From NCBI RefSeq assembly GCF_026627425.1, contig NZ_JAPNLH010000005.1, forward strand, positions 62,001-126,000: a stretch of 64,000 nt of DNA. The letters run 5' to 3'. Source of the stretch: Arthrobacter endolithicus (GTDB lineage: Bacteria; Actinomycetota; Actinomycetes; Actinomycetales; Micrococcaceae). The notes beneath the pieces were generated by a model that was not told the DNA's origin, made no database searches, and was given only the letters and a program-made list of their open reading frames with translations. How positions within the stretch are numbered: the stretch's first letter is position 1; each line of letters starts with the position of its first letter. Shown in pieces: positions 1 to 64,000 of this stretch. Position numbers and translations under genes: made by a program.

Positions 1-143
1 CCCTGGGTGAAAGTTGTCTTTCCGGCGCCAAGCCCACCACTGAGGATGAGCAGATCCCCGGCCTGCAACATGCCGCCCAGCCGCTCGGCGATAACCTGCG
101 TTTCTTCCGCGGCAGCGGTCTGGAACTCCCATCCTGCGGTCAT
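1..143 (-). CDS. tsaE: TsaE, tRNA threonylcarbamoyladenosine biosynthesis ATPase (5' part)
   Basis: Read on the minus strand from an ATG at 143, the frame stays open to the window edge and begins MTAGWEFQTAAAEETQ. Around residues 36-43 it has GGLGAGKT, the Walker A loop of the TsaE P-loop ATPase family. TsaE acts with TsaB and TsaD to put the threonylcarbamoyl group on A37 of tRNAs that read ANN codons. Only about 47 residues are inside the window, so the gene is cut by the edge. It follows alr on the same strand after about 140 bp in which I see no gene. The frame remains open upstream of the chosen ATG, so the start is not certain. Confidence 0.85.
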   Translation of the reverse strand, partial: MTAGWEFQTAAAEETQVIAERLGGMLQAGDLLILSGGLGAGKTTFTQ

Positions 144-285
144 GGCACGGGCACGCCCGAAAGGCGGACTAAAACCAATATCCGCTGGACCAAGTGGCGC
201 GCAGCTGGGAACTCCGGGAAAGCACGGACGCGCCCTGCGCACCCAAAAGCTCCAACTCTGCGCACACTGATGCGCACCCTCGGGT

Positions 286-1455
286 TCACTCTGCGGGCCC
301 TTCGTTGAGGTAGACCCGCGGTACGCGCGGACCAACCCGGGTCACGATTTCATAGTTAATCGTGCCCGCAGCGGCAGCCCACTGCTCCGCGGTGGGGCCA
401 CCGTCGTCGCCCGTTCCGAACAGTTCCGCCTCCGCACCCAACACCGGTGGTCCACCCACAACCGCCGCCTCGGCCCCCAGATCCACCACCATCTGGTCCA
501 TCGCGATCCGGCCGACCACCGGGTAGGTCGTGCCGTTGATCCGCACCGGGCCACCGGTGGCAATGCGGGGAACACCATCGCCGTAGCCCAGCGGAATCAG
601 GGCCAGCGTGCTGGGACCTTCTGTGACGTAGTTCAGTCCGTAGGAGACGCCCTGGCCGGCCGGCACGTCCTTACGGGAGGCCACCAGTGCCTTGAGCGTC
701 ATTGCCGGCCGCAGCCCAAGCTGGGCCGAGGTCTGGTTTTCAAACGGGGAGAGCCCGTAGATACCCAGCCCGGCCCGGGCCAGATCGAAGTGCGCATCCG
801 GACGGGAAAGAATCGCCGGGGTATTGGCCACGTGCCTGACCTCGAGGTCGGCGCCGGCGTCCTCGGCCACGGCTACGGCTTCACGGAACCGCTGCAGCTG
901 CTCATCGTTTTCCGGACGCTCGGGTTCATCGGCAACGGCAAAATGACTGAAGACGCCGACTACACGCAACAGTCCCTGGTCCTGGTAGTCCATCGCTTCC
1001 GAGACCACGGCATCCCAAAGCGCCGCGGTGCTCCCGTTCCGGCCCAGGCCGGTGTCTATCTTCAAATGGACCCGGGCCGGCCGCTGACGTTCACGTGCCG
1101 CGGCAACAATATACTCCAGTTCCCAGCCCGAGCAGCCGATGTCGATTCCCGCCTCCAATGCGCCGGAAAAATCGCTGGAGGGCGTATGCAGCCACGCCAG
1201 GACCGGGACGCCGATTCCGGCCCGCCGCAACGCGAGAGCCTCGGAAATATGCGCCACACCCAACCAGTGCGCGCCCGCTTCCACAGCGGCCTTCGCCACC
1301 GGAATCATGCCATGGCCGTAGGCATTGGCTTTGACCACGGCCATCAACCTGGCCGGTGAGATGACGGCGGAGAGTTGGCGGACATTGTGCCGGATGGCGT
1401 CGAGATCGATCTCGGCCCGGCGTTCAGGAAGAACATGCTGCTCGGATAAAGTCAC
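286..1455 (-). CDS. alr: Alanine racemase
   Basis: This 389-residue protein (GTG start) is a fold-type III PLP enzyme that interconverts L- and D-alanine in the cytoplasm, giving D-Ala for peptidoglycan. The PLP lysine lies in VVKANAYGHG (about K42), and the second catalytic base, a tyrosine, in GVSYG (about Y272). The length is normal for bacterial Alr. It runs with tsaE on the minus strand. In many actinobacteria alr follows the nnr gene closely; here mshA, ino1 and the tre cluster lie between them. Confidence 0.97.
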   Translation of the reverse strand: MTLSEQHVLPERRAEIDLDAIRHNVRQLSAVISPARLMAVVKANAYGHGMIPVAKAAVEAGAHWLGVAHISEALALRRAGIGVPVLAWLHTPSSDFSGALEAGIDIGCSGWELEYIVAAARERQRPARVHLKIDTGLGRNGSTAALWDAVVSEAMDYQDQGLLRVVGVFSHFAVADEPERPENDEQLQRFREAVAVAEDAGADLEVRHVANTPAILSRPDAHFDLARAGLGIYGLSPFENQTSAQLGLRPAMTLKALVASRKDVPAGQGVSYGLNYVTEGPSTLALIPLGYGDGVPRIATGGPVRINGTTYPVVGRIAMDQMVVDLGAEAAVVGGPPVLGAEAELFGTGDDGGPTAEQWAAAAGTINYEIVTRVGPRVPRVYLNEGPAE

Positions 1456-1589
1456 CTACCCATTTTAGGCCTTCTCGCCCGGCCGGACTTTTACGGGAGT
1501 GGAAGTCCGCGTGGAACATTGCACCTGGGTAATGGGAGAATTTGAATGGCACGGCCGTCGTGGCGGCGCCGTGGGACGAAGGAGAGCAG

Positions 1590-2843
1590 TTGCATAACAC
1601 CCGGCGCGTCGCAATGCTTTCGCTGCACACCTCACCGCTGGAACAACCCGGGAGCGGGGACGCGGGCGGGATGAACGTCTATGTACGCCAGCTCGCGCTG
1701 GAGTTGGCTGCAGCCGGCGTCGAGGTTGAAATCTTCACCCGCAGCACCGCCAGCACGGAGCCAGCAACGACGCAGATGGCTGCCGGCGTCCTGGTGCGGC
1801 ATGTGCGGGCCGGCCCAGTGGGCCCCGTTGCCAAAGAGGAACTACCTCAGCTCATCGCGGATCTTACGGCCGCCATTACGGCCGCCGGCCCAACGGGGAA
1901 CGGCTTTGAGGCCGGGTACTTCGACCTGCTGCACTCGCATTACTGGGTGTCCGGTATGACGGGGCTGGCGCTGGCCCGGGAATGGAAGCTGCCGCTGGTC
2001 CACACCATGCACACGATGGCCAGGGTGAAAAACCATCACCTCCCTGACGGCCAAAGCGCCGAGCCGAGCCGGCGCGCGGAGGGTGAGCAGCAGATTGTCC
2101 GGCAGGCGAACCGGCTGATCGCCAATACCACCGCGGAGGCGGCCGAGCTCGAACGCCACTACGACGGCTGCCAAAGCCGCATCGATGTAGTAGCTCCCGG
2201 GGTGGACCTCAAGGTCTTCAAGCCGGCGTTCCGTGACCGCTCCCGGCAACAGCGCGGGATTGCCCCGGACGTCTTCCATGTACTTTTTGCCGGTAGACTG
2301 CAGCGGCTCAAGGGGCCGCACGTACTAATCAAAGCGGCCGGCGTGCTGCACCGGACCCGCCCGGACATTAACCTGCAGGTCACGGTGGTCGGCTCGCACA
2401 GCGGATCTGACCGCTACGATCTTGGCAAGCTGGTCAACTCACAGGGGCTGACCGGCGTCGTCACGCTCCATCCGGTCGTCGCGGCGGAGGAACTGGCCCA
2501 GTGGTACCGCTCCGCGGACGTGGTTGCCATGCCCTCTTCCAGCGAGTCGTTTGGTTTGGTGGCGCTGGAGGCACAAGCCTGCGGCACCCCCGTGGTCGCG
2601 ACCGACGTCGGCGGCCTGCCGCGCGCTGTCAGCGACGGCCGCACCGGACTACTGGTTCCGGGACGCGATCCGGAGAACTGGGCCGCTGCACTGGAATCTC
2701 TCTACGATTTCCCGCACACCCGTGAGGACCTGGGCCGGGCCGCCTCAGTGTTTGCGGAATCCTTCGGCTGGCAGCACACCGCGGAGCTGACGATCGCCAG
2801 CTATGACCGCGCCCTCGCCGCCGCCTTACGAATTGGAGTCTAA
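1590..2843 (+). CDS. mshA: D-inositol-3-phosphate glycosyltransferase MshA (mycothiol biosynthesis)
   Basis: MshA moves GlcNAc from UDP-GlcNAc to 1D-myo-inositol 3-phosphate, the first committed step of mycothiol synthesis. The N-terminus carries the family signature SLHTSPLEQPGSGDAGGMNVYV and the C-terminal half the GT4 nucleotide-sugar motif ESFGLVALE followed by ACGTPVVAT, so it is a GT-B glycosyltransferase of about 417 residues. I chose the TTG at 1590 because GAAGGAG sits 5 bases upstream; an in-frame TTG at 1542 would add 16 residues. The neighbouring convergent ino1 makes the acceptor substrate. Confidence 0.95.
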   Translation: MHNTRRVAMLSLHTSPLEQPGSGDAGGMNVYVRQLALELAAAGVEVEIFTRSTASTEPATTQMAAGVLVRHVRAGPVGPVAKEELPQLIADLTAAITAAGPTGNGFEAGYFDLLHSHYWVSGMTGLALAREWKLPLVHTMHTMARVKNHHLPDGQSAEPSRRAEGEQQIVRQANRLIANTTAEAAELERHYDGCQSRIDVVAPGVDLKVFKPAFRDRSRQQRGIAPDVFHVLFAGRLQRLKGPHVLIKAAGVLHRTRPDINLQVTVVGSHSGSDRYDLGKLVNSQGLTGVVTLHPVVAAEELAQWYRSADVVAMPSSSESFGLVALEAQACGTPVVATDVGGLPRAVSDGRTGLLVPGRDPENWAAALESLYDFPHTREDLGRAASVFAESFGWQHTAELTIASYDRALAAALRIGV

Positions 2844-2850
2844 GCCGGAC

Positions 2851-2883
2851 ATTGCGGGGCCGGATCCGGTCCGGCCCCGCAAT
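2851..2883. terminator. Bidirectional terminator hairpin between mshA and ino1
   Basis: A perfect 14-bp stem (2851-2864 with 2870-2883) closes a 5-base loop in the 60-bp gap between the converging mshA and ino1. It is symmetric, so it can serve both strands, but there is no long U tract on either side. Confidence 0.75.
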
Positions 2884-2903
2884 GCGCACTAAAGAAACGG
2901 GTT

Positions 2904-3989
2904 TTAGCGCTCCAGGTCGCCCCGGATGAAGGCTTCGACCTTTTCGTGCGCGATGTCATCCGCGAACTGCTCCGGCGGGGACTTCATGAAGTAGCTCGAT
3001 GCGGAAAGGATCGGTCCGCCAATGCCCCGGTCCAGGGCAATCTTCGCAGCGCGGATGGCGTCGATGATCACTCCGGCCGAGTTGGGTGAATCCCAGACCT
3101 CCAGCTTGTATTCCAGCGATACGGGCGCGTCACCAAAGTTCCGGCCTTCCAGCCGGACAAACGCCCATTTGCGGTCATCGAGCCAGGCAACGTAGTCGCT
3201 CGGACCGATGTGGACGTCATCGGCTGCCAGTACGGCAGAGGTGTTGGACGTCACAGCCTGCGTTTTGGAAATCTTCTTCGATTCCAGCCGCTCACGCTCC
3301 AGCATGTTCTTAAAGTCCATGTTGCCGCCTACGTTGAGCTGGTAGGTCCGGTCCAGCACCACACCGCGGTCCTCGAACAGTTTTGCCATCACGCGGTGGG
3401 TGATGGTGGCGCCGATCTGGCTCTTAATGTCGTCGCCGATGATGGGCACTCCGGCTGCAGTGAACTTGTCTGCCCATTCCTTCGTCCCGGCGATGAAGAC
3501 AGGCAGGGCGTTGACAAACGCGACGCCGGCGTCAATGGCGCATTGTGCGTAGTGCTTGGCCGCGGCATCTGAACCGACGGGCAGGTAGCAGACCAGCACG
3601 TCGGCCTGCACCTCGCGCAACACAGCGACGACGTCAACGGCTTCCTCGTCGGATTCGACGATCGTCTCGCGGTAGTACTTCCCGAGTCCGTCCAGGGTCG
3701 GGCCGCGCCGCACCGGCACGCCCAGGTTGGGCACATCGGCGAGCTTGATGGTGTTGTTTTCGCTCGCTCCGATGGCGTCGGAAAGGTCCAGTCCCACCTT
3801 CTTGGAATCGACATCGAAGGCGGCCACAAAGTGCACGTCATTGACGTGGTACGGGCCGAACTCCACATGCATCAGACCGGGCACCGCGGCGGCGGGGTCC
3901 GCGTGCTGATAATACTGCACGCCCTGCACCAGCGATGAGGCGCAGTTTCCCACTCCGACAATGGCTACCCGAATTGGATGAGAAGACAC
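2904..3989 (-). CDS. ino1: Inositol-3-phosphate synthase
   Basis: This 361-residue protein converts glucose 6-phosphate to 1L-myo-inositol 1-phosphate (identical to 1D-myo-inositol 3-phosphate) using bound NAD. It begins with the Rossmann loop [16 protein letters not shown] and carries [10 protein letters not shown] and [19 protein letters not shown]-type segments of the short actinobacterial Ino1 class. The start is GTG with AAGGAG just upstream. The product is the acceptor for MshA and a precursor of phosphatidylinositol. It is transcribed toward mshA and separated from it by a shared hairpin. Confidence 0.95.
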
Positions 3990-4115
3990 GGAACTCCTTA
4001 TTAATTTTGCAATTCATTTTCACAAGTCGACTTTAGTTGTGCAACAGACAGGACCCGCTACGGCCGCAGCTGAAGACGGGGCACGGGCGGGGACGGCGCC
4101 GACAGGCGCCTGATC

Positions 4116-4121
4116 ATTATA
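4116..4121 (-). promoter_or_regulatory. Candidate -10 element for ino1
   Basis: A perfect TATAAT on the minus strand lies in the AT-rich gap upstream of ino1, about 126 bp before its GTG. The expected -35 position has no good match, so this is a weak call from one box only. Confidence 0.3.
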
Positions 4122-4155
4122 TTGCAACCCGGAATCGGCCGAGGTTGTTCCCGGT

Positions 4156-4191
4156 CCCCGACGGTAGCCCGATTGCGGGTGCCCGTCGGGG
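4156..4191 (-). terminator. Hairpin after the tre operon / aldo-keto reductase gene
   Basis: A 9-bp perfect stem (4156-4164 with 4183-4191) encloses a smaller CCCG/CGGG stem, ten bases past the stop of the reductase gene on the minus strand. No U tract follows, so it may be a terminator or only a 3'-end structure. Confidence 0.45.
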
Positions 4192-4200
4192 AAGGCCTGC

Positions 4201-5238
4201 TTAGCGCTGGGCCCACAGATTGATATGGGAGTCGACGGCGAACTCATCAATCGCAGTTAACTCAGCCGTGCTGAACTGCAGGTTCTGCACTGCGGCCAGG
4301 TTGTTGTCCAGCTGCTGGACACTTGAGGCTCCAACGAGCGCCGACGTTACAGGTGAGCCCTTCGGCTGATCGCGGAGAACCCAGGCGATCGCCAGCTGGG
4401 CCAGTGACTGTCCGCGTCCGGCTGCAATCTTGTTCAGCCCGCGCACACGCGCCATCTTCTCCTCGGTCAGGGACTTTTCCGACAAAAAACGCTCCTTCGC
4501 GGCCCGGGAGTCGGCCGGAATCCCGTCCAGGTAGCGGTCCGTGAGCATGCCCTGGGCCAGCGGCGAGAAGGCTATGGAACCGGCCCCCACCTGGCCCAGT
4601 GCCTCATACAGGTTCGGCGACCCGTCTTCGGTCCAGCGGTTCAACATCGAGTAGGAGGGCTGATGGATCAGCAGCGGGGTGCCTAAATCCTTCAGGATCC
4701 GGGCCGCTTCCAGTGTCTGTTCAGGAGTGTAGGAGGAGATGCCCGCGTAGAGGGCCCGGCCGGAGCGCACGGCAGTGTCCAGCGCGCCCATCGTTTCCTC
4801 CATCGGCGTCTGCGGATCCGGACGGTGGCTGTAGAAAATGTCGACATAATCCAGCCCCATCCGAGCCAACGAGGCATCCAGGCTGGACAGCAGGTACTTC
4901 CTTGAGCCCCACTCCCCATACGGCCCGGGCCACATGTCGTAGCCGGCCTTGGTCGAGATGACCAGCTCGTCGCGGTAGGCGCGGAACCCTTCCGCCAGGT
5001 GCCGGCCAAAGTTGGTCTCGGCAGAACCGGCGGGCGGTCCGTAGTTGTTCGCCAGGTCGAAGTGCGTCACGCCCAGATCAAAGGCACGGCGCAGGATGGC
5101 CCGCTGGACTTCAAACGGTTTGTCGTCCCCGAAGTTGTGCCACAATCCCAGCGAAACCGCGGGCAATTGCAGCCCGCTTTTGCCCACTCGGCGGTATGGC
5201 ATCGAATCATAACGGTCTTCGGCAGCAGAAAAGGTCAT
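4201..5238 (-). CDS. Aldo/keto reductase, YghZ / L-glyceraldehyde-3-phosphate reductase type
   Basis: This 345-residue TIM-barrel NADPH oxidoreductase has the family tetrad: Asp and Tyr in HFDLANNYG, Lys in VISTKAGYD and His in IFYSHRPD. The MPYRRVGKSGLQLPAVSLGLW opening and GEWGSRKYLLSSLDASLARM segment are typical of the YghZ / Kv-beta-like branch, which reduces small aldehydes such as L-glyceraldehyde 3-phosphate and methylglyoxal. I start at ATG 5238 because longer frames run back into treZ. The start lies 7 bp after the treZ stop, so it is probably co-transcribed as the last gene of the tre operon. The true substrate is unknown. Confidence 0.88.
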   Translation of the reverse strand: MTFSAAEDRYDSMPYRRVGKSGLQLPAVSLGLWHNFGDDKPFEVQRAILRRAFDLGVTHFDLANNYGPPAGSAETNFGRHLAEGFRAYRDELVISTKAGYDMWPGPYGEWGSRKYLLSSLDASLARMGLDYVDIFYSHRPDPQTPMEETMGALDTAVRSGRALYAGISSYTPEQTLEAARILKDLGTPLLIHQPSYSMLNRWTEDGSPNLYEALGQVGAGSIAFSPLAQGMLTDRYLDGIPADSRAAKERFLSEKSLTEEKMARVRGLNKIAAGRGQSLAQLAIAWVLRDQPKGSPVTSALVGASSVQQLDNNLAAVQNLQFSTAELTAIDEFAVDSHINLWAQR

Positions 5239-5245
5239 CTCTTCA

Positions 5246-7042
<1,797 letters not shown>

Positions 7043-7062
7043 GGTGGCTTTCCTTAGTTACT

Positions 7063-9507
7063 TTAGTGTCGGTGCGAATCAAGAGTGCGAATCAAGACGG
7101 CGACGGGGAAGTCCCGCAGCAGCTCCGGCACGGGCACCGCAGCCGCGGGGTAGTGGCGCCCGGTCAGCAGATCGGTGCACGGATACGGCAGGCCGACGAC
7201 GGTTCCCCGCCAGCCGCCGTCGTCGTCCAGTCTGCGCGGCAATCGGGTGGCGACGGCGATCGCACCCCCGGTATCAAAGGCCAGCAGATGCGCGGCGGCC
7301 GGACCATGCGCGGGCACCGGGCTGTAGCCGGAGAACAGTTCCGGCCTGTCCCGACGCAACCGCAGCACCCGCGAGGTCACCAGCAGCTTGGCGGACGCGG
7401 TATCCATCCCTGCGGTTTGCTGATCGGGCGCTGCCGGCAGATCGAGCGCTGCCAGGCGCCGCCGTCGTTGGGCAAAATCGACCAGGCGGCGGTTATCGGG
7501 GTCGGTCAGCGAAAGCTCTTCGAGTTCACTGCCCTGGTAAACATCCGGGACGCCCGGAATCATCAGCTGGAGAAGTTTTGCGCCGAGGACGTTGACATGG
7601 AAGTACGGCCGGATTCGGGCCACGAAACCGCTAACCAGCGTCGAGACCTCCTCGTTGTCATACACAGCGTCAACCAGCCCCGCCAGCTTTCGCTCGAAGG
7701 CCTCGTCAGGGTCCGTCCAGGTGGTGGAATTTCCGGCCTCCCGCGCAGCCTTCTGCGCATAGGTATGCAGCCGGTCCCGGCTGATCGGCCAGGCACCGAT
7801 CACCGCCTGCCAGAGCAGGTTCTCCAGCGGGCCATCCGGCAGCGGGACAAGCCCGCGCAACCGCGCCAGAAGCTCTTCCCATTGGGACGGGACCTCGGAG
7901 AGAACCGAAATGCGTGCCCGCGCGTCCTCCCCGCGTTTCGTATCATGGGTGCTGAGGCTGTTCATGGTGGCCGGTTCCGCCTGCTGCCGCGCTGCCATGA
8001 AATTGTGGAATTCATCCGGGCTGACGGACCACACGGACGGGTCGGCGCCAACTTCGGTGAGCGAGGTCAGCCGGGTGTACCGGTAGAACGCGCAGTCCTC
8101 AACGCCTTTGGCCATCACCATTCCGGACGTCTGCTGGAACCGAACGGCCAGCTCCCCCGTGCCCCGAAGCTGCGGCAGCACGATGTCCAGGGCCCGGGCG
8201 AGGTCCGGTCGGCGCTGCCGGCTCCGGACGGCCGCGGCTTCAAGGTCTTCCTTCCCGTGCGGCAGATAGGTCCGGTAGACATGGAAGTTGCTGATTAATT
8301 CCGCGAGCGCATCCGCAATTTCCGCGGGCGACGCGGTTTCGGCAGTTTCCGCAGCGTGCGCCGCATCTGCGGTCAGCGCAGCATCCGGGACCAGCCGGGC
8401 CAGCCGGCGGATTTCCGAGTTTAATATACCGTCTGTCACAGCGCGCTTGGTCCCGTGGATCAGCTCCGCATAGTCGCAGTCGCTCCCCCGCAGCCGGGCA
8501 TCCAGCGCGCTCAGCGGCCCCTCTCCAGCAGGATCCACAAATAGTCTGTCCAGCTGCGCCAAAGAGTCGTATCCGGTGGTTCCCTCGCAGGCAAGGGACT
8601 CCGGCAGGGTCTCGCCGGGTTCCAGGATCTTCTCGATCAGCAGATACGCCCCGCCGGTTGCCTCTTTCAGCCGCGAGAGGTAACCGCCGGGGTCGGCCAG
8701 CCCGTCGGGATGGTCCACCCGCAGGCCGTCCACCCAACCCTGCTGGATGCAGCGCAGAATCTGCGCATGCGATTCATCGAAAACCCACGGAACCTCGACG
8801 CGAATACCCGCCAGTGTGTTGACGGCGAAGAACCGGCGGTAGTTCAAATCGTGATCGGCGCGCCGCCAGTCCACCAGCTCATAGTGCTGCCTCTGGTACA
8901 CGGCCAACGCCTGCTCCCCGCTCAGCACACGATTGCCGTCGCCTGCAGAGTTGCTCTTGTCGCCCGACTCTCCGCCATTGTCCGAGTTACTGTCGTCGTC
9001 CGGCGCGGTCCGGCTGCCGACCGCCAGCGGAAAGCGGTGCTCGTAATAGTGCAGCTCGTCACCGTGCACCTCGATGGCATCCAGATCCGATGCCGAGCCC
9101 AGCACGGGCAGCAGGATCCGGTCCCCGCCTGCCGCCCAATCGACATCGAAGGCCTCTGCATAGCGGGATTCACGTCCCTCTTTGAGCAACGACCACCACC
9201 ACGGGTTCGCTTGCGGGCTGGCCACGCCCATATGGTTCGGCACAATATCGAGCAGAATGCCCATTCCTGCTGCATGTGCCTTGTCCGCCAGGGCTGCTAG
9301 GGCTGCTTCCCCGCCGCGCGCAGGGTCCAGTATGGCGGGGTCGACGACGTCGTACCCGTGATCCGATCCTTCCTCCGCCTTGAGCAGCGGCGAAAGATAG
9401 AGCCAGTCCACTCCGAGCATTGCCAGGTAGTCCACCTGGGCTGCTGCGTCCCAGAGCGTGAACCCGGAACTGATCTGAAGCCTGTACGTGGAAGCCGGTT
9501 TCCGCAT
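7063..9507 (-). CDS. treY: Malto-oligosyltrehalose synthase
   Basis: TreY (814 residues, GH13) turns the reducing-end alpha-1,4 bond of maltodextrins into an alpha,alpha-1,1 bond, giving maltooligosyl-trehalose. It starts with the typical STYRLQ...[14 protein letters not shown] opening and shows [22 protein letters not shown] and [16 protein letters not shown] low-complexity insert rich in Asp, Ser and Gly (about residues 165-195) lies in the barrel region. The ATG follows GGAGAG. It acts between TreX, upstream across a repeat patch, and TreZ, downstream. Confidence 0.96.
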
Positions 9508-9530
9508 CTGCGGTTCTCTCCATTCTCAAG

Positions 9531-9672
9531 GTGGACCTGCGCTGCATTGCCTGGGCCCCGTGGACCTGCGCTGCATTGCCTGGGCCCCGTGGACCTGCGC
9601 TGCATATTGTCTGGATCGGGCGGACCTGCGCCGGCCGGTGTCTGGGTCTGGCGTGACCTGCACCGGCCGGGT
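9531..9672. repeat. Degenerate tandem repeat, about 29-32 bp unit, between treX and treY
   Basis: Two perfect 29-bp copies (9531-9559 and 9560-9588) start with GTGGACCTGCGCTGCATTGC and are followed by three decaying copies beginning near 9589, 9620 and 9652. All share the core G(G)ACCTGC(G/A)C. There is no spacer between units. The patch fills almost the whole intergenic region downstream of treX on the minus strand. Confidence 0.85.
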
Positions 9673-9675
9673 AGA

Positions 9676-11868
9676 TCAGCCCGCAGCCGCTACTTCAGCC
9701 GCGGTGTTAACCCGGTCTGCCAGCGAAGCGGCCACCGAGTGGTCCGGCTCCTCCTCGGGAGCGGAGTAAGCCCGTAGAACCATCATCGTCTTGGCGGAAA
9801 TCGTCAGTTGTTGGCCGCCATCGAGCGTCACGGCGTCTTCGGCATGCTCGCCGGCCGTGTCAATGACCACCTCCCACTTCTGCGCATAATCTCCGACCGG
9901 CAGGGTCAGGTCCACCGGGTCGACGTTGGCGTTGAAGTACAGCAGGAAATTCACATCAGTGATCTGCCGCCCACGGGTGTCAATGCCGATGATGGCGTCG
10001 CCGTTGTAGAAAACTCCCACGGTACGGTCCAGCCCGGTGTCCCAGTCTTCCGGCTTCATTTCCCTGCCATCAGCGTTCAGCCAGACGATGTCCGGAAGCG
10101 CCTCGCCTTCACCCCGAAGGACCGGGCGGCCATCAAAGAAGCGGCTGCGCCGGAAGGTGGGATGGTCGGCACGGAGCCGGTTGACGGCTGCGGTGAACTC
10201 CACCAGCGGAGAATCCATCGAATCCCAGTGAATCCAGCTCAGCTCGGAATCCTGGCAGTAAGTGTTGTTATTTCCCTGCTGGGTCCGCCCCAGTTCGTCA
10301 CCGTGCAGCAGCATCGGGACACCCTGCGAGAGCAGCAGCGTGGCAATGAGGTTCCGCTGCTGGCGGGCGCGCAGTGCAAGTACCTCCGGATCCTCGGTGG
10401 GACCCTCCACCCCGCAGTTCCACGAGCGGTTGTGGGATTCGCCGTCGTTATTGTCCTCGCCATTGGCCTCGTTGTGCTTTTCGTTATAGGAGACAAGGTC
10501 TGCGATGGTGAAGCCGTCGTGGGCGGTCACGAAGTTAATCGATGCCACCGGCCTGCGTCCGTCATTTTCGTACAGATCGGCAGAACCAGTAAGCCTCGAA
10601 GCAAATTCGCCCAGCGTGGCTGGCTCGCCACGCCAGAAATCGCGGACCGTGTCGCGATACTTGCCGTTCCACTCCGTCCACTGCGGCGGGAAATTGCCCA
10701 CTTGGTAGCCGCCTGGACCGATGTCCCATGGCTCGGCAATGAGCTTGACCTGCGAGACCACGGGATCCTGCTGGATGAGCTCGAAAAAGGTCGACAGTTT
10801 ATCAACGTCGTAGAATTCCCGGGCCAGCGTGGATGCCAGATCGAACCGGAAGCCGTCCACATGCATTTCCGTGACCCAGTACCGCAGCGAGTCCATCAGC
10901 AACTGCAGGGCGTGCGGGTTGCGCACATTGAGCGAATTGCCCGTGCCGGTGTAGTCCATGTAGTGCTTTTCGTCGTTGTCCATCAGACGGTAGTAGGCAG
11001 CGTTGTCGATGCCGCGGAAGGACAGCGTGGGGCCCAGGTGGTTACCTTCCGCTGTGTGGTTATAGACCACGTCGAGGATGACCTCGATGCCGGCCAGATG
11101 GAGAGCCCGCACCATGGCCTTAAAATCCTGCACCTGCTGGCCCAGATCACCGGTGGAGCTGTACTCATTGTGTGGTGCGAAAAAGCCGATGGTGTTGTAG
11201 CCCCAGTAGTTTTTCAGTCCCTGGTCCAGCAGCGTGCTGTCCTGCACAAACTGGTGGACCGGCATCAGCTCGATGGCCGTAATGCCAAGCTTCTGCAGGT
11301 GTTCAATCACCACAGGATGGGCGACGCCGGCATAGGTACCGCGCTGTTCCTCGGGAATTTCCGGATGCAGCTGCGTCAGGCCCTTGACGTGTGCTTCGTA
11401 AATAACCGAACGGTGATAAGGAGTACGCGGCGAGCGGTCGCCATCCCAGTCGAAGAAGGGATTTATTACGACCCCGAGCATCATGTGCGGAGCGGAATCC
11501 TCGTCATTGCGCGAATCCGGATCCCCTAAATTGTAGGAAAAGAGCGCCGGCTCCCAGTCAATTGTCCCTGAAACGGCCTTAGCGTAAGGATCCAGCAGCA
11601 ATTTGTTCGGGTTGCAGCGCTGGCCCAGCTCAGGGTTATACGGGCCCGTAACCCGGTAGCCGTATTTCTGCCCAGGCTGGATCTGCGGCAGATAGCAGTG
11701 CCAGACGTAACCGTCCACCTCGGTGACGTCGACGCAGGTCTGCGTGCCGTCGTCGTCAAAGAGGCACAGTTGGACGGAGTCGGCCATGTCGCTGAACAGT
11801 GCAAAATTGGTGCCGTTGCCATCAAAGGTGGCTCCCAGCGGGTAGGCGTTTCCCGGCCAAACTTCCAT
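9676..11868 (-). CDS. treX: Glycogen debranching enzyme TreX/GlgX (isoamylase type)
   Basis: This 730-residue GH13 protein hydrolyses alpha-1,6 branches of glycogen, freeing linear maltodextrins for TreY. It has an N-terminal CBM48 segment (YPLGATFDGNGTNFALFS), then DVVYNHTAEG, VDGFRFDLAS with the nucleophile Asp, IAEPWDIGPGGYQVG with the acid Glu, and FVTAHDGFTIADLVSYNEKHN. I start at the ATG at 11868 because AGGAG precedes it by 5 bases; an upstream ATG at 11895 has no such site. It lies 76 bp after nnr. The treX name is chosen from context; glgX is an equal synonym. Confidence 0.94.
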   Translation of the reverse strand: MEVWPGNAYPLGATFDGNGTNFALFSDMADSVQLCLFDDDGTQTCVDVTEVDGYVWHCYLPQIQPGQKYGYRVTGPYNPELGQRCNPNKLLLDPYAKAVSGTIDWEPALFSYNLGDPDSRNDEDSAPHMMLGVVINPFFDWDGDRSPRTPYHRSVIYEAHVKGLTQLHPEIPEEQRGTYAGVAHPVVIEHLQKLGITAIELMPVHQFVQDSTLLDQGLKNYWGYNTIGFFAPHNEYSSTGDLGQQVQDFKAMVRALHLAGIEVILDVVYNHTAEGNHLGPTLSFRGIDNAAYYRLMDNDEKHYMDYTGTGNSLNVRNPHALQLLMDSLRYWVTEMHVDGFRFDLASTLAREFYDVDKLSTFFELIQQDPVVSQVKLIAEPWDIGPGGYQVGNFPPQWTEWNGKYRDTVRDFWRGEPATLGEFASRLTGSADLYENDGRRPVASINFVTAHDGFTIADLVSYNEKHNEANGEDNNDGESHNRSWNCGVEGPTEDPEVLALRARQQRNLIATLLLSQGVPMLLHGDELGRTQQGNNNTYCQDSELSWIHWDSMDSPLVEFTAAVNRLRADHPTFRRSRFFDGRPVLRGEGEALPDIVWLNADGREMKPEDWDTGLDRTVGVFYNGDAIIGIDTRGRQITDVNFLLYFNANVDPVDLTLPVGDYAQKWEVVIDTAGEHAEDAVTLDGGQQLTISAKTMMVLRAYSAPEEEPDHSVAASLADRVNTAAEVAAAG

Positions 11869-11944
11869 CTGTACTCCTAAACGTTGGTCAAACATGTTTT
11901 CTTGACTCTCTCATAGAGTAAGCAGACTTACCCTATTCCACCGC

Positions 11945-13600
11945 TTAGGTTACCGGTCCTGGTGCGTACAGTTTGCGCCACACCTCGGGCACCGCCGCGG
12001 CCAGCGCCGCGGCATGCAGCGGGCCCCCTGCAGATGCCAAAACGCCGGCGCGACCGTGCAGGCTGGCGCCCGCGGCGGCGATGGCAGCCCACCGGTCCTC
12101 AGCCGGGATGCCGAGGGCGCTGAAGCCCGACGTTTGCGCGGCCAGTGCAGCCAGCAAGGCGCCGATGATTCCCGCCAAGGTGTCGCCGCTGCCGGCAGTG
12201 GCCAGCCACGGTGTTCCCTCACTCTGGCTGAAGACGGATCCGCTAGGCGATGCCACCAGCGTGGTGGCACCCTTGAGCAGAACGGTTGCACCCGTGAGCT
12301 TCGCGGCTTCCACCGCAAAGTGCATCCCCTGGGCTTCGATCTGCGGCCGGCTGACATCCCGGCCCAGACGCTGGAACAGCTGTGCCAGTTCGCCAGCGTG
12401 CGGCGTCAGAATGACGTGAGGGGCCGTGCCTTCTGATAGCTGGGCAGGAAGTACCGCCAGAGCGCCCGCATCCGCAACTACGGGCAGTCCCGAGGCATAC
12501 GCGTCCCTGCAGCGCTGCAATTGCTCCTTCACATCGCTCTCGCCGGCCTCGCCAATGCCCGGGCCGACGAGCCATGCCTGCACGTGGTTCCCTTCCACGG
12601 ATCCCTGGCTGCAGACCACCTCCGGACTCGATAAATGAATCAACGCCGCTACGGACTCCGGGCCTAGGTACCGGACCATCCCCGTCCCGCAGGCAAGGGC
12701 ACCGGCACAGCTAAGTTGAGCCGCCCCGGGGTACTGGCCGGAGCCCGCCACCACGCCCAGTACTCCACGCGTATATTTCTGCTCATCCCTGCCAGGGGAC
12801 GGCAATAGCAGCGCTAAATCCCCCGACTCAAGCCTGCGCAAAACCGGGTCCTCAAGGCCGTGCCCCAGCCCAATGTCGATCACCTGCAGCCGACCGGAGG
12901 CACCCTCCCCGGGTGGCGCGAGCAGGCCCGTTTTGGCGGCGCCGAAGGTAACAGTGAGCCCGGCGGTGAGTACCGGCTCATGCAACTCACCGGTGTTGGC
13001 GTCAACGCCGCTGGGCAGGTCACAGGCCACGATCAGCGGTCCGTTGGGCTTTCCAAAGGCGCCCGGTTTCTCAGCTGCCGCGTTCTGTTGCAGCGCGCGC
13101 ACGGCATTGGCCCACGGAGCCCGGAGACTACCCCGGGCGCCGGTGCCCAGGATCGCGTCGATGAGCACATCAGCCGCAGCCGCCTCGGCAAGCCAAACCT
13201 GCGCGGCGATAGCCGCAGGAGCCCGGCTCCCGTTGTCATCGGTGGGGCCATTTACGGTGTCCTCTTCCGGCCCCGGCAATGTGTGCGTTCGCCCGCCTGC
13301 CCGCCGGAACGCCTCCAGCGCCTGCTCATGGGCTCCCGCCGAACTCAGGACCGCCGTCGCCCGCGCTCCGCGGTGCAGCAAGAAGGATGCGGCGTACAGT
13401 GCATCACCGCCGTTGTTTCCGGGTCCGGCCAGCAGGACAATTCGGGCACCATAAACCCGGCCCCGGCGCTCGGCCAGCAACCGTGCCACTGCGTTAGCTA
13501 AACCGTGCGCGGCCCGTTGCATCAAAACCGGCCCCTGCCCGGTACGCAGCAGAGGTTCTTCCGCCGCGCGGATCCCCGTTCCGCTGAAGGCGCGCTGCAT
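11945..13600 (-). CDS. nnr: Bifunctional NAD(P)H-hydrate repair enzyme (epimerase plus ADP-dependent dehydratase)
   Basis: The N-terminal part (about residues 1-230) is a YjeF_N/NnrE epimerase with VLLAGPGNNGGDALYAA. The C-terminal part (about 250-545) is an NnrD ribokinase-like dehydratase with VILTPHAGELAQLF, LLKGATTLVASP and the GSGDTLAGIIGALLA nucleotide site. Together they repair the damaged cofactor NAD(P)HX. The 551-residue fusion has the normal length. Its ATG follows the acpS stop after a single base, so the pair is translationally coupled. Confidence 0.95.
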   Translation of the reverse strand: MQRAFSGTGIRAAEEPLLRTGQGPVLMQRAAHGLANAVARLLAERRGRVYGARIVLLAGPGNNGGDALYAASFLLHRGARATAVLSSAGAHEQALEAFRRAGGRTHTLPGPEEDTVNGPTDDNGSRAPAAIAAQVWLAEAAAADVLIDAILGTGARGSLRAPWANAVRALQQNAAAEKPGAFGKPNGPLIVACDLPSGVDANTGELHEPVLTAGLTVTFGAAKTGLLAPPGEGASGRLQVIDIGLGHGLEDPVLRRLESGDLALLLPSPGRDEQKYTRGVLGVVAGSGQYPGAAQLSCAGALACGTGMVRYLGPESVAALIHLSSPEVVCSQGSVEGNHVQAWLVGPGIGEAGESDVKEQLQRCRDAYASGLPVVADAGALAVLPAQLSEGTAPHVILTPHAGELAQLFQRLGRDVSRPQIEAQGMHFAVEAAKLTGATVLLKGATTLVASPSGSVFSQSEGTPWLATAGSGDTLAGIIGALLAALAAQTSGFSALGIPAEDRWAAIAAAGASLHGRAGVLASAGGPLHAAALAAAVPEVWRKLYAPGPVT

Positions 13601-13601
13601 G

Positions 13602-13949
13602 CTAGCCCTCGGCGATGACCATGGCGGTGGAAATACCGGCGTCGTGGCTCATTGAAAGGTGCCAGCGTTTGACGCCCTTCGCCGCAGCGACTGCCGCCAC
13701 CGTGTCCTTGACCTGAACGGTAGGGCCCTGTTCATCGAGCCCGATCCAGCAGTCCTGCCAATTCATCCCGGCCGGGGCGCCAAGGACCTTGGCCACCGCT
13801 TCCTTAGCCGCAAATCGAGCGGCCAGCGAGCGAGTGTTGAGGGTGCGTTCCGCCGGCACAAACAACCGCTCGCGCAGTCCCGGTGTCCGCTCCAATTGGC
13901 GGCCGAACCGCTCCACATCCACAACGTCTACGCCTATCCCAATGATCAT
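13602..13949 (-). CDS. acpS: Holo-[acyl-carrier-protein] synthase
   Basis: This 115-residue protein transfers 4'-phosphopantetheine from CoA to apo-ACP. It opens with [15 protein letters not shown], whose Asp binds Mg2+, and carries [13 protein letters not shown] with the Glu/Lys motif of the AcpS family. Start ATG has GGGGAG upstream. It sits between glmS and nnr on the same strand. The divergent coaA close by starts CoA synthesis, which supplies the donor. Confidence 0.96.
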
Positions 13950-14016
13950 GCTCCCCAGCCTAGTGGTCCCGCTGATGCCAGCTGCCAGTCAGGCGGCAGG
14001 ATAGCGCAGCCTGGGA

Positions 14017-15921
14017 CTACTCGACGGTGACGGATTTGGCCAGGTTGCGCGGCTGGTCCACATCAAAGCCCTTCGCCGTGGCCAGCTCGCAGGCGAACAG
14101 CTGCAGCGGGACCGTGGCCAGCAGCGGCGCCAGCAGCGGGGGAATCTGAGGAATGTAGAAGACATGCTCGGCATAGGCCCTGACCGCTTCATCCCCGGCT
14201 TCGGCGATCACAATTGTCTTGGCTCCGCGGGCCCGGATCTCCTGGATATTGGACACCACCTTGGCGTGCAGCGAATCCCGGCCCCGCGGAGACGGAACCA
14301 CCACCACGACGGGCAGCCCTTCTTCAATCAGGGCGATCGGACCGTGTTTGAGCTCGCCGGCAGCAAATCCCTCGGCGTGGATATAGGCCAGTTCCTTGAG
14401 CTTGAGCGCACCCTCCATGGCGACCGGAAAGCCTACATGCCGGCCCAGGAACAGCACCGTCCTGGTATCGGCCATGGACCGGGCCAATTCTTTGATCTGC
14501 CCGGAGTTGTCAAGAATCTCCTGGATTTTGGCCGGAGTCTTTGCCAGGTCAGCAAGGATGTCCTTGATTTCACCTTGGAACATGTTGCCGCGCAGCTGTG
14601 CTAAATAGAGCCCCAGCAAATAGGCCGCCGTGATCTGGGCCAGGAATGCCTTCGTGGACGCCACAGCGATCTCCGGACCGGCATGGGTGTACAGCACGGC
14701 GTCGGATTCGCGCGGAATAGTGGAACCGTTGGTGTTGCAGATCGCCACGGTCATCGCGCCTTGCTCGCGGGCGTAGCGGACCGCCATCAGCGTGTCCATG
14801 GTTTCGCCGGACTGCGAGATAGACACGATCAACGTCTTGTCATCCACGATCGGGTCGCGGTAACGGAATTCGTGGCTGAGCTCCACCTCGGTGGGGATTC
14901 GGCACCAGTGCTCGATTGCATATTTCGCCACCTGGCCGGCGTAAGCCGACGTCCCGCACGCCAGCACAATGATCTTATTGACCGTCGTGAGCAATTGCGG
15001 GTCGATCCGGATTTCATCCAGTGTCAACCGTCCGTGCTGGTCCGATCGCCCCAGCAACGTCTGCGCCACGGCATCGGGCTGGTCATTGATCTCTTTTTCC
15101 ATGAAGGAGGGGTAGCCGTCCTTCTCGGCGGCTGCGGCATCCCAGTCAACGTGGTATTCCTTGCCCACCGCCGGTGCGCCGTAGAAATCGGTGATATCGA
15201 CGGTCTCGGACGTGATGGAGACAATTTGGTCCTGCCCCAGCTCAACAGCCCGGCGGGTGTAGTCAATGAACCCGGATACGTCGGATCCGAGGAAGTTCTC
15301 GCCGTCGCCAAGTCCGACGACGAGGGGAGAGTTACGCCGTGCGGCGACGACGGAGCCCGGCTGATCCGCGTGCACGGCCAGGAGTGTGAACGCTCCTTCC
15401 AGCTGCTGGCAGGTCCGCTGCATGGCCACTGAAAGCGCGTCAGAGGCGGCGCCACCGGCGGCGAGAACGTCCCGATAGGTGTCAGCCAGGAGAACGGCTG
15501 CCACCTCGGTGTCCGTCTCCGAGATAAAGAGATGGCCTTTGCGCAGCAACTCGGCTTTTAGTTCGGCAAAGTTTTCGATGATGCCGTTATGGATCATCGC
15601 AAGCTTCCCGCCGTCGGCGAGGTGTGGATGGGCGTTCTGGTCCGTGGGACCACCATGGGTGGCCCAGCGGGTGTGTCCGATACCCGTCACGGCTGCGGGG
15701 AGCGGGCTGGCCTCGAGAACGGCCAGCAGATTCGCCAATTTCCCGGACTTCTTCCGAGATTCGATCCGCCCGTCAGCAATCACGGCGATCCCGGCTGAAT
15801 CATACCCGCGGTATTCCAGTCTGCGCAGTCCCTCCAGAATCACTTTCAGAGCATCGTTACGCGGCGCCCGCGCGCCATCAGTAACATCGGATCGGCCTGC
15901 ATATCCCACAATTCCACACAT
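14017..15921 (-). CDS. glmS: Glutamine--fructose-6-phosphate aminotransferase
   Basis: GlmS (634 residues) makes glucosamine 6-phosphate from fructose 6-phosphate and glutamine. The N-terminal Ntn-type glutaminase starts MCGIVGYAGR with the catalytic Cys2, and TRWATHGGPTDQNAHPH follows. Two SIS sugar-isomerase domains (VLACGTSAYAGQVAKY and FLGRHVGFPVAMEGALKLKEL) make up the rest, and the C-terminus PRNLAKSVTVE is the conserved tail. GlmM, also in this window, uses the product. A short intergenic region separates it from the divergent coaA. I see no glmS ribozyme. Confidence 0.97.
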   Translation of the reverse strand: MCGIVGYAGRSDVTDGARAPRNDALKVILEGLRRLEYRGYDSAGIAVIADGRIESRKKSGKLANLLAVLEASPLPAAVTGIGHTRWATHGGPTDQNAHPHLADGGKLAMIHNGIIENFAELKAELLRKGHLFISETDTEVAAVLLADTYRDVLAAGGAASDALSVAMQRTCQQLEGAFTLLAVHADQPGSVVAARRNSPLVVGLGDGENFLGSDVSGFIDYTRRAVELGQDQIVSITSETVDITDFYGAPAVGKEYHVDWDAAAAEKDGYPSFMEKEINDQPDAVAQTLLGRSDQHGRLTLDEIRIDPQLLTTVNKIIVLACGTSAYAGQVAKYAIEHWCRIPTEVELSHEFRYRDPIVDDKTLIVSISQSGETMDTLMAVRYAREQGAMTVAICNTNGSTIPRESDAVLYTHAGPEIAVASTKAFLAQITAAYLLGLYLAQLRGNMFQGEIKDILADLAKTPAKIQEILDNSGQIKELARSMADTRTVLFLGRHVGFPVAMEGALKLKELAYIHAEGFAAGELKHGPIALIEEGLPVVVVVPSPRGRDSLHAKVVSNIQEIRARGAKTIVIAEAGDEAVRAYAEHVFYIPQIPPLLAPLLATVPLQLFACELATAKGFDVDQPRNLAKSVTVE

Positions 15922-16020
15922 GACATCAAGCCTAACCGTACTCCGGGAGAAGGGATGTAGGATCTTCTACGCCGGGATCCTATTTCCGCATTGGCCGCCA
16001 CACAAGGCAGAATCTCTTAG

Positions 16021-16989
16021 GTGACTTTGCAACGGAACGAGTCCAACGGGAACGACGGCGTCTCCCCCTTCGTCGAACTCGACCGCCAAACATGGTCGCG
16101 GCTCTCCAACGAGATTGAACAGCCGCTCAATGAGGCGGACATTACGCGCCTGCGCGGGCTCGGTGATCAGTTGAATATGAAGGAGATCCGTGAGGTCTAC
16201 CTCCCGCTCTCCCGTCTGCTCAACTTGTATGTAGCCGCCGCGGGAAAACTGCATGCCGCGACAACTACCTTCCTGGGTGAGAAAGTCCGCCGTACCCCTT
16301 TTGTCATCGGCGTCGCCGGGTCCGTCGCCGTCGGAAAATCCACCACTGCCCGCGTACTGCGCGAGATGCTCCGCCGCTGGCCGGACACTCCTGACGTGGA
16401 GTTGGTCACCACCGATGGGTTCCTTCATCCGAACGCCGAGTTGGAACGCCGTGGACTCATGCAGCGCAAGGGCTTTCCGGAGTCTTACGACCAGCGGGCC
16501 CTGCTGCGCTTCGTCAGTGCGGTCAAGAGCGGCGCCGAGGAAGTGCGTGCCCCCTGGTACTCCCATCTGACGTACGACATCGTGCCGGGAAGGGAGGTCG
16601 TGGTGCGCCGCCCCGATGTGCTGATCGTCGAGGGGCTCAACGTCCTGGCGCCGGCGCGTCCACGACTGGACGGTCGATCAGGGCTCGCGGTCAGCGACTT
16701 CTTCGATTTCTCCATTTTTGTGGACGCCAAAACCCCGTACATCGAGCAGTGGTACGTGGATCGCTTCAGATCCCTCCGGTCCTCCGCCTTTGCGGACCCG
16801 GCGTCATATTTCCGCCGTTATGCCGATCTCTCCGATGCCGAGGCCGTAACGACTGCGGTTGATATCTGGAAGCGGATCAATGAGCCCAATCTCACGCAGA
16901 ACGTCCTGCCGACCCGCGGGCGCGCACAATTGGTACTGACCAAAGATGCTGATCATTCGATCCGCCGGATGCTGCTGCGGAAGACCTAG
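16021..16989 (+). CDS. coaA: Pantothenate kinase, type I
   Basis: CoaA (322 residues, GTG start) phosphorylates pantothenate, the first step of CoA synthesis. It has the P-loop [35 protein letters not shown] with the catalytic Asp, and [14 protein letters not shown], all typical of the prokaryotic type I enzyme. It runs opposite to glmS, and the next gene begins 3 bp after its stop. Confidence 0.96.
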
Positions 16990-16992
16990 GCC

Positions 16993-17931
16993 ATGCCCTC
17001 GCTCCCCGGCCGCCGAACGGTGGCAAAGTACCTGGTCGGCGGCGCTGCGCTGACCGTCTTCGCGGCCTGCACTGCACCTGCTAAGCCGATGCCCTCCAAA
17101 ACCGGCGGGCCCGTTCCGGGATCGTCGCCGGGACCAGCGGCGGGCGGGGAAATGCCGACGGCGGCCGGTCCGCCAGCGGACGGGGCTCCCCTTGCGGCCG
17201 CTACCGATGGTGGCGCCGTCGCCGGCCCTGCTGCGCCCGCCCCGCCGGCATCGCAGGCAGAGCCGTGGGCCCCTCCCGCGTCCGGTCCCGTTCCATCACG
17301 GGGTTCCCCCGTACATGCACTAAAGACAAAGTATTCGCTCTCCGATCCCAACAGCCCCTGGGTCGTGGTCAATAAGCACCTCCCGCTGAATCCCCTCTCC
17401 TACGAGCCACCGGACCTTGTCCGGCCAGCTCTCCCGCCCGGCAGCGGTGGAGAAGCCGCTCTGCTCCGTGCTGAGGTGGCAGCAGCCGCGTCACGCATGT
17501 TCGTGGCCGCCGCGGCGGCAGGTGCGCCTATGACGCTGTTAAGCAGCTACCGCTCCTACGACATGCAAGCGGCGCTCTACGGCGGATACGCCGCGCAGAC
17601 CGGCGGTGCCGACGCGGACACCAAATCCGCCAGGGCCGGGTATTCGGAACATCAGACGGGCCTTGCCCTGGACATCGGCGACGCCAACGGGCTCTGCAAC
17701 CTCAATCCATGCTTTGCCACAGCCCCGGCAGCGGCATGGGCCGGCGCTAATTGCCACTTATTCGGCTTCACCGTTCGGTACCAGTTGGGGCACGACGGCG
17801 TCACCGGCTTTTATGCCGAACCTTGGCACTTGCGGTACTTAGGGGTCGAGATGGCCGCCGATATCGTGGCGAAAGGTTTCGGCAGTCTTGAAGAATTCCT
17901 CGGCATAGAACCCGCTGCGGCCTATCTTTAA
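16993..17931 (+). CDS. M15-family D-alanyl-D-alanine carboxypeptidase lipoprotein (VanY-like)
   Basis: This 312-residue protein begins with a lipoprotein signal ending in the lipobox FAAC (Cys about residue 18), followed by a Pro/Ala/Gly-rich linker to about residue 100 that probably spans the wall. The C-terminal domain carries SEHQTGLALDIGD and EPWHLRYLG, the His/Asp/His zinc site and Glu of the M15B DD-carboxypeptidases. It is expected outside the membrane, trimming the terminal D-Ala of peptidoglycan stem peptides. It starts 3 bp after coaA and no clear ribosome site is visible, which suggests coupling. Confidence 0.9.
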   Translation: MPSLPGRRTVAKYLVGGAALTVFAACTAPAKPMPSKTGGPVPGSSPGPAAGGEMPTAAGPPADGAPLAAATDGGAVAGPAAPAPPASQAEPWAPPASGPVPSRGSPVHALKTKYSLSDPNSPWVVVNKHLPLNPLSYEPPDLVRPALPPGSGGEAALLRAEVAAAASRMFVAAAAAGAPMTLLSSYRSYDMQAALYGGYAAQTGGADADTKSARAGYSEHQTGLALDIGDANGLCNLNPCFATAPAAAWAGANCHLFGFTVRYQLGHDGVTGFYAEPWHLRYLGVEMAADIVAKGFGSLEEFLGIEPAAAYL

Positions 17932-17956
17932 TAAACATTTGCGGTAACTTGACATT

Positions 17957-18340
17957 ATGTTAAAGGGATTCAGAGATTTCATTATGAAGGGCAACGTCGT
18001 AGACCTTGCCGTCGCCGTAGTCATTGGGGCCGCCTTTGGTGCCGTCGTCACCGCGCTCGTCAACAGCGTCCTGATGCCTCTGATCGCAAAGATCTTCGGG
18101 GTTGTGACATTCGATAACTTCCTGGCCTGGGGGGACGTGCGGTTCGGCGTCCTGCTTACGGCAATCGTGAATTTTGTTCTGGTGGCAGCGGCCATTTATT
18201 TCGTCGTCGTCGTGCCGATGAACCACATCATCGCCCGCCGCAATGCCAAGCTTGGCATCAAGGATGAGGAACCCGCCGTCGATCCGCAGATAGAACTGCT
18301 GACGGAGATCCGCGACTCACTGCGCTCGCGCACGAACTAG
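17957..18340 (+). CDS. mscL: Large-conductance mechanosensitive channel
   Basis: MscL (127 residues) opens under membrane tension to release solutes in osmotic downshock. It starts MLKGFRDFIMKGNVVDLAVAV and has the glycine/alanine-rich first membrane helix (VVIGAAFGAVVTALV), a second helix (AIVNFVLVAAAIYFVVVV) and a charged C-terminal bundle. Length is normal. It ends the short coaA / carboxypeptidase / mscL plus-strand run, just ahead of a terminator shared with glmM. Confidence 0.97.
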   Translation: MLKGFRDFIMKGNVVDLAVAVVIGAAFGAVVTALVNSVLMPLIAKIFGVVTFDNFLAWGDVRFGVLLTAIVNFVLVAAAIYFVVVVPMNHIIARRNAKLGIKDEEPAVDPQIELLTEIRDSLRSRTN

Positions 18341-18359
18341 GGCTGCGTGGTAGAGCAGA

Positions 18360-18393
18360 AAGGGCAGGAACTCTCGTCGGAGATCCTGCCCTT
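18360..18393. terminator. Bidirectional terminator between mscL and glmM
   Basis: A perfect 10-bp stem, AAGGGCAGGA (18360-18369) with TCCTGCCCTT (18384-18393), stands in the gap between the converging genes mscL and glmM and can act on both strands. Confidence 0.75.
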
Positions 18394-18411
18394 CCTGCCT
18401 GCTGGGGGCGT

Positions 18412-19764
18412 TTAGTGCTGCAATGCGAGCCGGAGTTCGACGACGGCGGCCAGCTCGGTGCAGATCCGCGTGGCCGTGACCATATCGCCGGCTTCCACCA
18501 TCACCCGGACCAATGCCTCCGTCCCTGACGGACGCAACAACACCCGCCCGGACTGGCCCAATTCAAGCTGCGCCTGTGCCACGGCTTCCGTGACACCCTC
18601 ATCGGTGCGGGCCCGCTGTTTGTCCACACCTTTGACATTGATCATCAACTGCGGCAGCTTAGTCATGATGGTCGCCAAGTCCTTGAGGCTGCGCCCTGTC
18701 CGCGCCACTTGAGCCGCGAGCTGGAGCCCCGTGAGCACACCGTCCCCAGTGGTCGCATAATCTGCGAAGATCACATGCCCGGATTGCTCTCCGCCCAGGG
18801 TGAAGCCGCCGTCCCGCATGCCCTCCAAAACGTAACGGTCCCCGACAGCCGTTTCACGCACGCTGATCCCGGCTTCGCCGAGCGCAATCTTCAGTCCCAG
18901 GTTGCTCATCACGGTGGCCACCAGGACATTGTCCTTGAGCCGTCCGGCGCCCTTCATAGCGACCGCGAGGATGGCCATAATCTGGTCTCCATCCACCATG
19001 GCGCCCTCGTGGTCAACGGCAAGGCACCTGTCGGCGTCACCGTCGTGCGCTATCCCCAGATCGGCACCATGCTCCAAGACCGCCGCCTGCAACTGTTCAA
19101 GATGGGTGGAGCCGACGCCGTCGTTGATGTTCAGTCCGTTCGGTTCCGCGCCAATGACGAAGACCTCGGCGCCCGCGCTCTTGAAAACCTCAGGAGAACA
19201 TCCGCTGGCCGCTCCATTGGCGCAGTCCAGCACCACGCGCAGGCCCTCCAGACGGTTGGGCAACGTCGACAGCAAGTGCACAACATAGCGGTCTTCCGCG
19301 TCCGCGAACCGCTGGATCCGACCCACACCCACGCCGACGGGCCGGAATATTTCCCGGGTCAGCTGGGACTCGATGGCATCCTCGAGCTCGTCACCGAGCT
19401 TTTGGCCGCCCCGGGCGAAGAATTTTATCCCGTTATCCGGTGCCGGGTTATGTGATGCCGAGATCATCACTCCGAAGTCCGCCCCGAGATCGGCAATCAG
19501 GAATGCCAGAGCCGGCGTCGGCAAAACCCCCGCGTCGAAGACGTCAACACCCGCACTCGCCAGCCCCGCTTCGACGGCAGCACTGATGAATTCTCCACTG
19601 GCCCGCGGGTCCCGGGCTACGACTGCCCGGGGCCGCTGCCCCTCTGCCATACGCTCATGGCCCAGGACCACCGCAGCGGCCTGAGCCAGCGATAGCGCCA
19701 GTTCCGCTGTGAGCAGACCATTGGCCAGCCCTCGGACACCGTCGGTTCCAAATAATCTAGACAT
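18412..19764 (-). CDS. glmM: Phosphoglucosamine mutase
   Basis: GlmM (450 residues) converts glucosamine 6-phosphate to glucosamine 1-phosphate on the way to UDP-GlcNAc. It opens [12 protein letters not shown], has the phosphoserine loop [18 protein letters not shown], the metal loop [11 protein letters not shown] and the phosphate-binding [13 protein letters not shown] start at ATG 19764 rather than the GTG three codons earlier because MSRLFGTDG is the family N-terminus. No Shine-Dalgarno site is visible, and a -10-like box lies 8 bases before the ATG, so the message may be leaderless. Confidence 0.96.
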
Positions 19765-19772
19765 CGCAGCCA

Positions 19773-19778
19773 AGTCTA
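19773..19778 (-). promoter_or_regulatory. Candidate -10 for a leaderless glmM transcript
   Basis: TAGACT on the minus strand ends 8 bases before the glmM ATG, so initiation at normal distance would fall on the A of the start codon. No good -35 was found. Confidence 0.35.
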
Positions 19779-19833
19779 ATCGATAGCCCGGCCGCGCTGC
19801 GTCAGGGGGCGCCCCGATCGGGCAGTGCGCAAA

Positions 19834-19866
19834 CGAAAAGCCAGTCGCTCTGCGACTGGCTTTTCG
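19834..19866 (-). terminator. Terminator of the rplM-rpsI operon
   Basis: A perfect 15-bp stem with a 3-base loop (19834-19848 with 19852-19866) follows rpsI by 13 bases on the minus strand. The distal arm contains TTTTC and is followed by GTTTG. Confidence 0.85.
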
Positions 19867-19879
19867 GGGAACGCGGTAT

Positions 19880-20395
19880 TTAGCGCTTGGAGTACTGTCC
19901 GGCCTTGCGGGCCTTCTTCAGACCGGCCTTCTTGCGCTCGATGACGCGTGCGTCACGAGTCAGGAAGCCGGCCTTCTTCAAGATCGCGCGGTTGTTTTCC
20001 TCGTCAATCCCGTTCAGGGAACGGGCGACGCCAAGGCGCAATGCGCCAGCCTGACCGGAGGGGCCACCGCCGTGGATGCGGGCCATGACGTCGTATGCGC
20101 CGTCCAGGTCAAGGATGCGGAACGGCTCGTTGACTTCCTGCTGGTGCAGCTTGTTCGGGAAGTAGTCGTCGAGTTCACGGCCGTTGACGATCCATTTGCC
20201 GGTCCCGGGGACAACGCGCACGCGGGCGATTGCCTGCTTGCGGCGGCCAACGGCAGCGCCGGGAACCGTCAGGGCCGGGCGTTCCTTCTTCGGCGCAGCG
20301 TCCGACGCCGGAGCACTTTCCGAGGTGTAGCTGGTCGGTACTGCTTCCTCAGCCGGAGCGGCCTCGGTGTTCAGCTCTTCAGTATTCTGAGCCAC
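19880..20395 (-). CDS. rpsI: 30S ribosomal protein S9
   Basis: The core from about residue 45 ([22 protein letters not shown]) to the C-terminal [12 protein letters not shown] is S9, whose basic tail reaches the ribosomal P site. At 171 residues it is about 40 longer than the E. coli protein. The extra part is an N-terminal Ala/Glu/Ser-rich extension common in this group. It starts with GTG after GGAGAA and lies 38 bp after rplM. Confidence 0.97.
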
Positions 20396-20433
20396 AATTC
20401 TCCTTGAATAAATATATTGGGTGAGGGCCAGAA

Positions 20434-20877
20434 CTACTGGGCGACCTGAGTGATTTCGTAGGTTGTGGGCTGCTGTGCAGCGTGAGGGTGCTCGGCGCCT
20501 TTGTAGACCTTGAGCTTGCCCAGTTGCTGTGCTGCCAGGGAATTTTTTGGAAGCATGCCGCGGATTGCCTTCTCGACAGCGCGCACCGGGTTCTTCTCCA
20601 GCAGTTCCGCGTAGTTGACGCTGGACAGGCCACCCGGGTAACCGGAGTGGCGGTAAGCGCGCTTCTGTTCGAGCTTTGCGCCGGTGAGGGCAACCTTCTC
20701 GGCGTTAATGATGATGACGAAATCGCCCATGTCCATATGGGATGCAAAGGTGGCCTTGTGCTTGCCGCGCAGCAAAATGGCGGTCTGGCTGGCAAGACGT
20801 CCCAGGACAATGTCGGTGGCGTCAATGACAAGCCACTGGCGCTTGATGTCGCCGGGCTTCGGGGTGTACGTACGCAC
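20434..20877 (-). CDS. rplM: 50S ribosomal protein L13
   Basis: L13 (147 residues, GTG start) is an early assembly protein of the large subunit. It has [38 protein letters not shown] and the [10 protein letters not shown] segment. It leads the two-gene rplM-rpsI operon, preceded by a long leader with a good promoter at 21080-21109. Confidence 0.97.
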
Positions 20878-21079
20878 GGTTTTTGCCTTCGTTTCTTGTT
20901 CTTGGGTGGCGATAAGAGTCGGTTACGCCTGCTATCTATGCGCGACCGGAACAGAGGTGAGGGCTCTATAAAACCAGTAATCCTTGCGTCCCGATTCCCA
21001 CCTGCCCAATAGCGACCCATGCAACAGGGTCTTCGGGCAGGCGTGCAGTATCGAGAAAGGACACGCACAACGACTATCA

Positions 21080-21109
21080 ACGATAGCGCGACTTGCCCGC
21101 TCAGGTCAA
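21080..21109 (-). promoter_or_regulatory. Promoter of rplM-rpsI
   Basis: TTGACC (21104-21109) and TATCGT (21080-21085), 18 bases apart, lie on the minus strand about 200 bp upstream of rplM. This would give a 5' leader of about 195 nt. The 332-bp gap between truA and rplM holds no gene that I can see. Confidence 0.6.
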
Positions 21110-21209
21110 AGTCAGCGTCGTGGGGTATTCCGCAATCCCTTCATGACCACGCCACTGTCCTACACAGATTGTCTGCCCGGGCAGGCCGCAGAGGTAGTGC
21201 ACTCGCCGC

Positions 21210-22100
21210 TCAGGCGCGACGTGCACGGGTGAGTTCCTGCCGGGCCTGCACATCGGCGGCCGCTGGATACCGTACCTCTTCGAGAGTCAAAGGGTGCGGC
21301 GGCGCCAGCCTCGACTTAGCATCACGGGCCTTCGCCAGTAGTCGTTCATGAAGCCACTCCGGCGACTCCAGACCCTCACCGACCTGCACGGCCGCTCCGA
21401 CCAGGGACCGGACCATATTGTGGCAAAAAGCATCCGCTTGAACGGTTACGGTGATGATCCCATCCGAGCCGCGGACGAACTCAAAGCGCTGCAGCTCCCG
21501 ACGGGTTGTCGCACCGTCCCGGGGCTTGCAGTAAGACCTGAAGTCCTGGATCCCCAAAAGCGCCCGTGCCGAGGTATTCATCCGCTGCACGTCCAGTGCC
21601 TTTTGATACCACAGTGTGTTGTGGCGCAGCAGCGGGTCCCACTGCCGTTCGGTGTCCGCGATCCGATAGCTATACCTGCGCCAAAGGGCTGAAAAACGCG
21701 CGTCAAAGCCCACAGGGGCCAGAGCCACGGCATGAACTTCTACCGCCCCGGACAGTCCTCCGAGCACCTTGCTCAGGGCACCGCGCAGCCGCCGCAGCAG
21801 CGCGGCTGCGGGCTCCCGGTCCTGGCCGCGCAGTACGCCGACCCATTCCTGCGGTGTCAGGTCGCAGTGCGCTACCTGACCGCGGGCATGCACCCCTGCA
21901 TCGGTCCGACCGGCGACGACGACCCTGATCGGGCGCCTGATCAACATCCCCAGCGCCTCCTCCACGGTGCCTTGGACGGTGCGCAGCCCGGGCTGGACCC
22001 CCCATCCGCTGAACGGTCCGCCGTCGTATCCAACCTCCAGCCGGACACGCAAAAGCCCGCCGCCCCTTGGAACGGGTGCGGCGGGCTCTTGATCGGTCAT
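21210..22100 (-). CDS. truA: tRNA pseudouridine synthase A
   Basis: TruA (296 residues) makes pseudouridine at positions 38-40 of the tRNA anticodon arm. The catalytic Asp lies in VVAGRTDAGVHARGQVAH, and FRSYCKPRDGATTRRELQRFEF and FCHNMVRSLVGAAVQVG are typical. It is the last gene of the rplQ/alpha cluster on the minus strand. A strong terminator-like hairpin lies inside codons 4-17, so the true start may be further in, or expression may depend on read-through. Confidence 0.94.
   Translation of the reverse strand: MTDQEPAAPVPRGGGLLRVRLEVGYDGGPFSGWGVQPGLRTVQGTVEEALGMLIRRPIRVVVAGRTDAGVHARGQVAHCDLTPQEWVGVLRGQDREPAAALLRRLRGALSKVLGGLSGAVEVHAVALAPVGFDARFSALWRRYSYRIADTERQWDPLLRHNTLWYQKALDVQRMNTSARALLGIQDFRSYCKPRDGATTRRELQRFEFVRGSDGIITVTVQADAFCHNMVRSLVGAAVQVGEGLESPEWLHERLLAKARDAKSRLAPPHPLTLEEVRYPAAADVQARQELTRARRA
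22050..22092 (-). terminator. Terminator hairpin for rplQ inside the truA start region
   Basis: A 10-bp perfect GC-rich stem (22054-22063 with 22078-22087), extended inside by CCC/GGG, is followed on the minus strand by TTTT. It sits 60-100 bases after the rplQ stop and overlaps the first truA codons. Confidence 0.65.
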
Positions 22101-22151
22101 GGCTTTACGCTACTTCGCAAAAACGGCCACGGCCGGGATCGCAGGAAACGT

Positions 22152-22736
22152 TTACTTTTCGTCCGCGGCCTTGGCTGCGGACTCGCCCTCGGCCGGCACC
22201 TCAACGGTGTCGGACTCAGCGGCGTCAGCAACAACGGTTTCGGACTCAACGGTGTCAGTCTCGACGGCGTCAGTCTCGACGGCGTCGGCAGCAACGGTGT
22301 CGGACTCAGCCTCAACGACCGGGGCTGCGGCCTGAGTGGACCGCGTTGCCTCGGACACGACGGCCTGCTTGGCGCTGACGGGCTCCAGCACCAGTTCAAT
22401 GACGGCCATCGGGGCATTGTCACCCTTGCGCGGACCGATCTTGGTGATGCGGGTGTAGCCACCGTCGCGGTTCTCGACGGCCTTGGCAATGTCTGTGAAC
22501 AGCTCGTGGACAATGCCCTTGTCGCTGATCAGGCCCATGACGCGGCGGCGCGAAGACAGGTCTCCACGCTTGGCGAAAGTAACCAGTCGCTCTGCATAGG
22601 GCTTCAGGCGTTTGGCCTTGGTCTCCGTGGTGGTGATGCGCTTGTGCTCAAACAGGGCTGCGGCCAGATTGGCCAGCATCAGCCGCTGGTGTGCAGCGCT
22701 GCCTCCGAGGCGCGGACCCTTAGTGGGGGTAGGCAT
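22152..22736 (-). CDS. rplQ: 50S ribosomal protein L17 with acidic C-terminal tail
   Basis: Residues 1-120 ([24 protein letters not shown] ... [19 protein letters not shown] shortened here to its ends) are L17, which lines the exit-tunnel side of the large subunit. The protein has 194 residues, about 70 more than E. coli L17. The extra C-terminus is an acidic Val/Glu/Thr/Asp/Ala run with near-pentad repeats such as [15 protein letters not shown]. It follows rpoA after about 98 bp. Confidence 0.96.
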
Positions 22737-22834
22737 GGTGTTTTCTCCTCAAGTGTTGGCCTAACGCCCCCGGAAGCAGAACTCTGCCAGCAGAAATCTG
22801 CGTCGGGGCCGGTCAGCCGAAAGTGTGTTCGTCT

Positions 22835-23845
22835 TTAGAGCTCGTCGTCGCTGAACGCGTCGTCATTCTCATCGAGGGCTGCGGCACGTGCTGCAAGGTC
22901 GAACCCTGGAGGGGAATCCTTCAGGGACAGACCGAGCTCAACAAGCTTTGCCTTGACCTCGTCGATGGACTTGGCACCGAAGTTCCGAATGTCCATCAGG
23001 TCCGCCTCGGAGCGGGCAACGAGTTCACCCACGGCGTGGATGCCCTCACGCTTGAGGCAATTGTAGGAACGGACCGTGAGGTCCAGATCCTCGATCGGCA
23101 ACGCCATATCGGCAGCCAGCGCCGCGTCCGTCGGGGACGGCCCGATCTCGATACCTTCTGCTGCGGTATTGAGTTCGCGGGCCAAGCCGAACAGCTCAAC
23201 GAGCGTCGTGCCGGCCGAGGCAATGGCATCGCGGGGGGCGATCGCCTGCTTGGTCTCCACATCAACGACCAGGCGGTCGAAGTCGGTGCGCTGCTCCACG
23301 CGGGTGGCTTCCACGCGGAACGTCACCTTCAGGACCGGCGAGTAGATGGAATCGACCGGGATACGGCCAATTTCCGAATCACCGGACTTGTTCTGGGCTG
23401 CCGATACATAGCCGCGGCCGCGCTCGATGGTCAGCTCGAGCTCGAACTTACCCTTCGAGTTCAAGGTGGCAATGTGCAGATCCGGGTTGTGGAATTCCAC
23501 TCCGGCCGGCGGAGCAATGTCCGCAGCCGTGACGACACCGGGACCCTGCTTGCGCAGGTAGGCCACGACGGGCTCGTCGTGTTCGGAGGAAACCGAGAGG
23601 TTCTTGATGTTCAGGATGATCTCGGTGACATCTTCCTTAACACCGGGAACGGTAGTGAATTCGTGCAGCACGCCATCGATCCGGATGCTGGTGACAGCGG
23701 CTCCGGGAATGGAGGACAGCAGGGTACGGCGGAGAGAATTTCCAAGGGTGTAACCAAAACCGGGCTCCAAGGGTTCAATGACGAAACGGGAGCGGTTATC
23801 GGATACTACTTCTTCGGAGAGGGTGGGGCGCTGTGCAATGAGCAC
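22835..23845 (-). CDS. rpoA: DNA-directed RNA polymerase subunit alpha
   Basis: RpoA (336 residues, GTG start after GAAAGGAAA) has the N-terminal dimerisation domain with [20 protein letters not shown] and a C-terminal DNA-binding domain with [30 protein letters not shown] (given in part). Its acidic tail [12 protein letters not shown] is usual in this group. It runs between rpsK and rplQ; rpsD, found next to rpoA in many bacteria, is not here. Confidence 0.98.
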
Positions 23846-23918
23846 TGGGGGTTTCCTTTCAGCGAGCGTCCGCTATATGACGCAACACAGGTGGTGGAAA
23901 GAGCTGTCTACGTCTTAA

Positions 23919-23990
23919 CGCCCGGAGAGTTGGCCCGTCCCGGGCCGCTCCGATATGCAATCGGGCGGCTGGGGCGGGCCAACTCGGGCG
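23919..23990. other. Long-range hairpin between rpsK and rpoA
   Basis: An 11-bp perfect stem (23927-23937 with 23975-23985), continued after a small bulge by CGCCC/GGGCG, occupies half of the 152-bp gap. There is no U tract after it. Possible roles are RNA processing, transcript stabilisation or control of rpoA. Confidence 0.6.
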
Positions 23991-23997
23991 TCACGGC

Positions 23998-24399
23998 TTA
24001 GACGCGGCGGCGCTTGGGCGGACGGCAGCCGTTATGGGCGCTGGGGGTGACATCCTGAATGGAGCCCACCTCAAGGCCTGCGGCCTGCAAGGAACGGATT
24101 GCAGTCTCGCGTCCAGATCCCGGACCCTTCACGAAAACGTCTACCTTCCGCATACCGTGCTCCTGAGCGCGCTTGGCAGCAGCCTCGGCGGCCATCTGCG
24201 CTGCGAACGGGGTGGACTTGCGTGAACCCTTGAATCCAACCTCGCCGGATGAAGCCCAGGAAATAACGGCTCCATTGGGATCCGTGATGGAAACGATGGT
24301 GTTGTTGAACGTGCTCTTGATGTGCGCCTGACCAAGCGCGATATTCTTTTTGTCCTTCTTGCGCGGCTTGCGAACCGCACCGCGAGTCTTCGGGGGCAT
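23998..24399 (-). CDS. rpsK: 30S ribosomal protein S11
   Basis: S11 (133 residues) lies on the platform of the small subunit. It shows [43 protein letters not shown] and the C-terminal [12 protein letters not shown]. The ATG follows TAGGAGAA. It sits 51 bp after rpsM. Confidence 0.98.
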
Positions 24400-24450
24400 T
24401 TTTTCTCCTACAGAAAGTTATTTGTGAAGCACGTTGTCAACGCAGCGTTG

Positions 24451-24828
24451 TTAACGTGCGGCCTTCTTCTTGCCGGCCACGGTGCGCTTCGGGCCCTTGC
24501 GAGTACGAGCGTTGGTTTTCGTACGCTGACCGTGGACGGGCATGCCGCGACGATGGCGGATCCCCTGGTAGCTGCCGATTTCCACCTTGCGGCGGATATC
24601 TGCGGCCACCTCGCGGCGAAGGTCACCTTCAACCTTGTAGTTTCCCTCGATGTAGTCGCGAAGCTGAACCATTTCAGCGTCGGACAGGTCCTTGACACGG
24701 ACATCGGGAGAAATCCCGGTGTCAGCCAGTGTCTTGTGTGCACGGGTCTTGCCCACGCCGTAGATGTATGTAAGCGCTACTTCCAACCGCTTTTCGCGGG
24801 GAAGGTCTACGCCAGCGAGACGTGCCAT
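24451..24828 (-). CDS. rpsM: 30S ribosomal protein S13
   Basis: S13 (125 residues) contacts the P-site tRNA and bridges to the large subunit. It starts [26 protein letters not shown] and ends in a basic [10 protein letters not shown] tail, with [22 protein letters not shown] before it (ends given). The longer open frame upstream is not S13-like. AAGGAG precedes the ATG. Confidence 0.97.
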
Positions 24829-25004
24829 ATCGGCTGCTCCTTGTGTAAACCGGAGGTCGTAAGCAGTACACCCACACATTCCGTGTGGCCCCGGCCTCCG
24901 ACCGGGGGTCCGCCGACTCGTTAGGATCACTCCGCAACGGGTCGGCTTGTGCTGCCTTATATTTACTTACCTGAGCGGGGTACGGATCTTCCGGTAAGGA
25001 AGAA

Positions 25005-25118
25005 TCAGCCCTGACGCTGCTTGTGGCGCGGGTTCTCGCAGATCACCATGACTCGACCGTTACGGCGAATCACCTTGCACTTTTCGCAGATCTGCTTGAC
25101 GCTCGGCTTGACCTTCAT
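25005..25118 (-). CDS. rpmJ: 50S ribosomal protein L36
   Basis: A 37-residue frame, [20 protein letters not shown] onward, ends KQRQG and carries the zinc-binding pattern C-x2-C ... C ... H (CEKC, then ICENPRH), so it is the zinc-type L36. It lies between infA and rpsM, the usual place. The 176 bp downstream before rpsM hold two small GC-rich hairpins near 24866-24906. Confidence 0.96.
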
Positions 25119-25148
25119 GGCATTCCTTTGCGTGTTGTGCAGTTGTGG

Positions 25149-25370
25149 TTATTTGTAGCGGTAGACAATACGACCACGAGTGAGGTCGTAAGGGCTCAGC
25201 TCCACCACTACTCGGTCCTCAGGAAGGATTCGAATGTAGTGCTGGCGCATTTTTCCTGAGATATGGGCAAGAACGATGTGCTTGTTGGTCAACTCAACGC
25301 GAAACATCGCGTTAGGCAGAGCCTCAGTCACAACGCCCTCGATCTCAATGACCCCGTCTTTCTTGGCCAT
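25149..25370 (-). CDS. infA: Translation initiation factor IF-1
   Basis: IF-1 (73 residues) blocks the A site during initiation. The sequence [14 protein letters not shown] ... [36 protein letters not shown] (ends shown) is nearly invariant in the family. I start at ATG 25370 with GGAGGAT just upstream; the frame is open further but not IF-1-like. It opens the alpha-operon part, with the importer operon divergent from it. Confidence 0.97.
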
Positions 25371-25776
25371 ATCCTCCGCTAACTGGTTCGGCCCCCGTTG
25401 CCGGCAGATCTGGTAAAAATCCCGGCAGGGAGCTAGGTTTACTACTGATTTGGTGTTTTGGCCGTACCGGCAGCCACTGAATGCACCCTCCCGGTTACGG
25501 GAGAAGGCGCGCAAGGGCTAAGACAACCAACAAGCCACTGTACGTCATGACGGGGCTAAAAGTTAAATCCGGCTCCGCCCCGCCGCCTGCGGCGCCATCC
25601 CTTGTGGAACCTGTAAATGAGGGGTTACCGTCAATTACCGTCCGCTTAACAGCAGGTGTCGCCGGCACTAACAGTTCGCGCGATCGGGCCAAAAGCGGCC
25701 GGAATTGATTATTTGTGTGCTGAAGTTAGCTCGGGACTACAACGCACCGGGGGCGACCGGTCGGAGGGGAGGCTCG
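25371..25776. promoter_or_regulatory. Divergent control region between infA and the ABC importer
   Basis: This 406-bp gap has no gene that I recognise. A candidate infA promoter on the minus strand is TTAACT (25561-25566), 18 bases, TACAGT (25537-25542), about 170 bp ahead of infA. On the plus strand I could not find a convincing promoter for the importer; TTGATT near 25704 is the nearest -35-like box. Confidence 0.4.
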
Positions 25777-26835
25777 ATGAGCTGGCTGGATGCAGGCGGT
25801 TCGCACGCGGCCGCTGAAGCGGCGGAAAAGGGCGACGACGACGGCACCGTTCACGGCGGGCCGGGCGGGCCGGGCGACGGGAGACGGGGCCAGGTAAAAC
25901 CCCCCAGGGTCGGCACAGCCCGATCCAGCGGCCGGAGCAGAACCGGCGGCAAGTACTGGACGCCCAGGGCCAGGCGCGAAGCCTTGGTTTTCCTGGCTCT
26001 GGCACTGCCGAACATTGTTCTGATTGCCTTCTTCACCTACCGGCCATTGTTTGCCAACATGTACTACTCCACCCTGGACTGGACCCTCGGCGCGGCCCAG
26101 GCAACAGCGATCGGGTGGGGAAACTACGTAGAATTCTTCACGTCCTCGGATGCTTCCACGGTGCTGGGCATTACCGCAGTTTTCACCCTCGCAACCGTCG
26201 GCGGCGCTATGCTCCTGGGCTTATTGGTCGGCATCGCCCTCAATGCCAAGGTCAAGGGACAGGGCTTTGCCCGCTCCGCCATCTTTGCCCCGTATGTTCT
26301 CTCCGGGGTCGGCGTCGGCCTTGTCTGGCTGTTTATCTTCGATCCGGTCTACGGCGTCCTGTCCTGGATACTGCGTGGCTTCGGTGCGTCGAGCCCGCAG
26401 TGGATCAACGATCCCAAGCTGGCGCTGCTGATGGTCATCATCGTGTATGTCTGGAAGAACCTAGGCTACTGTGCCGTCATCTACCTGGCCGGGCTGCAGT
26501 CCATGCCCAAGGACCTGATGGAAGCGGCTTCGCTGGACGGCGCCGGAAGTTTCCGCCGCTTTATCTCCATCACGCTGCCGCTGCTCTCCCCCACAACGTT
26601 TTTCATCCTGATCACCAGCCTGCTCAGTTCGCTGCAGGCTTTCGACATCATCCGGATCATGACCCGCACAGGCAACGGCACCAACACGCTGATCTTCGAG
26701 TCGTATCTGCAGGCCTTCAGCACCTACAACCGGGCCGGCTATTCCGCGGCCATTTCCGTCGTCTTGTTTGTTCTGCTGCTGCTGCTGACCGGGCTGCAAC
26801 TGCGGTTCGTAGAGCGAAAGGTCCATTACGCATGA
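25777..26835 (+). CDS. ABC importer permease, carbohydrate type (UgpA/MalF-like)
   Basis: This 352-residue protein has a long hydrophilic Gly/Arg-rich N-terminus (about 60 residues), then six predicted membrane helices starting near VFLALALPNIVLIAFFTY. The EAA loop EAASLDGAGSFRRFISITLPLLSP, which docks to the ATPase, marks it as an inner-membrane permease of the CUT1 type, closest in look to UgpA for glycerol 3-phosphate. The ATG at 25777 has GGAGGGGAGG upstream. It overlaps the next gene by 4 bases. Substrate is not proven. Confidence 0.88.
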   Translation: MSWLDAGGSHAAAEAAEKGDDDGTVHGGPGGPGDGRRGQVKPPRVGTARSSGRSRTGGKYWTPRARREALVFLALALPNIVLIAFFTYRPLFANMYYSTLDWTLGAAQATAIGWGNYVEFFTSSDASTVLGITAVFTLATVGGAMLLGLLVGIALNAKVKGQGFARSAIFAPYVLSGVGVGLVWLFIFDPVYGVLSWILRGFGASSPQWINDPKLALLMVIIVYVWKNLGYCAVIYLAGLQSMPKDLMEAASLDGAGSFRRFISITLPLLSPTTFFILITSLLSSLQAFDIIRIMTRTGNGTNTLIFESYLQAFSTYNRAGYSAAISVVLFVLLLLLTGLQLRFVERKVHYA

Positions 26836-27716
26836 GTACGGCAACGGCCCAGATAATCCCACCACAGCGGAAACGTCCGCTGTCCTGGAAGAACATAGGG
26901 CAGACCATCCTGGGCGGTTATGTCCCATTGGTCGCTGCCACGCTCGTGGTCCTCCTGCCGCTGGCCTGGATGATCATCTCATCGCTGAAAGCTCCGGGTG
27001 AGATCGTCACCACAGAGCTGACCATCCTGCCCCAGCATCCGACAATGCAAAACTACGTGGACGCGGCAACTTCCGTTCCCTTTGCCCGGTTCTTCCTCAA
27101 CAGCGTCATCGTCACCAGCATTGCCTCCGTCATCAAGTGCTTTCTGGCCATCGTGACGGCCTATGCGCTGGTGTTTGTCCGATTCCCGTTCAAAAGGGCC
27201 ATCTTTTTGCTGATTCTGGTGGCGTTGATGGTGCCGCCCCAGGTATCGGTGCTGCCCAACTACATTCTGATCGCCGGCTTGGGCGGGCTGAATACCTATT
27301 GGGGAATTATTCTCCCCGGTCTTGGCACCGCCTTCGGCACCTTCCTGCTACGCCAGCACTTTATGACGTTGCCGGTCTCGATTTTGGAGTCCGCGGAGAT
27401 CGACGGCGCCAATCACTGGCGCCGTCTGTGGCAGATCGTGTTCCCCATCTCGGTACCGACCATTGCGACCGTTGCCTTGGTGACCATAGTTACCGAGTGG
27501 AATGACTACATCTGGCCGCTGATCGTCGTCGACAACCCCAACATGATGACACTGCCCGTTGGGTTGACGCTGCTGTCCAACAGCGACAGCGGCAGCCAGG
27601 CGTGGGGCATCCTGATGGCGGGCGCAGTAATCGTAATCGTGCCCATTCTGATTATTTTTGCAGCCCTGCAGCGCTACATCGTCGCCGGGCTTACCCAAGG
27701 CTCCGTCACCGGCTGA
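26832..27716 (+). CDS. ABC importer permease, carbohydrate type (UgpE/MalG-like)
   Basis: The partner permease (294 residues) has six predicted helices and the EAA loop ESAEIDGANHWRRLWQIVFPISVP. NYILIAGLGGLNTYWGIILPGLGTAFGTFLLRQHF (ends of the segment) is typical of the MalG/UgpE branch. Its ATG overlaps the stop of the first permease (ATGA), a sign of coupled translation. With the first permease it should form the membrane pore. Confidence 0.88.
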   Translation: MSTATAQIIPPQRKRPLSWKNIGQTILGGYVPLVAATLVVLLPLAWMIISSLKAPGEIVTTELTILPQHPTMQNYVDAATSVPFARFFLNSVIVTSIASVIKCFLAIVTAYALVFVRFPFKRAIFLLILVALMVPPQVSVLPNYILIAGLGGLNTYWGIILPGLGTAFGTFLLRQHFMTLPVSILESAEIDGANHWRRLWQIVFPISVPTIATVALVTIVTEWNDYIWPLIVVDNPNMMTLPVGLTLLSNSDSGSQAWGILMAGAVIVIVPILIIFAALQRYIVAGLTQGSVTG

Positions 27717-27780
27717 CCGGGAGCGATTAGTACCTTCGGCCTCTTCTCACCCTCTCGCATCAATCGAAAGGCAACACGGC

Positions 27781-29145
27781 ATGTCAGCACAATTTGATCG
27801 ACGGCGTTTCATGGCTCTTTCCGGACTGGGCCTGGGCGCAACTGCCCTGGCCGCCTGCAGCGGTCCGAACACCAGTGGAGGCTCGGGAGCGGGTTCCACA
27901 GCGGCAACCGACTGGTCAAAGGTCAAACCCGCCGCCAAGATTTCCTTCATGTCCAGCCACCCCGGCACTTCCCAGCCGATCGAACAGACGCTCATCGACG
28001 CCTTTCAAAGTGCGAACCCGAACATCAAGGTGGACCTGATCACCGGAGGAAGTAACTACGAAGAGGTCGCGCAAAAGTTCCAGACCGCGCAGGCCGGCAA
28101 TAGCGTGCCCGACGTCGTCGTCGCTTCAGATGTGTGGTGGTTCCGGTACACCCTGTCGTCGACGATCGTGCCGGTAGATGACATTCTCAAAGCCGTCAAT
28201 GACAAGACCAACGACTACAACACCACGCTTTATGACGACTATAAATACAACAACTCGCACTGGGCCGTTCCCTATGCCCGTTCCACCCCGCTGTTTTACT
28301 ACAACAAGGACCATTTCAAGGCCGCCGGGGTCCCCGACCGGGCTCCGAAAAGCTGGGATGAATTTGCCCAATGGGCCCCGAAGATCAAGGCCGCCAACGC
28401 CGCCCTGCCGGGGTACGCCAATGTCTATCAGTATCCGGCCCTGGCCGGTTACGCCGGATGGACACTGCAGAACGTACTCTGGGGCTACGGCGGCGGCTGG
28501 TCCAAGGAATGGGACATCACTGCCGACTCGGACGCCACGGTTAAAGCCCTGCAGTGGGTTCAGGACACCATCGTCAAGGACGGCTGGGCAGGCGTTTCCT
28601 CCAAGGATGCCGTCTCAGATATGACGGCCGGAGCGGTCAGCTCCACCGTCAGCTCCACCGGAGACCTGGTCGGGACGATTAAGGCCGCCAAGGCCAAGAA
28701 CATGAACATCGGCGTTGGTTTCCTGCCCGGCGGCCCGGTTTCTGCCTCGCCGGTATGCCCAACCGGCGGCGCGGGTTTGGTGATTGCCAAAAAGACATCG
28801 CCCGAGCGCCAGCTCGCGGCGGCCATGTTTGTTTCGTTCATGACAAATGCCGCCAACACAGCACAGTTCTCCGCGGCGACGGGCTACATGCCGGTACGGA
28901 CGACGGCGGATATGAGCTCGGTGATCAGTAAGACGCCGGAAATCCAGGTGGCTCTTGACCAGCTCAAGGTCACGAAGAGCCAGGATTATGCCCGGGTTTT
29001 CCTGCCCGGGGCAGATCAGGAAATGGCGAAGTCTGCCGCTAAATTCATGAACGAAAAGGCCGATGTCAAAGCGACTATGACCGCGCTGACGGCAACGCTG
29101 GAGGGAATCTACAACAAGGATGTCAAGCCCAAGCTCAAGTCCTGA
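27781..29145 (+). CDS. Extracellular substrate-binding lipoprotein of the importer (UgpB-like)
   Basis: The 454-residue product starts with a twin-arginine-like signal (DRRRFMALSGLGLG) ending in the lipobox LAAC, so it may be a Tat-exported lipoprotein held on the outer face of the membrane. The mature part is a family 1 solute-binding protein; VPYARSTPLFYYNKDHFKAAG and PKSWDEFAQWAPKI resemble UgpB-type proteins. Start ATG follows GAAAGG, 64 bp after the second permease. No ATPase gene follows; importers of this type often share MsmK/UgpC encoded elsewhere. Confidence 0.88.
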   Translation: MSAQFDRRRFMALSGLGLGATALAACSGPNTSGGSGAGSTAATDWSKVKPAAKISFMSSHPGTSQPIEQTLIDAFQSANPNIKVDLITGGSNYEEVAQKFQTAQAGNSVPDVVVASDVWWFRYTLSSTIVPVDDILKAVNDKTNDYNTTLYDDYKYNNSHWAVPYARSTPLFYYNKDHFKAAGVPDRAPKSWDEFAQWAPKIKAANAALPGYANVYQYPALAGYAGWTLQNVLWGYGGGWSKEWDITADSDATVKALQWVQDTIVKDGWAGVSSKDAVSDMTAGAVSSTVSSTGDLVGTIKAAKAKNMNIGVGFLPGGPVSASPVCPTGGAGLVIAKKTSPERQLAAAMFVSFMTNAANTAQFSAATGYMPVRTTADMSSVISKTPEIQVALDQLKVTKSQDYARVFLPGADQEMAKSAAKFMNEKADVKATMTALTATLEGIYNKDVKPKLKS

Positions 29146-29212
29146 CGCCCAGACCCAGCGGTGTTCTCCGCATGGGTGTTCCGATGCAGAAATGTCCTAT
29201 TCAGTGCCGGTT

Positions 29213-30055
29213 CTAAGCAGCGGGGATGGGGACGGGGGTGACGCCCAGCGGCGCGAGCCGGGACGCGCCTCCGTCGTCCGCGCTGAGCACCCAGATACCA
29301 TCGTCGTGGATCGCCACGGAGTGCTCCCAGTGGGCGGCGCGGGCACGGTCAGAGGTAACGACAGTCCAGTCGTCCGGAAGAACGTCAGTCTGCAGCGAAC
29401 CGCGCACCAGCATTGGCTCAATAGCCAGGCATAGTCCCGCCCGCAGCCGGGGGCCGCGGTGGCTGGTCCGGTAGTTCAGCACATCGGGCGCCATATGCAT
29501 CGCACTGCCGATCCCGTGGCCCACATAGTCCTCAAGGATCCCCAGCTTCGCCCCGGGGACTGTACCGACGTAATCGTCAATGGCCGCGCCGATGTCGCCG
29601 ACGAACTTACCAGTGGCCACCGCTGCGATCCCCCGCCACATTGACTCTTCGGTGACGTCCGAAAGGCGTTGGTCCGCAGGATCGGCCGCCGCCGGACCGC
29701 CGACTATCATGGTCCGCGCCGAATCCGAATGCCAGCCGTCGATGATCGCCCCACCGTCTATCGACAAGACGTCCCCGTCCCGGAGCATGCGTCCGGACGG
29801 GATACCGTGGACCACCTCTTCGTTGACGGATGTGCAGACCGTGGCCGGGAACCCATGGTAACCGAGGAAATTGGAGGTGGCCCCGGCCTCCTTAAGCACA
29901 GCGGCGAACACCTCATCCAGCTCCTTCGTCGTCACCCCGTCGGCGGCATCGGCCAGTACCTTCGTCAGGGCTCTGTTCAGGACCACTCCGGCCTCGGCCA
30001 TGCTGCGCATCTGCGCATTGGTTTTATATTCGATTCGCTGCTGGCCAAATGCCAT
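29213..30055 (-). CDS. map: Methionine aminopeptidase, type I
   Basis: Map (280 residues) removes the initiator Met from nascent chains. The metal ligands are visible in LSIDGGAIIDGWHSDSARTMIVG (two Asp), GHGIGSAMH (His), LAIEPML (Glu) and the final Glu in AAHWEHSVAI. I start at ATG 30055 with GGAAGG upstream. It is the last minus-strand gene before the importer operon interrupts the series toward infA, and a hairpin separates it from adk. Confidence 0.96.
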   Translation of the reverse strand: MAFGQQRIEYKTNAQMRSMAEAGVVLNRALTKVLADAADGVTTKELDEVFAAVLKEAGATSNFLGYHGFPATVCTSVNEEVVHGIPSGRMLRDGDVLSIDGGAIIDGWHSDSARTMIVGGPAAADPADQRLSDVTEESMWRGIAAVATGKFVGDIGAAIDDYVGTVPGAKLGILEDYVGHGIGSAMHMAPDVLNYRTSHRGPRLRAGLCLAIEPMLVRGSLQTDVLPDDWTVVTSDRARAAHWEHSVAIHDDGIWVLSADDGGASRLAPLGVTPVPIPAA

Positions 30056-30088
30056 GGCTTTTTTCCTTCCAGAATGATTCAAACAGCA

Positions 30089-30116
30089 AAGGCTCCCCCG
30101 TGGCGGGAGGAGCCTT
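30089..30116 (-). terminator. Terminator-like hairpin between adk and map
   Basis: An 8-bp stem AAGGCTCC (30089-30096) with GGAGCCTT (30109-30116), with a further inner stem, lies 23 bp after adk. The U-richness after it is modest (CCTTTGCTGTTT), so part of the transcripts may read into map. Confidence 0.5.
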
Positions 30117-30139
30117 CACTGTTCCTTATGGCGCAAAAC

Positions 30140-30718
30140 CTACGCGGTCCTGGCTACCTCAATAGCATCCAGGACGCGGTTGGTGACCTCGTCAATGGCC
30201 CCAAGGCCGTCGACCTGGGTCAGTATGTCCCGCTTGGCGTAACGGGCGACGACGGCCTCCGTCTGCTCGTGATAGAGGTCCAGCCGGTGGCGGATCACGG
30301 CGGTGTTGTCATCGCTGCGTCCGGTGTCCAGCGCCCGGCCCAGCAAACGCTTGACCAATTCCTCGTCGTCGGCCGTCAGCTGCAGCACGACGTCGAGCTT
30401 GGACTCCGTCTCGGTCAGGATGTCGTCCAGCTCATCGACCTGGGCCGTCGTACGCGGATAACCGTCCAGCAGGAAGCCTTCAGTCGCATCGTCCTGCAAC
30501 AGACGGTCGCGCACCATCTTGTTCGTCACGCTGTCCGGAACAAAGTCCCCGTTGTCCATGTACTGCTTTGCTTCCAGGCCCAAGGGTGTCTCGCCCTTGA
30601 CGTTGGCACGGAAAATATCCCCGGTGGAAATGGCCACCACGCCAAGGCGGGCGGAAATCCGTTCCGCCTGGGTGCCTTTGCCGGATCCGGGAGGACCGAT
30701 AATCAGCATTCTCGTCAT
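30140..30718 (-). CDS. adk: Adenylate kinase
   Basis: Adk (192 residues) interconverts ATP, ADP and AMP. It shows the P-loop IIGPPGSGKGTQAERI, the AMP site FLLDGYPRTTAQ and a short lid region without the zinc cysteines. Its ATG overlaps the secY stop (ATGA), so it is coupled to SecY as in many bacteria. Confidence 0.97.
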   Translation of the reverse strand: MTRMLIIGPPGSGKGTQAERISARLGVVAISTGDIFRANVKGETPLGLEAKQYMDNGDFVPDSVTNKMVRDRLLQDDATEGFLLDGYPRTTAQVDELDDILTETESKLDVVLQLTADDEELVKRLLGRALDTGRSDDNTAVIRHRLDLYHEQTEAVVARYAKRDILTQVDGLGAIDEVTNRVLDAIEVARTA

Positions 30719-32040
30719 CGCAATAACCCTTCGTAGTGGCGTTGTTGTAGCTGCGCATCGATCTGCTTGACCGTTTCCAGCCCGACGCCGACAATGATCA
30801 ACAGCGAGGTGCCACCGAACGGGAAGTCCTGGTTAGCCTGGATCAGGACCAGGGCAATGAGCGGAATCAAGGCCACAAAACCCAGATAGACGGCTCCGGG
30901 CAAAGTGATGCGGGAAATGACGTACTGCAGATAATCCTGCGTCGGCTTGCCCGCCCGAATCCCCGGAATGAAGCCGCCGTATTTCTTCATGTTGTCGGAC
31001 ACTTCTTCGGGGTTGAAGGTGATCGCAACATAGAAATAGGTAAAGAAGACAATCAGGAAGAAGTAGATCACCATATACAGGGGGTGGTCCCCCTTTGTAA
31101 GGTTGCTCGTGACCCAGGTGACCCAGCCAGCCGGCTGGCTGCCGTCCTTGGGAGTGGCGAACTGTGCAATCAGAGACGGCAGATACAGCATCGAGGAGGC
31201 GAAGATAACCGGGATAACACCAGCCATATTGACCTTGATCGGGATGTAGGTGCTGGTACCGCCCATCGTGCGCCGGCCGATCATGCGCTTGGCGTACTGC
31301 ACCGGAACGCGCCGCTGTGACTGTTCAACGAAGACAACCAGGGCGACGACGACGAGGCCGATCAGCAGGACCATCAGAAAGACGCCCCAACCCTTGGTCT
31401 TGATGATGGCGCCCAGCGACGTGGGGAACCGTGCGGCAATCGCGGTGAAAATGAGCAGCGACATGCCGTTGCCCACCCCCTTTTCGGTGATGAGCTCGCC
31501 CATCCACATGATGAGGCCGGTTCCGGCGGTGAGCGTGATGACCAGCAGGAGCGTGGTGATCAGGCTGTCATCGGGGATGATCGCGTTCGCAGTACCTGCA
31601 GCGCCACAGTTTCCCAGCAGCTGACCCGAACGCGCCAAGGTCACCAAAGTAGTGGCATTCAACAAGCCCAAAGCTATGGTCAGATACCGCGTGTACTGCG
31701 TCAGCGTGCTCTGTCCTTGGGCTCCTTCCAGGTGGAGTTCCTGGAAGCGGGGAATCACTACCCGCAGCAGCTGGACGATAATGCTGGCGGTGATATAGGG
31801 CATAATGCCCAAAGCAAAAATGGATACCTGCAGCAAGGCACCGCCGCTGAAAAGATTCACCAGCTGGTAGATGCCTTGGTTCGTGTCGGCACTGTTCAGG
31901 CAGGCCTGGACATTGCGGTAGTTCACGCCGGGCGAAGGGACGAATGCACCCAGGCGGAAGATAGCGATCATTCCCAGCGTGAACAACAACTTGCGTCGCA
32001 GATCAGGCGTGCGAAAGGCGCGTCCAAATGCGGTAAGCAA
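30715..32040 (-). CDS. secY: Protein translocase subunit SecY
   Basis: SecY (441 residues) forms the protein-conducting channel with SecE and SecG. It has ten predicted membrane helices, the early LLFTLGMIAIFRLGAFVPSPGV segment (ends), YITASIIVQLL and GMSLLIFTAIAARFPTSL. The start is TTG with AGGAGGA just upstream. A terminator precedes it, so secY-adk probably have a promoter of their own in 32041-32162, where TAGAAT near 32106 is the best -10-like box. Confidence 0.97.
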   Translation of the reverse strand: MLTAFGRAFRTPDLRRKLLFTLGMIAIFRLGAFVPSPGVNYRNVQACLNSADTNQGIYQLVNLFSGGALLQVSIFALGIMPYITASIIVQLLRVVIPRFQELHLEGAQGQSTLTQYTRYLTIALGLLNATTLVTLARSGQLLGNCGAAGTANAIIPDDSLITTLLLVITLTAGTGLIMWMGELITEKGVGNGMSLLIFTAIAARFPTSLGAIIKTKGWGVFLMVLLIGLVVVALVVFVEQSQRRVPVQYAKRMIGRRTMGGTSTYIPIKVNMAGVIPVIFASSMLYLPSLIAQFATPKDGSQPAGWVTWVTSNLTKGDHPLYMVIYFFLIVFFTYFYVAITFNPEEVSDNMKKYGGFIPGIRAGKPTQDYLQYVISRITLPGAVYLGFVALIPLIALVLIQANQDFPFGGTSLLIIVGVGLETVKQIDAQLQQRHYEGLLR

Positions 32041-32162
32041 GCGTCCTCCTGAAGTTTAGTAAGTTGAGGCGGGGTCCGGCTATTTCAGGCCCAACAACCG
32101 ATTCTAATGGGTGCCAATGCCGTCGATGAACCAACGAGCCGCGTAAAACTAGCGGTGATACT

Positions 32163-32204
32163 GAAAACTCTTGGGGGGCGGGAACTTATCCCGCCCACCA
32201 AGAG
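32163..32204 (-). terminator. Terminator between rplO and secY
   Basis: A 16-bp near-perfect stem (32168-32183 with 32189-32204) is followed on the minus strand by TTTTCAG. It lies 33 bp after rplO and marks the likely end of the spc ribosomal-protein transcript. Confidence 0.8.
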
Positions 32205-32236
32205 TCTAGTCTGCGCTGCGTTGCACTGCGGTACTT

Positions 32237-32719
32237 TTAGAGTTCCGTCGTGCTTCCGCCGGTTGCAGCGATCTTCTCTTTTGCGCTGGCAGAGTAGGCA
32301 TCGACGGTGATATCAACCTTGACGGTAATGTCACCGGTCCCGAGCACCTTGACGGGCTGGTTCTTGCGAACCGCACCCTTCTCCACCAGATCCGCCACGG
32401 TGATAGTGCCACCGTCGGGGAACAGCTCCGAGATCCGGTCCAGGTTGACAACCTGGTACTCGACCCGGAACGGGTTCTTGAAGCCGCGAAGCTTCGGCAG
32501 CCGCATATGCAGCGGCAACTGGCCGCCGGCAAACCCGGCCTTGATCTGGTAACGCGCCTTTGTACCCTTGGTACCACGGCCGGCAGTCTTACCCTTGGAA
32601 CCTTCACCACGACCGACTCGGGTCTTGGCGGTTTTGGCACCGGGGGCGGGACGCAGGTGATGGACCTTCAGTGCTGTCCCGTTTCCGGCAGCCTTTTCAG
32701 GATTCTTCTCTGTAGCCAT
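32237..32719 (-). CDS. rplO: 50S ribosomal protein L15
   Basis: L15 (160 residues) is a late assembly protein of the large subunit. The N-terminal glycine/lysine-rich [36 protein letters not shown] and the final KEKIAATGG region are typical. It starts 2 bp after rpmD and is the last ribosomal gene of the spc set. Confidence 0.97.
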
Positions 32720-32721
32720 AA

Positions 32722-32934
32722 TTACTTCGCCTCCTCAACCTTCACCAGGTGCGGAACCGTGTTGATCATGCCAACGGTCACGGCGTCAGCGGTTCGGACA
32801 ACGGAGTCGCCGATGTGCTTCAAGCCCAGTGAACGCAACGTGTCCTTCTGGTTCTGCTTGCCACCAATGGTGGACTTGGTCTGAGTGATTTCCAGCTTCG
32901 CGTCGGAAGGCTGGATCCTCTTCGGTGTTGTCAT
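32722..32934 (-). CDS. rpmD: 50S ribosomal protein L30
   Basis: L30 (70 residues) has [29 protein letters not shown] (ends shown), the core of the family. Its ATG shares one base with the rpsE stop, so the two are coupled. A GTG one codon earlier is also possible. Confidence 0.96.
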
Positions 32935-33689
32935 CACGCGCCCACCTTCTGATTCTGCATGGCACGCAGCAGAGCCGGCGGAACAACCTCATCCAGCGGC
33001 AGGCCACGGCGAGCTGCAACAGCAGCCGGTTCTTCGAGTGCCTTCAGCGCAGCAACAGTTGCGTGAACAATGTTGATGGCGTTCGATGATCCCAGGGATT
33101 TGGAGAGAACATCGTGGATACCCACGCACTCCAGGATGGCACGAACAGGTCCGCCGGCAATAACACCGGTACCCGGAGAAGCCGGACGCAGCAGGACAAC
33201 GCCTGCTGCAGCCTCGCCCTGGACCTGGTGGGGAATTGTCCCACCGATGCGCGGAACGCGGAAGAAAGTTTTCTTGGCTTCCTCCACGCCCTTGGCAATT
33301 GCCGCGGGAACTTCCTTGGCCTTGCCGTAGCCGACACCGACCATGCCGTTGCCGTCGCCGACAACCACGAGAGCGGTGAAGCTGAAGCGACGACCACCCT
33401 TGACCACCTTGGCGACACGGTTGATATTCACCACGCGCTCAACAAACTGGTTCTTTTCGGCCTCACGGCCACGGCCGCCTTCACGGCCGCCACGGCCGCC
33501 TTCACGGCCACCGCGGCCGCCTTCACGGCCGCCACGCTCGCCGCCGCGGCTTGCGCCACGGCCGCCATCGGTGGATGCCGCCGTCGCCGGGGCAGTGCCT
33601 GCGGCTCCGGTGGTTGCTGCTGCGGCTGTTGTGGTGCCTTCGGCACTTGTCTCAGACACAGTGTTCTCCTTGTTGATGTTTTCGCTCAC
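32934..33689 (-). CDS. rpsE: 30S ribosomal protein S5 with RGG-type N-terminal extension
   Basis: The S5 core starts near residue 81 ([23 protein letters not shown]) and carries [19 protein letters not shown] and [22 protein letters not shown]5 helps reading accuracy and binds spectinomycin-site RNA. At 251 residues it is about 85 longer than E. coli S5. The added N-terminus has an acid/Ala part and then three copies of GGREGGR (about residues 53-74). Start ATG overlaps the rplR stop by 4 bases. Confidence 0.97.
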
Positions 33690-34057
33690 AGTGCCAGCCC
33701 ACCTTCACGTGCGCCGTCAGCAATTGCTGCGACACGGCCATGGTAGCGGTTACCTCCGCGGTCGAAAACGACGGATTCAATGCCGGCCTTCTTGGCACGC
33801 TCGGCAACGAGCTCGCCAACGCGCTTGGCTTTGGCGGTCTTGTCACCGTCAAACGCACGCAGGTCGGCTTCCAGAGTCGACGCCGACGCCACGGTTATAC
33901 CCTGGCTGTCATCGACGATCTGAACGAATACGTGGCGCGCTGAGCGGTTAACCACCAGGCGCGGGCGAACCGCGGTTCCAGTGACGCGCTTGCGAACCCG
34001 CAGGTGGCGACGGCCGCGTGCTGCGGCCTTGGACTTGCCTTTAACGGACATACCCAT
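33686..34057 (-). CDS. rplR: 50S ribosomal protein L18
   Basis: L18 (123 residues) binds 5S rRNA. It has [23 protein letters not shown] (ends), [12 protein letters not shown] and [26 protein letters not shown]. It lies 2 bp after rplF and overlaps rpsE by 4 bases. A start two codons further (ATG at 34051) is possible. Confidence 0.97.
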
Positions 34058-34059
34058 GA

Positions 34060-34596
34060 TTACTTACCAGCCTTTCCGACCTTGCGGCGGATGATCTCGC
34101 CGGCGTAACGGATGCCCTTGCCCTTATAGGGGTCCGGCTTCCGGAGCTTGCGGATGTTGGCAGCAACCTCGCCCACCTGCTGCTTGTTATTTCCCGAGAC
34201 AGAGATCTTGGTGGGACCCTCTACCGTCAGGGTGATGCCGACCGGAGCCTTGACGGAGACCGGGTGGCTGTAGCCCAAAGCGAACTCGAGATCCGAGCCC
34301 TTTGCCTGGACGCGGTAACCGGTACCAACGATTTCCAGCTTCTTCTCGTACCCCTGGGTAACGCCAACAATAAGATTGTTGATCAGGGTACGGGTGAGTC
34401 CGTGCAACGAACGCGAGGCGCGCTCATCGTTGGGGCGGCTGACAGTAACGGTTCCATCTTCGAGAGCAACCGCGATCGGGCTGGCCACCGTGTGGTCCAG
34501 CTCGCCTTTGGGACCCTTAACGGAAACTACACTGCCGTTGATTTTGACCTCTACGCCGGCAGGCACGGAGATGGGGAGACGTCCAATACGTGACAT
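34060..34596 (-). CDS. rplF: 50S ribosomal protein L6
   Basis: L6 (178 residues) has the two tandem L6 folds: [19 protein letters not shown] at the start, [28 protein letters not shown] in the middle (ends shown) and [19 protein letters not shown] near the C-terminus. It sits near the sarcin-ricin loop. Spacing to rpsH is 18 bp. Confidence 0.98.
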
Positions 34597-34614
34597 TATT
34601 CTTTCCCTTCCCTG

Positions 34615-35013
34615 TTACCAGACGTAGGCGAGGACTTCCCCACCTACGCCTTTCTTGGCGGCCTGACGGTCGGTCAGCAGACCTGACGACGTCGACAGAA
34701 TGGCGATACCCAGGCCACCGAGCACGCGCGGCAGGGTAGTGGACTTTGCGTAAACGCGAAGCCCGGGCTTGGAAATGCGACGGATACCGGCGATTGAACG
34801 CTGGCGCTCCGGACCGAATTTGAGGTCAATAGTCAGCTTCTTGCCGACCTCAGCGTCTTCGACCTTCCAGGCTGCGATGTAACCCTCAGCCTTGAGAATG
34901 TCAGCAACGTGTCCCTTGAGTTTGCTGTATGGCATGGTCACGGAGTCGTGGTATGCCGAATTTGCATTGCGCAGACGCGTGAGCATGTCTGCGACAGGAT
35001 CTGTCATTGTCAT
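34615..35013 (-). CDS. rpsH: 30S ribosomal protein S8
   Basis: S8 (132 residues) begins [21 protein letters not shown] and ends with [26 protein letters not shown] (ends shown), both signatures of the family. It binds 16S rRNA and in many bacteria represses the spc operon. Upstream there are only 108 bp to rplE, too short for an rpsN gene. Confidence 0.98.
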
Positions 35014-35051
35014 GTGGGCTCTTGCCCTCCCTCGAAACGGTTTCCTTGCCC

Positions 35052-35097
35052 GGTAGCCGGACGGATCAGGACTGTGGTCCTGACACGACTGGCTACC
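35052..35097. other. Hairpin between rplE and rpsH, where rpsN is usually found
   Basis: Outer stem GGTAGCC (35052-35058) with GGCTACC (35091-35097) and inner stem TCAGGAC (35066-35072) with GTCCTGA (35077-35083) fill much of the 108-bp gap. In E. coli, S8 binds spc mRNA close to here; this hairpin may be the equivalent control site, but that is inference. Confidence 0.5.
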
Positions 35098-35121
35098 GGA
35101 ATACCGGACCTGTTACGTAGA

Positions 35122-35721
35122 TTATTTATCGTCGGTCTTGAACGGGAAGCCAAGCGCCTTCAGCAGCGCGCGCCCCTCGTCATCGGTCTTGGCGGTCGTG
35201 ACTACCGTGATATCCATACCGCGGACGCGGTCAATGGAATCCTGGTCGATCTCATGGAACATAACCTGCTCGGTCAGACCGAAGGTGTAGTTTCCGTTAC
35301 CGTCAAACTGCTTGCCATTGAGGCCGCGGAAGTCACGGATACGCGGCAGAGCCAGCGACACCAAACGATCCACGAATTCCCACATCCGGTCGCCGCGCAA
35401 GGTTGCGTGCGTTCCGATTGGCATGCCTTCGCGCAGCTTGAACTGCGCGATGGACTTGCGGGCTTTGGTAACCACGGGCTTCTGGCCGGTGATCAGGGTC
35501 AGATCACGGACGGCACCGTCGATCAGCTTGGAGTCCTTGGCGGCATCTCCAACACCCATATTCACAACAACCTTGACCAAGCGGGGAACCTGATTGACGT
35601 TCTCGTATTTGAACTCGTCAATCAGAGTCTTCTTGATCTCGGCTGCGTAGCGGGCCTTCAGACGAGGAGCAACCTTTGCGGCAGCGTTCTCGGATGCGGC
35701 TTCAGTTACGGCTGCACTCAT
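35122..35721 (-). CDS. rplE: 50S ribosomal protein L5
   Basis: L5 (199 residues) binds 5S rRNA and contacts the P-site tRNA. It shows [43 protein letters not shown] and [19 protein letters not shown]. It carries about 18 extra Ala-rich N-terminal residues. Its ATG overlaps the rplX stop by 4 bases. Confidence 0.98.
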
Positions 35722-36098
35722 GACAGGTCCTTCCCGGAGCTCTTGGCGACGCGGATGCGCACATTGCGCGTCCGCCCGTCACGCTCGACGCTTTCGGTGC
35801 GGTAGCCAATACGGGTGGGCTTCTTGGTGGACGGATCCACGACAGCAACGTTGGAGATGTGGATAGCCGCTTCGACCGTCTCGATCCCTCCGGTCTTGGT
35901 GCCGCCCTGCGACTGCCCCGCCTTGGTGTGCTTCGTGACGCGGTTGATGCCTTCTACCAGCACGCGGTTGGTCTCCGGAAAGACCCGCAGAACCTTGCCC
36001 TGCTTGCCGCGGTCTCCGCCGCGCTCCTGCTTGGCGCCGCTGATGACCTGCACCAGATCACCCTTTTTGATCTTGATCTTCACTTTATTCAGTCCCAT
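35718..36098 (-). CDS. rplX: 50S ribosomal protein L24
   Basis: L24 (126 residues) starts large-subunit assembly. It has the KOW motif [20 protein letters not shown] and [19 protein letters not shown]. It lies 3 bp after rplN and is coupled to rplE by a 4-base overlap. Confidence 0.98.
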
Positions 36099-36101
36099 GG
36101 A

Positions 36102-36470
36102 TTAGAGCACCTCCGGAGCAAGCGAGATGATCTTCATGAACTTCTTGTCGCGGAGTTCACGGCCCACCGGGCCGAAGATGCGTGTACCGCGGGGATCGCC
36201 GTCATTCTTCAGGATCACCGCAGCGTTCTCGTCAAACTTAATGTAGGAACCATCCGAGCGACGGCGTTCCTTCTTGGTGCGAACGATGACGGCCTTGACG
36301 ACGTCACCCTTCTTTACGTTTCCGCCCGGAATTGCATCCTTGACGGTGGCGACAATTACGTCGCCGATGCCTGCGTAGCGACGGCCAGATCCCCCGAGAA
36401 CACGGATGGTCAGGATTTCCTTGGCCCCCGTGTTGTCAGCGATCTTAAGTCGCGACTCTTGCTGAATCAC
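36102..36470 (-). CDS. rplN: 50S ribosomal protein L14
   Basis: L14 (122 residues, GTG start after CAGGAG) has [41 protein letters not shown] and the C-terminal [12 protein letters not shown]. It is the first gene after the hairpin at the S10/spc boundary. A 245-bp gap lies upstream, so spc may have a promoter there; I could not pick a convincing one. Confidence 0.98.
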
Positions 36471-36636
36471 TTAGTGCTCCTGTCGTCGCGCCGGTTCTCG
36501 TAACGAGCCTTGCGGAACGGATATTTGTCTCATGGACGGCCTGGTGTCCAGAACCATCCCCACGGCCTCCCAAAAAGCGAGGACGTGGCCTGGAGCGGCC
36601 ACGACAAACTACAGCGTGACCACCCACAATAAGGGT

Positions 36637-36691
36637 ATTGCCCGAGGGCCCCTGATCCGCGCCGCGAGCGGCGCGGATCAGGTCGGGCAAT
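36637..36691 (-). terminator. Nested hairpin at the S10/spc operon boundary (rpsQ-rplN)
   Basis: An inner perfect stem of about 14 bp (36651-36664 with 36669-36682, loop CGAG) is embraced by an outer 9-bp stem ATTGCCCGA (36637-36645) with TCGGGCAAT (36683-36691). It lies 24 bp after rpsQ. There is no U tract after it (CCCTTATTG), so it may be a pausing, Rho-linked or processing structure rather than a simple terminator. Confidence 0.65.
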
Positions 36692-36715
36692 GCCGGCGTC
36701 AGAGGGCGATGCCCG

Positions 36716-37036
36716 CTACTTAGCCTTTTCGAGGATCTCAACCAGTCGCCACCGCTTGGTAGCGGACAGCGGCCGGGTTTCACTGATCAGAACCATATCG
36801 CCGATGCCGGCGGTGTTCTGTTCGTCGTGAACTTTGACCTTTGAGGTGCGACGGATAACTTTACCGTACAAAGCGTGCTTTACACGATCTTCAACCTCGA
36901 CGACGATCGTCTTCTCCATTTTATCGGAGACAACGTAGCCGCGAAGCTTTTTCCGGTCCCCCCGGGTCGCGGCCTTGGCCGAGTCCGCGTTGGTGGAAGT
37001 TTCAGCCGCGGCTGCGTCCTGGTGCTCGGTGCTCAC
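36716..37036 (-). CDS. rpsQ: 30S ribosomal protein S17
   Basis: The core from about residue 30 ([26 protein letters not shown], ends shown) to [13 protein letters not shown] is S17, a small-subunit assembly protein. It has 106 residues, with about 25 extra Ala/Thr-rich residues at the N-terminus. The GTG overlaps the rpmC stop by 4 bases. It is the last gene of the S10 set. Confidence 0.97.
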
Positions 37037-37380
37037 TTGGCGTCCTCCTCAGACTTGTCAGCCTTTTCGGAAACCTTCTTGGCTTCCTTGCCGGCCTTCT
37101 TGTCGGCCTTACCGGTGCTCTTGTCAGATTTGGCATCTGCAACCGGTGCGGCTACGACAGCCTGGCGAATGCCCAGCTCCCGCTCCCGCAATACGGTGTA
37201 TACCCGGGCAATGTCACGCTTTACAACGCGCAGCCGTCCGTGGTTTTCGAGCTGACCGGTGGCGGACTGGAAACGGAGGTTGAACAGCTCCTCCTTAGCT
37301 TTACGGAGTTCTTCAACGAGACGTTCGTTATCGAACCCGTCCAGCTGCTCAGGTGCAAGTTCCTTTGACCCAACTGCCAT
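37033..37380 (-). CDS. rpmC: 50S ribosomal protein L29 with Lys-rich tail
   Basis: Residues 1-75 ([39 protein letters not shown], ends of the region) are L29, which sits at the tunnel exit and helps dock SRP and trigger factor. The protein has 115 residues, about 50 over E. coli L29; the extra part is a Lys/Asp/Ala/Glu-rich tail ([19 protein letters not shown]). It lies 2 bp after rplP. Confidence 0.96.
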
Positions 37381-37382
37381 TT

Positions 37383-37799
37383 CTATTCACCACCTTCGCG
37401 ACGCACAATGCGTGCTTTCAAGGGCAGCTTGTGGATTGCCAGGCGCAGTGCCTCACGAGCTACCTCTTCATTGACACCGGACAGTTCGAAGAGAACGCGG
37501 CCCGGTTTGACGTTGGCGATCCACCACTCGGGTGAACCCTTACCGGAACCCATGCGGGTTTCGGCCGGCTTCTTGGTCAACGGACGGTCAGGATAGATAT
37601 TGATCCAGACCTTTCCGCCTCGCTTGATGTGACGCGTCATGGCGATACGAGCGGACTCGATCTGACGGTTCGTTACATAGGCCGGAGTCAGCGCCTGGAT
37701 TCCCCAGTCACCGAAAGTGACCGTGGTACCGCCTGTTGCCTGGCCGGAACGGCCGGGGTGGTGCTGCTTGCGGAACCTAACTCGACGTGGGATAAGCAT
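37383..37799 (-). CDS. rplP: 50S ribosomal protein L16
   Basis: L16 (138 residues) organises the A-site side of the large subunit. It has [39 protein letters not shown] and [22 protein letters not shown]. Its ATG follows the rpsC stop directly. Confidence 0.98.
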
Positions 37800-38654
37800 T
37801 TAAGCCTGTCCTCCTTCTGCTGCCGGTGCGGCCGCTGCGGGCGCTGCTGCTGCGGCACCTGCAGTTTCTGCTGCATCGGCCTGCGGACGGTCATTACGAC
37901 GACGGTCGCCGCCACGAGGGGCGCCAGCGCCGCCACGAGGTCCGCGATCGTCTTCCCTGCGGGGTGCACGGCCACGGGAAGGAGCCGCGGCTGCCTGGGC
38001 AGCCAGTTCCTTGCTCGTGACGTCACCCTTGTAGATCCAGACCTTGACACCGATGCGGCCAAACACCGTCTTGGCTTCAAAGAAGCCGTAATCAATGTTG
38101 GCACGCAGGGTGTGCAGGGGCACACGACCTTCGCGGTAGAACTCCGTGCGGGACATTTCAGCCCCGCCCAGACGGCCAGCACAAGCGACACGGATGCCCT
38201 TGACGCTGCCGGTGCGCTGGGCCGACTGCATGGCCTTCTTCATCGCGCGGCGGAACGCCACACGTGAAGTCAGCTGCTCGGCGATACCCTGCGCAACCAG
38301 CTGTGCATCTGCTTCCGGGTTCTTTACTTCCAGGATGTTCAGCTGCACCTGCTTGTTGGTGAGCTTTTCCAGCTCGCCGCGGATGCGGTCAGCCTCAGCT
38401 CCCCTGCGGCCGATCACGATACCCGGGCGGGCCGTGTGGATATCCACACGAACGCGGTCCCGGGTGCGCTCGATCTCAACCTTGGAGATGCCGGCGCGCT
38501 CCATGCCGGTGGACATAAGTGCACGGATTTTGATGTCCTCGCGGACAAAATCCTTGTACCGCTGGCCGGCCTTGTTGCTGTCAGCAAACCAGTGCGAAAC
38601 ATGGTCGGTGGTGATGCCGAGTCGGAACCCGTGCGGGTTTACTTTCTGTCCCAC
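37800..38654 (-). CDS. rpsC: 30S ribosomal protein S3 with RGG-like tail
   Basis: S3 (284 residues, GTG start) lines the mRNA entry channel. It starts [18 protein letters not shown] and has the KH-domain loop [18 protein letters not shown] and [31 protein letters not shown] (ends). Residues after about 220 form an Arg/Gly/Asp-rich and then Ala-rich tail ([19 protein letters not shown]), longer than in E. coli. It abuts rplV and rplP with no gap. Confidence 0.97.
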
Positions 38655-39020
38655 TTAGCGAGCCTCCTCTTTCTCGGGAGTTGCAACGACCAGAGTGATG
38701 TGACTGGTGCGCTTCTTGATCTGGAACGCACGGCCCTGGGCCCGCGGCCGGAACCGCTTCATCGTTGCGCCTTCATCAACGAATGCTTCGCTGATGTACA
38801 AATCGCCTTCATCAAACGCGACGCTGTCGCGGTCAGCCAGTACGCGGGCGTTAGCCATTGCGGACTGGAGTACCTTGAAGACCGGTTCTGAAGCTGCCTG
38901 GGGGGCAAACTTCAGTATCGCCATTGCCTCATTCGCCTGCTTGCCACGAATCAGGTTGACGACGCGCCGGGCCTTCATAGGCGTTACGCGAATATGACGC
39001 GCAATTGCCTTGGCTTCCAT
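38655..39020 (-). CDS. rplV: 50S ribosomal protein L22
   Basis: L22 (121 residues) reaches into the exit tunnel. It has [37 protein letters not shown] and [33 protein letters not shown] (ends shown). It lies 38 bp after rpsS. Confidence 0.98.
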
Positions 39021-39058
39021 TGCTATCCTTCTCTCGTCTTAGCCGTAAGTGCAGGCGC

Positions 39059-39340
39059 CTAGCGGCGCTTGCCCTTACGGTCGTCCTTCACATGGCCGCG
39101 GAATGTCCGCGTCAGAGCGAATTCGCCGAGCTTATGCCCGACCATCGACTCGGTGACAAACACGGGGATGTGCTTGCGCCCGTCATGCACGGCAATCGTG
39201 TGTCCCAGCATGTCCGGGATGATCATCGAGCGGCGGGACCAGGTCTTGATTACGTTCTTGGTTCCCTTTTCGTTTTCCTTAGCGACCTTGACAAAGAGGT
39301 GCTGGTCAACGAAGGGACCTTTTTTCAGGCTGCGTGGCAT
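39059..39340 (-). CDS. rpsS: 30S ribosomal protein S19
   Basis: S19 (93 residues) pairs with S13 in the head of the small subunit. It starts [19 protein letters not shown] and has [20 protein letters not shown] and [18 protein letters not shown]. It lies 12 bp after rplB. Confidence 0.98.
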
Positions 39341-39352
39341 GTGTCCAGGCTC

Positions 39353-40192
39353 CTATCGCTTGTTCTTGCCAGTACGACGGCGACGCACAATGAGTTTGTC
39401 GCTCTCTTTGTTCGGACGGCGGGTACGGCCCTCGGGCTTACCGTTCGGGTTAACAGGGTGACGTCCACCGGAAGTCTTACCCTCACCACCACCATGGGGG
39501 TGATCAACGGGGTTCATGGCTACGCCGCGCACGGTCGGGCGGACACCCTTCCAGCGCATACGGCCGGCCTTACCCCAGTTGATGTTGGACTGTTCAGCGT
39601 TACCGACCTCGCCGATCGTCGCGCGGCAGCGGACGTCGACGTTGCGGATTTCGCCGGACGGCAGACGCAGCTGAGCGAAGCGGCCCTCCTTGGCGACGAG
39701 CTGGACAGACGCTCCGGCGGAGCGGGCCATCTTGGCGCCGCCTCCGGGACGCAACTCCACAGCGTGGATAACGGTACCCACCGGGATGTTGCGCAGCGGC
39801 AGGTTGTTACCCGGCTTGATGTCGGCACTGGCGCCGGCCTCAACAAAGTCACCCTGCTTGAGCTTGTTCGGAGCAATGATGTACCGCTTGGTGCCATCAA
39901 GGTAGTGCAGCAACGCAATGCGCGCGGTGCGGTTGGGATCATATTCGATCTCAGCAACACGGGCGTTAACACCGTCTTTGTCGTGACGACGGAAGTCAAT
40001 CAGACGGTACTGGCGCTTGTGGCCACCGCCCTTATGACGAGTCGTGATACGACCGGTGTTATTGCGGCCACCCTTTTTGGGGAGCGGACGGACCAGAGAC
40101 TTCTCCGGCGTCGACCGCGTGATTTCGGTGAAGTCGGCAACGCTCGAGCCGCGACGGCCCGGGGTTGTCGGCTTGTATTTACGGATTCCCAT
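39353..40192 (-). CDS. rplB: 50S ribosomal protein L2
   Basis: L2 (279 residues) is needed for subunit joining and peptidyl transfer. It starts [21 protein letters not shown] and ends with the conserved [28 protein letters not shown] region (ends shown), including the essential His. It lies 30 bp after rplW. Confidence 0.98.
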
Positions 40193-40222
40193 GTTTTATT
40201 TCCTCGTTAAAGTGGTCTCCGC

Positions 40223-40528
40223 TTATGAAAGCGGACCGCCGAAGATGTCGATTGTGCCTTCTTTGAGGGTCACAATGGCACGCTTGGTACCCTTGCGCTG
40301 ACCCCACCCGAACTTGGTCCGCTTGCGCTTACCGGCACGATTGAGAGTGTTGATCGATTCGACCTTGACGGAGAAAATTTTCTCCACGGCCAATTTGATC
40401 TCGGTCTTGTTCGAGCGAGGGTCAACCAGGAAGGTGTACTTACCTTCGTCGATCAAGCCATAGCTCTTTTCCGATACGACGGGTGCAATGACGACGTCGC
40501 GCGGATCCTTGATGGTGGCGGCGCTCAC
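40223..40528 (-). CDS. rplW: 50S ribosomal protein L23
   Basis: L23 (101 residues, GTG start) is the trigger-factor and SRP docking protein at the tunnel exit. It has [23 protein letters not shown] and [23 protein letters not shown] (ends shown). The GTG overlaps the rplD stop by 4 bases. Confidence 0.97.
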
Positions 40529-41361
40529 TTGGCGTCCTCCTCGGTGACTGGGGCCTCGGCAGCAGCCTTGGCCGAAGCCTTCGGAGCAGCTTTCGCCTTC
40601 GGAGCAGCCTTGGCCTTCGGAGCAGCCTTGGCCTTGGGTGCGGCCGTCGGAGCGGCAACTTCAACGACAACTGCTTCTTCAGCCCCCGCAGCGTCAGCTG
40701 CAAATTCGGCTGTGATCTCGACCGTGTCGAAGTCCAGCAGCGCACTGGAGGCAAATGCCTCAGCAGCGGCGTTGCCGGAGACGAATGCGTCGTAGGCAGG
40801 CTTCGTGAAGATGACGTCGTCGGAAACCAACACGTCGTAGGTGTTCAGCTGATCTACGTACAGCACGTGCAGATCGGGCAGGTTGCGCACCGAGAGCGCT
40901 ACAACATCGTTGGACCGCTCGATCGCAACCAGCAGGTTCTTCCGGCTGCTCAATGCACGAAGCGCGGTCAGCGCTTCCTTGGCGGACGGCTTGGTGCCGG
41001 TCACCAGATCAGCCACTACGTGGATACGGCCGTTGCGTGCCCGGTCCGACAAAGCACCGCGCAGTGCGGCGGCCTTCATCTTCTTGGGTGTGCGCTGGGA
41101 GTAGTCACGCGGAGTCGGTCCGTGGACAACGCCACCACCGGTCATGTGAGGGGCGCGGATGGAACCCTGACGGGCCCGGCCGGTACCCTTCTGCTTGAAC
41201 GGCTTGCGGCCGGCACCGGATACCTCGGCGCGGGTCTTGGTCTTGTGCGTACCTTGACGGGCAGCAGCAAGCTGTGCCACGACGACCTGGTGCAGCAGCG
41301 GCACGTTCGTCTGAACGTCGAAGATCTCTGCAGGCAGGTCTACGGAAATAGTCTTAGCCAT
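40525..41361 (-). CDS. rplD: 50S ribosomal protein L4 with Ala/Lys repeat tail
   Basis: L4 lines the exit tunnel and in E. coli represses the S10 operon. The tunnel loop [23 protein letters not shown] and [24 protein letters not shown] (ends) are intact. The protein has 278 residues, about 75 over E. coli L4. The added C-terminus holds AAPKAK copies (an 18-bp repeat at DNA level, about 40575-40640). It lies 5 bp after rplC. Confidence 0.97.
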
Positions 41362-41366
41362 TGTGG

Positions 41367-42017
41367 TTATGCTCCCTTCACGGCGGTGCGTACGAGGACG
41401 ACCTGGCCGCGGGCGCCGGGGACGGCACCCTTGATGAGCAGCAGCGACTTCTCGGCGTCTACGCCGTGAACCGTAAGGTTCAGCGTGGTGTGACGGACGG
41501 CGCCCATGCGACCGGCCATGCGCACGCCCTTGAAAACGCGGCTGGGGGTGGACGCGCCACCGATGGAGCCGGGCTTACGGTGGTTCTTGTGGGCACCATG
41601 GGAGGCACCGACACCGTGGAAGCCGTGGCGTTTCATAACGCCGGCGAAGCCCTTACCCTTGGAAGTGCCGACGACGTCGACCTTCTGGCCGGCCTCGAAG
41701 ATCTCCACTGAGAGCTCCTGGCCGAGGGAATAGTCCGCGGCGTCTGCGGTGCGCAGTTCGACGACGTGGCGGCGGGGTGTGACGCCGGCCTTGTCAAAGT
41801 GACCAGCCAGCGGCTTTGTCACCTTGCGCGGGTCGATCTGGCCGTAGCCGATCTGGACGGCGGTGTAGCCATCAACTTCTGCATTGCGCAGCTGGGTGAT
41901 GACGTTCGAGTCGGCCTGAACGACGGTAACCGGCACGAGGCGGTTGTCAGCGTCCCAAACCTGGGTCATGCCGAGCTTCGTGCCCAGGATGCCCTTAACG
42001 TTGCGGGTAGCGGTCAT
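41367..42017 (-). CDS. rplC: 50S ribosomal protein L3
   Basis: L3 (216 residues) starts large-subunit assembly and reaches the peptidyl-transferase centre. It has [25 protein letters not shown] (ends), [19 protein letters not shown] and [23 protein letters not shown]. It lies 16 bp after rpsJ. Confidence 0.98.
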
Positions 42018-42033
42018 AGTTTCTCAGCCCCCT

Positions 42034-42342
42034 CTACAGCTTGATTTCGATGTTCACGTCGGCCGGCAGGTCAAGACGCATAAGCGAGTCAACAGCCTTC
42101 GGCGTGGGGTCGATAATGTCGATCAGACGCTTGTGCGTGCGCATTTCAAAGTGCTCGCGGCTGTCCTTGTATTTGTGAGGCGAACGGATAACGCAGTACA
42201 CGTTCTTTTCCGTCGGCAGCGGCACCGGGCCGACTACCGTTGCGCCTGCGCGCGTGACCGTCTCAACGATCTTCCGTGCTGATACGTCAATGACCTCATG
42301 GTCATATGACTTCAGCCGGATGCGGATTTTTTGTCCCGCCAT
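42034..42342 (-). CDS. rpsJ: 30S ribosomal protein S10 (also NusE)
   Basis: S10 (102 residues) is a small-subunit head protein and the NusE partner of NusB and NusG. It starts [19 protein letters not shown] and has [20 protein letters not shown] and [28 protein letters not shown] (ends). It opens the S10 set; AGGAAAGAGAG lies upstream. Confidence 0.98.
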
Positions 42343-42640
42343 GGCGTCGTGACTCTCTTTCCTGACATAGCGCCCTGCATTAGCAGCACTGTTGACTAAA
42401 CGCTGTTGACTTACTCGTTCTGCCGCAGATCCCGTGTGACCGGGATTACGGCGGTGCGGTGCGTGACCGCCACGCTTCCAACGGACTGAATCCGGACATG
42501 TCCGGGTTCCTCAATCGGCCGAAGCTCCGACCCCCGCGCTCGGGCGTGTCGCAGATTTGCCGCGTACACACCCATAGAACGTATGGAGGTGGGTTATGTT
42601 TGGTCTTCAGCTTGGACCCTGACACCGAGCATTATCTCGA
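42343..42640 (-). promoter_or_regulatory. S10 operon leader with candidate -10 box
   Basis: The 482-bp gap between tuf and rpsJ has no gene I recognise. A GATAAT box on the minus strand (42631-42636) is the best -10 candidate and would give a leader near 290 nt, but its -35 is poor. In the leader are a perfect palindrome CCGGACATGTCCGG (42492-42505) and a small ATCCCG/CGGGAT stem near 42429-42446. Confidence 0.4.
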
Positions 42641-42762
42641 TCGGGACACGAAGAAGCGCTTGAACAACTTATCCAGTATGCCGGATTCACCGGCGAAACG
42701 CGAATCCACCGGTTGGTTACTGCCAGCTGGCTACTGCTGGCCGGTTACTGCCGGGAAACGCC

Positions 42763-42798
42763 AAAGGCGCCCCGCCACCGAAGTGGAGAGGCGCCTTG
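42763..42798 (-). terminator. Terminator of tuf
   Basis: Stem AAGGCGCC (42764-42771) with GGCGCCTT (42790-42797) encloses CCAC-TTCG-GTGG, a UUCG tetraloop stem on the minus strand; TTTGGCG follows. It lies 27 bp after the tuf stop. Confidence 0.8.
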
Positions 42799-42824
42799 GC
42801 TCATATCAGCTAAGCGGCCAGAGG

Positions 42825-44015
42825 CTACTTGATGATCTTGGTGACACGGCCTGAGCCGACGGTGCGGCCACCTTCGCGGATAGCGAAGCCGAGGCCTTCT
42901 TCCATGGCGATCGGCTGGATCAGCGCGACCGTCATTTCGGTGTTGTCGCCGGGCATAACCATTTCCGTGCCCTCAGGCAGGGTGATGACGCCGGTAACAT
43001 CCGTGGTGCGGAAGTAGAACTGCGGGCGGTAGTTGGAGTAGAACGGGTTGTGACGCCCGCCTTCATCCTTGGCCAGGATGTAGACGTTGGCTTCGAAATC
43101 GGTGTGCGGGGTGATGGAACCCGGCTTTACGATAACCTGGCCACGCTCTACGTCTTCGCGCTTGATACCGCGCAGCAGCAGACCACAGTTCTCGCCGGCC
43201 CATGCCTCGTCGAGCTGCTTGTGGAACATCTCAATACCGGTAACGGTGGTCTTCTGAACCGGGCGGATACCGACAATCTCAACCTCAGAGTTGATCTTGA
43301 GGGTACCGCGCTCGGCGCGACCCGTCACAACGGTTCCACGGCCGGTGATGGTGAAGACATCTTCAACCGGCATCAGGAACGGCTTGTCCTTGTCGCGGAT
43401 CGGGTCCGGGACGTTGTTGTCGACAGCGTCCATCAGGTCCTCAACGGACTTGACCCATACCGGATCGCCTTCGAGGGCCTTCAGGCCCGACACGCGGACC
43501 ACCGGGACGTTGTCGCCATCGAAGTTCTGCGCGGTGAGCAGCTCACGAACTTCCATTTCAACGAGGTCCAACAACTCTTCATCGTCGACCATGTCCGACT
43601 TGTTCAGCGCGACCAGCAGGTAGGGAACGCCGACCTGGCGGGCGAGCAGAACGTGCTCGCGGGTCTGGGCCATCGGGCCGTCGGTAGCGGCAACCACGAG
43701 GATCGCGCCGTCCATCTGGGCTGCACCAGTGATCATGTTCTTGATGTAGTCAGCGTGGCCGGGAGCGTCTACGTGTGCGTAGTGACGCTTCTCGGTCTGG
43801 TACTCAACATGGGAAATGTTGATGGTAATGCCGCGTTGCTTCTCCTCAGGAGCAGAATCAATCGACGCGAAGTCGCGCTGCTCGTTGATCGTGGGGTACT
43901 TGTCGTACAGTACCTTGGAGATGGCAGCCGTCAACGTCGTCTTTCCATGGTCAACGTGACCGATGGTGCCGATGTTAACGTGCGGCTTAGTCCGCTCGAA
44001 CTTTGCCTTTGCCAC
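42825..44015 (-). CDS. tuf: Elongation factor Tu
   Basis: EF-Tu (396 residues) brings aminoacyl-tRNA to the ribosome. The GTPase motifs are [22 protein letters not shown] and NKSDMVD, and domains 2-3 end with [11 protein letters not shown]. The gene follows fusA after about 158 bp and closes the str set. The ATG has GGAGGA upstream. It has its own terminator. Confidence 0.99.
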
Positions 44016-44124
44016 AGGTTCCTCCTAGAACGTTTTGAGAAGACTTACTCGTCAGCGGCGCTTTTCGCTACTGAAACTTCAGCAAGTCTACTGGGGGGCT
44101 TTGGGTTTGGTGAAATTGCAGGTT

Positions 44125-44152
44125 CCCAGGGCATCCACTGCAATGCCCTGGG
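44125..44152. other. Hairpin between fusA and tuf
   Basis: A 10-bp perfect stem, CCCAGGGCAT (44125-44134) with ATGCCCTGGG (44143-44152), stands 21 bp after fusA. No U tract follows, so processing or partial termination is more likely than full termination. Confidence 0.55.
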
Positions 44153-44173
44153 CTTTGTTGCTACGTGCTGTTG

Positions 44174-46276
44174 CTACTCGCCGCGGTTCTTCTGGATGAT
44201 CTCGTCGGCTACTGCCTTCGGGACCTCGGAGTAGCTATCGAACTTCATCGAGTACACGGCGCGGCCCTGGGTCTTGGACCGAAGGTCACCGATGTATCCG
44301 AACATTCCGGACAGCGGCACATGGGCGACAATAACCTTCACGCCGCTTGCATCCTCCATCGACTGCATCTGGCCACGACGGGAGTTGAGGTCACCGATTA
44401 CTTCACCCATGTATTCCTCAGGGGTGCGGACTTCAACTTCCATCAGCGGTTCGAGCAGAACCGGGTTCGCCATCCGTGCGGCTTCCTTGAAAGCCATCCG
44501 GCCGGCGATCTTGAACGCCATTTCGGACGAGTCAACGTCGTGGTAGGCGCCGTCAAGCAGCTTTGCCCTAATGCCGACGACCGGGTAACCGGCCAGCACA
44601 CCATCGTTGAGCGCATCCTGGATTCCGGCATCCACGCTGGGGATGTATTCCCGCGGGATACGGCCACCGCTGACTTTGTTTTCGAAGGCATACAGGACGC
44701 CCTCTTGAACCTCCATTGGCTCAATCGCGATCTGCACCTTGGCAAACTGACCTGATCCACCGGTCTGCTTCTTGTGGGTGTAGTCGTGCTTGACGACGGC
44801 GCGCTTGATGGTTTCGCGGTAGGCCACCTGCGGCTTACCCACGTTAGCTTCAACGTGGAACTCGCGGCGCATCCGGTCGACCAGGATATCCAGGTGAAGC
44901 TCACCCATACCGGCGATGATCGTCTGGCCTGTGTCCTCATTGAGGGAGACCTGGAAGGTCGGATCCTCTTCAGAGAGCTTCTGGATAGCCGTGGAAAGCT
45001 TCTCCTGGTCGCCCTTGGTCTTCGGTTCGATAGCGACGGAAATCACGGGCTCCGGGAAGCTCATGGACTCCAGCACAATCGGATTGGCCAGATCGCACAG
45101 GGTGTCACCAGTGGTCGTGTCCTTGAGGCCAATGGCCGCGTAGATATGCCCCGTGGTCACCCCGTCAACCGGGTTTTCCTTGTTGGCGTGCATCTGGAAC
45201 AGCTTGCCGATGCGCTCCTTCTTATTCTTCGTGGAGTTCAGCACCTGCGTTCCGGACGAAGCATGCCCGGAATACACGCGGATGTAGGTAAGGCGCCCGA
45301 AGAACGGGTGCGTGACCACCTTGAACGCCAGTGCCGAGAACGGCGCCTGCGAATTGGCCTCACGCGTGACGACCTTCTCTTCATCGCGGACGTCGTGTCC
45401 CTGGATATCGGGAACATCCAGCGGCGAGGGAAGGTAGGAAACAACAGCGTCCAGCATCGGCTGCACGCCCTTGTTCTTGAACGCGGAACCACACAGCACG
45501 GGGTAAACCTGGCTGCTGACGGTCAGCGTACGGATGCCGGCTTTGATCTCCGCGACGGTGAGCTCTTCACCGCTGAGGTATTTCTCCATCAGCTCGTCGT
45601 CGGACTCGGCAACGGTCTCAAGCATGGCTGCGCGGTACTCTTCGGCCTTGGCCTGCAGATCGGCCGGAATCGGCTCGATATCGTACTTCGCGCCCATCTC
45701 GGTCTCGCCGCGCCACGTCAGCGCACGCATCTCGATCAGGTCGATCACGCCTTCAAAGTCACTCTCGGCACCGATCGGCAACTGGAGAACCAGCGGCTTG
45801 GCGCCCAAGCGCTTGATGATGGTGTCTACCGTGAAGTAGAAGTCCGCGCCGAGCTTGTCCATCTTATTGACGAAACAGATCCGCGGAACGTCGTACTTGT
45901 CGGCCTGGCGCCAGACAGTCTCGGACTGCGGCTCCACGCCTTCCTTGCCGTCGAACACGGCGACAGCGCCGTCGAGGACGCGCAGCGAGCGCTCAACCTC
46001 TACGGTGAAGTCGACGTGACCGGGGGTGTCAATGATGTTGATCTGGTTGTTGTCCCAGAAGCAGGTGGTAGCGGCGGACGTGATGGTGATGCCACGTTCC
46101 TGCTCCTGTGCCATCCAGTCCATGGTCGAGGCACCGTCGTGCGTTTCGCCAATTTTGTGGTTCACACCCGTGTAGAACAGGATGCGCTCGGTGGTGGTGG
46201 TCTTGCCTGCATCAATGTGAGCCATGATGCCAATATTGCGGACCTTGCTCAGGTCTGTAAGCACGTCGAGTGCCAC
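44174..46276 (-). CDS. fusA: Elongation factor G
   Basis: EF-G (700 residues, GTG start) drives translocation. It has the P-loop [39 protein letters not shown] (ends) and [10 protein letters not shown], and all five domains to [16 protein letters not shown] near the C-terminus. It lies between rpsG and tuf, with a strong hairpin just upstream of the start. Confidence 0.99.
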
Positions 46277-46303
46277 GGTGTCTCCCTTTGTCGGAAAGCC
46301 TTG

Positions 46304-46348
46304 TTCCGGCCGACGACGTCAGGCTAGTGCCGCCGTCGTCGGCCGGAA
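46304..46348. other. Hairpin between rpsG and fusA
   Basis: A perfect 15-bp GC-rich stem (46304-46318 with 46334-46348) fills most of the 76-bp gap. It has no U tract. On the minus strand it starts 4 bases after the rpsG stop and its distal arm ends 27 bases before the fusA GTG. Confidence 0.65.
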
Positions 46349-46352
46349 GGTT

Positions 46353-46823
46353 CTACCAGCGGTAGTGGGCGAAGGCCTTGTTGGACTCGGCCATCTTATG
46401 AGTGTCTTCGCGGCGCTTCACGGCCGCACCAAGACCGTTGGAGGCATCCAGGATCTCGTTACGCAGACGCTCGGTCATGGTCTTCTCGCGGCGGCCCTTG
46501 GAGTAGCCAACCAACCAACGCAGCGCCAGAGCGGTTGCGCGGCCCGGCTTGACCTCAACGGGGACCTGGTAGGTGGCTCCACCAACACGGCGGGACTTGA
46601 CCTCAAGGCTGGGCTTGATGTTCTCCATCGCCTTCTTCAGAGCGGCCACGGGGTCTCCGCCGGACTTCTCCTGCGCACCGGCAAGTGCACCGTAAACGAT
46701 GCGCTCCGCGGTGGACTTTTTGCCGTCGACGAGAACCTTGTTGATCAACTGCGTGACCAACGGCGAACCGTAAACGGGATCAATGACTAGCGGCCGCTTG
46801 GGGGCCGGACCCTTACGAGGCAT
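46353..46823 (-). CDS. rpsG: 30S ribosomal protein S7
   Basis: S7 (156 residues) starts head assembly of the small subunit and in E. coli represses the str operon. It begins [20 protein letters not shown] and has [26 protein letters not shown] (ends) and the C-terminal [16 protein letters not shown] start at ATG 46823, directly after rpsL. Confidence 0.98.
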
Positions 46824-46824
46824 A

Positions 46825-47199
46825 TTACTTCTTCTCCATCTTCGCACCGTAGCGGCTGCGGGCCTGCTTGCGGTTCTTTACGCCCTGGGTATCAAGTGCA
46901 CCGCGGACAATCTTGTATCGAACACCGGGAAGGTCCTTAACGCGACCGCCGCGGACGAGCACAATGGAGTGCTCCTGAAGGTTGTGACCAACGCCGGGAA
47001 TGTACGCGGTAACTTCGACGCCACCGTTGAGCCGCACGCGGGCGACCTTCCGCAGAGCCGAGTTCGGCTTCTTTGGGGTGGTGGTGTAGACGCGGGTGCA
47101 TACGCCCCGGCGCATCGGGCTTCCCTTAAGGGCCGGAGCCTTGGTCTTTGAGATTTTAGGGGAGCGGCCCTTGCGGACCAACTGCTGAATCGTAGGCAC
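46825..47199 (-). CDS. rpsL: 30S ribosomal protein S12
   Basis: S12 (124 residues, GTG start after GGAGAA) controls decoding accuracy. It has [33 protein letters not shown] and [17 protein letters not shown]. The lysines changed in streptomycin-resistant mutants (in PKKPNS and GGRVKDLPG) are present, so it looks streptomycin-sensitive at this locus. It opens the str set. Confidence 0.98.
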
Positions 47200-47389
47200 T
47201 TATCAGTTCTCCGTTTTTTCCTCGAGATGGTTCTCGTGTTGCTGTCAATTTGTCCTCGCACCCCGCGCCTTCTGACTGCGCCTAGGCATGCAAAAATGTG
47301 GCATCCGTTGCACAAGAACCCTGCAACCCGGAACTGTGTTCGGAGGCCAACGCCTTAGAACACACTCATCCACTGCCACACTAACGATT

Positions 47390-47417
47390 GTTATCCAGTC
47401 TAACACGCCGTCGCCAA
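47390..47417 (-). promoter_or_regulatory. Candidate promoter of rpsL-rpsG-fusA-tuf
   Basis: TTGGCG (47412-47417) and GATAAC (47390-47395) are 16 bases apart on the minus strand, about 190 bp upstream of rpsL. The rest of the 347-bp gap between rpoC and rpsL holds a repeat array and the rpoC terminator, but no gene. Confidence 0.4.
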
Positions 47418-47419
47418 GG

Positions 47420-47487
47420 CTAACGACGGCGACGTGCTGACGACGGCGACGGGCTGACGACGGCGACGGGCTGACGATGGCGACGGG
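47420..47487. repeat. 17-bp tandem repeat, four copies, upstream of rpsL
   Basis: Units at 47420, 47437, 47454 and 47471 follow CTGACGACGGCGACGGG; the middle two are identical and the outer two differ at one to three bases. The array lies between the rpoC terminator and the candidate str promoter, touching both. Confidence 0.9.
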
Positions 47488-47519
47488 AACGGCCCCGCAC
47501 CACTGGTGCGGGGCCGTTC
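47487..47519 (-). terminator. Terminator of rpoBC
   Basis: A perfect inverted repeat of about 14-16 bp (47487-47502 with 47504-47519) follows rpoC by 27 bases on the minus strand. It is very GC-rich; no U tract follows. Confidence 0.75.
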
Positions 47520-47546
47520 GCCGTTCACTGCCTCTTAAGGGTAACG

Positions 47547-50500
47547 CTAGTTGCTGAAACCGGCGCCCAGATCATAGTCATCCAACGGGATGGCATGGAA
47601 CTCGGGCGAGAGGTCCGAGCCAACGCCGGTGTAGTCGAAGTCGCTGAAGGCGCTCGGGCCGGTGAACAGATTGGCCTTTGCTTCCTCGGTCGGCTCCACC
47701 TTGACGTTGGTGTAGCGCGGCAGGCCGGTCCCGGCAGGGATCAGCTTACCGATGATGACGTTCTCCTTCAGGCCCAACAGCGGATCGCTCTTGCCTTCCA
47801 TGGCCGCCTGCGTCAGGACGCGGGTGGTTTCCTGGAAGGACGCTGCGGACAGCCAGGATTCGGTGGCCAGCGATGCCTTGGTGATACCCATCAGCTCGTT
47901 ACGTCCCGACGCCGGCTGCTTGCCTTCGGAGACCACGCGGCGGTTCTCGGATTCGAACCGTCCGCGCTCTGCCAGTTCACCGGGCAGAAGGTTGGATTCC
48001 CCGGACTCAATGACCGTGACGCGGCGCAGCATCTGGCGGACGATAACCTCGACATGCTTATCGTGGATACCCACGCCCTGGCTGCGGTAGACGCGCTGGA
48101 CTTCCTCCACCAGGTGCTTCTGAGCCGCACGCGGCCCGAGAATACGCAGCACCTGCTTCGGGTCAACCGCACCCACTACCAGCTTCTCGCCCACCTCTAC
48201 ATGGTCGCCGTCGGCAACCTGCAGACGCGCCCGGCGCAGCACCGGGTAGGCAATCTCCTCGGAACCGTCGTCCGGAGTCAGTACCAGACGCATCTGGCGC
48301 TCGGTCTCCTCAATGGTGATGCGGCCGGCCGCTTCCGCGATCGGTGCAACACCCTTAGGGGTCCGGGCCTCGAAGAGCTCCTGGATACGCGGCAGACCCT
48401 GTGTGATGTCCTCACCGCGGTTGGCGGAAACAGCGCCGCCGGTGTGGAACGTACGCATGGTCAGCTGCGTGCCGGGCTCACCAATGGACTGTGCGGCAAT
48501 AATACCGACGGCCTCACCGATGTCCACGGTCTTACCCGTCGCGAGCGAGCGTCCGTAGCACAGTGCACAGGTACCGACGCTGGACTCGCAGGTCAGCACG
48601 GAGCGGACCTTCACATCGGTAATGCCGGCAGCGAACAGTTCGCCGATCAGCACATCGCCGACGTCGGCTCCCGCCTCGGCGAGCACCTTGCCCTTGGAAT
48701 CGACGACCTCGGTGGCGAGAGTACGGGCGTAAACGCTGTTCTCGACCTCCTCATGCAACGTCAATTCACCGTTCGCATCCGCTACGGCGATTGGCAGGGT
48801 CAGGCCCCGCTCGGTGCCGCAGTCGTCCTCGCGGACAATGACGTCCTGCGAAACGTCCACCAATCGACGGGTCAGGTAACCCGAGTTGGCGGTACGCAGA
48901 GCTGTATCTGCCAGGCCCTTACGGGCACCGTGGGTGGCGATGAAGTATTCCAGCACCGACAGGCCCTCACGGTAGGAGGACTTGATCGGGCGCGGAATAA
49001 TTTCACCCTTGGGGTTGGCCACCAGACCACGGATACCGGCAATCTGACGGACCTGCATCCAGTTACCACGGGCGCCGGAGGAAACCATCCGGTTGATCGT
49101 GTTGGATGCAGACAGGTTCTTCCGCATCACATCGGCGATCTCGTTGGTGGCCTGGTTCCAGATGTCGATCAGTTCCTGGCGACGCTCGTCATCGGCGATC
49201 AGGCCCTTCTCGAACTGGGACTGGACCTTGGCTGCCTTGGCTTCATAGCCTTCCAGGATGGCGGGCTTTTCCTTGGGCACCTCAATGTCGGAGATGGCCA
49301 CGGTCACACCGGAGCGGGTGGCCCAGTAGAAACCGGCATCCTTGAGGTTATCCAGCGTTGCCGCGACAACAACCTTCGGGTACCGCTCGGCCAAATCGTT
49401 CACGATCGTGGACAGTTCACCCTTGTCCGCAACATTTTCCACCCAGGGATAATCCTCAGGCAGGGTCTCATTGAAGATGACTTGTCCCAGCGAGGTGGTG
49501 ACGATGGCCGGCTGACCGGCCTCCCAGCCTTCCGGAGCTTCCCAGCCCGCGTACGGGACAAAGTTGTCCAGCCGGATCTTGACCTGGGAGTTCAGGTGCA
49601 GCACGCCCGCATCGTGGGCCATAATGGCCTCCGCTGCGCTCGTGAAGGACCTGCCTTCCCCGGCGGAGCCGGAGCGCTTGGTGGTCAGGTGGTACAGACC
49701 GATGATCATATCCTGCGAAGGGAGGGTCACCGGGCGGCCATCCGAGGGCTTGAGGATGTTGTTCGAGGACAGCATCAGGATGCGCGCCTCGGCCTGGGCC
49801 TCGGGGCTCAGCGGCAGGTGCACAGCCATCTGGTCGCCGTCGAAGTCAGCGTTGAAAGCGCCACAAACCAGCGGGTGAAGCTGGATTGCCTTGCCTTCAA
49901 CCAACTGAGGCTCGAACGCCTGGATGCCCAAACGGTGCAGGGTTGGTGCGCGGTTCAGCAGTACCGGGTGCTCGGTGATGATCTCTTCGAGAACATCCCA
50001 GACCTGCGGGCGGAAACGCTCAACCATGCGCTTGGCGCTCTTGATGTTCTGCGCGTGGTTCAGATCCACCAGGCGCTTCATCACGAACGGCTTGAAGAGC
50101 TCCAGAGCCATCTGCTTGGGCAGACCACACTGGTGCAGTTTCAGCTGCGGGCCAACAACAATCACGGAACGGCCGGAGTAATCCACACGCTTACCCAGAA
50201 GGTTCTGGCGGAATCGTCCCTGCTTGCCCTTGAGCATGTCGGAGAGCGACTTCAGCGGACGGTTACCCGGTCCGGTGACCGGACGGCCGCGGCGGCCGTT
50301 GTCGAAGAGGCTGTCGACGGCTTCCTGAAGCATCCGCTTCTCGTTGTTGACGATGATCTCCGGTGCGCCCAGATCAAGCAGGCGCTTGAGCCGGTTGTTG
50401 CGGTTGATCACGCGGCGGTACAGGTCGTTCAGGTCCGAGGTGGCGAAACGGCCACCGTCGAGCTGGACCATGGGACGCAGTTCCGGCGGGATCACCGGGA

Positions 50501-51449
50501 CAGCATCCAGCACCATACCCAACGGAGAGTTGTTGGTGGTCAGGAAAGCGTTAACCACCTTCAGCCGCTTCAAGGCACGGGTTTTGCGCTGGCCCTTGCC
50601 ATTGGCAATGATGTCGCGCAGCAGTTCGCCCTCGGCGTTCATGTCGAAGTTTTCCAGGCGCTTCTTGATTGCCTCGGCACCCATGGAGCCTTCGAAGAAC
50701 ATGCCGTAGCGGTCCCGCAGTTCGCGGTACAGGCCCTCGTCGCCTTCCAGATCGGCAACCTTGAGTCCCTTGAAGCGGTCCCATACCTGCGTGAGCCGCT
50801 CGATCTCCGCGTCCGCACGCTTGCGGATATTGGCCATCTGGCGGTCCGCTGAGTCGCGGGCCTTCTTCTTCTCGGCAGCCTTGGCACCCTCGCCCTCGAG
50901 ACGGGCAAGCTCGTTCTCCAGGTCCCGGGCCACCGTGGCGATGTCCGAGTCGCGGGTGTCGACCAGCTGCTTGGTCTCCAGGTCATGCTCGACCTGCAGG
51001 TTCGGCAGCTCGGCGTGGCGGGCTTCCTCGTCAACGCTGGTAATCATGTAGGCGGCGAAGTAGATGACCTTTTCGAGGTCCTTCGGTGCCAAGTCCAGAA
51101 GGTACCCCAGACGCGACGGGACACCCTTGAAGTACCAAATATGCGTGACCGGTGCGGCCAGCTCGATGTGACCCATCCGCTCGCGGCGGACCTTGGCCCG
51201 GGTTACCTCGACGCCGCAGCGCTCACAGATGATGCCCTTGAAACGCACGCGCTTGTACTTGCCGCAGTAGCACTCCCAGTCCCGGGATGGGCCGAAGATC
51301 TTCTCGCAGAAGAGTCCGTCTTTCTCGGGCTTGAGCGTGCGGTAGTTGATGGTCTCCGGCTTCTTGACTTCGCCGTGCGACCAGTCGCGGATGTCATCCG
51401 CAGTGGCCAGGCCGATCTGCATGAGGCCGAAGGAGGATTCGCTGGACAT
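47547..51449 (-). CDS. rpoC: DNA-directed RNA polymerase subunit beta'
   Basis: RpoC (1300 residues) is complete: the N-terminal zinc ribbon (CYCGKY ... CERCGVEV), the active-site [15 protein letters not shown] with three Mg-binding Asp, the trigger-loop region [25 protein letters not shown] (ends) and the C-terminal clamp. Start ATG at 51449. It follows rpoB after 100 bp that contain a perfect hairpin. Confidence 0.99.
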
Positions 51450-51513
51450 ATGGTCCCTGTTCTCTCTAATTCTCTAAGTCTGAATGTCTAGGCGGGTACG
51501 GAAAGAGGGAGGA

Positions 51514-51544
51514 CGACGGCGGCACGGTACGGGTGCCGCCGTCG
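51514..51544. other. Hairpin between rpoB and rpoC
   Basis: A perfect 12-bp stem CGACGGCGGCAC (51514-51525) with GTGCCGCCGTCG (51533-51544) lies 5 bp after rpoB. No U tract follows. RNase processing between rpoB and rpoC is possible, but inferred. Confidence 0.6.
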
Positions 51545-51549
51545 ATCCG

Positions 51550-54500
51550 CTAAACCTCTTCGACAGAGTTCGGCTCGGCCCGTGAAAGGTCGATGCCCAG
51601 TTCCTCCGCTGCCCGGAAGACTTCTTCATCCGAGTCACGCATCTCAATCGTGGTGCCGTCGGTGGAAAGCACTTCCACGTTCAGGCACAGCGACTGCATT
51701 TCCTTGATCAGAACCTTGAAGGATTCGGGGATGCCCGGCTCCGGAATGTTCTCACCCTTAACGATCGCCTCGTAGACCTTCACGCGGCCGTGAATATCAT
51801 CGGACTTAATCGTCAGCAGTTCCTGCAGCGTGTATGCCGCGCCATAGGCCTCCAGAGCCCACACTTCCATCTCACCAAAGCGCTGTCCGCCGAACTGCGC
51901 CTTACCGCCCAAGGGCTGCTGGGTGATCATGGAGTACGGACCGGTGGAGCGGGCGTGGATCTTGTCGTCCACCAAGTGGTGAAGCTTGAGGATGTACATG
52001 TAGCCCACCGAAATCGGGTCCGGGAACTGCTCGCCCGAGCGGCCGTCGAAGAGCACGGTCTTACCGGAGGAATCGATCAGCCGCACACCGTCACGGGTGA
52101 GCGTGGTCGAATCGAGCAGACCGGTGATCTCTTCTTCACGTGCGCCGTCGAACACCGGGGTGGCAACCGTCGTCTGACCGGAAACCCGGGGCAGATTCGG
52201 CAGGTTCTTGACCCATTCCGGATCTCCCTCGATGTTCCAACCGGTCTTCGCGACCCAGCCGAGGTGTGTTTCCAGCACCTGGCCGACGTTCATCCGGCCC
52301 GGAACACCCAGCGGGTTGAGCACGATGTCAACCGGCGTACCATCGGCCAGGAACGGCATGTCCTCGATCGGCAGGATCTTGGAGATGACGCCCTTGTTAC
52401 CGTGGCGGCCGGCCAGCTTGTCACCGTCGGTGATCTTACGCTTGTTGGCCACGTAAATGCGCACCAGCTGATTAACGCCCGGAGGCAGCTCGTCGTCGGA
52501 ATCGCGGTCGAAGATCCGGACACCAATGACGGTACCGGACTCGCCGTGCGGAACCTTCAGCGACGTGTCGCGGACTTCCCGGCTCTTCTCGCCGAAGATG
52601 GCGCGCAGCAGGCGCTCTTCCGGCGTCAGCTCCGTCTCACCCTTGGGCGTGACCTTCCCGACCAGGATGTCGCCTGCCTCAACCTCGGCACCGATGTGGA
52701 TGATGCCGCGTTCGTCCAGTCCGGCGAGGATCTCCTCGGAGACGTTCGGAATGTCACGGGTGATTTCCTCGGCACCAAGCTTGGTGTCGCGGGCATCGAT
52801 TTCATGCTCTTCGATGTGAATGGAAGACAGAACGTCCTCGGCCACGATGCGCTGGCTGAGAATGATCGCGTCCTCGTAGTTATGCCCTTCCCAGGACATA
52901 AACGCGACGAGCAGGTTCTTACCCAGTGCCAGCTCACCTTGATCCGTGGCGGGACCGTCGGCAATGATGCCGCCGACTTCCAGCCGCAGGCCCTCCGAGA
53001 CCAGGACGCGCTGGTTGTACGCGGTGCCCTGGTTGGAGCGGTTGTACTTGGCGATCGGGTAGTTCGTCTCGGTGCCGTCGTCGTTAAGCATGACGACGAG
53101 ATCGGCCGAAACCTCGGAAACCACGCCCGCCTTTTTGGCGATGACGACGTCGCCGGCGTCCACCGCGGTCGCACGCTCCATGCCGGTGCCCACGAAGGGA
53201 GCCTCGGAACGGACCAGCGGCACGGCCTGACGCTGCATATTCGCACCCATCAGGGCGCGGTTGGCGTCGTCATGCTCCAGGAACGGAATAAGCGCGGTAG
53301 CCACCGACACCATCTGGCGCGGGGACACGTCCATGTACTCAACCTCAGCGGCCGGAATCAGCACCGGCTCGCCGCCGCCGCCGCGCTGGCGGACCAGGAC
53401 GGTTTCCTCGGCGAAATCGCTTGTTGCCGTCAGCGGCGCGTTGGCCTGGGCAATAACGACCTCAACCTCGTCATCGGCGGTAAGGTAATCGACGTCGTCG
53501 CTCACATGGCCGTTGAAGACCTTGCGGTACGGCGTCTCAATGAAGCCAAACGGGTTGATCCGGCCGTAGGAGGCCAGCGAGCCGATCAGCCCAATGTTCG
53601 GGCCTTCAGGGGTTTCAATCGGGCACATGCGTCCGTAGTGCGACGGGTGGACGTCGCGGACTTCCATGCCGGCGCGGTCACGGGACAGACCACCCGGGCC
53701 CAGCGCGGAAAGACGGCGTTTGTGCGTCAGACCGGCCAGCGGGTTGTTCTGGTCCATGAACTGCGACAGCTGGGACGTTCCGAAGAACTCCTTGATGGCT
53801 GCTACGACCGGGCGGATATTGATCAGGGTCTGCGGCGTAATCGCTTCGACATCCTGGGTCGTCATGCGCTCACGGACAACGCGTTCCATCCGGGAAAGTC
53901 CCGTGCGGACCTGGTTCTCGATCAGTTCGCCGACTGCGCGGATGCGGCGGTTACCGAAGTGGTCGATGTCGTCTGTCTCGACACGGAGCTCGTGCTCCTT
54001 GCCGTCACGCTTGCCGGCCAATGTCTTGTCACCGTTGTGCAGTGCAACGAGGAATTTGATCATCGCAACGATGTCGTCGATATCCAGGACGGAGGCATCC
54101 TCGGAGTTCAGCGCCTTGTCGATGCCCAGCTTGCGGTTGATCTTGTAGCGGCCAACCTTGGCCAGATCGTAGCGCTTCGGGTTGAAGTACAGATTGTGCA
54201 GCAGCGCGTCAGCGGCCTCGACTGTGGGCGGCTCGCCCGGTCGCAGCTTCCGGTAGATGTCCAGCAAGGCATCTTCACGGGTCACGGTAGTGTCTTTTTC
54301 CATCGTGGCGCGAATGGAGTCGTACTGGCCGAATTCCTCGAGGATCTGGCCCTCGCTCCAGCCCAGTGCCTTCAGCAGGACCGTGACCGACTGCTTGCGC
54401 TTGCGGTCAAGGCGGACGCCGACCTGGTCGCGCTTGTCGATCTCTAGTTCAAACCAGGCACCGCGGGACGGAATGATCTTGGCGGTGAAGATGTCCTTGT

Positions 54501-55083
54501 CGCTGGTCTTGTCCGCGGTGCGCTCGAAGTAAGCACCCGGGGAGCGGACCAGCTGGGAGACAACGACGCGCTCGGTACCGTTGATGACGAAGGTACCCTT
54601 CTCCGTCATCAACGGGAAGTCCCCCATGAACACCGTCTGCTGCTTGATCTCGCCGGTGTTATTGTTCATGAACTCGGCCTTGACATACAGCGGAGCCGCA
54701 AACGTTGCGTCGCGGTCCTTGCACTCGGCCATGGTGTACTTGGGATCGGAGAACTCCGGCTCCGAGAACGACAGGGACATGGTGCCCTGGAAGTCCTCGA
54801 TCGGGGAGATCTCTTCGAAGATATCCGCCAAGCCCGAGGTGGTGGCGACACTCTGGTCCCCGGACTTCACGGCGGTGTCCATCCGCGACTGCCAGCGCTC
54901 ATTGCCGACGAGCCAGTCAAAGCTCTCGGTCTGCAGGGCAAGCAGATTCGGAACGTCCAGCGGCTCGTGAATCTTGGCGAATGAGATACGACGCGTGGCA
55001 CCGTCGGTGCTGGTGGTATCAATAGCGGTTGTAGCACTGTTTGCAGTAGCGCTGTTTACATTAGAGGTGCTCGAGGCGACCAA
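51550..55083 (-). CDS. rpoB: DNA-directed RNA polymerase subunit beta
   Basis: RpoB (about 1177 residues) is complete, with [37 protein letters not shown] (ends shown) as the rifampicin pocket; the Asp, His and Ser most often changed in resistance are wild type. I start at the TTG at 55083, because GGAAGG lies 7 bases before it and [15 protein letters not shown] is the usual N-terminus of the group. A GTG at 55098 would overlap that ribosome site. An IS element lies upstream at about 260 bp. Confidence 0.98.
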
Positions 55084-55250
55084 GAGGGATCCTTCCACAG
55101 ACCTTCAGGCGTGTTCTGCGCAACCCTTACCGTTCTTCGAACTGATTCGACGCCAAACTGACCAGCTGCATTCGGCGAATACAACTGATTTCATGGCAAA
55201 GCCCACCGCTATATGAAGGCTGAAGGTTAAGAGGGGAGACGCAAAGTTCC

Positions 55251-55280
55251 ACGATACGGCAAAGGGCGGCCCCTGTCCAA
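55251..55280 (-). promoter_or_regulatory. Candidate rpoB promoter
   Basis: TTGGAC (55275-55280) and TATCGT (55251-55256) with an 18-base spacer lie about 170 bp upstream of rpoB on the minus strand. A second -10-like box, TATGAT (55291-55296), lies nearer to the IS. Both are within 95 bp of the IS end at 55342. Confidence 0.45.
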
Positions 55281-55341
55281 TGGACTGTCCATCATACGCC
55301 CCGACTCCCCGTTTTGCGAGCAGACGACGAGACTCATCTAA

Positions 55342-56707
55342 TGTGCTCGCGAAATGGGGCGCGTGCCGCATTTGAGAAATGCTCGCGAAATCTCTGGTCA
55401 CGGCCGGGCACTGTTGCTGTGCTGGAGGGATGGGTTATGGGTTGACGTTGTCTGCGCGCAGGGAAATCACGAAGAAGGAAGCTGCGGAGTATTTCCGGGC
55501 TTCGAAGAAGGGCCGCGGGGAGATTCTGGACCGCTTAGTCACCGAGGTTGGCTGGTCTCGGGCCAATGCCCGCCGCCAGCTCCACAACGCGCTGATCCGA
55601 CGTGGACCGGCCTGCGTGGTGAAACGCAAGCCCCGACCGCGCAGCTACAGCTATGACACCGTGCTGGTGCTGCAACGGGTCTGGGTGATCGCCGGGCAAC
55701 CCTGCGGGAAGTACCTTGCTCCGGCCATGGCAGCCACACTGGCGAACATGGGGTCCCATGTCGGCACCGGGTCTTTCGGACCTGCGCGCATCCGCTACAG
55801 TCCGGGCGTGCGGGAGCAGTTGCTGGCCATGAGCGCAGCGACCATCGATCGGCTGCTGGCACCGTACAAGCTCAAGCTTTACCCAGACGGGAAGTCCACA
55901 ACCAGATCCCGAAAGAACCGTCACACCGAGCAGATTCCGATCATGACTCGCATCCCAGTGATCGACCGACAACCAGGATTGGTGGCCATCGATACCGTCG
56001 CTCATTGTGGAAACACGGCCAAGGGCCAATACGCCTTTACGCTCACGGTGACCGATCCGTTCACTGGCTGGACGGTGAATCTGGCCATCAAGAACAAAGC
56101 CTCCAAATGGGTTGCCCAAGCCTTGGCCGAAATCCAGCAGCAGTTCCCGTACCCGATCGATCATTTGCATAGTGACAACGGTTCAGAATTTCTCAATGAC
56201 CCCGTCGCTGACTGGGCTGATAGCCAGAACATCCGCATGACCCGCTCCCGGCCCCACCACTCCAACGACAACCCATTCGTGGAGCAAAAGAACGGAGATA
56301 TCGTGCGCCGCTCAGCGTTCAACTACCGCTACGACACCGACGCCGAACTGGCCCTGCTCAACGAGCTCTGGCCGCTAGTGAACCTGCGCAAGAACCTGTT
56401 CCTGCCCACGAAGAAAGCCATCGGCTACCGGCTAACCCGCACCGGCAAACACGTCCGTGACTACGATGCGCCCCGCACCCCTGCGGACCGAGTCAAGGAC
56501 ACCGGCATCATGCTGCCGCCGGAGCGTGCAGCCTTGGAAGAGCTCTACCGAACCGTTGATTTGGCTGCCTTGACCCGACGGATCGTGGATATCCAAGACC
56601 AGCTCATCCGACTGGCTGCAGCCAAGACTCACTCCCAATCAACACGGGTGGCCTAACGATTTCGCGAGCACTTTAGGTGAGGCACGCGGAATTCATTTGG
56701 CGAGCAT
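55342..56707. mobile_element. Insertion sequence, about 1.37 kb, with double-motif terminal inverted repeats
   Basis: The two ends align as imperfect inverted repeats of about 50 bp. Each has two copies of TGCTCGC(G/C)AAAT: left near 55344 and 55380, right near 56659-56670 and 56695-56706. A single DD35E transposase fills the middle. The exact ends and a target-site duplication could not be fixed by eye (ATCT is found beside both ends). It lies between the thiolase gene and rpoB. Confidence 0.85.
55430..56656 (+). CDS. IS transposase with DD35E integrase core
   Basis: This 408-residue protein has an N-terminal helix-turn-helix part (ITKKEAAEYFRASKKGRGE) and an rve catalytic core with Asp in LVAIDTVAH, Asp in HSDNGSEF and Glu in NPFVEQKNG; the last two are 35 residues apart. 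It resembles the roughly 400-residue IS481-like/ISNCY integrase-core transposases; the family is not fixed. I start at ATG 55430 with GGAGGG next to it; an in-frame ATG at 55379 lies inside the terminal repeat. The frame is intact, so it may be active. Confidence 0.9.
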   Translation: MGYGLTLSARREITKKEAAEYFRASKKGRGEILDRLVTEVGWSRANARRQLHNALIRRGPACVVKRKPRPRSYSYDTVLVLQRVWVIAGQPCGKYLAPAMAATLANMGSHVGTGSFGPARIRYSPGVREQLLAMSAATIDRLLAPYKLKLYPDGKSTTRSRKNRHTEQIPIMTRIPVIDRQPGLVAIDTVAHCGNTAKGQYAFTLTVTDPFTGWTVNLAIKNKASKWVAQALAEIQQQFPYPIDHLHSDNGSEFLNDPVADWADSQNIRMTRSRPHHSNDNPFVEQKNGDIVRRSAFNYRYDTDAELALLNELWPLVNLRKNLFLPTKKAIGYRLTRTGKHVRDYDAPRTPADRVKDTGIMLPPERAALEELYRTVDLAALTRRIVDIQDQLIRLAAAKTHSQSTRVA

Positions 56708-56866
56708 CTTGACATGAGGCACCACGGCAGACCGGTGTCCGAATTTAGTGCGGCGCGGGATCCTAGGGAAATAGCCACCGGCCGCAAACTGTTAGATTCT
56801 ATGTGAGCGGCGCCTCAAAGACGATGAGGCTGCTGATTTTTGACGATGAAAGCGAAGTGCCCTTCC

Positions 56867-58075
56867 ATGACCGTAAATTCTTCTGCATCAAATGCCTCTG
56901 ACATCGTGATTCTGGGCGGCGCACGGACGCCCTTTGGCCGGCTGAACGGTCAACTCGGCTCTTTCAGTGCAGTGGAGCTGGGTGCGAAGGCAATCATCGG
57001 CGCCTTGGAACGCGCCGCAGTGGCGGCGGAGCAAGTGGATGCCGTCATCATGGGTCAAGTAATCCAAGCTGGAGCCGGCCAGAATCCAGCCCGTCAGAGT
57101 GCCATTGCAGCCGGAATCGGCTGGGACGTCCCCACCGTCACGATCAATAAAGTGTGCCTCTCCGGGCTGGCCGCCATCACTGATGCAGCACGCCTGATCC
57201 GTTCGGGTGAGGCAACCGTGGTGGTTGCCGGCGGCCAGGAATCCATGAGCAACGGCCCGCACCTGCTGCCCGGCTCCCGGCAGGGCTGGACGTACGGTGA
57301 CATTACCGCCGTCGATTCCGTCGCCAATGACGGGCTGACCGACGCCTTTGATCACGAGTCGATGGGCAGCTCCACCGAGCGGCACAACACCTCCCTCGGC
57401 ATTGACCGCAGCGCCCAGGACGAGGTTGCCGCCGCCTCGCATCAGCGCGCGGCCGCCGCAGCCGAATCGGGAATTTTCGACGACGAAATCGTCCCCGTGG
57501 CGGTTCGGCAGCGCAAGGGCCCGGATCTAACCGTCGCCAAGGACGAAGGCCTGCGGCCGCAGACAACCGTCCAGACACTGGCCGACCTGCGACCGGCCTT
57601 CGCCAAGGACGGCACGATCACGGCAGGGAATTCCTCCCCACTCTCGGACGGTGCTGCCGCGGTCGTGCTCAGCACCCGCGGCTATGCACAGGACAACGGA
57701 CTGTCCTGGCTCGCCGTCGTCGGCAAACCCGGACAGGTCGCAGGACCGGATACTTCACTGCAGTCCCAGCCCTCTAATGCGATTAACAAGGCCCTCAAAC
57801 TGGCCGGCTGGAGCGTGGCGGAGTTGGATTTCATTGAAATCAATGAGGCCTTCGGCGCAGTAGCCGTGCAGTCCTTGAGAGACCTTCACTACCCGTTGGA
57901 GAAGTGCAATATCCACGGCGGAGCGATCTCCATGGGCCATCCGATCGGAGCGTCCGGCGCCCGGCTCGCTCTGCACGCCGCCCAGGAACTGCGGCGCCGG
58001 GGTTCCGGTAAGGCCGCGGTCTCGCTCTGCGGCGGCGGCGGCCAAGGGGAAGCCCTGCTGCTGTACCGGGACTGA
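56867..58075 (+). CDS. Acetyl-CoA acetyltransferase (thiolase II type)
   Basis: The 402-residue protein is a complete thiolase: nucleophile Cys about 97 in INKVCLSGL, NEAFGAVAV, the His in MGHPIGASGAR and the second Cys in SLCGGGGQGEAL. Such enzymes join two acetyl-CoA to acetoacetyl-CoA or cleave 3-ketoacyl-CoA. ATG 56867 is chosen from the alignment-like N-terminus; ATG 56846 would add 7 residues, and neither has a clear ribosome site. It stands alone on the plus strand between rplL and rpoB, with no other fatty-acid or polyhydroxybutyrate genes near. Confidence 0.93.
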   Translation: MTVNSSASNASDIVILGGARTPFGRLNGQLGSFSAVELGAKAIIGALERAAVAAEQVDAVIMGQVIQAGAGQNPARQSAIAAGIGWDVPTVTINKVCLSGLAAITDAARLIRSGEATVVVAGGQESMSNGPHLLPGSRQGWTYGDITAVDSVANDGLTDAFDHESMGSSTERHNTSLGIDRSAQDEVAAASHQRAAAAAESGIFDDEIVPVAVRQRKGPDLTVAKDEGLRPQTTVQTLADLRPAFAKDGTITAGNSSPLSDGAAAVVLSTRGYAQDNGLSWLAVVGKPGQVAGPDTSLQSQPSNAINKALKLAGWSVAELDFIEINEAFGAVAVQSLRDLHYPLEKCNIHGGAISMGHPIGASGARLALHAAQELRRRGSGKAAVSLCGGGGQGEALLLYRD

Positions 58076-58134
58076 GCGGGCCCCGGTCTGCAGTAAAAAG
58101 CTGCACAGCGTCCGGGACGAGCCCAGCGCACGGG

Positions 58135-58175
58135 CTGACCTGCGCAGGGCCCGCGCCCCGCGCTGCGCAGGTCAG
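58135..58175. other. Perfect 13-bp inverted repeat after the thiolase gene
   Basis: CTGACCTGCGCAG (58135-58147) pairs with CTGCGCAGGTCAG (58163-58175) around a 15-base GC loop. It lies 60 bp after the thiolase stop and may be part of its termination. Its core resembles the repeat between treX and treY. Confidence 0.6.
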
Positions 58176-58198
58176 TCCGCTGCAACGCATACCGGATG

Positions 58199-58236
58199 CA
58201 AAGAAGCCCCGCACCAACCGGTGCGGGGCTTCTTTT
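58199..58236. terminator. Bidirectional terminator between the thiolase gene and rplL
   Basis: A perfect 15-bp stem (58201-58215 with 58220-58234) with loop AACC has TTCTTTT on the plus side and CTTCTTTG on the minus side. It stands 16 bp after rplL, ending the rplJ-rplL transcript and separating it from rpoB. Confidence 0.88.
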
Positions 58237-58251
58237 ACGCAGGGGTAACTG

Positions 58252-58626
58252 TTACTTGAGGGTAACTGTTGCGCCGGCTGCTTCCAGGGATTCCTTTGCC
58301 TTCTCGGCAGCTTCCTTGGTCGCACCTTCAAGAACGGCCTTCGGTGCGGAGTCGACGACGTCCTTGGCTTCCTTCAGTCCGAGGGAGGTCAGGGCGCGCA
58401 CCTCCTTGATGACGGCAATCTTCTTGTCGCCGGCAGCTTCGAGGATGACGTCGAAGGAATCCTTCTCGACCTCTTCCTCAGCGGCACCGCCCGCGGGGCC
58501 GGCGACGGCAACGGCCGCGGCGGTGACCTCGAAGGTCTCCTCGAAGACCTTGACGAACTCGGAGAGCTCGATGATGGTCAGTTCCTTGAAAGCTGCGATG
58601 AGCTCGTCGTTGGTGAGCTTAGCCAT
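58252..58626 (-). CDS. rplL: 50S ribosomal protein L7/L12
   Basis: L7/L12 (124 residues) forms the stalk that recruits GTPase factors. It starts [21 protein letters not shown], has an Ala/Gly hinge and ends with the C-terminal domain [21 protein letters not shown] ... [13 protein letters not shown]. It follows rplJ after 99 bp. Confidence 0.98.
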
Positions 58627-58725
58627 GTGTGGCGCTCCTTCGTGTTCTTGGCCTGGACGGCCGGAATCTATAACCCAAAGTCCTCGTGGAATTCAGGATG
58701 GAACCGGGATGGAATCCCGTGAGGA

Positions 58726-59340
58726 CTAAGCCTCGGTGGTCTGCGCTTCTGCAGGCGCTTCAACAGCAGCTTCCGCGTCAGCGGCAGGTGCTGCGGGTGC
58801 TTCGTCAGCAGCTTCCGCCTCAGCGGCGGGTGCTTCATCAGCGGCAGGGGCTTCGGTGCCTTCAGCAAGCTTGAGGCGCAGGGCATCAAGGGTGCGGGCG
58901 GCGGCAGCCATCGGGGCGAGCAGAACTGCAGCGACACGGGCCAACTGGACCTCACGTGACTCCAGAGCAGCAAGTGCAGCTACTTCAGCCGCATCGAGGG
59001 CCTTGCCTTCGAAGTAACCGGTCTTGATGACCAGTGCCTTGTTGGCTTTTGCAAAATCCGTCAGGCTCTTTGCTGCCGCAACAGCGTCACCCTTAATGAA
59101 CGCGATGGCGGTGGGGCCGGCCAGGTGGCCCTCGAAAGCGCCAACACCGGCTTCCTTTGCCGCAATGGCGGTCAGGGTGTTCTTGACGACCGAGAACTTG
59201 TTCTCGCGGCCGAGAGAAACACGCAGCTCCTTGAGCTGTGCAACGGTGAGCCCACGGTATTCGGTTAGGACTGCAGCGCTGGAGGCGTTGAAATCGTTAG
59301 TGATTTCCTCCACGGCTGCCACCTTATTCGGCGTTGCCAT
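58726..59340 (-). CDS. rplJ: 50S ribosomal protein L10 with Ala/Glu tail
   Basis: L10 (204 residues) holds L7/L12 dimers on the stalk. It has FNASSAAVLTEYRGLTVAQLKELR (ends), FSVVKNTLTAIAAKEAG and MAAAARTLDALRLKLAE. The last 40 residues or so are an Ala/Glu/Asp-rich extension. The ATG follows GGAAGGAGGG. An attenuator-type leader lies upstream. Confidence 0.97.
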   Translation of the reverse strand: MATPNKVAAVEEITNDFNASSAAVLTEYRGLTVAQLKELRVSLGRENKFSVVKNTLTAIAAKEAGVGAFEGHLAGPTAIAFIKGDAVAAAKSLTDFAKANKALVIKTGYFEGKALDAAEVAALAALESREVQLARVAAVLLAPMAAAARTLDALRLKLAEGTEAPAADEAPAAEAEAADEAPAAPAADAEAAVEAPAEAQTTEA

Positions 59341-59610
59341 AACCCTCCTTCCGGGAAATTAAAGCCGGTATGTTCGGGTCCCAGTGCCGGATAACCGGCA
59401 CAAACTAAAAACGCCCCGCGCAGATGCACGGGGCTTTGCCTCACAACACCATCCGGAGCCCGGATGGTTGGGGAGGCTCACTTCGTTCACCTGCGCCGGC
59501 CGCCCTTGGAAAGGGACTTTCGGACGGACCTTTACCCGCATTCCCGCACGCGCTGACAGAATGTCATTGTTAGAGGGGGGCAAATTTCCGTCGACCGACG
59601 GTCTTTGGTT
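59341..59610 (-). ncRNA. L10 leader-type 5' UTR of rplJL
   Basis: The candidate promoter at 59616-59645 would give a leader near 270 nt with no gene. It contains several stems, including ATCCGG-(GCT)-CCGGAT at about 59452-59466, and then a terminator-like hairpin. This layout fits the ribosomal protein L10 leader, in which L10 or L10-L12 binding controls the downstream genes. Confidence 0.6.
59406..59437 (-). terminator. Attenuator hairpin in the rplJ leader
   Basis: A 9-bp stem with one mismatch (59413-59421 with 59426-59434) is followed on the minus strand by GTTTTTAG. It lies 65 bases ahead of rplJ, inside the leader. Confidence 0.7.
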
Positions 59611-59615
59611 TCTTC

Positions 59616-59645
59616 AGCATACTGGATCGAAGCTCGTCGGGCCAA
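59616..59645 (-). promoter_or_regulatory. Promoter of rplJ-rplL
   Basis: TTGGCC (59640-59645) and TATGCT (59616-59621) are separated by 18 bases on the minus strand, starting 19 bp past the upstream GNAT gene. Confidence 0.5.
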
Positions 59646-59663
59646 ATCCTGCAGCTCACGGCC

Positions 59664-60788
59664 TCATTCCTGGACACTGCCGCCGATGGTCTTTTGCCAC
59701 TGCCCGGTAACCCCAGCGGGTGCAAAGCCGAGCTTGCGATTAACCTCGATCATGTAGCTCCTTTCCACGACATTCCAGGTATAGACGGACCGGGCAAGGG
59801 GGAAGCGGCCGACCAATAGCTCCAGGTTCTTGAGCTTGATCAGCAAGCCCAGATCCTTCCCCCGGTGTTCGCGCAGCACCATCGTTTCGTCCTGGAATAC
59901 AACGTCATCCCGATGCCCGAGCACCGAAATGGAGCTGAAGCCGACCAGCGTGCCGGTCGCACGTTCCTCCACCGCGGTCACCAGCATATGTCGGCCGCGC
60001 GCTTGGGCCAGTGCCTCCGTTTCCCGCAGCCGCTCCACTGTCCACTGTTCCTCGTTAAGGTCGACGGCTGTTCCGGCGGCGTGAGCAGCGACGCCTGCCG
60101 TGTCCGCGGTCAAGGCGGATTCCAGCGCTACTATGCCCTGCGCCCATCGCTGCGGGCATTGGTCAACCCATTGGTGCAGCGCGTAGTCGTCGCCGTTCAG
60201 TCCGCCCACCCCGGCTTCGAGGCCGGCAGCCAGCACCGGATCCAGAGGTACGCGGCAGGCACTGAACTGCTCCACCTGCGCCAGCGCATAACCGGCATTT
60301 CGCGCGAAGGAAACCTCACGACTGCTCAGCGGGAGATACCCCATGCCGTTGGCTGCACGCAGGTTTTCACCGCCGTCCCTGCCAAGCGTCGCTGCTGGAT
60401 GATTAGTCTCGATCATGACGTCGCTGCGGTTTTCACCCCGGGCAAATTGCTCGGCAGCAGCCAGGAGCTCCCGCCCCACTCCGTTGTTCCGCGCCGATGG
60501 CAGTACATCCAAGGTGACATGCGCCAGGTCGGTGTTATCGGTCAGCGGTAGTGCGATTCCCGCACGTCCCACAATCTCCCCGCCGACCCGGGCCAACAGG
60601 ACCACATACCACTCGTACGGGTCCGAAAATGCCTGCAGCATTTCGTCCGCCGTGTAGGCAAGGTCATCATTTCCCCAGGTGTGGATGCGAACTTGCCGTG
60701 CCACCTCCACGGAGGCCAGCAAATCTGCCGCCTCGGGGCCGTCTAGCGATTCGGGAGGCCGAAGCTGCTCGATCCGGACCGTCGTCAT
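59664..60788 (-). CDS. Tandem GNAT-domain N-acetyltransferase
   Basis: The 374-residue protein appears to have two GNAT folds. The first (about 60-150) has ITLPL-like strands and NNGVGRELLAAAEQFA as acetyl-CoA loop; the second (about 240-370) has LREHRGKDLGLLIKLKNLELL and the closing VERSYMIEVNRKLGFAP. The acetyl acceptor is unknown; the two-domain form is shared with MshD (mycothiol synthase) but the sequence does not prove that role. ATG 60788 overlaps the stop of a short upstream frame. It lies between rplA and the rplJ promoter. Confidence 0.8.
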   Translation of the reverse strand: MTTVRIEQLRPPESLDGPEAADLLASVEVARQVRIHTWGNDDLAYTADEMLQAFSDPYEWYVVLLARVGGEIVGRAGIALPLTDNTDLAHVTLDVLPSARNNGVGRELLAAAEQFARGENRSDVMIETNHPAATLGRDGGENLRAANGMGYLPLSSREVSFARNAGYALAQVEQFSACRVPLDPVLAAGLEAGVGGLNGDDYALHQWVDQCPQRWAQGIVALESALTADTAGVAAHAAGTAVDLNEEQWTVERLRETEALAQARGRHMLVTAVEERATGTLVGFSSISVLGHRDDVVFQDETMVLREHRGKDLGLLIKLKNLELLVGRFPLARSVYTWNVVERSYMIEVNRKLGFAPAGVTGQWQKTIGGSVQE

Positions 60789-60904
60789 GAGAGCCCTTCC
60801 GAGCACGGACGCCCCGGCACTAGCCCAACGGCGCATGATGGGTCCAGATTCTCCCCAGGACTCTCAGACCTAGGCTGCGCATCGGTGTTGCTGCTCAACG
60901 TCAT
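60785..60904 (-). CDS. Possible 39-residue leader ORF coupled to the GNAT gene
   Basis: A short frame from ATG 60904 (MTLSSNTDAQPRSESPGENL and on) ends with TGA overlapping the GNAT ATG (ATGA). GGAG lies about 14 bases upstream of the start, which is rather far. It has no recognisable domain. It could be a real small ORF, a leader peptide or chance. Confidence 0.3.
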   Translation of the reverse strand: MTLSSNTDAQPRSESPGENLDPSCAVGLVPGRPCSEGLS

Positions 60905-60934
60905 TGTTAAGCCACTTTCTCCAGAGTTGATCAC

Positions 60935-60961
60935 ATCATAGGCCCCTTGCGGTGCCGTCAA
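60935..60961 (-). promoter_or_regulatory. Candidate promoter of the GNAT gene
   Basis: TTGACG (60956-60961) and TATGAT (60935-60940) lie on the minus strand, but the 15-base spacer is short. The 303-bp gap up to rplA contains also the rplA terminator and the short ORF described separately. Confidence 0.35.
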
Positions 60962-61036
60962 TCAGCGTGCGGATTTTTCCCCCGCCACGTTTCCCCACAG
61001 CGGTGCCTCCGTCAGGGGTACCGCGGCGGGGTGCGC

Positions 61037-61077
61037 AAAAAGGGCCGGCGCAGCAATTGCTGCTGCACCGACCCTTT
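61037..61077 (-). terminator. Terminator of rplK-rplA
   Basis: A 16-bp stem, with two G-U pairs, closes a 5-base loop and is followed on the minus strand by TTTTTGCGC. It lies 14 bp after rplA. Confidence 0.88.
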
Positions 61078-61091
61078 ACATAATGCCGTAC

Positions 61092-61799
61092 TTACGCCTC
61101 GGTCAGAACCTTGGTGACGTTGGGATCCACGGCTATGCCGGGGCCGAACGTAGTGCTGACGGTGGCCTTCTGCAGGTAGCGGCCCTTGGAAGCGGACGGC
61201 TTCAGACGAAGCACCTCTTCCAACGCTGCCGCGTAGTTCTGCGCCAATGCGATGGCGTCGAAGGAAACCTTGCCGACGATGAAATGAAGGTTCGAATGCT
61301 TGTCGACACGGAAGTCGATCTTTCCGCCCTTAATGTCCTGAACGGCCTTCGCAACATCGTTGGTGACCGTACCGGTCTTCGGGTTCGGCATCAGGTTGCG
61401 CGGGCCCAAGATCTTACCCAGGCGACCGACTTTACCCATCAGATCCGGGGTTGCCACGGCGGAATCGAAATCCGTCCAGCCACCCTGAATCTTCTCGATC
61501 AGGTCGTCGGAACCAACGAAATCGGCGCCGGCTGCGATGGCGGCCTCGGCACGGTCGCCCGTGGCGAAAACCAGAACGCGGGCGGTCTTGCCGGTTCCGT
61601 GCGGCAGAATTACGGTGCCGCGCACCATCTGGTCCGCCTTGCGGGGATCTACGCCCAACCGAAAGGCCACCTCTACGGTCGCATCGAACTTGGACGGGTT
61701 TGTTTCCTTGGCGAGCTTGATGGCCTCAAGCGGCGCGTAGAGATTCTCCGCGTCGATCTTGGCGGCCGCTGCCTCATATGCTTTGCTGCGCTTTGCCAT
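61092..61799 (-). CDS. rplA: 50S ribosomal protein L1
   Basis: L1 (235 residues) moves the E-site tRNA and in many bacteria represses the L11 operon. It has [40 protein letters not shown] and [15 protein letters not shown]. It follows rplK after 197 bp without a gene. Confidence 0.98.
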
Positions 61800-61996
61800 G
61801 CTGCTGTTTCTCCTTGTGCAGTTGTGGTCTGCGGACCGCGCTGGGCCCTGCCACCGGCGTCGGATCGCACCTGGGTGCGCTATCCGCCGTCGTTATCTGT
61901 TTTTGTCTTGGTGTTTAGCGATCTCCCTGCGGACGTGGACGCCGTTGGTCGATCACCGGGACTGCGTGAGTGAGGACTATGCCTCGATGTTCATTC

Positions 61997-62428
61997 TCAG
62001 GCTTCGACGGTGATACCCATGGAGCGGGCGGTGCCGGCGATGATCTTCATGGCGCCTTCGATGTCCGTGGCGTTCAGATCCACCATCTTCTGGGTCGCAA
62101 TTTCGGTCACCTGGGCCTTGGTCAGGTTGGCAACCTTGACGGTATGCGGGGTGCCTGAACCCTTGGCAACACCGGCAGCCTTTTTGATCAGCTCTGCAGC
62201 CGGCGGCGTCTTGGTGATGAAGGTAAATGAACGGTCTTCGTAGACGGTGATTTCAACCGGGATAACGTTTCCGCGCTGGGATTCCGTGGCAGCGTTGTAC
62301 GCCTTGCAGAATTCCATGATGTTGACACCATGCTGACCAAGGGCGGGTCCGATGGGAGGCGCCGGATTAGCGGCTCCTGCCTGGATCTGCAGCTTGATGA
62401 GGCCGGTGACCTTTTTCTTGGGGGCCAA
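61997..62428 (-). CDS. rplK: 50S ribosomal protein L11
   Basis: L11 (143 residues) is part of the GTPase centre and binds thiopeptides. It starts with TTG ([20 protein letters not shown]), AGAAGGA being upstream, and has [21 protein letters not shown] and [11 protein letters not shown]. It lies 154 bp after nusG. Confidence 0.98.
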
Positions 62429-62463
62429 TTTCGGGTCCTTCTTTCAATGACTTTCCTGGAGAG

Positions 62464-62517
62464 ACGGAGCGCGCCCCAGGTTCTTTGACCATCATGGCGT
62501 GATGGTCACCGCTCCGT
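62464..62517 (-). other. Two-stem leader structure upstream of rplK
   Basis: Outer stem ACGGAGCG (62464-62471) with CGCTCCGT (62510-62517) and inner stem GACCATCA (62487-62494) with TGATGGTC (62500-62507) lie 35-90 bases ahead of the rplK start on the minus strand. It is a candidate binding site for L1 or another regulator of the L11 operon. Confidence 0.5.
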
Positions 62518-62582
62518 TCCGGCTAAGCAGGCCGACTCGGAGCGAAGACTAATTTTTTGTGCCGCTGCTGCGGTACCGCCGG

Positions 62583-63464
62583 CTAGATCTTCGAGACCTG
62601 GTTGAACGAAAGCGTCACCGGGGTTTCGCGTTCAAAAATGGAAACCAAGACAACCAGGGTCTGAGACTCTGGCTTGATCTCGGAGATTGTGGCCGGCAGG
62701 GTCTCGAACGGGCCGTCCTTGACGATGACGGACTCGCCGACCTCAAAGTCAACAATCGCATCGGCGGGATTATGCCTGACGGGCTGGCCGGCCTCGGCCT
62801 GCTCTTCCTCAAAGATCGGTGCGAGCATCGAGAAAACCTCATCAAGTCGCAACGGCACCGGATTATGTGCGTTCCCGACGAAACCGGTGACTCCGGGCGT
62901 GTGGCGTACGGCGCCCCACGACGCATCTGTCAGTTCCATCCGGACCAGAACATACCCGGGGATCCGCACGCGGTTCACGACCTTGCGCTGAGCGTTCTTG
63001 ATCTCCACGACCTCTTCCATCGGGACCTGAATTTCGAAGATGTAATCTTCCATATTCAACGACGTGATGCGGGTCTCGAGGTTCGCTTTGACGCGGTTTT
63101 CGTAACCGGCGTAGGAGTGGATGACGAACCAGTCGCCCTCCTGTCGGCGCAGTTTGGCCTTGAACTCATCGGCGGGGTCAACCGCAGCCTCGGCGGCGGC
63201 CGATGCCAAGGCATCCGCGCCGTCGGCACCGGCACTGTCGGCGCTGTTGTCGTCCGTTACGTCACCGTCGTCAACGGCGTCACTGACGTCGACGTCGTCA
63301 GCTACGTCACCGTTAACAGTCTCGTTGTCCGTCCCGCTGGCCGACGGGATAGAAGACTCCTCTCCCGTTACGGGCACAGCGGAATCCGAATTGCCGTCCG
63401 CGATATCCGCAGCCACATTCTCGTCCAGCACACTCTGCGTTGCTTCGAGTTCCTGCTCAGACAC
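62583..63464 (-). CDS. nusG: Transcription termination/antitermination protein NusG
   Basis: NusG (293 residues) links RNA polymerase to Rho or to the ribosome through S10. The NGN domain starts near residue 117 ([23 protein letters not shown], ends) and the KOW domain covers the C-terminus ([19 protein letters not shown]). The first 110 residues or so are an acidic Ser/Asp/Ala-rich extension. I start at the GTG at 63464, preceded by GGAAAGCAGG. It lies 96 bp after secE. Confidence 0.96.
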
Positions 63465-63560
63465 GTATTTCCTGCTTTCCTTTTCCAAACTTGAGTGGCT
63501 CAAACCGGCCGGCACTCCGACCCCCGCAAACCCAAAACGGTCCGCCGCGGGACAGTGCTT

Positions 63561-63839
63561 CTAATGCTCTACGGTTCCGCTTCCACCGAAAATCCATAAC
63601 ACGGCCTTGCCGAAGCCAAGGTCAAGGCCTGTGACAATTGCCATCATGATGACCACAAACACCAAAACGACCAGTGTGTAGTTCACCAGCTCTTGGCGGG
63701 TGGGGGCCACCACTTTCCGGAGCTCCCCTATGACCTGGCGGAAGAAAAGCGCGAGGCGGGCGAAGATACCGGGTTTACCGGGCTTCGTGCCCTTCTTGGC
63801 GGGGCGGCCATGGGAGCTGCCGGCAGCTGTTTCGGTCAC
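63561..63839 (-). CDS. secE: Protein translocase subunit SecE
   Basis: This 92-residue protein has a hydrophilic Lys-rich N-terminus, the conserved FFRQVIGELRKVVAPTRQELVNY amphipathic stretch (ends) and a single membrane helix (TLVVLVFVVIMMAIVTGLDL). It is the SecYEG subunit that clamps SecY. I start at GTG 63839 with GTGAGG upstream; the frame is open for 32 more codons but that part is not SecE-like. It lies between tRNA-Trp and nusG. Confidence 0.96.
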   Translation of the reverse strand: MTETAAGSSHGRPAKKGTKPGKPGIFARLALFFRQVIGELRKVVAPTRQELVNYTLVVLVFVVIMMAIVTGLDLGFGKAVLWIFGGSGTVEH

Positions 63840-63946
63840 CAATGCCTCACTCGTCCTTATCGGTTGGTTCCCCAGTTCACGCTGAACGGTTCTCTTCTGC
63901 TGATACTTCCATAATGCTGGTGCTTCAGTATTCAATTACCGATATG

Positions 63947-64000
63947 CAGGGCAGACAGGACTCGAACCTGCAACCTGCGGTTTTGGAGACCGCTGCGCTA
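63947..64000 (-). tRNA. tRNA-Trp (CCA anticodon), 5' end cut by the window
   Basis: On the minus strand the anticodon loop CTCCAAAA shows CCA, the T arm is GCAGG-TTCGAAT-CCTGT, and the 3' acceptor strand CTGCCCT with discriminator G ends at 63947. The 5' acceptor strand (about 7 bases) falls outside the window. The gene does not encode the full CCA end. tRNA-Trp before secE-nusG is a usual order. Confidence 0.92.

Follow-up and report, generated by a model that had tools for sequence, protein, structure and literature searches.

The window, a stretch of 64,000 nucleotides of Arthrobacter endolithicus DNA, contains rpoB and, divergent to it, a gene for a thiolase (acetyl-CoA acyltransferase) that separates rpoB from rplL. 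An insertion sequence (IS) occupies the gap between rpoB and the thiolase gene, and hairpins with the same 8-nt loop lie in the leaders of rpoB and of the more distant rpoA (Table 1). Following rplL, the sequence 58203-58232 forms an inverted repeat that by eye resembles a terminator stem; a terminator was not listed there in the scan.

Table 1. Features of the rpoB and rpoA loci in the window.
Feature	Position	Strand	Remarks
rpoA, 336 aa	22835..23845	-	GTG start 23845
rpoA leader hairpin, GCGUC-AUAUAGCG-GACGC	23866..23883 (loop 23871-23878)	-	same window as rpoB hairpin
rpoB	51550..55083	-	likely TTG start 55083; GGAAGGA 55090-55096; start region nearly constant across 65 sequences
rpoB leader hairpin, GCCUUC-AUAUAGCG-GUGGGC	55201..55220 (loop 55207-55214)	-	in 65/65 family rpoB upstream regions
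rpoB -10, TATCGT	55251..55256	-	conserved in family
rpoB -35, TGGACA	55274..55279	-	conserved in family
Left 5-bp target duplication, GCAGA	55320..55324		perfect direct repeat
Insertion sequence, 1402 bp	55325..56726	+	ends CGACGAGACTCAT...ATGAGGCACCACG; sibling-copy homology; missing from G003 and G004
Left imperfect terminal inverted repeat	55325..55392		TGCTCGCGAAAT twice, at 55344 and 55380
Transposase, 425 aa	55379..56656	+	Pfam rve domain, DD35E
Right imperfect terminal inverted repeat	56658..56726		pairs with 55325-55392
Right 5-bp target duplication, GCAGA	56727..56731		perfect direct repeat
Thiolase (acetyl-CoA acyltransferase) gene	56867..58075	+	divergent to rpoB, between rplL and rpoB
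rplL	58252..58626	-	in window

The IS upstream of rpoB is a genuine mobile insertion, and otherwise an ordinary one. When the host's own contigs were searched with it, one full copy, three shorter fragments and 11 end pieces were returned; the latter have 80-87% identity, comprise six left and five right ends, and all lie at contig ends. Alignment of these sibling end pieces, with unrelated DNA outside them, gives CGACGAGACTCA and CATGAGGCACCACG as the outermost IS bases, and because the homology stops there beside unrelated flanks, the ends were set at 55325 and 56726. A longer, imperfect target duplication was rejected, since ends fixed in this way leave exactly 5 bp. Additionally, two left/right pairs of sibling ends have common 5-mers (ATCCG and GAGGT), which suggests that the sibling IS likewise generates 5-bp duplications; these pairs are presumptive, from contigs that hold the sibling without its middle.

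The initial annotation had the element run from 55084 to 56707. These boundaries were rejected because the left part of that interval is rpoB upstream DNA common to relatives, and the sibling copies together with the GCAGA repeat correct them to those of Table 1. The inverted ends that it described are present, but they align imperfectly over about 68 bp (55325-55392 with 56658-56726) rather than about 50 bp. Similarly, the IS does lie close upstream of rpoB and near its promoter, but the gap to the likely TTG start at 55083 is 241 bp instead of 260 bp, and the distance from the -35 box to the IS end is 45 bp instead of 50-60 bp. The intact DD35E transposase was recognized correctly: its rve domain scores 49.3 bits in Pfam (cut-off 32.6), and the catalytic residues are D205, D266 and E302, with 35 residues separating the last two. 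It reads away from rpoB, toward the thiolase gene.

A search for an empty site in close relatives, the check proposed with that annotation, covered five genomes of the genus including the host, with one genome per species. The flank upstream of rpoB has a match in each of the other four. In G004 there is no IS, and the left flank passes into the right flank with 11 unaligned bases (95% over 417 bases on the rpoB side); G003 is likewise without the IS, with 34 unaligned bases between the flanks (94% over 404 bases). At the insertion point, G004 has GCAGG and the window GCAGA. Other genes are present at the IS position in G002, and G001 is more distant. Since the flanks are contiguous without the IS in both G003 and G004, the insertion would most simply postdate the split from these two genomes. 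It is thus not the case that all relatives carry the same immobile sequence at this site, and the earlier view of a mobile IS is borne out by the 5-bp duplication, the two empty-site relatives, and relatives of the IS that have 5-bp duplications of their own.

Among named genomes, 16 loci carry IS relatives; the full-length ones number five and have 73-76% identity. Protein identity in named Micrococcaceae-type genomes is 64-76%, and three of the relatives show 5-bp duplications (GAGCC in L040, GGATC in L044, and TAAAT in L045). Three of the five full-length relatives hardly differ in sequence; one is from an Arthrobacter MAG and the other two are from records with Mycobacterium in the title. 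The Mycobacterium-titled records were not accepted as independent hosts, L043 being 99.98% identical to the Arthrobacter MAG locus L041 over 4,465 bases, and L042, 100% identical over 3,131 bases, was not counted separately; they may reflect contamination or one recent spread. No relative of the transposase was found in the viral contigs searched, and none of 279 plasmid records had a transposase with at least 60% identity. Among the best 20 of these 279 records, DDE-type or ISNCY-labelled transposases of actinobacterial and rhizobial plasmids match over 88-96% of the query, but at 33-46% protein identity.

The catalytic domain, inverted ends, target duplication, and empty site in relatives are those of a DDE/rve insertion sequence. 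Placement within a family was attempted with NCBIfam models and with published features of IS1202. Scores were below the cut-offs for IS481 (NF033577; 66.2 bits against 224) and for IS3 (NF033516; 51.4 bits against 160), and both families were rejected. In the accessible part of its description, the IS1202 family has two N-terminal HTH domains, a TnsB-like fold, and Q at +7 after the catalytic E, and its ISAjo2 subgroup has duplications of 3-5 bp, lengths of approximately 1.3-1.75 kb, and outer ends of the type 5'-TGT...ACA-3' (PMC10132070). Compared with these features, the window IS is similar in its single DDE transposase, 5-bp duplication, length within the range, and repeated internal end motif. 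However, its ends are 5'-CGAC and 5'-CGTG, its transposase (EQKNGDIV) has V at +7, and the few duplications of the IS and its relatives are without a common target. Membership in IS1202, as far as that part of the description defines it, was rejected on the outer ends and the +7 residue, and the IS was left unclassified.

The region upstream of rpoB was compared across 65 sequences, made up of the window itself, four from the genus, and 60 further ones, from a pool in which 119 of 120 family genomes had a match. Between 55280 and 55201 the sequence is strongly conserved, except for the promoter spacer; above 55280 conservation is low. The only sigma70-like site listed in 55050-58300 is TGGACA-N17-TATCGT (55279-55251, minus strand). 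Because a single site is close to what shuffles give (mean 0.7), the support for this promoter is its conservation in relatives. None was listed inside the IS facing rpoB in the same scan. The IS does lie, as originally described, just upstream of a promoter-containing region, in which the promoter is intact and conserved.

The thiolase gene is upstream of rpoB in 46 of the 64 relatives, always in opposite orientation, and lies between rplL and rpoB in all 38 relatives in which rplL is also in view; in the remaining 18 of the 64, no thiolase gene was found in the stretch read. It follows from this family gene order, and not from the IS to which it had been attributed, that rpoB needs its own promoter. 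The suggestion that this is a rare place for an IS is also weak, given that over 700 bp separate the thiolase gene from rpoB in 12 of the 46 relatives, that 18 of the 64 show no thiolase gene in the stretch read, and that the neighbouring frames include other genes. A Pfam scan of 10 such frames left two without a family; the rest comprise enzymes, such as a molybdopterin oxidoreductase in L058 and a P-type ATPase in L088, and a partial rve transposase of the same type as the window IS, approximately 0.8 kb upstream of rpoB in L073. No report of an insertion sequence upstream of rpoB was found in the literature search.

The rpoB leader carries a hairpin that is conserved and co-varies across the family. 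A loose pattern for it has exactly one match in each of the 65 rpoB loci, and in the alignment of rpoB leaders (A2) the 8-nt loop and closing C-G pair are almost invariant, as is a U.U opposition within the stem. Six pairs were tested, of which two never vary and four have two-sided changes, such as G-C to A-U at the third pair in four sequences; the two outermost are mostly unformed. In comparison to 500 shuffles, the cells paired, the two-sided cells, and the covariation score were above all, and the number of co-varying pairs (170/500) and of further pair types (187/500) did not exceed them. The window copy has some four confident pairs besides its U.U mismatch, and its folding does not improve on that of shuffles (z 0.64); the same holds for the whole rpoB leader (z 0.26). 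The longer stem of L095 gives a z of -3.75. The hairpin is a median of 121 nt from the Shine-Dalgarno sequence. A second site with a like loop is present in 15 of the 65 rpoB leaders. A long-range pairing of ACCUUCAG in the leader with CUGAAGGU before the Shine-Dalgarno sequence was rejected, as some genera have UGACGG or UGUUGG with no compensating change by eye.

Beyond the host family (f1), the hairpin is present at rpoB in some families. A search of 248 genomes of the order with model R1 (E up to 0.01) matched 33, of which 19 are in f1 and 14 in others, the latter consisting of 12 in f74 and two weak matches, in f72 and f76. The 11 f74 loci returned are all at rpoB. The threshold misses some copies, since G433 (f74) is unlisted and yet its leader carries the loop (L169). 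A looser loop, CAWATDGYGG, was read in regions upstream of rpoB, 40 from the order and 20 from the class. It was found in 11 of the 40 (eight with at least three of five outer pairs; 1.3 in shuffles) and in one of the 20 (0 in shuffles), and nowhere on the opposite strand of these regions. By family, it is present in f74 (2/2), f4 (3/3), f79 (3/3), f72 (2/2, with two copies each), f76 (1/2), and f108 (1/1); it was not found in 29 of the 40 and 19 of the 20 leaders, and most other families are without it. The loop lies downstream of the predicted rpoB start in f74, f4, f72, and f108. In four of the 12 loop-bearing outside leaders (three in f79 and one in f76) it lies upstream of the predicted promoter, which would put it outside the rpoB transcript and thus counts against its being the same element.

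The rpoA hairpin follows rpsK and directly precedes the rpoA Shine-Dalgarno sequence and GTG start; its stem is unrelated to that of rpoB, and its loop is of the same kind. Leaders of rpoA were read in 50 of 61 family genomes with rpoA. The loop AWAUDGYG precedes the start in all 50 (43 AUAUAGCG, six AUAUGGCG, and one AAAUGGCG), and at least four of five stem pairs form in 49, where the hairpin is 30-35 nt before the start. Outside the family, the 40 kb following rpoB were taken from 20 genomes, and rpoA was in view in 15 of these and not in the other five. All 15 located leaders, from 13 other families, contain the hairpin, mostly at -30 to -37 and once at -75, with the loops AUAUAGCG, AUAUGGCG, AAAUAGCG, AUAUUGCG, AAAUAGUG, or AAAUGGUG; the last of these (L333) escaped the scan and was recognized by eye.

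Covariation at rpoA was assessed in an alignment (A4) of the 15 distant hairpins and eight of the 49 family sequences, hand-picked for stem diversity. In this set 88% of cells pair, and none of 500 shuffles is as high in cells paired or in covariation score; two-sided changes occur in six of eight pairs, which 5/500 shuffles reach. The 49 family sequences (A3) give a weaker signal in the same direction (eight two-sided cells, two pairs). A U.U opposition beside the closing pair is present in three distant and two family rpoA copies, as in the rpoB copies of A2, and the substitutions tolerated in the rpoA and rpoB loops are of the same kinds. The rpoA hairpin was rejected as an intrinsic terminator, as its stem is followed by UCGCUGAAAGGAAA and there is no U run.

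The 12-mer TTCATATAGCGG has two copies in the host genome, the second within an open coding frame. Eight sites match CATATAGCGG; four or more of the five stem pairs form at the rpoA (23879-23870) and rpoB sites and at none of the rest. On these counts, a widespread signal in this genome was rejected. The exact 18-mer was found in two of 296 genomes of the phylum, both of the host family, and is too strict to measure spread. The pattern SNNNYATATRGCGRNNNS, which must begin and end with G or C and would overlook some stems, matched 47 places in seven genomes of seven genera, compared with 20 for the reversed control. At least four of five stem pairs form in 16 of 16 rpoA and rpoB sites versus six of 31 other sites; these six are different sequences, one of them with all five pairs. 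No third recurring well-paired site was seen in the seven genomes with this one pattern.

Searches of Rfam 15 gave no match in 54900-56900 up to an E of 10, only tRNA at gathering score in the whole window, and no match at gathering score in ten further loci at E up to 5. In the rpoA leader (23700-24050) there were only sub-threshold matches, mostly to miRNA families; these and the similar ones in the ten loci were taken as chance, since they are below gathering scores. In L320, the L17 leader matches 10763-10819, downstream of the rpoA start, and the hairpin is at 9554-9587. A literature search on leader RNA structure or autoregulation of rpoB and rpoA, with most subscription papers outside its scope, returned no paper on the hairpin as judged by title and start of abstract, and on the same basis the best 20 of 36 matches to the loop letters look unrelated. 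Within the literature searched, the hairpin may be a new leader RNA, leader RNAs themselves being already known. Ribosomal-protein leaders, of which the L10 leader is one, are an established group. The hairpin resembles the S4 alpha-operon and L17 (RF03132) leaders as a short, covariation-supported RNA before transcription or translation genes, but differs from these, as described in the part of the source available, in its fixed octaloop at both rpoA and rpoB and its lack of an Rfam match (PMC7247131). That part also places rpoA in S4-controlled operons, and within it there is no mention of rpoB (PMC7247131).

The observations are best accounted for by a passenger IS that spares the rpoB control region, together with a hairpin that serves as a cis-acting signal of RNA-polymerase genes, to which we assign a probability of about 0.75. 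A rve/DDE element jumped in between rpoB and the divergent thiolase gene and duplicated 5 bp of target; with 45 bp left between its end and the -35 box, it does not reach the conserved control region and probably stays as a passenger. Because its transposase faces away and it lies outside that region, the IS most likely leaves rpoB expression about unchanged, as judged from the sequence. The rpoB gene would be transcribed from its own conserved promoter, with a leader of approximately 160 nt in the window (from the predicted start site) that bears the hairpin. Given the genes at which it occurs, the hairpin is probably a cis-acting RNA signal shared by the RNA-polymerase subunit genes rpoA and rpoB. 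As the two loops tolerate the same kinds of substitution, RNA polymerase may be the common factor: the core enzyme, the alpha subunit, or a dedicated partner would bind the loop and so provide feedback. This is the preferred mechanism, although we rate it at somewhat below even odds. More tentative still is its extension across Actinomycetes, in which the AWAUDGYG hairpin would be an operator for RNA-polymerase self-control, at rpoA throughout and at rpoBC in the host family and several related ones. In E. coli, rpoBC is under autogenous control by RNA polymerase, to which the hairpin would be comparable if it mediates feedback on the synthesis of RNA-polymerase subunits; we know of no shared rpoA/rpoB hairpin in that species.

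Other explanations were considered for both the IS and the hairpin. DNA further upstream than -60 can influence a promoter, and the IS might alter rpoB transcription, through a start within the IS, as the initial annotation allowed, or through the loss of an upstream activating sequence, with the change being selected. The IS end is indeed just 45 bp from the -35 box, and the original flank, 94-95% identical in G003 and G004, has been displaced. However, the promoter and leader are intact and conserved in the family, the sequence above 55280 is not conserved across it, no sigma70-like site facing rpoB was listed in the IS, and the transposase reads the opposite way, so that a selected change in rpoB transcription is very improbable. 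For the hairpin, the unequal distances from the start codons of rpoA and rpoB disfavour a single ribosome-blocking mechanism and make mRNA processing a serious rival. In such a case, an RNase or adaptor would act at the hairpin as a processing or stability site and set the stoichiometry of the rpoA and rpoB messages with no feedback. The variable stem and fixed loop fit sequence-specific recognition of the loop, and the position of the hairpin in the rpsK-rpoA gap and the rpoB leader is also in favour, but it would be odd for general processing that the recurring well-paired sites (seven genomes, one pattern) are all at RNA-polymerase genes, and we regard this reading as somewhat unlikely.

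A ribosomal-protein operator, like the S4, L10, and L17 leaders, is less likely again. Such an operator would also be expected before the ribosomal protein's own gene, and no third recurring site was seen in the seven genomes with one pattern; nor does any Rfam leader family match the hairpin. In its favour, an L17 leader follows closely after the start region of rpoA in L320, and operons with rpoA are under S4 control in other phyla, as given in the available part of PMC7247131. Finally, the hairpin could act without any trans factor, for instance as a spacer that frees the rpoA ribosome site, the rpoB copy being an incidental relative. Its place immediately upstream of the rpoA Shine-Dalgarno sequence in the family would suit a spacer, as would its absence at rpoB from most outside families. 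Yet a spacer has no need of a fixed 8-nt loop in which the same kinds of substitution are tolerated in two unrelated leaders, and this is the least probable of the alternatives for the hairpin.

On its own, the IS matters little, as it is a new IS of familiar type in a tolerant gap; an insertion so near rpoB may be tolerated because the conserved control region begins only at the -35 box. In contrast, the hairpin may help actinobacteria to set the amount of RNA polymerase. If RNA polymerase does control its own synthesis through the hairpin across Actinomycetes, rpoA and rpoB would belong to a shared RNA regulon; a regulatory hairpin would be important for the balance of alpha versus beta and beta', for which, to our knowledge, no shared RNA signal has been put forward in actinobacteria. 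The fixed 8-nt loop in two unrelated leaders would be a ready bait for its binder.

The rpoB transcript is predicted to start with TTTGCG soon downstream of the -10 box; TTGCG lies no more than 9 nt from a TAnnnT box in 33/40 order-level and 15/20 class-level rpoB upstream regions. Across the rpoB ribosome site and the initial codons, nucleotides, those at third codon positions among them, are near-invariant in 65 genomes, which hints at an additional constraint at the RNA or DNA level.

The loop of the rpoB leader hairpin is also found in the leader of rpoA, on a different stem. This rpoA hairpin is present in all 50 rpoA leaders examined in the family and in 15/15 of those located across 13 other families. 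Just upstream of it, the rpsK-rpoA gap is filled by an inverted repeat. At rpoB itself, a second loop of the CATATAGCGG type lies downstream of the first in 15 of the 65 leaders (L069, L074-L079, L082, L083, L088, L103-L105, L107, and L122); in L088 this second loop reads CATATGGCGG. In four rpoB loci from other families (L183, L191, and L192 in f79, and L182 in f76), the same loop is upstream, not downstream, of the inferred promoter.

Features located in the window (positions are those of the window)
Feature	Position	Strand	Remark
rpoA leader hairpin	23866-23883	-	Loop as in rpoB leader hairpin, stem different
Inverted repeat in rpsK-rpoA gap	23927-23985		15-nt arms separated by 29 nt
rpoB ribosome site and initial codons	55110-55061	-	Near-invariant
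rpoB -10 box and transcript start	55251-55238	-	TTTGCG at start
tRNA gene	63947-64000	-	Truncated by window end

The neighbourhood upstream of rpoB was also read in relatives. In L073, another member of the family, a partial rve transposase resembling in type that of the IS lies approximately 0.8-1.5 kb upstream of rpoB, and in genome G002 (L058) frames that include a molybdopterin oxidoreductase are situated between rpoB and the thiolase gene, approximately 0.3-4.3 kb upstream of rpoB. Within the A. endolithicus assembly, contig ends (L002-L012) bear left or right ends of the multi-copy sibling IS, and this element is therefore probably the cause of the assembly breaks. Three further IS-bearing contigs (L041, L042, and L043), from one Arthrobacter MAG and two records titled Mycobacterium, are near-identical (99.98-100% over 3.1-4.5 kb), which may reflect contamination or very recent spread.
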